From a virus, in IMG/VR virus record IMGVR_UViG_3300032093_001067, positions 1 through 20,116 of that record: a stretch of 20,116 nucleotides of DNA; one strand, written 5' to 3'. This document shows positions 1 through 20,116 of this stretch, piece by piece. Under the pieces are notes generated by a model. That model was not told the origin of the DNA, ran no database searches, and worked only from the letters and a program-made list of their open reading frames with translations. A program made the translations under genes and the position numbers. Within the stretch, counting starts at the first letter, position 1, and the number at the start of each line of letters is the position of its first letter.

Positions 1-1
1 G

Positions 2-688
2 AACTTCCTAGCGTATGGTCTGACACCTAGTGCCACACTTGAGCAGTTAGATATTTACTATTTTGATACTACAAATCAGAAAACTGGTACGTATACACAA
101 AGTAGCACTACCGTTACTGTTACTGTAACGGATCATGGATTAGAGACAGGTGCTTATGTATCTTTTGACGCTACTTCTGGTGCCGGAGTAGATGGAGTAT
201 TTGCAGTAACAAGAACTAGCGCAAATGTATTTACATTTACAGCCGCAACTGGTGCGACTATCACTACGTCAAATTGCACAATCACATTGCCAAGTATCGA
301 TAACACGGCAGAGCAGATACCATTAGATTCACGTACTTGGGCTGGTGGTCAGCTTATATTCGTTGGCGTTAGAAATCAGAGGATTGTGGTTTTCTCTGGT
401 GCATTGCAAGCGGCATACATTACTTCTGGAGATATTGACATTGGACGTTCTATTATCACATTGGCAAAACCTATTATCGATAATGGAATCGCGTCAGTCG
501 CAGTTGCCAGTAGAAAACTATTGTCAGATAGCGTCGAATTCGGAACAACAGCTACACCAGACTCAGATAATAGAGTGCCATTGAGAGCTAACGGTAATTA
601 CCATCGTATTAAGGTAACTCCGACCAATGCCAATTGGGAAACTATCGTAGGTTGTGAGATTGAAATTACTCAGCAGGGCAATCGATGA
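2..688 (+). CDS. Phage structural protein, C-terminal part (partial)
   Basis: The reading frame is open from the window edge to a TGA at 686-688, so the N-terminus lies outside the window. About 228 residues are visible. Residues 35-90 hold a Thr/Val-rich beta segment, with TVTVTVTDHGLETGAYVSF followed by an Asn-Val-Phe-Thr-Phe strand. This is the pattern of short Ig-like or upper-tail beta modules that recur in podovirus tail and neck proteins. The rest is beta-rich without a catalytic motif. The stop overlaps the next ATG (ATGA, 685-688), so the two genes are probably translationally coupled. A role in the tail or neck is inferred from fold and position next to other virion genes. An internal ATG or TTG start near 287 exists, but the open upstream frame argues against it. 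Confidence 0.75.
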   Translation, partial: NFLAYGLTPSATLEQLDIYYFDTTNQKTGTYTQSSTTVTVTVTDHGLETGAYVSFDATSGAGVDGVFAVTRTSANVFTFTAATGATITTSNCTITLPSIDNTAEQIPLDSRTWAGGQLIFVGVRNQRIVVFSGALQAAYITSGDIDIGRSIITLAKPIIDNGIASVAVASRKLLSDSVEFGTTATPDSDNRVPLRANGNYHRIKVTPTNANWETIVGCEIEITQQGNR

Positions 689-1002
689 CTAGATCAGTAC
701 AGTTTCGTACTCTACCTGTATTTGGTGCTGATGAACGTCAGGTTTCTGAGGTCGTTCGTGGAATTATGGACGGTAAGACAAATAATTCAGGCTATTTCAC
801 TAGCGGAACTACTACTACAACAACAGTTTTATTTGATGAGCGCATTAGTTTTGATTCTGCGATACTGTTTACTCCAATGAATGATAAGGCAGCAGCAGAA
901 ATGGATAAATTATGGGTAGGCACAAGAAATCAAGGTAATGCTGTAATTCATCATGCTTCTAACGCTCATGTATGTAACTTTATGTACATTGTGGTGGGTT
1001 AA
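685..1002 (+). CDS. Small phage structural protein
   Basis: This 105-residue protein has no enzyme motif. It has a Ser/Thr-rich centre (GYFTSGTTTTTTVLFDERIS) and a C-terminal part that reads like a compact beta domain with NAVIHHASNAHVCNFMYIVVG at its end (the last residues pair as HASNA and a hydrophobic strand). Small proteins of this pattern, with a strand rich in Thr, an 'SFDSAILFTP'-like segment and an 'A-x-V-x-H' strand near the C-terminus, are common in short-tailed phage head/tail clusters, where they are usually listed as structural or hypothetical. The ATG overlaps the previous stop as ATGA, and the TAA overlaps the next ATG (TAATG at 1000-1004). A minor virion or head-completion role is inferred from context only. 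Confidence 0.7.
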   Translation: MTRSVQFRTLPVFGADERQVSEVVRGIMDGKTNNSGYFTSGTTTTTTVLFDERISFDSAILFTPMNDKAAAEMDKLWVGTRNQGNAVIHHASNAHVCNFMYIVVG

Positions 1003-1400
1003 TGGAGTATAGATATATTGCTCCGCAGGAACTAAGACAATGGTGGGCTAGTGTAAGAACTGGCTTAGAGAAGATTAAAAGTAGGAGTCCAGAAAACTGG
1101 ATTATTGAAGATGTATATACAGACTGCTTCAATCAAAAAAGTCTGTTGTTTGTACTGATAGAGAATAACCACTACGCTGGCTTCTTTGTCATACAGCCAC
1201 AAGGTGAGACTATGCATTTGTGGGCTGCTTATTCGTTAGAAAATAGTTATGATGTTGTCGAAAATGCCTTAAAATACATAAAAGGCATGGCTACTGAAGC
1301 TAAGGTTAAATACATAACATTTTCTAGCCATAGGCGGGGTTGGTCAAGAAGGGCGGCTGATTACGGATTCCGCCCAAAAACATGGATTTGTGAGGTTTAA
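1002..1400 (+). CDS. GNAT-like acyltransferase-fold protein of the virion cluster
   Basis: This 132-residue protein has the alternating strand/helix pattern of a GNAT fold. A central strand pair runs 'FVLIENNHYAGFFVIQPQ', followed by 'MHLWAAYS', a helix, the strand 'VKYITFSSHRRGW', and a C-terminal 'ADYGFRPKTWICEV' in the position of the typical GNAT 'GFxxxxxxWEK' ending. Phage clusters often carry such a protein between tail and internal virion genes. Its substrate is unknown and it may have lost catalysis, since I see no convincing acetyl-CoA pyrophosphate loop (Q/RxxGxG/A). The start overlaps the upstream TAA (TAATG) and the stop lies 1 nt before the next start. The call rests on fold-pattern recognition, not on catalytic residues. 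Confidence 0.65.
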   Translation: MEYRYIAPQELRQWWASVRTGLEKIKSRSPENWIIEDVYTDCFNQKSLLFVLIENNHYAGFFVIQPQGETMHLWAAYSLENSYDVVENALKYIKGMATEAKVKYITFSSHRRGWSRRAADYGFRPKTWICEV

Positions 1401-1401
1401 T

Positions 1402-2139
1402 ATGGGTGGTGGCGGCGGTAGTCCTCAAAAAAGCACGACAACTGCGAGCATTGATCCTACGATTGCTCCGTATGTTCAATATGGCTTAGAAGAAGGTAAG
1501 CGGCTATATGAGTCTCAGGCTCCTACATTCTTCCCCGGTCAGACTTACGTATCTCCTTCGGCTCAGACTCAGGAAGCCTTGCGTATGGCTCAAGAGCGAG
1601 CTATGGCAGGTTCTCCGCTTACTCAAGCAGCACAGGCAGAGACATTAGCTACGATTCAAGGACGAGGCGTTAACCCATTCCTAGCGGGTGCTTTAGAGCA
1701 GACGAATAGATTGGCTGGTGAAGATTATCTGCGTAACATACGGCAACTTCAATCAGGTGCATCGTCAATGGGGCGTTATGGCTCTGCTGCTCAAGGTCAG
1801 CTAACAGGTCAGGCTCAGGATGTTTATGCTCGTGCTCTAGCGGAACGAGGTGGTCAATTAGCGTATCAGAGTGCTGAGGCTGAACGTGCTCGTCAGATAG
1901 CGGCTGTTGGTGCGGCTCCTCAGATGGCTGCTCAGGATTATGCTGACATTCAGCGATTACTTAGCGTTGGTGGTGCTAGAGAAGCTCAGAGTGCGGCTGA
2001 ATTGCAAGATCAAATAAATCGTTTTAACTTCCAGCAAAACCTACCACAAGCAAAATTAAGTCAGTTTGCTAACCTATTCTCTAGCGTTCCGCAGGGTTCT
2101 ACTACGGTGCAGCAAGCGACACCACAAGGGGGTAAATAA
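1402..2139 (+). CDS. Gln/Ala-rich internal virion protein
   Basis: I chose ATG 1402 (MGGGGGSPQK...) over the GTG at 1390. A GAGG ribosome-binding site at 1392-1395 sits 6 nt before 1402, and Gly-rich starts like this are usual for the family. The 245-residue protein is almost wholly helical, rich in Gln and Ala, with segments such as QLQSGASSMGRYGSAAQGQ (about residues 109-127) followed by long Ala/Glu/Arg helices. No enzymatic motif is seen. Proteins of this composition, next to two larger ones of similar style, are typical of short-tailed phages whose internal core proteins are injected with the DNA. That role is inferred. The stop overlaps the next ATG (TAATGG). Confidence 0.7.
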   Translation: MGGGGGSPQKSTTTASIDPTIAPYVQYGLEEGKRLYESQAPTFFPGQTYVSPSAQTQEALRMAQERAMAGSPLTQAAQAETLATIQGRGVNPFLAGALEQTNRLAGEDYLRNIRQLQSGASSMGRYGSAAQGQLTGQAQDVYARALAERGGQLAYQSAEAERARQIAAVGAAPQMAAQDYADIQRLLSVGGAREAQSAAELQDQINRFNFQQNLPQAKLSQFANLFSSVPQGSTTVQQATPQGGK

Positions 2140-2537
2140 TGGCTGATCCTATTACGGCAGGTGCAGTTGCTTCTTCGCTTATGCCTGCGGCTGGTGCTGC
2201 TACGGCTGCTTCTATTCCAACTCTTGCTAGTTATGGTGCATTAGTAGGTGGGATGGGTGGAGCGGCTGCTGCTCCTTCGATTACTGGCGCATTAACTAAT
2301 GGATTGGCTACTGGTAGCTCATTATTTGGTCAAGGTGGGATGTTGTCTCAGGCTAATCAAGGTTTAAGCGTATTTAACCAAGCTAACCAAGCATTTGGTG
2401 GAGGCGATCAACAAATGCAAATGGCTCCAGTAGGTCAGATTCAACGAAGTCAGATTCAGCCAATAGATTATATGAGTTTATTGAATCCGCAGAATCAGTC
2501 AGTTATCCGAACACCACAAATTTCGTTATTGGGGTGA
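2139..2537 (+). CDS. Small Ala/Gly/Gln-rich virion-associated protein
   Basis: This is a 132-residue protein. Residues 1-60 are hydrophobic and small-residue rich (Ala, Gly, Ser), with GALVGGMGGAAAAP-type stretches that could form a membrane-inserting helix pair. The C-terminal half is Gln/Asn/Met-rich (GGGDQQMQMAPVGQIQRSQI). No known domain is recognised. The start overlaps the preceding stop (TAATG at 2137-2141), and the next gene begins 3 nt after its TGA. Between two putative ejection proteins, a minor internal or DNA-transfer protein is a reasonable guess. It could equally be a scaffold-like accessory protein. Confidence 0.6.
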   Translation: MADPITAGAVASSLMPAAGAATAASIPTLASYGALVGGMGGAAAAPSITGALTNGLATGSSLFGQGGMLSQANQGLSVFNQANQAFGGGDQQMQMAPVGQIQRSQIQPIDYMSLLNPQNQSVIRTPQISLLG

Positions 2538-2540
2538 TAT

Positions 2541-4109
2541 ATGGCTACTTATGATGAAATGATTAATCAATTAAGTCCAGAACAAGTACGTCAATTGTTT
2601 AATCAAGGTTATCCAAGTGAATTACCTCAAAGCATGACGCTTCTTGATTACATTAATCCTAAAAGTTATATAGACCCAAGAGCTGCTGACCGAGTTGTAC
2701 CGCAAAATAGTGCAACTCAAACAGTTGCTCCTGCTGCGAATAGAGTTTCTATGCCTAATTTAAGCGGCTTAACTGACTACCTTCCTAGTATGAATACTTT
2801 GAGCGGTTTGGTTCCTAGAGAGATTCCTAATGTATTTGGTCAAAGAAACCCATTATATGAAGGATTGTTAGGAGCACCTCAAGCTCAAGCATTATCTAAA
2901 CAATCTAATATTTCTGGATTGCTAGGTGCTGCTGCTGCATTGGTTTCTGGCATGGGTAAGCAAGGTAGCAGACGGTCTGCTGCTCAGAATATATTAAGTG
3001 CTTTAGGTGCAGGTTATGGTTCTGCTAATCAGCAATATCAGCAAGGACTACAAAACTATAGTCAAGCACAGCAATTAGGAATTCAGCAACGTCAGCAAGC
3101 TGGTGTTCAAGCTATGAAGATGAAGTATCCTGACTTGGCTGATGAGTTTGATACTAATCCTGCTGGTGCTTTCCGTATTGTTTCTGAGCGTGAAGCTGCT
3201 GCTAAGAAACCTACTGTTGTTAGCGAAGGCGGAACATTAGTAAGTCCTACTGGTGAAGTTCTTTATTCATCTACAAAAACTAAGCCACAAGCAAGAATGC
3301 TTACAGGTGATGAGCTTACTCAATTAGGGTTGCCTACCAGTAGTGGTCAAAAGTATCAAATAGACGCTAATGGCAAAGTTGATTTAATTCAAGGTACTGC
3401 GCCAAATAAACCAGCTACAAGTATTGAGGAGTTTCAATTTTATCAATCTCAAGGAGGTAAAAAATCCTATGAGAACTTTATGAAAGATAAAACTCCTAGC
3501 ACTAGCGTAACTGTTAATACTGGTGAACTAAGCAAAGGCACAAAAGGAAAGTTAGAAGAAACTATATTATCTACTGGTGACGCCGTTACTAGATTAAATG
3601 ATATTCAAGCATCTTATCGTCCTGAATATCAAACAATTCAATTTAAAGGTGCGCAACAATGGTCAACATTAAAAGATAAATTTTCTACTTTAAAACCAAA
3701 TGAACAAGCGCAGTTATCAAGATTTGCTCAATATAGACAAAATACAACTCAAAATTTAAATCTAACAATTAAAGAATTGACTGGCGCAGCTATGGGTGAA
3801 AAGGAAGCTGAACGCATTATCTCTACATTGCCTAATGCTGGCACAAGTATATTTGATGGTGATAGCCCAACTGAATTTAAGTCAAAACTTGATAATGCTT
3901 TACAGAAAACAAAATGGGCACTTGCTCGTAAAAATTATTCTTTAAGAAATAATCTTGAGTGGAAAAATATTCCATTGGATAGTGTTCCTGAAATAGTTAA
4001 TAAACGAGGAAAAGAAATAGAAAAAGCATATAACTTAGACCCTAAAGACCCTGCTACTGAAAAAACTGTTCAGCGTCAGTTAGCTGCTGAATTTGGCATT
4101 TCTTTCTGA
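2541..4109 (+). CDS. Internal virion / DNA ejection-type protein
   Basis: This 522-residue protein has no catalytic motif. Residues 1-110 are Pro/Asn-rich and probably disordered. Residues 115-160 contain a small-residue hydrophobic segment (GLLGAAAALVSGMG). Residues 160-195 are extremely Gln/Tyr-rich (NQQYQQGLQNYSQAQQ). The C-terminal 180 residues are helical and include a conserved-looking module 'LTGAAMGEKEAERIISTLPNAG', then 'PTEFKSKL', which I recognise from phage internal and structural proteins. The second half of the gene is visibly more AT-rich than the first. A GGGG/GGTGA purine patch just upstream (2531-2537) can serve as ribosome-binding site. The role in DNA transfer is inferred from composition and neighbourhood. 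Confidence 0.65.
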   Translation: MATYDEMINQLSPEQVRQLFNQGYPSELPQSMTLLDYINPKSYIDPRAADRVVPQNSATQTVAPAANRVSMPNLSGLTDYLPSMNTLSGLVPREIPNVFGQRNPLYEGLLGAPQAQALSKQSNISGLLGAAAALVSGMGKQGSRRSAAQNILSALGAGYGSANQQYQQGLQNYSQAQQLGIQQRQQAGVQAMKMKYPDLADEFDTNPAGAFRIVSEREAAAKKPTVVSEGGTLVSPTGEVLYSSTKTKPQARMLTGDELTQLGLPTSSGQKYQIDANGKVDLIQGTAPNKPATSIEEFQFYQSQGGKKSYENFMKDKTPSTSVTVNTGELSKGTKGKLEETILSTGDAVTRLNDIQASYRPEYQTIQFKGAQQWSTLKDKFSTLKPNEQAQLSRFAQYRQNTTQNLNLTIKELTGAAMGEKEAERIISTLPNAGTSIFDGDSPTEFKSKLDNALQKTKWALARKNYSLRNNLEWKNIPLDSVPEIVNKRGKEIEKAYNLDPKDPATEKTVQRQLAAEFGISF

Positions 4110-4117
4110 GATTAATT

Positions 4118-6178
4118 ATGGCTGATATTGATTACGCTAGTAGATTATTTTCAGGACAAGCTAAGGAAGCTCCTCCTGAACAACAAGTTGATTACGCGTC
4201 TAAATTGTTTTCTGGGACTCCTAGTATTGGTGCTGCTCCTAGTTTAGAAAAGCCTCCTGTAGCTATTTCTGAGCCTTCTATGGCTGCATCTGCTCTTACT
4301 GCTTTAGGTGGTGGTGTTCCTACGGATAAGCAATCTGCTATTAATTTCTTTGCTAAACAACGTGGTATATCTCCTAGACGATACACAATTATTGATGGCG
4401 ATATAGCGTATCAGGCTGACGATGGTAAGTTCTATAAAGAAATAGTAGGTGCAGGTGCTAAGGCTGCTTATTACGCTCCTGATGTGCTTGAAATGGCTCC
4501 TGATATAGCTGCTGGTATTGCTTTAGCTCCTACTGCTTTAGTTAACCCATTGTTAGCTGCTGGTGGCGTTGGTGGTGTATCTGCTGCAAGTAATTTTGCT
4601 AGACAGAAAATAGCACAAGCATTAAGCGGACAAGAAATTGATCCTTATCAAATAGGTCTAGCTGGTCTATTGTCTGGTACTGCTGAATTAGCTCCTGTTG
4701 CTCGTCAGGCAATGGTAGAGCGTAGATTGGCTAAGGATATAGCGCAAGTTAATCCTAGTATGGTTAGTTCATTAAGGTCTAAGGCGGGTAAGGTTGGAGT
4801 TGCTTTAACTCCTGCTGAACTTACTGATATGGCTTCATTAATGGCACAGCAGAAAGTTATAGGTAATGTTCCTGAGTCTACTAAAAAGATGCAGGACTTC
4901 TACAAGAAGCGTGAAGCTCAGGTGCAAGGTGCAGTAGATGATTATTTAGGTAATTTATCTAAAGTTGGAGATCGTGCTGAAGCTGGTAATGAAGGTTTAC
5001 AAGCACTTAAAAATCAAGAAGCAGCTTTAAAGCAAGCTAGAAGTGATGCTGCTGCTCCTATTTATACGGCTGCTTTTGAGGCATCTGTTCCAGTAAATAC
5101 AAAGCCAGTATTAAATCAAATTGATGATATGTTGAAAACGCAGCCTCCTTCTGGTGTTGCTGCTAATTATCTAAAGAAAATAAAAACTCTACTAACTAGA
5201 AATGACATACCTGCTGTTGATGACGAAGGAAATAGAATTTTAGATGAAGCTGGTAACGCAGTTTTTAAATCAGGTGCAGAAGATAGACTTCCTAATTTAC
5301 AAAATGTAAAGTTTGAGATTGATGCAATGTTTAAAGACCCTAAAGGTACATTTAGCTCTTTAGACTCAACTATTCAAGCAAAACTTGCTGGAATTCATGA
5401 TAATTTATTAGAGCAAATGGGCAAGGATAATCCTGATTATATTGCTGCTAATGAAAAATTTACAGAATTGTCAGCTCCTTTAAATGAACTTAATAAACGT
5501 ATTACTGGTGCGTCATTGATGAAAATGTCACCAGATAATATTAAGAACTTTGCTAATAGAATATTTGAGAATCCTAGTCCTGACGTTATTAAATACGCTA
5601 GAAAGCAAATTACTGAAGGTGGTGGTGAAGATGCCTGGAATGCAGTTACTAGGGCTTACTTAGAAGAACAATGGGCATTAGCTAAGAAGCCATCTAAATC
5701 GCAGCAAGGTGCTAAGTTTGATACAGGTAACACTTGGCAGAATGTAATTATGGGTGATCCTAAGCAGATGAAAGCTATGCAAGCTGCATTGCCTCCTGCT
5801 CAGTTTCAAGCATTGCGTGACTTAGCTGAGGTGCTAGAGGCTGCTGGTCGAGTTAAAAAGTTAGGTTCTGATACTGCATTTAATCAGCTAATTACTGAAG
5901 AACTAATGAAGAATCCTCCGGTTACTAGCATCACTACTGGTGTGGCTAGGGTTACTGGTGCTGCTTTACAGCCACTACAATATGGCAAGATGATTGCAGA
6001 CTGGGCTACTAGAAAAGATGCTTCAGCTAATGCAGCAAATATCGCAGACATAATCACAAGTCCTGACGGTATTTCACGGCTTAAAGAGTTAAAGAAAATG
6101 TCACCAACATCAGCTAAACGGTGGGCTGGAATGGCACAATTGTTGTCTGGTGCTGGAATATTGGCTATAGAGGAATAA
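4118..6178 (+). CDS. Large internal virion protein with N-terminal DYASxLFSG repeats
   Basis: At 686 residues this is the largest protein in the window. A short motif is repeated at the N-terminus (DYASRLFSG near residues 5-13 and DYASKLFSG near 25-33), separated by a Pro/Glu/Gln linker. A hydrophobic small-residue region follows (about residues 120-160, APDIAAGIALAPTALVNPLL), long enough to enter a membrane. Most of the remainder is predicted helical, with Lys/Asp/Glu-rich coiled segments and a Pro/Gly-poor core. No lytic transglycosylase or peptidase motif was found. It sits last in the structural run before the fibre gene, the usual place for large ejected core proteins. Function is inferred. 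Confidence 0.65.
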   Translation: MADIDYASRLFSGQAKEAPPEQQVDYASKLFSGTPSIGAAPSLEKPPVAISEPSMAASALTALGGGVPTDKQSAINFFAKQRGISPRRYTIIDGDIAYQADDGKFYKEIVGAGAKAAYYAPDVLEMAPDIAAGIALAPTALVNPLLAAGGVGGVSAASNFARQKIAQALSGQEIDPYQIGLAGLLSGTAELAPVARQAMVERRLAKDIAQVNPSMVSSLRSKAGKVGVALTPAELTDMASLMAQQKVIGNVPESTKKMQDFYKKREAQVQGAVDDYLGNLSKVGDRAEAGNEGLQALKNQEAALKQARSDAAAPIYTAAFEASVPVNTKPVLNQIDDMLKTQPPSGVAANYLKKIKTLLTRNDIPAVDDEGNRILDEAGNAVFKSGAEDRLPNLQNVKFEIDAMFKDPKGTFSSLDSTIQAKLAGIHDNLLEQMGKDNPDYIAANEKFTELSAPLNELNKRITGASLMKMSPDNIKNFANRIFENPSPDVIKYARKQITEGGGEDAWNAVTRAYLEEQWALAKKPSKSQQGAKFDTGNTWQNVIMGDPKQMKAMQAALPPAQFQALRDLAEVLEAAGRVKKLGSDTAFNQLITEELMKNPPVTSITTGVARVTGAALQPLQYGKMIADWATRKDASANAANIADIITSPDGISRLKELKKMSPTSAKRWAGMAQLLSGAGILAIEE

Positions 6179-6181
6179 ATC

Positions 6182-6895
6182 ATGGCAAAGAACAAGATTA
6201 GTGAATACAGTGCTACAGCATCCAATAATACAGACATTGGAGGCATAAATATCGCGGAAGGTTGCGCTCCATCAGGTATTAACAATGCTATCCGTGAGTT
6301 AATGGCACAGCTTAAAGATCAGCAAACAGGCACAGACGCTGATAGCTTCGTCGTAGGTGGTGCATTTACTTGTACTGGTGCTGCTGTATTTAGCTCGACT
6401 GTGGCGTTAGGCGCATCAGCTACGGCTACGACTCAATCGGCAAACGATAACTCTACTAAGGTAGCTACGACTGCTTATGTGGCTGCTGTTATTCCTAGTG
6501 GTGTTATTGTTATCTGGTCTGGTTCTGCTGGTGCTATTCCTAGCGGATGGAATCTATGTAACGGCTCTAACGGAACTCCTGATCTACGTGATCGATTTGT
6601 AGTAGGTGCTGGCTCTACGTATGCTGTAGGTAATACTGGTGGTACTAAGGATGCAATTGTAGTTAGCCATAGTCACTCAATTAGCGATTCAGGTCACTCT
6701 CATGACGTTAGAATTCCTAGCAGAGCAGTTGGAAATAATGCTACTGCTTTGTATTCAACTAGTGATGGATCAACAAAATCAACAGTTACATCAGACTCAG
6801 CAAACACAGGTATCTCAATTAACTCAACTGGTGATTCTGGTACTAACGCTAACCTTCCACCATATTATGCGTTATGTTACATTCAAAAAAGCTAA
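6182..6895 (+). CDS. Tail fibre protein with tail-collar domain
   Basis: This 237-residue protein probably binds the host receptor. Residues 1-45 carry the N-terminal module common to many phage fibres (ISEYSATASNNTDIGGINI, then EG-x-P-x-x-INNAIRELMAQLK), presumably the tail-attachment part. Residues 105-150 form a phage tail-collar domain: 'IPSGWNLCNGSNGTPDLRDRF' region with the hallmark P-x-G-W-x-x-C-x-G, P-D-L-R and F-x-V-G-x-G. A His-rich metal-binding stretch (SHSHSISDSGHSH, near 160-175) and a C-terminal PPYYALCYIQK strand end the fold, as in short tail fibres that bind metal ions. The gene starts 3 nt after the upstream stop. An inserted endonuclease gene follows. Confidence 0.9.
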   Translation: MAKNKISEYSATASNNTDIGGINIAEGCAPSGINNAIRELMAQLKDQQTGTDADSFVVGGAFTCTGAAVFSSTVALGASATATTQSANDNSTKVATTAYVAAVIPSGVIVIWSGSAGAIPSGWNLCNGSNGTPDLRDRFVVGAGSTYAVGNTGGTKDAIVVSHSHSISDSGHSHDVRIPSRAVGNNATALYSTSDGSTKSTVTSDSANTGISINSTGDSGTNANLPPYYALCYIQKS

Positions 6896-6904
6896 TAAAA
6901 TTTT

Positions 6905-7417
6905 ATGACTGGAGATATACTTTACACATCAAATTGTCCTTCTTGCGGCATAGAAAAAATAGGACGCAAGAGAGATGTTGGAAAGTTATGTAAACCTTGC
7001 AATATGAGATTAATAGAAAAAGAGCATAGGCATAAAAAAATTAAAGAAAATAAACTGACAGTAGCTGAATATTCTAAAAGACATAGAGATAAATATAAAA
7101 CTGATGATAAAACAAGATTAAATAGATTGCTTCAACAAGCAAGAATACGAGCTAAATCTAAAAATTTAGAATGTACTTTAACTATTGATGATCTTATTGA
7201 AGCATTTCCTAAAGATAAAAAATGTCCTGTATTTGGAATAGATTTATTTTGGGGTGAAGGTAGTAATAGAAACAATAGTCCTAGTTTAGATAGATTTGAT
7301 TCCAGTTTAGGTTATACAAAAGACAATGTTTGCATAATTAGTTGGAAAGCAAATAGAATCAAAAGCGATGCTACATTAGAAGAAATTGAAGCAATTTTGT
7401 ATTATATGAAAGCCTAA
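6905..7417 (+). CDS. Free-standing HNH homing-type endonuclease
   Basis: This 170-residue protein is predicted to cut DNA and spread its own gene. Two CxxC pairs (residues 11/14 and 29/32) form an N-terminal zinc knuckle. A Lys/Arg-rich linker follows. The C-terminal half has the phage HNH pattern: CPVFGI near 112, then NSPSLDRFDSSLGY, NVCIISWKANRIKSDAT near 130-160, with the D-R-x-D, N-V and A-N-x-x-K elements. The gene is clearly more AT-rich and Lys/Asn-codon-rich than both neighbours. It has no obvious Shine-Dalgarno sequence and sits cleanly between the fibre and lysis genes. All of this suggests acquisition as a mobile gene. I see no intron or split host gene around it. Confidence 0.85.
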   Translation: MTGDILYTSNCPSCGIEKIGRKRDVGKLCKPCNMRLIEKEHRHKKIKENKLTVAEYSKRHRDKYKTDDKTRLNRLLQQARIRAKSKNLECTLTIDDLIEAFPKDKKCPVFGIDLFWGEGSNRNNSPSLDRFDSSLGYTKDNVCIISWKANRIKSDATLEEIEAILYYMKA

Positions 7418-7418
7418 C

Positions 7419-7604
7419 ATGGACAAAATACAACTAACTGACGAGCAGATTGACCATATTGCTGAACGTGCTGCTGAGGTAGCATTCAAGCGTATCTATG
7501 AAGAAGTAGGTCGGTCAGTTGTTAAAAAGATATTCTGGATTGTTGGTGCTGGTGCTCTAGGTCTAATGATCTGGATGGCTGGTAACGGTCAACTACCTAA
7601 GTAA
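7419..7604 (+). CDS. Small single-span membrane protein, holin candidate
   Basis: This is a 61-residue protein. Residues 1-36 are a charged amphipathic helix (LTDEQIDHIAERAAEVAFK...). One transmembrane segment spans about residues 38-56 (KIFWIVGAGALGLMIWMAG), followed by a short polar tail. This layout, placed directly before other membrane proteins and a lysozyme, is common for phage holin or antiholin candidates, but there is no diagnostic holin motif. The gene begins 1 nt after the inserted HNH gene and lacks a clear ribosome-binding site there, so its translation may depend on reinitiation. Its TAA is 1 nt before the next GTG start. Confidence 0.6.
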   Translation: MDKIQLTDEQIDHIAERAAEVAFKRIYEEVGRSVVKKIFWIVGAGALGLMIWMAGNGQLPK

Positions 7605-7605
7605 T

Positions 7606-8223
7606 GTGGACCCACTTACAATTCTTGCTGCTGCAAAACTGGCTGCAAGTGCAATCAAACAAGGCTGTGAACTGTATCAACAGGCTAAAGCTGATGGTAT
7701 GGAATTGGTTGATGCATACGGTAAAGCCAAAGATGTGGTTGCTGACATTAGTAGTCATTTGGGTGGATTTTTAAAAGCGCATGAGCAACTTGAGAAACAC
7801 GTTCACGAGGAAGAATTAAAGACTAAGAAGGTTCGTGATCCTGAGCTATCGGTAAATCAGGAAGCGTTTAACAGAGTAATGGCTGTAAAAGAAATGCAAA
7901 GGCTAGAAACAGAATTACGCGAAACCCTCGTATATTCGGCTCCTAAAGAACTTGGTGCTATTTGGTCAGCTTTTGAGGCTATGAGGGATAAGGTTAAGGC
8001 AGAACGAGCAGAGGTTCAACGTCATGAATTACTAAAGCAACAGGCGGCGGTATGGCGACGGGCAAGTATAAGAAGAAAAATCGCGGAGCAGATGACATCA
8101 ATAATCGCGGTAGTGTTCATAATATTGTGGTTCCTATGGCTAATGATACTCCTGAGAACGAGCCACACATACCGTTCACTTTACTTCTCACCATCTTGGT
8201 ACTGTGTATTGTGCTCGTTATAG
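7606..8223 (+). CDS. Coiled-coil protein with C-terminal membrane anchor (lysis region)
   Basis: I take the GTG at 7606 as start, giving MDPLTILAAAKLAASAIKQG, a beginning seen in phage proteins beside holins. An ATG at 7604 lies in another frame and gives only a short peptide. The 205-residue protein is helical, with a long charged region (residues 75-165) that should form a coiled coil. A strong transmembrane segment lies near the C-terminus (IIAVVFIILWFLWLMILL, about 166-183), then a Cys/Tyr/Ser-rich tail. The last 172 nt overlap a second membrane-protein gene in another frame (8052-8345). The function is unknown. A tail-anchored accessory lysis or virion-assembly factor fits the neighbourhood, but nothing proves it. 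Confidence 0.6.
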   Translation: MDPLTILAAAKLAASAIKQGCELYQQAKADGMELVDAYGKAKDVVADISSHLGGFLKAHEQLEKHVHEEELKTKKVRDPELSVNQEAFNRVMAVKEMQRLETELRETLVYSAPKELGAIWSAFEAMRDKVKAERAEVQRHELLKQQAAVWRRASIRRKIAEQMTSIIAVVFIILWFLWLMILLRTSHTYRSLYFSPSWYCVLCSL

Positions 8224-8345
8224 CGTTGCCTGTAATGGGCGTAATGTATATGGATATGAACAACGCTACGGCAATGGCGATGGAAGAGGCAAGAAAAATG
8301 CGCGAGTTGCGCACTAAAATACTTTTAGATATACGGGGTGAATAA
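8052..8345 (+). CDS. Small membrane protein overlapping the preceding gene
   Basis: This 97-residue protein sits in a different frame from the gene above, sharing 8052-8223. It has a basic N-terminus (KYKKKNRGAD), one transmembrane helix near residues 40-64 (PFTLLLTILVLCIVLVIALP) and a charged C-terminal helix ending KILLDIRGE. Its TAA overlaps the ATG of the next gene (TAATG at 8343-8347), the same join used between genes throughout this genome, which supports it being real. A start at ATG 8136 (MANDTPENE) is an alternative. An inner-membrane protein with a periplasmic helix would suit a spanin- or holin-like role, but no spanin signature or lipobox partner was found. Confidence 0.6.
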   Translation: MATGKYKKKNRGADDINNRGSVHNIVVPMANDTPENEPHIPFTLLLTILVLCIVLVIALPVMGVMYMDMNNATAMAMEEARKMRELRTKILLDIRGE

Positions 8346-8860
8346 TGCTTACAATCTTTTCGACTTTCGTTTCGTTCTTGATGGGTGGCTTACCTAAGCT
8401 TCTCGACTTCTTTCAAGACAGACAAGACAAGTCACATGAGCTAAAGCTTGCCCAGATGCAAACTGAGCGTGAGTTGCAATTAGCCGCTGCCGGTTTTATT
8501 GCGCAAGAAAAAATAGAAGCCATTAAGCTAGACGAGATCAGAACTCAGACACAATCTGCGGAGAAAGTCTCGCTAATCGACGCACAATCTGCGGAGATGC
8601 AAGCTATCTATGCGCACGACACTTCCCTAAATGAAGGCACATCCAAGTGGATGAAAGACCTCCGCGCTAGTGTGCGCCCTGTAATTACCTACGGATTCTT
8701 TTTCTTGCTGGTGGCTATTGATGCGGTGATTGCTTACAAAGGTCTTACAACTGGCGTGGAGTTTACAGCGTTAGCCGACCAGTTATGGGATAACGAAACG
8801 CAAGCGTTATTCGCTTCGATTATTGCATTTCACTTCGGTGGAAGGGCGTTTGGCAAATGA
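8345..8860 (+). CDS. Holin-like multi-span membrane protein (3TM type)
   Basis: This is a 171-residue protein. An amphipathic hydrophobic N-terminus (MLTIFSTFVSFLMGGLPKLL) is followed by a long charged coiled coil (about residues 25-95). Two C-terminal hydrophobic segments then flank 'ASVRPVITYGFFFLLVAIDA' and 'ALFASIIAFHFGGRAFGK'. The motif R-P-V-I-T-Y near 109 and the ending F-H-F-G-x-R are the marks of the three-transmembrane holin family first described for gene-transfer-agent release. Within the coiled coil a 15-bp DNA repeat (8550-8564 and 8583-8597) gives QSAE twice at an 11-residue period. Its ATGA overlap with the lysozyme gene (8857-8860) couples the two, consistent with a lysis cassette. 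Confidence 0.75.
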   Translation: MLTIFSTFVSFLMGGLPKLLDFFQDRQDKSHELKLAQMQTERELQLAAAGFIAQEKIEAIKLDEIRTQTQSAEKVSLIDAQSAEMQAIYAHDTSLNEGTSKWMKDLRASVRPVITYGFFFLLVAIDAVIAYKGLTTGVEFTALADQLWDNETQALFASIIAFHFGGRAFGK

Positions 8861-9333
8861 TCAGCCCCAAAGCCTTAAAGATGATTAAGCACCATGAGGG
8901 AGTAAGGAATAAACCTTACCGGTGTCCAGCACGACTTTGGACAGTTGGCGTAGGTCATGTAATTGATCCTAGCCATGCGAGAGTGCCGTTTGAGGAGCGC
9001 AGTTATCTGGAAATTCCGGATGGCTGGAATCGCAAACTAACGATGGAAGAAGTTGATGCCATACTTGCTCAAGATCTTAAAAGGTTTGAACGTGGAGTTC
9101 TTAGATATTGTCCTAGTGCTGGCACTAAGCAAAGCTGGTTGGATAGCTTGGTCAGCTTTAGCTTTAACGTAGGGCTAGGAACATTACAGAGGTCAACTCT
9201 ACGTCAGAAACATAATCGTGGTGACTATGATGGTGCTGCTGATGAGTTCTTAAAGTATTCTTTAGGAGGCGGTAAGGTTCTTAAAGGACTCGTTAATAGA
9301 AGAAAAGATGAGCGAGCTATGTATCTAATGTAA
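8857..9333 (+). CDS. Endolysin, T4-type lysozyme (glycoside hydrolase 24)
   Basis: This 158-residue muramidase would cut the peptidoglycan glycan strand at the end of infection. Aligned by eye to T4 lysozyme with a constant offset of 3, E14 matches catalytic Glu11, Y21 matches Tyr18, T29 matches Thr26, and G31-V32-G33-H34 matches the GxGH loop. The position of catalytic Asp20 is C23 (YRCPARLWTVGVGH). The C-terminal part has the usual DSLVSFSFNVGLG helix, corresponding to the conserved D-x-L-V-S-x-x-F-N-x-G motif, and LVNRRKDERAMYL. There is no signal peptide or SAR segment, so release should depend on a holin, for which the gene just upstream is the best candidate. The start overlaps that gene by ATGA. 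Confidence 0.93.
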   Translation: MISPKALKMIKHHEGVRNKPYRCPARLWTVGVGHVIDPSHARVPFEERSYLEIPDGWNRKLTMEEVDAILAQDLKRFERGVLRYCPSAGTKQSWLDSLVSFSFNVGLGTLQRSTLRQKHNRGDYDGAADEFLKYSLGGGKVLKGLVNRRKDERAMYLM

Positions 9334-9334
9334 T

Positions 9335-9363
9335 TTGTAATATGATTGCAATAAGTATATGAT
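9335..9363 (+). promoter_or_regulatory. Possible sigma70-type promoter before the Cys-rich protein gene
   Basis: In the 41-nt gap after the endolysin gene, TTGTAA (9335-9340) and TATGAT (9358-9363) are spaced by 17 nt. Matches to consensus are 4/6 and 5/6. Transcription would begin near 9370, leaving only about 5 nt before the ATG at 9375, which also lacks a Shine-Dalgarno sequence. The AT-rich composition could produce such a match by chance. Confidence 0.4.
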
Positions 9364-9374
9364 ATATAGATCAA

Positions 9375-9575
9375 ATGCCTAAAATCAAAATACCTGATGA
9401 CTGCATGCCAGCTTGTATTAGCTGCGCTTTCTATACTTGCGAGCCTAAAGAAGATGTAGGCTTCTGCTACCGATACCCACCTACGATTATTGAAGTGGAA
9501 GGCGATTATGATAGTTGCTATCCGGTTACTGGTCGAACGGATTGGTGCGGTGAATTTGTCCGTAGGGTGAACTAA
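9375..9575 (+). CDS. Small cysteine-rich protein
   Basis: This 66-residue protein has seven cysteines at 10, 14, 17, 22, 31, 48 and 58, ending in a D-W-C-G-E-F motif. The C-x3-C-x2-C-x4-C cluster followed by GFCYRYPP and a late CGEF suggests a metal-binding (zinc or iron-sulfur) mini-fold, but I cannot name a family with confidence. Small proteins with a terminal CGEF/CGEW occur widely in phages and bacteria. No ribosome-binding site is visible, and a possible promoter lies immediately upstream. Its last base is the first base of the next gene's start (TAATG at 9573-9577), so it is probably translated together with the metallophosphoesterase. Confidence 0.7.
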   Translation: MPKIKIPDDCMPACISCAFYTCEPKEDVGFCYRYPPTIIEVEGDYDSCYPVTGRTDWCGEFVRRVN

Positions 9576-10522
9576 TGAAAATCACAGACGAAGAATTTAT
9601 TGAAGTATGGAATCAGTATAACTCAGCGTCTCAAGTATCTAAAGCATTAGGATTAACTATTCGGCATACTCACTCTAGGCGTAGAGACATAGAGAGTAAA
9701 CACTCTATTGTGTTAACTGCTAACGATGCTCGAAGCCCTACATTCAATATAACCATTCCTCAAAATGGAGTTAGAGTTAATGTAGAGATGGATGATGGTG
9801 TGATTATGGTCGCATCAGATTGCCACTATTACCCCGGAATTATATCAACGGCTCATAAGGCTTTTGTTAAACTTATACCAATGCTATCTCCTCGCATGCT
9901 CATAATGAACGGAGACGTTTTTGATGGGGCTGCAATATCTCGTCACGATCCTATAGGTTGGCAAAAGCTACCATCAGTAAAGCAGGAATTAGATGCTTGT
10001 CAGGAACGATTAAGTGAGATTGAGGCTGTTGCTAAAAATGCAAAACTGCATTGGACTTGGGGAAATCACGATTTACGCATGAATACTAGGCTCGCTGCTC
10101 AAGTAGGTACAGCATTTGAGGGCGTTCAAGGATTTAATCTAACTGACCATTTCCCACGTTGGAAGTTCTCAACAAGTATTATGGTTAACGATCATACGAT
10201 GATTAAGCATCGCTGGCATAACGGAATACACGCTGTCTATAACAATACTTTGAAATCAGGAACTAGCATCGTTACTGGTCATTTACATAGCCTTAAAGTT
10301 ACTCCATGGACTGATTACACAGGTACGAGATACGGTGTAGATACAGGTACTATGGCTAATTTAGATGATCCTGCCTTTGAGTATGCAGAAGATAATTCAC
10401 GCAACTGGCGTTCTGGATACGCTGTATTGACGTTCTGGCAGGGTAAATTGATGCCTCCTGAGCTATGTGAAGTAATCTCCGAAGGCATTGTGTACTTTAG
10501 AGGTCAAATTATTGAAGTGTAG
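9575..10522 (+). CDS. Calcineurin-like metallophosphoesterase
   Basis: This 315-residue protein carries the full two-metal signature: SDCH (81-84, the D-x-H element), NGDVFD (112-117, GDxxD), GNHD (163-166), a His in KHRWH (211-215) and GHLH (235-238, GHxH). An N-terminal segment (residues 1-45) with NQYNSASQVSKALGLTIRHTHSRR reads like a small helix-turn-helix, an arrangement seen in phage members of this family. It should hydrolyse phosphodiester or phosphomonoester bonds. The substrate is unknown, and DNA, RNA or a nucleotide are all possible. It overlaps the upstream gene by one base and ends 9 nt before the next gene. Confidence 0.9.
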   Translation: MKITDEEFIEVWNQYNSASQVSKALGLTIRHTHSRRRDIESKHSIVLTANDARSPTFNITIPQNGVRVNVEMDDGVIMVASDCHYYPGIISTAHKAFVKLIPMLSPRMLIMNGDVFDGAAISRHDPIGWQKLPSVKQELDACQERLSEIEAVAKNAKLHWTWGNHDLRMNTRLAAQVGTAFEGVQGFNLTDHFPRWKFSTSIMVNDHTMIKHRWHNGIHAVYNNTLKSGTSIVTGHLHSLKVTPWTDYTGTRYGVDTGTMANLDDPAFEYAEDNSRNWRSGYAVLTFWQGKLMPPELCEVISEGIVYFRGQIIEV

Positions 10523-10531
10523 GAGAGCTAT

Positions 10532-10735
10532 ATGTCCGACTTTATTCAAAAACAAATTGATGCGTCTGAGCGTTTATTCAATGTAATGCTTGAGGATCAT
10601 AAGCAACGGTTTGAGAAAATTGCAGCAGTCTACGCATTAAGTGAAAGTCTGCAGAAAAAATTAAACGATCGTGATGCAGAAATTGCAAGGCTGCGTCAAC
10701 AACTACGAATCTATGAATCAATAGATTTTATGTAA
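10532..10735 (+). CDS. Small coiled-coil protein
   Basis: This 67-residue, almost entirely helical, highly charged protein (QKQIDASERLFNVMLEDHK..., LNDRDAEIARLRQQLRIYES) has a heptad-like spacing of Leu/Ile in its second half. No known domain is recognised. A strong ribosome-binding site (AGGAG at 10522-10526) precedes the ATG. It is the last gene of the rightward structural/lysis run, and its 3' end overlaps the end of the leftward operon by 25 bp (10711-10735). It could be an oligomerising accessory factor, but its role is unknown. Confidence 0.65.
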   Translation: MSDFIQKQIDASERLFNVMLEDHKQRFEKIAAVYALSESLQKKLNDRDAEIARLRQQLRIYESIDFM

Positions 10736-10959
10736 TTCATCATCTCAGCGTTCATTTTAGCTCTTGCCCATTTATCTGGTCCTGACAATTGCATCAAGGC
10801 TAATGAGAATTGCACGAAGTTATTGAGCTTCTCTAGTTCTAATTCATCTACTTCTCCATTACGTATTCCTCTGATGACGTTAGAAATGCCTATCCTATTT
10901 CCATCAATTATGGCTTGCCAGTCATAATCTTCCTTACGATTGCGTGGATTCTTAACCAT
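10711..10959 (-). CDS. Hypothetical small helical protein, last gene of leftward operon
   Basis: This 82-residue protein has a basic N-terminus (MVKNPRNRKEDYDW), then helices (GNRIGISNVIRGIRNGEVDE; LNNFVQFSLALMQLSG) and ends NAEMMNYIKSIDS. No family is recognised. Its ATG lies inside the end of the zinc-ribbon gene upstream (8-nt overlap, 10952-10959), a junction typical of translational coupling. The stop lies within the convergent coiled-coil gene, and no terminator hairpin is visible between the two converging transcripts. Confidence 0.65.
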   Translation of the reverse strand: MVKNPRNRKEDYDWQAIIDGNRIGISNVIRGIRNGEVDELELEKLNNFVQFSLALMQLSGPDKWARAKMNAEMMNYIKSIDS

Positions 10960-11122
10960 TATCGTCCGAAGTTTGTATATTCTTTTCGGTCGTGAGGTTT
11001 TCTATAGGTGTACACGTATGTATATCTGCTGGATTAACTTCTCCACAGCGTTGGCAAACCATAGGGATAGCCCATACACATTTGCATTCGTGTAACTCTT
11101 TTTCACATCTACCGCATCTCAT
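10952..11122 (-). CDS. Small zinc-ribbon protein
   Basis: This 56-residue gene is encoded between its neighbours by overlapping joins on both sides (ATGA with the 52-residue gene at 11119-11122, 8 nt with the 82-residue gene). Cysteines lie at 3, 6, 13, 15, 23, 26 and 37, in the order CGRC, CKC, CQRC and a lone Cys, with His11 and His35. The C3-x2-C6 and C23-x2-C26 knuckles are the usual zinc-ribbon pair. The C-terminal 18 residues are polar and probably disordered. It may bind nucleic acid or a host protein. The function is unknown. Confidence 0.7.
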   Translation of the reverse strand: MRCGRCEKELHECKCVWAIPMVCQRCGEVNPADIHTCTPIENLTTEKNIQTSDDNG

Positions 11123-11277
11123 AATGGCTCACCATTCTTTTCAGCTTCTTTATTCATTTCGCGTAATGCAGCTTGCCAGCCTTCCCATGCCCACCAGATA
11201 GGGCTATCTTTAGGGAAATCATTGTCTAGAGTTAAATCGTCTCCATTCCACCAGCCGAAGAATTGATCGTTATTCAT
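11119..11277 (-). CDS. Small acidic Trp-rich phage protein
   Basis: This is a 52-residue protein with six tryptophans: FFGWWNGDDLTLDNDF near the start and IWWAWEGWQAAL at 27-38, then a charged tail. The 'A-W-E-G-W-Q-A-A' motif, preceded by a WW-x-x-D/E stretch, recurs in many accessory proteins of phages as a short conserved module of unknown role. The ATG at 11277 is preceded by a purine stretch (GAAAGTGA) about 12 nt upstream, a weak ribosome site. It ends by ATGA overlap with the zinc-ribbon gene, which supports it as a real member of the operon. Confidence 0.65.
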   Translation of the reverse strand: MNNDQFFGWWNGDDLTLDNDFPKDSPIWWAWEGWQAALREMNKEAEKNGEPL

Positions 11278-11296
11278 CGTTTAATGTCACTTTCTG

Positions 11297-11494
11297 TTAT
11301 TTTCCGCAGATTCTTTGTTTAGCTTCTTTAAGATCAGAGTTCATTAGCCAAGCAGAGCATTGAGAATCGATTGTAAAGGCATTTTTACCGTCTCTAAAGC
11401 CAGCGTTATAGGCTGACTGTACTCTGGTAGTAAGCACAACAGAACAAGCCCACAGAGCCGCTAATAAAGCCGCAAACACTAATAGTATTTTCAT
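11297..11494 (-). CDS. Small membrane-anchored protein
   Basis: This 65-residue protein has an N-terminal hydrophobic helix (residues 3-22, ILLVFAALLAALWACSVVL) that is either a signal anchor or a signal peptide. 'LWAC' at 14-17 is lipobox-like, but Trp at position -2 is unusual, so lipid modification is doubtful. The exported or periplasmic part has two more cysteines (CSAWLMNSDLKEAKQRIC) that could pair. Its ATG overlaps the stop of the helix-turn-helix gene (ATGA, 11491-11494). The function is unknown, and superinfection exclusion or envelope modification are possible but unsupported. Confidence 0.65.
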   Translation of the reverse strand: MKILLVFAALLAALWACSVVLTTRVQSAYNAGFRDGKNAFTIDSQCSAWLMNSDLKEAKQRICGK

Positions 11495-11682
11495 AATAAA
11501 GCCCTAATGTCTGCTACTGGCATACCTAAGCACTCATGAATTCTAAGAATCATGTCCGCTGATACGTTTATTTTCCCGCTACGAATCTTACTTATCGTAG
11601 GAGGTGGCACATCTAAGGTACGGCTTAACTGAGCGTCATTCTTAATGCTGTAGCGTTGTTTAACTTCATCAAGCAATTTCAT
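11491..11682 (-). CDS. Cro/XRE-type helix-turn-helix regulator
   Basis: This 63-residue protein consists of a single DNA-binding domain. It has helix 1 (LLDEVKQRYSI), a helix-turn-helix across 'DAQLSRTLDVPPPTISKIRSG' (residues 16-36, with L19, the turn Val/Pro and I30-S31-K32-I33 of the recognition helix), and two more helices ending MPVADIRALL. It is likely a Cro-like repressor or transcription modulator that dimerises through the short C-terminal helix. A ribosome-binding site (GGAG at about 11689-11692) lies 6 nt before the ATG. The gene begins only 12 nt beyond the terminator T-tract, so its expression probably relies on read-through. Confidence 0.85.
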   Translation of the reverse strand: MKLLDEVKQRYSIKNDAQLSRTLDVPPPTISKIRSGKINVSADMILRIHECLGMPVADIRALL

Positions 11683-11693
11683 GGTTACTCCAG

Positions 11694-11723
11694 AATAAAA
11701 AAACAGGAGCCGAAGCCCCTGTT
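11694..11723 (-). terminator. Rho-independent terminator with UUCG loop
   Basis: On the - strand, AACAGGGGC and GCTCCTGTT (11723-11702) pair over 9 bp, with one G-U, around a TTCG tetraloop. A run of T residues follows immediately (11703-11697), continued by ATT. This is a textbook intrinsic terminator placed after the SSB-like gene and before the helix-turn-helix gene. Confidence 0.88.
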
Positions 11724-11725
11724 AA

Positions 11726-11745
11726 AGCCACGGAGGAGTGTGGCT
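11726..11745 (-). other. Hairpin upstream of the terminator
   Basis: AGCCAC (11726-11731) and GTGGCT (11740-11745) form a perfect 6-bp stem with an 8-nt loop in the 34-nt space between the SSB-like stop and the terminator. On the - strand transcript it is followed 2 nt later by the terminator hairpin. The loop holds CTCC, complementary to a Shine-Dalgarno core. It may modulate termination or protect the mRNA end. Confidence 0.5.
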
Positions 11746-11757
11746 GCGAGATCGTTA

Positions 11758-12012
11758 TCAAAATGGTATGAGATCGTCAGGATCAGCCACTACTACCGGC
11801 TTATTTACCGGCTTAGACGCTGCGTCAGTCTTTGGGCGTACCGATAAGCTAAAGAACTTTTTACCGTCCTTCTTGCTCTCTTTAAGCCAACCAGATAACC
11901 AGAAATCAGTACCAGATACATTGACGCTACCTGAATAGTCTGGATGGTTTTCACTCGTTTTATTCTCATTGCGGTATAAAACTCCACGGTCTGTATTATC
12001 GTATTCAGTCAT
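11758..12012 (-). CDS. Small SSB-like protein with SSB-type C-terminal tip
   Basis: This 84-residue protein resembles the DUF736-like phage/plasmid family: an N-terminal 'NTDRGVLYRNENKTSENHPD' stretch, then beta strands GSVNVSGTDFWLSGWLKES and KKFFSLSVRPK as in a small OB-like barrel. The last residues, ADPDDLIPF, closely match the acidic DDDIPF tip by which bacterial SSB proteins recruit partners. A GGGAAA ribosome site lies 5-6 nt upstream of the ATG. The gene follows ERF with 1 nt between stop and start, the classic pairing of an annealing protein with a single-strand DNA-binding protein. Single-strand binding is inferred, since I cannot verify the barrel. Confidence 0.7.
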   Translation of the reverse strand: MTEYDNTDRGVLYRNENKTSENHPDYSGSVNVSGTDFWLSGWLKESKKDGKKFFSLSVRPKTDAASKPVNKPVVVADPDDLIPF

Positions 12013-12013
12013 A

Positions 12014-12673
12014 TTATTTCCCTGTTGAAAATTTCTTAATTGCGCTGCGCTCTTTACTATCTAACCTACTCCAGAATGCAGTCTTTGTATCTGCGTCAAA
12101 CTCTTGCAGATTAATGTAATCAATGACTCCCTGCATATCATTACGTCCTATAAGCATACGTACATCCATAGCTATGTTTTCGATGAGTTCTTTAGTCTCA
12201 TCATCCATGCTATCAAATACATCTACGGTAATAGGCTTGGCTGATCGTGGCTCGTCTTTCTTAATCGTAGCGTCAACAGCGTCATGTTCTGTGATCTCTA
12301 GCGCATTTAGGAACAAGTATCGACGTAGATACGTATGCATCGATCCTAAAGCCTGTATAGGAGGTGCTTTACCTGCTCCTGCTTCTGCGGTAGGACTGCG
12401 GAAATAAACGACTCCACCGAACTCTGAGTCAAAGATACGTAATGTTGCTACATCTTCACTAATGCTAAAGACTGAGCATAGTCCTAGATCGTCAAATATC
12501 GTATTAATGCTAGGCAGGAAGTCTGCCAGTTCAAAGTATTTGAATCCTGCGAATGAGTTAAAGCCTGACTTCTTGAGCGGTAATTCTTGTAGTAATACTC
12601 TGGCTTTTTGCAGCTTGCTATATACAAGCCATTGCTGCTGTTCGTGCTGTTCCTGCAATTGATAGTCATTCAT
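12014..12673 (-). CDS. erf: ERF-family single-strand annealing recombinase
   Basis: This 219-residue protein matches the essential recombination function (ERF) family. Its core includes KKSGFNSFAGFKYFELADFL (residues 34-53), LPSINTIFDDLGL, a strand LRIFDSEFGGVVYFRSP, and the signature GKAPPIQALGSMHTYLRRYL followed by FLNALEITEHDAVDA (about 100-132). The C-terminal 75 residues form a separate helical domain of DnaA/NreA-like spacing. ERF proteins form rings that anneal complementary single strands in phage recombination and genome circularisation. An AGGAA ribosome site precedes the ATG by about 6 nt. The SSB-like gene directly downstream is its likely partner. Confidence 0.92.
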   Translation of the reverse strand: MNDYQLQEQHEQQQWLVYSKLQKARVLLQELPLKKSGFNSFAGFKYFELADFLPSINTIFDDLGLCSVFSISEDVATLRIFDSEFGGVVYFRSPTAEAGAGKAPPIQALGSMHTYLRRYLFLNALEITEHDAVDATIKKDEPRSAKPITVDVFDSMDDETKELIENIAMDVRMLIGRNDMQGVIDYINLQEFDADTKTAFWSRLDSKERSAIKKFSTGK

Positions 12674-12686
12674 AGTAGATTCCTAT

Positions 12687-12857
12687 TTATCTGAATTTTT
12701 TATACTGAACAATATTGATAGGTTGTGTTTTCTCAGAAGTAGATATTTTTTCAGCCGTTTTTTGATCCTTTCTAATTTTTGCAAAAGTCTTGCGAATGTC
12801 AGTCTTAACAGCCGTAACGTAGTCTTTCTTGTAAAGTATGTTTTTTTCATCGGTCAT
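12687..12857 (-). CDS. Small basic helical protein
   Basis: I take the ATG at 12857 (MTDEKNILYKK) because it overlaps the stop of the 32-residue membrane peptide (ATGA, 12854-12857). The longer frame to 12902 has no support. The 56-residue product is rich in Lys and Arg, with an amphipathic helix 'YVTAVKTDIRKTFAKIRKDQ' and a polar C-terminus. Its net positive charge suggests nucleic-acid binding, but no domain is recognised. It lies immediately upstream of ERF. Confidence 0.6.
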   Translation of the reverse strand: MTDEKNILYKKDYVTAVKTDIRKTFAKIRKDQKTAEKISTSEKTQPINIVQYKKFR

Positions 12858-12952
12858 ATTGAACACGCAATAATGTAGAGGAAAAGCAATATTACACCAC
12901 AAAGTATTGGATGACGAGCAAAGAAATCATTAGTGTTGAGCAATTTATTCAT
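12854..12952 (-). CDS. 32-residue single-span membrane peptide
   Basis: This micro-gene is supported by its joins. It starts 8 nt inside the end of the 65-residue gene (12945-12952), and its TGA overlaps the next ATG (ATGA). The peptide has a polar start (MNKLLNTNDFFARHP) and then a hydrophobic segment of about 16 residues (ILCGVILLFLYIIACS), ending two residues later. It should insert in the inner membrane. There is no strong ribosome-binding site, so translation by coupling is likely. The 'YIIAC' ending is lipobox-like, but a lipoprotein of three residues makes no sense. Confidence 0.55.
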   Translation of the reverse strand: MNKLLNTNDFFARHPILCGVILLFLYIIACSI

Positions 12953-13142
12953 AGTTATCATTCGATTCTAAAATATTAACAAGTTCGTGGATTTCTCTAG
13001 GTGCTACTAGCAATGCTTCGTATGCTATGTCTAGTATTTCCTGCTCCTGAGTAGTCCGTGGCTTTTTGTCTAAATTGTCAGCTAGTAGTCTAAGAGCATA
13101 AACAATCTCGGCTACTTCCCAATTGTGCATATCAGTTTTCAT
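12945..13142 (-). CDS. Small acidic helical protein
   Basis: The start is set at ATG 13142, not 13202. AAGGA lies 5 nt upstream, and the ATG overlaps the TAA of the 109-residue gene (TAATG). The 65-residue product has a helix 'NWEVAEIVYALRLLADNL', a Lys/Thr loop and a second helix 'QEQEILDIAYEALLVAPREI', ending in an acidic tail. Two amphipathic helices of this type often dimerise. No family is recognised. Confidence 0.65.
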   Translation of the reverse strand: MKTDMHNWEVAEIVYALRLLADNLDKKPRTTQEQEILDIAYEALLVAPREIHELVNILESNDNYE

Positions 13143-13471
13143 TAGTATCCTTCTAATGATTGATCTTTGCGTAATTGGATTTCGTAATCTGCTCTTGCCC
13201 ATCCATCTTCTACTGGATCATCGTAGCCAATTTCCTCAATACGATGCTCGACTATAGTCGCTATATAATTCTTGAGTCTGTGACGTACTACATCATCAGG
13301 GAAGTCACTATCGCAAATATAGGCAATAAACTCAGCTAAACATTCTCTAGCGTAATCGGCATCCATTGGCTTGCTAAACTTGTTTTTGTCTAGCTGATAT
13401 GGCTGAACTAACTCATGCGGATTACGAGTTAGCGATGACATTAAATCTTCTTCAAGGTCTGAGCGATTCAT
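13142..13471 (-). CDS. Hypothetical acidic protein
   Basis: This 109-residue protein has a strong ribosome site (AGGAGA, 13477-13482) 5 nt before the ATG. Its composition is acidic and helical, with an Asp/Glu-rich stretch 'DSDFPDDVVRHRLKNYIATIVEHRIEEIGYDD' split over residues 50-85. No motif is recognised. It is the second gene of the leftward operon, preceded by a short GC-rich hairpin. Early expression is inferred from its place just behind the strong promoter. Confidence 0.65.
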   Translation of the reverse strand: MNRSDLEEDLMSSLTRNPHELVQPYQLDKNKFSKPMDADYARECLAEFIAYICDSDFPDDVVRHRLKNYIATIVEHRIEEIGYDDPVEDGWARADYEIQLRKDQSLEGY

Positions 13472-13490
13472 AGTATTCTCCTAGTTGGTT

Positions 13491-13506
13491 AGGGGGCAAA
13501 CCCCCT
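13491..13506 (-). other. GC-rich intercistronic hairpin
   Basis: AGGGGG (13491-13496) and CCCCCT (13501-13506) form a perfect 6-bp stem with a 4-nt loop. On the - strand it lies between the stop of the 46-residue gene and the AGGAGA site of the next gene. No T-tract follows, so it is more likely a stability or processing element than a terminator. Confidence 0.5.
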
Positions 13507-13512
13507 GGCTGT

Positions 13513-13653
13513 TTAATTTACTTGAGCTGCTTTATATTCTGAATAAATTCGTTTAGCATCTTTTTTTGTACGGAAGTGACCAAAGTAAGCAAATATTCCG
13601 TTATTGCGTTCTACGTATATGTTCCATCCGTAATCTGTTTTTTCGAATCTCAT
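13513..13653 (-). CDS. 46-residue leader protein of the leftward operon
   Basis: This is the first gene behind the strong - strand promoter. The ATG at 13653 has a near-perfect AGGAGA ribosome site 5 nt upstream, and the same CTAGGAGAA block precedes the next gene. The 46-residue product is aromatic-rich and basic: an antiparallel pair of strands (YGWNIYVERNNGIFAYFGHF) followed by a basic helix (TKKDAKRIYSEYKAAQ). That strand-strand-helix mini-fold suggests a small nucleic-acid or protein binder. No family is recognised. Its position implies the earliest leftward expression. Confidence 0.7.
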   Translation of the reverse strand: MRFEKTDYGWNIYVERNNGIFAYFGHFRTKKDAKRIYSEYKAAQVN

Positions 13654-13694
13654 TTAGTTCTCCTAGTGAATTGATATTGTGTTGCAGCGAAGAA

Positions 13695-13724
13695 ACTATA
13701 ACTCAGCACAATCTTGTATGTCAA
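13695..13724 (-). promoter_or_regulatory. Strong sigma70 promoter for the leftward operon, with possible operator
   Basis: On the - strand, TTGACA (13724-13719) is a perfect -35 and TATAGT (13700-13695) is a 5/6 match to -10, with an 18-nt spacer. Transcription should start near 13688, about 35 nt before the first ATG. The spacer contains ACAA-N2-TTGT (13708-13717), and a third half-site (ACAA, 13724-13727) overlaps the -35. These could bind a small repressor such as the helix-turn-helix protein of this operon. Confidence 0.75.
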
Positions 13725-13745
13725 CAACTTTTTTAAAATTATTTT

Positions 13746-14123
13746 ATGTACGTTCCAAGAATAGGTAGCCGAAGGGCTGAATTTATCGATATTGTTAACA
13801 ATTCTGGCGGTATTAGTGTCAAAGAGATAACACAAAGGTACGGAATGATGGGTTTCGCTAACGAGTGGGATATGACCACAGAGCTTAGGAAATTAGTCAG
13901 GTACAAATGCTTTAAGCAGGAAGGTGATGTATTCTTTCCATCTTATAAAGATAAGCCTATGCCAATAGATGAGAAGCAGTTAGTCCCATCGCGAGAGCCG
14001 ATACCATTTAAGCCATTACAGACATTCCCACGAACAGTCAGTCCTAGAGGTCAGCCAATTGAAAGACGAAGTTTCAAAACCTGTAAATCAGATGTCCGCT
14101 ACAAAAGAGAAAACGATTTATAA
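13746..14123 (+). CDS. Winged-helix-like protein heading the replication operon
   Basis: This 125-residue protein has an N-terminal region that reads as a winged helix (SRRAEFIDIVNNSGGISVKEITQ, then TTELRKLVRYKCFKQEGDVFFPS, residues 8-65), which suggests DNA binding. A Pro/Arg-rich tail follows (PLQTFPRTVSPRG and so on) and is probably disordered. It is the first + strand gene divergent from the leftward operon. There is no Shine-Dalgarno sequence. A TAAAAT box (13734-13739) ends 7 nt before the A of the ATG, so a leaderless transcript is possible, though no good -35 is visible. A regulatory or replication-initiation role is inferred only from position and fold. Confidence 0.65.
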   Translation: MYVPRIGSRRAEFIDIVNNSGGISVKEITQRYGMMGFANEWDMTTELRKLVRYKCFKQEGDVFFPSYKDKPMPIDEKQLVPSREPIPFKPLQTFPRTVSPRGQPIERRSFKTCKSDVRYKRENDL

Positions 14124-14130
14124 TTTTGCA

Positions 14131-14229
14131 ATGCAAAAGTGTCCTATTTGTAAACATTCACGTTCAGCAATTCAATTTAAAAACTCTGATATTTGTAGGA
14201 CTTGCGCTAGAAGAAAAGTTTCGTTATAG
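14131..14229 (+). CDS. 32-residue zinc-knuckle protein
   Basis: This tiny gene encodes two CxxC pairs (Cys4/Cys7 and Cys22/Cys25) in MQKCPICKHSRSAI and SDICRTCARRK, with a 14-residue loop and a basic tail. This is the layout of a minimal treble-clef or zinc-ribbon knuckle. It begins 7 nt after the previous stop. No ribosome-binding site is evident, which lowers confidence, but four correctly spaced cysteines in 32 residues are unlikely by chance. Confidence 0.55.
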   Translation: MQKCPICKHSRSAIQFKNSDICRTCARRKVSL

Positions 14230-14248
14230 TCTAAGAGGATTCACCGGA

Positions 14249-14311
14249 ATGGCTAGGGTAGCTCCCGAAAAGACGATTTCTCACCGTCCTGCCATACCAC
14301 CTACATTGTGA
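14249..14311 (+). CDS. Possible 20-residue micro-gene
   Basis: In the 105-bp space before the replication gene, an ATG at 14249 with AAGAGGA about 10 nt upstream opens a 20-residue frame (MARVAPEKTISHRPAIPPTL). Nothing else but spacer sequence is seen in 14230-14334. It may be a real peptide or chance. The only support is the purine-rich site and the GTGA overlap at its end. Confidence 0.22.
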   Translation: MARVAPEKTISHRPAIPPTL

Positions 14312-14334
14312 GAATTGCCATTGAGAGGGCATTT

Positions 14335-14946
14335 ATGAAACTAATTCCAAAGAACTGGAATACCTTCCAGCATTATCGCGACCGTTGTCCACCGTGGATA
14401 AAGTTACATCGCGAAATACTCAACGATAAAGAATTTATGTGCTTGCCACTTGCTAGCAAGGCGATAGCACCATTACTTTGGCTACTTGCTTCTGAGTCAA
14501 AAGATGGTCAATTTGACGCTAGCATTGACGAGTTATCATTTAGATTACGAATTACAAACAAGGAAGTTGAAGAAGGACTCAAGCCATTGATTAATAATGG
14601 ATTCTTTATAGACGCTAGCACTATGCTAGCACCTTGCTTGCAGGTTGCTACCACAGAGAGAGAGACAGAGAGAGAGGGAGAGAGAGAGACAGAGAAGAAT
14701 ACGCTAAAGCGTCCTGATGATATTTCTGAAGAACTATGGAAAGATTTTAAAAAACTAAGAAGTAATAAAAAAGCACCACTTACTGAATTAGTAATTAAAC
14801 GATTAAGGAATGAGGCAGATAAAGCTGGTATACCACTAACGAAAGCAATTGAAACAATGTGCGATAGAGGATGGGCTGGATTCCAAGCAGACTGGTTTAA
14901 AAAAGATGTTAAGCCATCATCAGCACCTTTAGTGGGGTGGAAATGA
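14335..14946 (+). CDS. Phage replication organiser / helicase-loader-like protein
   Basis: I start this 203-residue protein at ATG 14335. GAGAGG lies 6-7 nt upstream, and MKLIPKNWNTFQHY...PPWIKLHREIL is the usual beginning of this family. An upstream GTG at 14308 is possible. Residues 18-95 form a winged-helix-like DNA-binding domain (LASKAIAPLLWLLASES, then LSFRLRITNKEVEEGLKPLI). Residues 107-121 are a low-complexity linker of Thr, Glu and Arg encoded by a GA-rich tract. Residues 126-190 form the C-terminal domain (ISEELWKDFKKLRSNKKAP, then MCDRGWAGFQADWF) typical of phage replication proteins that bind the helicase. It likely recognises the origin and loads the helicase encoded two genes downstream. 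Confidence 0.8.
   Translation: MKLIPKNWNTFQHYRDRCPPWIKLHREILNDKEFMCLPLASKAIAPLLWLLASESKDGQFDASIDELSFRLRITNKEVEEGLKPLINNGFFIDASTMLAPCLQVATTERETEREGERETEKNTLKRPDDISEELWKDFKKLRSNKKAPLTELVIKRLRNEADKAGIPLTKAIETMCDRGWAGFQADWFKKDVKPSSAPLVGWK
14452..14631 (+). repeat. Cluster of four GCTAGCA repeats, candidate origin iterons
   Basis: GCTAGCA occurs at 14452, 14518, 14614 and 14625 inside the replication-organiser gene. The last two are GCTAGCAC repeats spaced 11 nt apart, and the first lies in a 12-bp palindrome (CTTGCTAGCAAG, 14449-14460). I noticed no GCTAGC elsewhere in the window. Three copies are read as Ala-Ser and one in another frame, which hints at selection on the DNA itself. An origin function is inferred. 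Confidence 0.4.
14655..14697 (+). repeat. GA-rich microsatellite encoding the linker
   Basis: Forty-three bases consist almost only of alternating G and A, with two C residues (14666, 14690), encoding the Thr/Glu/Arg linker of the replication protein. The tract is an imperfect mirror repeat prone to slippage and able to form unusual structures. It lies directly after the GCTAGCA cluster. Confidence 0.8.
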
Positions 14947-15347
14947 TAGAGAACATACTCAGCCGACTAGAGAAGGTTAAAGGTCGTAACGGAGCGTATA
15001 CGGCTTGCTGTCCTGCTCATAGCGATAAGTCTCCATCATTAGCGATAAGAGAATTAGACGATGGTCGTATCTTACTGAAATGTTTTGCTGATTGCAGCGT
15101 TCAAGATATTTTGGGTGCTATTGGCATGGATATGAATGATCTATTCCCTAACGTAAATAAAGACTTGCCTCAAGTCAAAAGAAAGTATTATGCTTCAGAC
15201 TTGCTTAGAGTCATTGAATTCGAGGCATGGGTAGTATCAGTAGCAGCTTACACAATGGCACAAGGACTGCCTTTATCGGAAGAAGATAGAGGTCGAATGA
15301 AGAAAGCACAGGCTAGGATAATGGAGGCAGTTAAATATGTCGGATAA
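14943..15347 (+). CDS. Primase zinc-binding domain protein (no catalytic domain)
   Basis: The start is ATG 14943, overlapping the upstream stop as ATGA. GTG 14937 is less likely. Residues 1-55 are a CHC2-type primase zinc finger: ACCPAHSDKSPSLAI (C-x2-H) and LLKCFADCS (C-x4-C), followed by IGMDMNDLFP, which normally connects to the polymerase core. Here the protein stops after a helical tail (residues 65-134), so the TOPRIM/RNA-polymerase domain is absent. It may guide a host or separate primase to template sites, or help the helicase encoded next, whose start lies within its last codons (11-nt overlap). Confidence 0.85.
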   Translation: MIENILSRLEKVKGRNGAYTACCPAHSDKSPSLAIRELDDGRILLKCFADCSVQDILGAIGMDMNDLFPNVNKDLPQVKRKYYASDLLRVIEFEAWVVSVAAYTMAQGLPLSEEDRGRMKKAQARIMEAVKYVG

Positions 15348-16338
15348 TATTTTTGCAATAGCGGAACGACTGTACGAAGATCGTCAAATAATCAAGTCAC
15401 AAGATATTGATGTTGAGAAGTATCTAAAGAACAATGATTTATCGGCACAGGTTAAATCTGCTAATAGCTGGCTAGACGAGATTTACCAAAACTATACTGA
15501 TCCTCAAAAGACTGACGATGCTGTAATGCCGTGGATTAAAACTCACTCAGACGTTAAATTTAGGCTAGGTGAAGTGACAGTCTATGCAGGTAGCAATGGC
15601 GGTGGCAAGTCTTTAGTCACAGGGCAGATAGCGTTAGGTTTAGTAAAACAGAACCTAAAGGTATGCATTGCCTCATACGAAATGAAACCTGTAACTACCA
15701 TTGTCCGTATGTTGCGTCAGTTTGCTGGTGAGAATATCAATGTACCGTTAACTCACGACAAAGAAGGCTACATTCGTGGTGTTTTAGGACGGTTTACTAA
15801 TTTCATTGACGAGAATCTTTATCTTTATGACCAACAAGGTAGCACCACTCCACAGAAAACGATAGCAATGGCAAGGTATTGTGCTGTTGAGTTAGGCATA
15901 AAACATATCTTCATTGACTCATTAATGAAGTGTGTGGTCGCAGAGGACTCATTAAATGAGCAAAAGTCATTCGTTGACGAGCTTTGTGCATTGGCTAGAG
16001 ACCATCACGTACACATCCATTTAGTTCACCATATCCGTAAGTTGCAGTCTGAGGAGATACAGCCTTCTAAGACCGATTTAAAGGGTTCTGGATCGATCGC
16101 TGATCAGGTGGATAACGTGTTCTTAGTCTGGCGTAATAAGAAGAAGGAGAACGCTCGTAGGAACAATGAGGACTATGACGAGAAGCAGCCTGATATGTTT
16201 CTAATGTGCCAGAAGCAAAGGAACGGTGAAGCTGAGGAGTTTTATGGGATGTACTTTGAGCACAACAGCCAGCAATTCGTAGACAGTTTGGGTGGTCAGC
16301 CTATAGACTTTGATAATCGTGGGAGCTTTCGTGCATGA
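15337..16338 (+). CDS. DnaB/T7-gp4-like replicative DNA helicase
   Basis: This is a 333-residue RecA-fold helicase. It has Walker A AGSNGGGKS (84-92), a conserved Glu in SYEMKP (113-118), Walker B HIFID (190-194), the DnaB H3-type LVHHIRK (229-235), and the GSGSIADQVDNVFLVWRNK region (250-268), which includes the H4 DNA-binding loop. A QRNGE element late in the protein supplies the arginine-finger position. The N-terminal 70 residues lack the full DnaB N-domain, so the enzyme is of the short phage type. It would unwind the fork as a hexamer. It overlaps the primase zinc gene by 11 nt, and its TGA overlaps the ATG of the frame at 16335, forming a replication operon. Confidence 0.93.
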   Translation: MSDNIFAIAERLYEDRQIIKSQDIDVEKYLKNNDLSAQVKSANSWLDEIYQNYTDPQKTDDAVMPWIKTHSDVKFRLGEVTVYAGSNGGGKSLVTGQIALGLVKQNLKVCIASYEMKPVTTIVRMLRQFAGENINVPLTHDKEGYIRGVLGRFTNFIDENLYLYDQQGSTTPQKTIAMARYCAVELGIKHIFIDSLMKCVVAEDSLNEQKSFVDELCALARDHHVHIHLVHHIRKLQSEEIQPSKTDLKGSGSIADQVDNVFLVWRNKKKENARRNNEDYDEKQPDMFLMCQKQRNGEAEEFYGMYFEHNSQQFVDSLGGQPIDFDNRGSFRA

Positions 16339-17182
16339 GTTGGCTCTTTTCGCAGGTGCTGGTGGAGGAATACTTGGGGGAAAACTTCTCGGATGGAGAA
16401 CAGTCTGTGCCGTTGAATGGGAACCATATCCAGCAAGCGTACTTGCAGCCAGACAGAATGACAAAATTCTCCCGAGTTTCCCGATTTGGGATGACGTTCA
16501 AACCTTTGACGGAAAGCCGTGGAGAGGAATTGTTGACGTTGTATCTGGCGGGTTTCCATGTCAAGACATCAGCACAGCAGGAAAAGGAGATGGTCTTGAC
16601 GGAGAGCGAAGCGGAATGTGGCGAGAAATGGCACGGATTATTGGCGAGGTACGACCAACATACGCATTCGTGGAGAACAGTCCAATGCTCGTTACTAGAG
16701 GACTTGAACGAGTCCTTGCAGACCTTACCAAGATGGGGTATGACAGTCGGTGGGGAGTTATATCTGCTGCAGACATTGGTGCAAACCACAGACGAGAGCG
16801 AATCTGGATTGTCGGAAAAACACAGTCTGCCTACACCAACTTGCAACCCACATATGCCGAACAAGAATGCAAATACGAAAGGTCCGAAAAATCTAGTAGA
16901 GGTGGCAGAAGGCAAATGGGAACATCTAATGCCGAAACAGAAATTGCCGACTCCGAGATCGTGTTCAGCAATGGCAGCAACATTGACAGACAAAGGCGAT
17001 CGATTCCCAAATTTGGAAACTGTTGTTGCTCGTATGGACAAAACGACAGTTGGTGGCAAACTGAACCCGATGTGGGTAGAGTGGCTGATGGGGTGGACGC
17101 TAGGGTGGACAGACTTAAAGCCATTGGTAACGGACAAGTGCCATTGTGTGCAGCAACAGCGTGGAGAATCCTAAGTGCCTGA
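16331..17182 (+). CDS. dcm: C5-cytosine DNA methyltransferase (Dcm-type)
   Basis: I start the protein at GTG 16331 (MHELALFAGAGGG), 5 nt after GGGAG (16321-16325), rather than at 16310. The 283 residues contain motif I FAGAGGG (7-13), motif IV GGFPCQDIS (73-81, catalytic Cys77), motif VI ENS (115-117), motif VIII RRERIWIV (154-161) and the C-terminal WWQTEPDVGRVADGV then RLKAIGNGQVP (motif X). The target-recognition region (about 165-240) is short and unusual. It should methylate cytosine in the phage genome, usually to evade restriction. The whole gene is shared with a second frame (16335-17174). The region looks more GC-rich than its neighbours. Confidence 0.93.
   Translation: MHELALFAGAGGGILGGKLLGWRTVCAVEWEPYPASVLAARQNDKILPSFPIWDDVQTFDGKPWRGIVDVVSGGFPCQDISTAGKGDGLDGERSGMWREMARIIGEVRPTYAFVENSPMLVTRGLERVLADLTKMGYDSRWGVISAADIGANHRRERIWIVGKTQSAYTNLQPTYAEQECKYERSEKSSRGGRRQMGTSNAETEIADSEIVFSNGSNIDRQRRSIPKFGNCCCSYGQNDSWWQTEPDVGRVADGVDARVDRLKAIGNGQVPLCAATAWRILSA
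16335..17174 (+). CDS. Phage protein encoded in the +1 frame of the whole dcm gene
   Basis: This is a 279-residue open frame shifted by +1 relative to dcm. Its ATG overlaps the helicase TGA (ATGA, 16335-16338), and the next gene's GTG directly follows its TAA. Its sequence resembles a phage protein family I recognise by pattern: LLARYDQHTHSWRTVQCSLL (about 103-122), LPRWGMTVGGELY, two PTP segments (SLPTPT and LPTPR) and, near the end, GGKLNPMWVEWLMGW then GWTDLKPL. Each of these blocks lies opposite a conserved Dcm motif. It has no known catalytic motif and the function is unknown. Either it is a genuine overprinted gene, or its similarity is carried passively by Dcm conservation. Confidence 0.65.
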   Translation: MSWLFSQVLVEEYLGENFSDGEQSVPLNGNHIQQAYLQPDRMTKFSRVSRFGMTFKPLTESRGEELLTLYLAGFHVKTSAQQEKEMVLTESEAECGEKWHGLLARYDQHTHSWRTVQCSLLEDLNESLQTLPRWGMTVGGELYLLQTLVQTTDESESGLSEKHSLPTPTCNPHMPNKNANTKGPKNLVEVAEGKWEHLMPKQKLPTPRSCSAMAATLTDKGDRFPNLETVVARMDKTTVGGKLNPMWVEWLMGWTLGWTDLKPLVTDKCHCVQQQRGES

Positions 17183-17378
17183 TAACAGCGAACTACACAG
17201 GCATCGATGCGAAGTAAGGCAGGTATTAAAGTGGCGTACTCAAGATAGAAACAAAGCCATCGAATACTTGTCTATTGTCCGCAATAAGCGCGGAGATAGA
17301 ACGGCTCAACTATTGGAAAAAGATTGCAGGGAACAATGGACGCTTGGAAATCGTGGGGATGAAGGGTTATGGATATGA
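17175..17378 (+). CDS. Small basic phage protein (DUF7696-like)
   Basis: This 67-residue protein starts at GTG 17175, directly after the TAA of the overlapping frame and 8 nt before the end of dcm, with GGAG about 8 nt upstream. The pattern LHRHRCEVRQVLKWR, then AIEYLSIVRNKRG and ADCREQW-like (EKDCREQWTLGNRG) residues, is one I recognise from a small phage family of unknown function that often follows DNA-metabolism genes. It is basic and helical. A role as a DNA- or protein-binding accessory factor is possible, not shown. Confidence 0.7.
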   Translation: MPDNSELHRHRCEVRQVLKWRTQDRNKAIEYLSIVRNKRGDRTAQLLEKDCREQWTLGNRGDEGLWI

Positions 17379-17689
17379 ATGCAAATAGTGAAGAAATTAT
17401 TCGTCTTGCAATAGAACATGGTGCTAGATGGAAATATTATACGACAGTAGACATAAAATTTACAAAAGATGACCCGCCGTGTTTATCAAGTTTTGTATTT
17501 AGTTATAATGAATTATTAGAGTTTGCTTTAACAATTATCTCGCAAAAAAATAATGAAGCAATTAAAGAAGTGCAGAATGAGCGCAAGGAATGTGCAAAAA
17601 TATGTGGAAAGATTGCAGATGCACATAATGTTATTGAGGCAAATGGTGCGATGCGATGTTATAACGCTATTCGCGCAAGGGGATGTTAA
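17369..17689 (+). CDS. Hypothetical phage protein with C-terminal Cys/Arg motif
   Basis: This is a 106-residue protein. The start is ATG 17369 or, equally likely, ATG 17375, which overlaps the previous stop (ATGA). The last third, with ERKECAKICGKIAD then ANGAMRCYNAIRARG, matches a motif seen in many short phage proteins (a helix with C-x3-C, then A-x-A-I-R-A-R-G). The N-terminal part (MNANSEEIIRLAIEHGARWK) is helical. The function is unknown. The DNA is AT-richer than dcm upstream. Confidence 0.65.
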   Translation: MDMNANSEEIIRLAIEHGARWKYYTTVDIKFTKDDPPCLSSFVFSYNELLEFALTIISQKNNEAIKEVQNERKECAKICGKIADAHNVIEANGAMRCYNAIRARGC

Positions 17690-17701
17690 TGGAGAATGGA
17701 A

Positions 17702-18106
17702 ATGAACGATAACCAGAAAATTTATGATGCAATGTTAATTAAAGCATTTAGAAATGATGTAAATATGTACACACTTAGAGCATGGCTAAAGCCATACAAT
17801 TTTGATATTAACGATGGGTTAATGAAACGATGCCCTAATCCAATTTATTATCCATTGCGAGTAAGAGTTATGGTTGCAACTTTTATGAAAAAATTATCTG
17901 ATAGGTTATGGGATACAGAAAAAAAAGATGACATTAAAACTCTTAGATGGATGGATTGTATTGAACTAGGAAAGCATAATTACAAAGTTGAGTCTGAAAT
18001 AACCAATCTAAAAAGAAAATCAACTAATAGCAGAAGAAGGCAAGGATTTTTGTCTGGAAATATTCAGGCTCAAAAAGCAAATAATCAATGGAATGTAACT
18101 AAATGA
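17702..18106 (+). CDS. Hypothetical protein of replication region
   Basis: I chose ATG 17702, 7 nt after GGAG (17691-17694), over ATG 17696, which is too close to that site. The 134-residue product is basic and helical. A first domain (IYDAMLIKAFRNDVNMYTLR, with WLKPYNF) is followed by a conserved-looking KRCPNPIYYPLRVRVMVATF stretch and a Lys/Arg/Ser-rich C-terminal tail. No known domain is recognised. Its TGA overlaps the start of the resolvase-like gene (ATGA), so the two may be produced together. Confidence 0.6.
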   Translation: MNDNQKIYDAMLIKAFRNDVNMYTLRAWLKPYNFDINDGLMKRCPNPIYYPLRVRVMVATFMKKLSDRLWDTEKKDDIKTLRWMDCIELGKHNYKVESEITNLKRKSTNSRRRQGFLSGNIQAQKANNQWNVTK

Positions 18107-18402
18107 CGTACAAAAGAGTAGATACAAATCAGACACAGATAGTAAAAGCTCTGCGTGATATGGGTTGTACTGTTGAGCACTTACATGCAATAGGCAAAGG
18201 CGTACCAGATATTATCGTAGGATTTAAAGCTAGAAATTTCTTGCTTGAGATCAAGGACGGTGATAAAAAGGTACTTACTCCAGATCAATTTAATTGGCAC
18301 AGACTCTGGAAAGGTCAAGTTAATGTAGTTACAAGTATTGACGATGCTAAAAATTTAATATGGAAACTATCAGATGAATATCGATCCAAACGAAGCGATT
18401 AA
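18103..18402 (+). CDS. PD-(D/E)xK nuclease (VRR-NUC / resolvase-like)
   Basis: This 99-residue nuclease domain has NQTQIVKALRDMGCTVEHLH (9-28), the catalytic core GVPDIIVGFKARNFLLEIKDG (33-53; Asp36, Glu50 and Lys52 as the D...ExK triad), then a TPDQFNWHRLW helix (59-69) and VNVVTSIDDA. This compact fold, close to VRR-NUC and Holliday-junction resolvase proteins, is common in phage replication operons, where it would cleave branched or flap DNA. It overlaps the upstream gene by ATGA and the next gene by 29 nt. Confidence 0.85.
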   Translation: MTYKRVDTNQTQIVKALRDMGCTVEHLHAIGKGVPDIIVGFKARNFLLEIKDGDKKVLTPDQFNWHRLWKGQVNVVTSIDDAKNLIWKLSDEYRSKRSD

Positions 18403-18700
18403 CTTTATGATTAAGAATGCTGAGGCTTATGCACAAGCTAAGGCTAATGTGGTGTATTTGACCGAATACAGAAAGACGGTTAAGGCTATTGGTTTTCAGC
18501 GTAGCTTAAAGAATACGATGGCTGACAAAGAGGCAGATGCCTATACTACGGTTGAGTACGCTACCTGCGTAGAAGGGCTTAGAGAAGCCGTTGCTGAGGC
18601 AGAGCGATTACGTTGGATGCTTGTTGCTGCTCAGGCTCGTGTTGATTGCTGGCGGTCGATGGAAGCGTCGAATCGTTCTGTTGAAAGATCGACCTCGTGA
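18374..18700 (+). CDS. Hypothetical helical phage protein
   Basis: This 108-residue, entirely helical protein begins inside the end of the nuclease gene (29-nt overlap). Its C-terminal segment AVAEAERLRWMLVAAQARVD then CWRSMEASNRSVERST is a family pattern I recognise from small phage proteins near replication genes, ending in W-R-S-x-E-A-S-N-R. The N-terminal part contains LTEYRKTVKAIGFQRSLK, a basic helix. The function is unknown. Its last 122 nt are opposite the end of an acidic gene on the other strand. Confidence 0.7.
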   Translation: MNIDPNEAINFMIKNAEAYAQAKANVVYLTEYRKTVKAIGFQRSLKNTMADKEADAYTTVEYATCVEGLREAVAEAERLRWMLVAAQARVDCWRSMEASNRSVERSTS

Positions 18701-18878
18701 ACGGATCAAATGTTTCCTCGTCGAATAGCAGCCACTCGTCTGCATCTTCATCAAAGTACATCCAGACACCGGCTTCTCTATCGTATTTCCAGATGACACC
18801 ATCATCATCCATTTCCATGAGTTCAACTTCTTCAGCCTCAAACCAGAAATCTTGACCATCGATAGATATACCGTACAT
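18579..18878 (-). CDS. Lone acidic Trp-rich protein on the opposite strand
   Basis: The start is ATG 18878, because a perfect GGAGG (18884-18888) lies 5 nt upstream. The longer frame to 18890 would skip it. The 99-residue product has about 21 Asp/Glu and only 3 Lys/Arg in its first 62 residues, with periodic aromatic residues (FWFEAEEVELMEMDDDG; VWMYFDEDADEWLLFDEE). The C-terminal third is Gln/Ser-rich and probably disordered. The strong charge resembles phage DNA-mimic or anti-defence proteins, but this is inference. It is the only - strand gene in this part and overlaps the + strand gene by 122 nt. Confidence 0.6.
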   Translation of the reverse strand: MYGISIDGQDFWFEAEEVELMEMDDDGVIWKYDREAGVWMYFDEDADEWLLFDEETFDPFTRSIFQQNDSTLPSTASNQHEPEQQQASNVIALPQQRLL

Positions 18879-18945
18879 AGCAGCCTCCAAGTTTGGAAAA
18901 TAGTAGCAAACTTAAATGTAATTTACGTTAATAGGGAGCAAAAAT

Positions 18946-19140
18946 ATGAATAAAGTTTATTGCGATAATTGCAACTGGATTGGCGATGCTGATGATGTAC
19001 TAAAGGCACGTTGCGAAATGGTATTTGCTGACCCTGTGGATGTGTGTCCAAAATGCAACCATCCTGAGACAATATCGTCAGTTAAATCGTTATGGAGAAA
19101 GCGTCAAATTGACCAAAGATCAGAAGAAATACCTGTCTAA
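18946..19140 (+). CDS. Small zinc-finger protein
   Basis: This 64-residue protein has a strong GGGAG site about 8 nt upstream. It carries CDNCNW (6-11) and CPKC near 34-37, plus a Cys at 23, a typical two-knuckle zinc ribbon with a long loop (WIGDADDVLKARCEMVFADP). The C-terminal third is basic. It probably binds zinc and nucleic acid. It starts 67 nt after the divergent acidic gene and overlaps the following nuclease gene by 32 nt. Confidence 0.75.
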   Translation: MNKVYCDNCNWIGDADDVLKARCEMVFADPVDVCPKCNHPETISSVKSLWRKRQIDQRSEEIPV

Positions 19141-19411
19141 AGTAGCTAATTTAGGTTGTATAATTTGCACTAGGCTAGGGTATGCAGGGACTCCTTCTGA
19201 GATTCACCACGTTAGAGGTTTAGGCTTGGGGATGGGAGTAAGGAGTTCGCATTACGATACGTTACCGCTTTGTCCTGAGCATCATCGGGGGAATACCGGA
19301 TACCACGGAATGGGACGTAAAGCCTTTGAGCGTCAGTACGAAACGACTGAGCATGAATTACTTAAACAAGTTAGGGAAATGCTAAATGATGAAGAAATCG
19401 AAAGCAGCTAA
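19109..19411 (+). CDS. Ref-like (RecA-dependent) HNH nuclease
   Basis: I set the start at TTG 19109 (MTKDQKKYLSKVANLGC). No in-frame ATG is near, and the upstream frame reads through the zinc-finger gene. GGAG about 11 nt upstream is a weak site. The 100-residue protein has LGCIICTRLG (CxxC), PSEIHHVRG (H-H), DTLPLCPEHHRG (CPxHH) and GYHGMGRKAFERQYE. This matches the C-terminal nuclease of phage P1 Ref, whose cleavage depends on RecA filaments, and related NinX-type proteins. It would act at single-strand or displacement-loop DNA during recombination. The TTG start is uncertain. Confidence 0.75.
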   Translation: MTKDQKKYLSKVANLGCIICTRLGYAGTPSEIHHVRGLGLGMGVRSSHYDTLPLCPEHHRGNTGYHGMGRKAFERQYETTEHELLKQVREMLNDEEIESS

Positions 19412-19574
19412 GAAGGTTGCTAAAGTCATGGGTGAGTTTAAGGATGGCACATTGCACTCAGGCAAAGGCGGTGCTGTAGTTAAGTCTAAGAAACAAGCCG
19501 TAGCCATTGCGCTTAGTGAGGCAAAGATGCCTATGCGCGGTCAACGTACAGCTAAGAACAAGGCTAAGAAATGA
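19386..19574 (+). CDS. Small basic protein (DUF6496-like)
   Basis: This is a 62-residue protein. The ATG pair at 19386/19389 lies inside the end of the nuclease gene, a coupled start. The first of its Lys-rich segments, KKSKAAKKVAKVMGEFKDG, is followed by LHSGKGGAVVKSKKQAVAIA and LSEAKM, a pattern I recognise as the DUF6496 phage family, with a basic tail. Genes of this type often lie just before the terminase genes. A role in packaging or DNA condensation is possible but unproven. The stop overlaps the next ATG (ATGA). Confidence 0.8.
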   Translation: MMKKSKAAKKVAKVMGEFKDGTLHSGKGGAVVKSKKQAVAIALSEAKMPMRGQRTAKNKAKK

Positions 19575-19714
19575 AGGGCGTACCACATTACTTGCCTAAT
19601 GGAAAACTTTATACTGGGGCTACCCATAAGGTTGGTAAAGTTTTAATGACAGGTGCAAAGCATACAAAGACTAGCCAAGTTTTAACACACACTAAACCCA
19701 AAGGCACAAAATGA
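19571..19714 (+). CDS. 47-residue basic phage protein
   Basis: This micro-gene has ATGA overlaps at both ends (19571-19574 and 19711-19714). MKGVPHYLPNGKLYTGATHK is followed by VGKVLMTGAKHTKTSQVL and THTKPKGTK. A motif of H-Y-L-x-x-G-x-x-Y-x-G-x-x-H-K, then H-T/S-x-S-Q, recurs in small phage proteins next to the DUF6496 type. It is rich in Lys, Gly and His and may bind nucleic acid. The function is unknown. Confidence 0.65.
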   Translation: MKGVPHYLPNGKLYTGATHKVGKVLMTGAKHTKTSQVLTHTKPKGTK

Positions 19715-19875
19715 AAACTGGACTATACGCAAACATTGCAGCAAAGAAAAAACGTATTGCTGAAGGTAGCGGAGAGAAGATGCGTAAGGTAGGCGCTAAG
19801 GGTGCTCCATCAAAAGCTGACTTTGTGGCTGCGGCTAAGACTGCTAAACCTGCTAAGAAAGCTAAGAAGAAATAA
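19711..19875 (+). CDS. 54-residue Lys/Ala-rich protein
   Basis: The ATG overlaps the previous stop (ATGA), and the TAA overlaps the next ATG (TAATG, 19873-19877). The sequence MKTGLYANIAAKKKRIAEGS then GEKMRKVGAKGAPSKADF, with a Lys/Ala-rich tail (KTAKPAKKAKKK), matches a small phage family with the theme 'GLYANIxAKxxRIAxGSGEKMRKxG'. The basic tail suggests DNA binding. The function is unknown. Confidence 0.7.
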   Translation: MKTGLYANIAAKKKRIAEGSGEKMRKVGAKGAPSKADFVAAAKTAKPAKKAKKK

Positions 19876-20116
19876 TGGCTGCGGCATGGACAAAGAAGGC
19901 TGGCAAGAACCCTAAAGGTGGGCTTAACGAGAAAGGTCGTAAGTCTTATGAGGCTGCTAACCCCGGCTCTGACTTAAAGGCTCCTGTTAAAAGTGGCGAT
20001 AACCCACGTAGAGCGTCTTTCTTGGCTAGGATGGGTAACATGGATGGTCCTGAGCGCAAACCTAATGGTGAACCTACTAGACTGCTTCTAAGCCTACAGG
20101 CATGGGGAGCTAGTTC
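19875..20116 (+). CDS. DUF6321-like phage protein (partial, runs off window)
   Basis: About 80 residues are visible before the edge. AAAWTKKAGKNPKGGLNEKG and RKSYEAANPGSDLKAPVK, followed by NPRRASFLARMGNMDGPE, match a conserved phage family (W-T-x-K-x-G-K-N-P-x-G-G-L-N-E-K-G, then P-G-S-D-L-K-A-P) usually found just before the terminase genes. Its start overlaps the previous stop. The next expected genes, beyond this window, would be the terminase subunits, which is inference. Confidence 0.75.
   Translation, partial: MAAAWTKKAGKNPKGGLNEKGRKSYEAANPGSDLKAPVKSGDNPRRASFLARMGNMDGPERKPNGEPTRLLLSLQAWGAS

Follow-up and report, generated by a model that had tools for sequence, protein, structure and literature searches.

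Locus organisation and gene neighbourhood

The window, i.e. the whole stretch of viral DNA analysed here (20,116 nucleotides; IMG/VR record IMGVR_UViG_3300032093_001067), carries two complete reading frames on the same DNA of its plus strand. The gene in frame 0, designated alpha, spans positions 16331-17182 (GTG start, TGA stop, 283 aa) and is assigned to the large subunit of a C5-cytosine methyltransferase. The gene in the +1 frame, designated beta, spans positions 16335-17174 (ATG start, TAA stop, 279 aa), and its product is proposed to be a second subunit with the target-recognition region (TRD) and motif IX. Both ORFs were re-derived from the window sequence, and the full-length dual coding described in the original prediction was recovered, as were its offsets of 4 nt between the starts and 8 nt between the stops. 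The blocks quoted there were also found in the +1 translation (LARYD..SWRTVQCSLL, LPTPT, LPTPR and GGKLNPMWVEWLMGW), and RWGMTVGGELY of beta was confirmed to lie opposite the stretch preceding alpha motif VIII in the window translations.

A possible shared ribosome-binding site (GGGAG, 16321-16325, plus strand), suggested by the sequence, is separated from the GTG of alpha by 5 nt and from the ATG of beta by 9 nt. An ATGA on the plus strand (16335-16338) combines the start of beta with the stop codon (TGA, 16336-16338) of the DnaB-like helicase gene that lies upstream. The helicase ORF itself (15337-16338) matches PF03796 (Pfam, 3.9e-18). A Pfam scan of ten window ORFs yielded helicase, Zn-ribbon, ERF, RecA-dependent nuclease and phosphoesterase matches, and no restriction endonuclease was found beside the locus among these ten. 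The window methyltransferase looks like an orphan phage methyltransferase. The ERF recombinase and RecA-dependent nuclease genes (12014-12673 and 19025-19411) are located near the DnaB-like helicase gene, and the presence of the three suggests a phage replication/recombination module. A third long ORF (278 aa) lies antisense to the methyltransferase gene on the minus strand (16301-17137). It was rejected as a real gene and is regarded as a chance ORF; it is not conserved, and its stops in relatives match those of their shuffles.

The frame-0 protein

The alpha protein matches PF00145 over residues 4-182 (Pfam, E=2.2e-33), and its phmmer match to M.HhaI and M.HaeIII ends at residue 161-173. Five methyltransferase motifs were located in its translation, all on the plus strand: motif I (FAGAGGG, 16349-16369; also seen in alignment A3), motif IV (FPCQ with the catalytic Cys, 16553-16564), motif VI (ENS, which is ENV in other C5-methyltransferases, 16673-16681), motif VIII (RERIWIVGK region, 16793-16819) and motif X (AIGNGQVP, 17120-17143). 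Motif IV is invariant in A3, as are E115 and N116 of motif VI, R155, R157 and W159 of motif VIII and G266, N267, V270 and P271 of motif X.

The AF2 model features a confident methyltransferase core (residues 1-167), a weak C-terminal helix and no confident structure at residues 168-239, where a recognition domain would be expected (pLDDT about 25-37 over 170-239). M.HaeIII (E=1.7e-13) and M.HhaI were its top folds in Foldseek. Judging from motifs I, IV (PCQ), VI, VIII and X and from the predicted core fold, alpha is classified as a PF00145 C5-cytosine methyltransferase. TRD and motif IX are absent from the alpha chain, in which the Pfam and HhaI matches stop after motif VIII, and the motif IX pattern is missing from alpha in 341 of 369 loci (among the matches listed).

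The +1-frame protein

Searched separately, as had been proposed, the two translations yielded PF00145 for alpha and two PHROG families for beta (phrog_1008, 3.8e-18; phrog_26627, 4.5e-12), but a profile scan gave no Pfam match for the window's beta protein. Apolipoprotein matches of the beta profile were rejected as chance. No HNH or other endonuclease domain was found in any of 144 beta proteins.

Three conserved blocks were located on the plus strand. LPTPT (16827-16841) and LPTPR (16944-16958) contain the residue pairs T167/P168 and T206/P207, which are nearly invariant in alignment A1. The C-terminal block LNPMWVEWLMGW (17061-17096), assigned below to motif IX, lies opposite PDVGRVADGV of alpha, as the original prediction had it; W247, E249, W250, L251, M252 and G253 are invariant in 144 sequences. 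The AF2 model of beta, based on 144 sequences, reached a mean pLDDT of 58 and a pTM of 0.30, and Foldseek found no match for it in the PDB. Such a poor fold of the lone chain might be expected for half a small domain and is not used as evidence here.

In one locus (L180:6252-8057) the +1 protein continues for about 230 codons beyond the alpha stop and contains several further WPTP blocks; beta-only coding sequence therefore exists outside the overlap. In L119, L364 and L195, alpha stops early and beta is still open.

Distribution of the dual-frame arrangement

The two-frame arrangement was found in at least hundreds of viruses and bacteria, in which it is normally annotated as a single gene. 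Both frames are kept in at least 80 viral loci found via beta, nearly all of them open over the full length. Across about 80 viral loci, with the window's own copy excluded, beta identity is 48-70%. Dcm homologues lacking the open +1 frame had been named in the original prediction as the case that would speak against it; among 79 relatives picked on the Dcm frame alone, the +1 frame is stop-free in 76. Several candidates for single-frame Dcm homologues were rejected, namely those of mycobacteriophage SG4, Synechococcus phage S-H1, Lacticaseibacillus R23.9, Pseudomonas Marin and ctjLE16, all of which have a +1 ORF of 203-232 codons. Three gammaproteobacterial loci with stops in the +1 frame (L486, L488 and L489) were likewise discarded as counterexamples; their stops precede an internal beta start.

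When a DNA pattern of the WVEWLMG block was scanned over viral and bacterial genome contigs, at least 220 loci with a recognisable catalytic domain were obtained. Relative to the catalytic domain, 214 of the 220 pattern loci have the block in precisely the +1 frame, and for 209 of these 214 the catalytic ORF extends across the site (both among the matches listed). Bacterial matches belong to Bacillota, Pseudomonadota, Actinomycetota, Planctomycetota and other phyla. Among genomes sampled from two classes, those with a pattern match are few (6 of 185 and 7 of 196). The lack of independent members of the +1 family had also been held to count against the prediction: beta members outside dcm loci were not found in the pattern scan of viral and genome contigs, which returned almost only dual-frame loci; beta can outrun alpha, e.g. 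in L180. The window's clade has the start of beta 4 nt behind that of alpha. Distant relatives have a beta start within alpha, in many cases an ATG 115-165 nt past motif I.

Selection on both reading frames

Both frames are open and under selection. In 119 non-redundant relatives, the +1 frame contains about one stop per gene, mostly the terminal stop of beta, compared to 6.2 after synonymous codon shuffling. A stop-free +1 frame was observed in none of 184 flanking genes. With expected values taken from shuffles that hold the alpha protein and codon usage fixed, observed and expected +1 stops in the 119 genes are 2 and 443 in the N-terminal region, 0 and 106 in the TRD region and 18 and 151 in the C-terminal region. 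Conversely, with the beta protein fixed and its codons shuffled, 325 frame-0 stops are expected in the TRD region and none was observed. The beta ATG is kept in all 119 relatives. Codon 2 of alpha is AAT in 115 of them and CAT in four, and never AAC, the codon that is commoner elsewhere in these genes; the beta ATG requires AAT and not AAC at this codon.

Differences at alpha codon positions 1/2/3 were compared in 76 pairs. They amount to.095/.047/.202 before the TRD,.408/.202/.201 in the TRD and.146/.088/.174 in the C-terminus, with.189/.126/.406 in the flanking genes. The fast position of the TRD region is the wobble position of beta, which holds for the window's clade, the L131 clade and 18 additional mixed pairs drawn from viruses and bacteria. 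Amino-acid selection acts on the +1 frame rather than on frame 0 in the stretch from motif VIII to motif IX (16827-17041, plus strand). The alpha frame is open there, and its stretch from motif VIII to motif X is a weakly constrained linker because the DNA codes for beta.

The check for synonymous constraint in the Dcm frame, suggested with the original prediction, turned out positive. Change at fourfold sites of alpha is 0.136 in the N-terminal, 0.027 in the TRD and 0.106 in the C-terminal region, compared to 0.341 in flanking genes (13/14 pairs), and alpha synonymous sites change 2.5 to 13 times more slowly than those of neighbouring genes. The L131 clade, whose +1 ORF is confined to the middle of the gene, serves as an internal control. 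Its fourfold change is 0.262 where the +1 frame is closed, 0.119 at the beginning of beta, 0.026 in the TRD and 0.285 past beta, with 0.226 in its flanking genes. Constraint on alpha tracks the +1 ORF, and in the L131 clade only the middle of the gene is constrained. These statistics take pairs and shuffles as sampled and ignore kinship; the effects are large and concordant.

Motifs IX and X

The C-terminal block of beta, LNPxWVEWLMGxP, is motif IX of C5-methyltransferases. The assignment follows from the L131 clade (27 loci), in which LNPDWVEWLMGYP, followed by GGSRxQRLxALGNxVVP, is encoded in frame 0, past the TRD region and ahead of motif X. The profile of this clade aligns the stretch to M.HhaI residues 269-317, which contain HPRECARVMGYPDSYK and GNSVV, i.e. 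motifs IX and X; this segment is weak alone (conditional E 1e-5) but collinear with a strong catalytic match. Since the frame-0 peptide of the L131 clade aligns to motif IX of M.HhaI, the invariant beta block is motif IX as well. The view of the +1 protein as a separate phage family is not supported, its C-terminal block being a methyltransferase motif whose peptide stands in frame 0 in the L131 clade.

Among the matches listed, which comprise 369 loci, motif IX is found in beta in 339 and in alpha in 28; it is unrecognised in two, and in no locus do both chains carry it. Motif X is found in alpha in 357 of the 369 loci and in beta in two, and it is unrecognised in ten (again among the matches listed). 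Along one gene of the L131 clade, the selected frame runs 0, +1, 0 (L281-L302, L305-L306, L309, L311 and L318), an order that corresponds to the catalytic part, the TRD and motifs IX-X. In L364 and L145, motif X has shifted into the +1 frame together with the TRD, and in L364 motif IX has done so too. Alpha of L364 comprises motifs I-VIII only, with TRD, IX and X in beta, which resembles the M.AquI split but with overlapping frames.

A proposed two-subunit methyltransferase and its alternatives

Based on these results, we propose with a probability of roughly 0.84 that one DNA stretch encodes both subunits of a single phage C5-cytosine DNA methyltransferase. Alpha would supply the AdoMet-binding and catalytic motifs I-VIII plus motif X. 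Beta would supply motif IX and, by its position, the target-recognition region with the PTP blocks; it probably carries the DNA-recognition part, a role for which position is the evidence. Given starts 4 nt apart, one possible ribosome-binding site and a beta ATG placed over the helicase stop, translation of both chains from one mRNA is probable, presumably by alternative initiation or termination-reinitiation. The two chains may then assemble into an active enzyme that would methylate the phage DNA, most likely as a protection against host restriction. The earlier claim that two products are made is upheld in that both frames are under selection as judged from stops, fourfold sites and codon positions, but translation of beta is something we infer. 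Some points speak against the two-subunit enzyme. The AF2 model of beta is poor and has no PDB match, which leaves its position as the basis for the TRD role. In M.EcoHK31I, the precedent for such an enzyme, the TRD is predicted to lie in the larger subunit (PMC3404938), unlike the arrangement here, where the region between motifs VIII and IX is selected in the beta frame. In addition, motif X was recognised in neither chain in 10 of 369 loci (among the matches listed).

The strongest competitor, which we consider improbable, is that beta is a real second protein independent of methylation, e.g. in anti-restriction or host takeover, and merely overlaps dcm. This would suit a protein without a recognised fold or domain that reaches over a large part of the catalytic region, further than required of a TRD subunit. 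It does not account for a C-terminal block that is motif IX by homology to the L131 frame-0 peptide and M.HhaI, nor for the exclusive occurrence of that motif in one chain or the other. TRD and motif IX are also missing from alpha, and motif X stands in the +1 frame of L364 and L145.

Programmed frameshifting from frame 0 to +1 and back to 0 would yield one complete chain and no separate products, in agreement with the order of selected frames in the L131 clade. We consider it quite unlikely, because neither full-length frame would have to remain open. A spliced frame requires no open alpha across the TRD (0 stops compared to 325 expected) and no open beta over motifs I-VIII (2 compared to 443), and would have no need of the beta ATG kept in 119 of 119 relatives. 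Two shifts per molecule would also be required.

It is very unlikely that the +1 frame is an unselected by-product of dcm codon usage or DNA conservation. That chance can produce long frames in the window is demonstrated by the antisense ORF of 278 aa, but that ORF is not conserved and equals its shuffles. For beta, such an origin is excluded by the shuffles, by comparison with flanking genes, by the fourfold sites and by the internal control in the L131 clade, and the +1 frame of E. coli dcm contains 14 stops. Out-of-frame HNH homing endonucleases are documented in phage methylase genes (ShiLan-type insertions, PMC11855218), but with zero HNH or endonuclease matches among 144 beta proteins, an overlap that runs over conserved methylase motifs without an insertion, and a near-universal rather than patchy occurrence in this class, this explanation is hardly credible for beta.

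For the two-subunit enzyme, the origin of the +1 protein by overprinting of dcm, as initially suggested, can be retained in part: only the portion over motifs I-VIII is naturally read as overprinted, but the C-terminal block is motif IX.

Comparison with known systems

M.EaeI is a C5-methyltransferase of two polypeptides like M.EcoHK31I. Lee et al. reportedly described in 1995 that the smaller EcoHK31I gene lies inside the larger one in another reading frame. A second gene inside the first in another frame is what is seen here.

By description, the distribution of motifs is also alike, with motif IX on the second polypeptide and motifs I-VIII and X on the first. M.EcoHK31I consists of a larger polypeptide with motifs I-VIII and X and a smaller one with motif IX (PMC3404938). 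It belongs to a bacterial restriction-modification system and recognises YGGCCR, whereas the genes described here are mostly phage-borne. In the window's clade, moreover, the overlap extends over the full length and beta begins 4 nt after alpha.

In the M.AquI split, alpha carries motifs I-VIII and beta the distal variable region and motifs IX-X (PMC3404938). L364 is like M.AquI in that frame 0 encodes motifs I-VIII and the +1 frame encodes the TRD together with IX and X. In the window, unlike in M.AquI, motif X stays in alpha, and the two genes share most of their DNA in different frames; a second chain with motif X, as in M.AquI, was observed for L364 and L145 alone. Artificially split M.HhaI and M.SssI tolerate a break in the variable region, and their fragments reassemble in the cell (PMC3404938, PMC3439449). 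These are engineered fragments with no or barely any overlap, unlike the locus described here. In the ShiLan-type case, too, a phage methylase gene contains a second protein, an HNH, in a different frame (PMC11855218). It is a mobile insertion that codes for an endonuclease and not for a part of the enzyme; no HNH match was found among the 144 beta members.

Annotation and significance

The two chains are currently listed as separate PHROG families, 363 for alpha and 1008/26627 for beta (1008 is labelled DNA methyltransferase), and are not described there as overlapping frames of a single locus. The cultured phages that were inspected mostly have an annotation for just one of the frames, which is alpha in Acinetobacter ABMM1, Salmonella S9-5 and ct2t2046, and beta alone, as a hypothetical protein, in Pseudomonas phPA-G. 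An exception are the Paenibacillus larvae phages, for which both ORFs are deposited. In Paenibacillus phage Diva (L508:805-1509, gp49/gp50), the second ORF is annotated as 'g49 internal gene'; it lies in the +1 frame and ends in LNPDWVECLMGFP. The Diva annotation thus has both ORFs as here, but without function or mechanism. Two DNA methyltransferases are listed at the gp49/gp50 position in related P. larvae phages, and the passages found in the 48-genome P. larvae phage paper do not discuss the overlap.

The principle is already known from EcoHK31I. No report of the dual-frame arrangement as a general feature was found in the literature searched, with most subscription journals and REBASE outside its scope. 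Within that literature, and as far as shown here, the novelty lies in the breadth of the arrangement, in the proof of dual selection, in the use of the +1 frame to encode the VIII-IX region, in the change of frame by motifs IX and X, and in an overlap that is full-length in the window's clade.

We regard it as likely that a large class of annotated single-gene 'dcm' in phages and bacterial phyla are obligate two-subunit enzymes, with motif IX and the recognition region in the +1 frame and motifs IX and X mobile between frames. If this is true, the annotated 'dcm' protein alone would be inactive. In double-stranded DNA genomes it is rare for two long ORFs of one strand to overlap with demonstrable selection on both, and here this is seen in at least hundreds of loci. 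The recurrence suggests that the annotated protein of many phage cytosine methyltransferases is no more than half of the enzyme, which would explain failed expression or specificity assignment and change the prediction of phage methylomes. The loci could serve as a natural system for following enzyme motifs through reading-frame changes and as a source of ready split methyltransferases for targeted methylation tools.

In Mycobacterium phage Llama (L507) and several relatives, a frame break splits both ORFs. The locus of SG4 (L501) is intact, and the two phages form a natural pair for a comparison of methylation.
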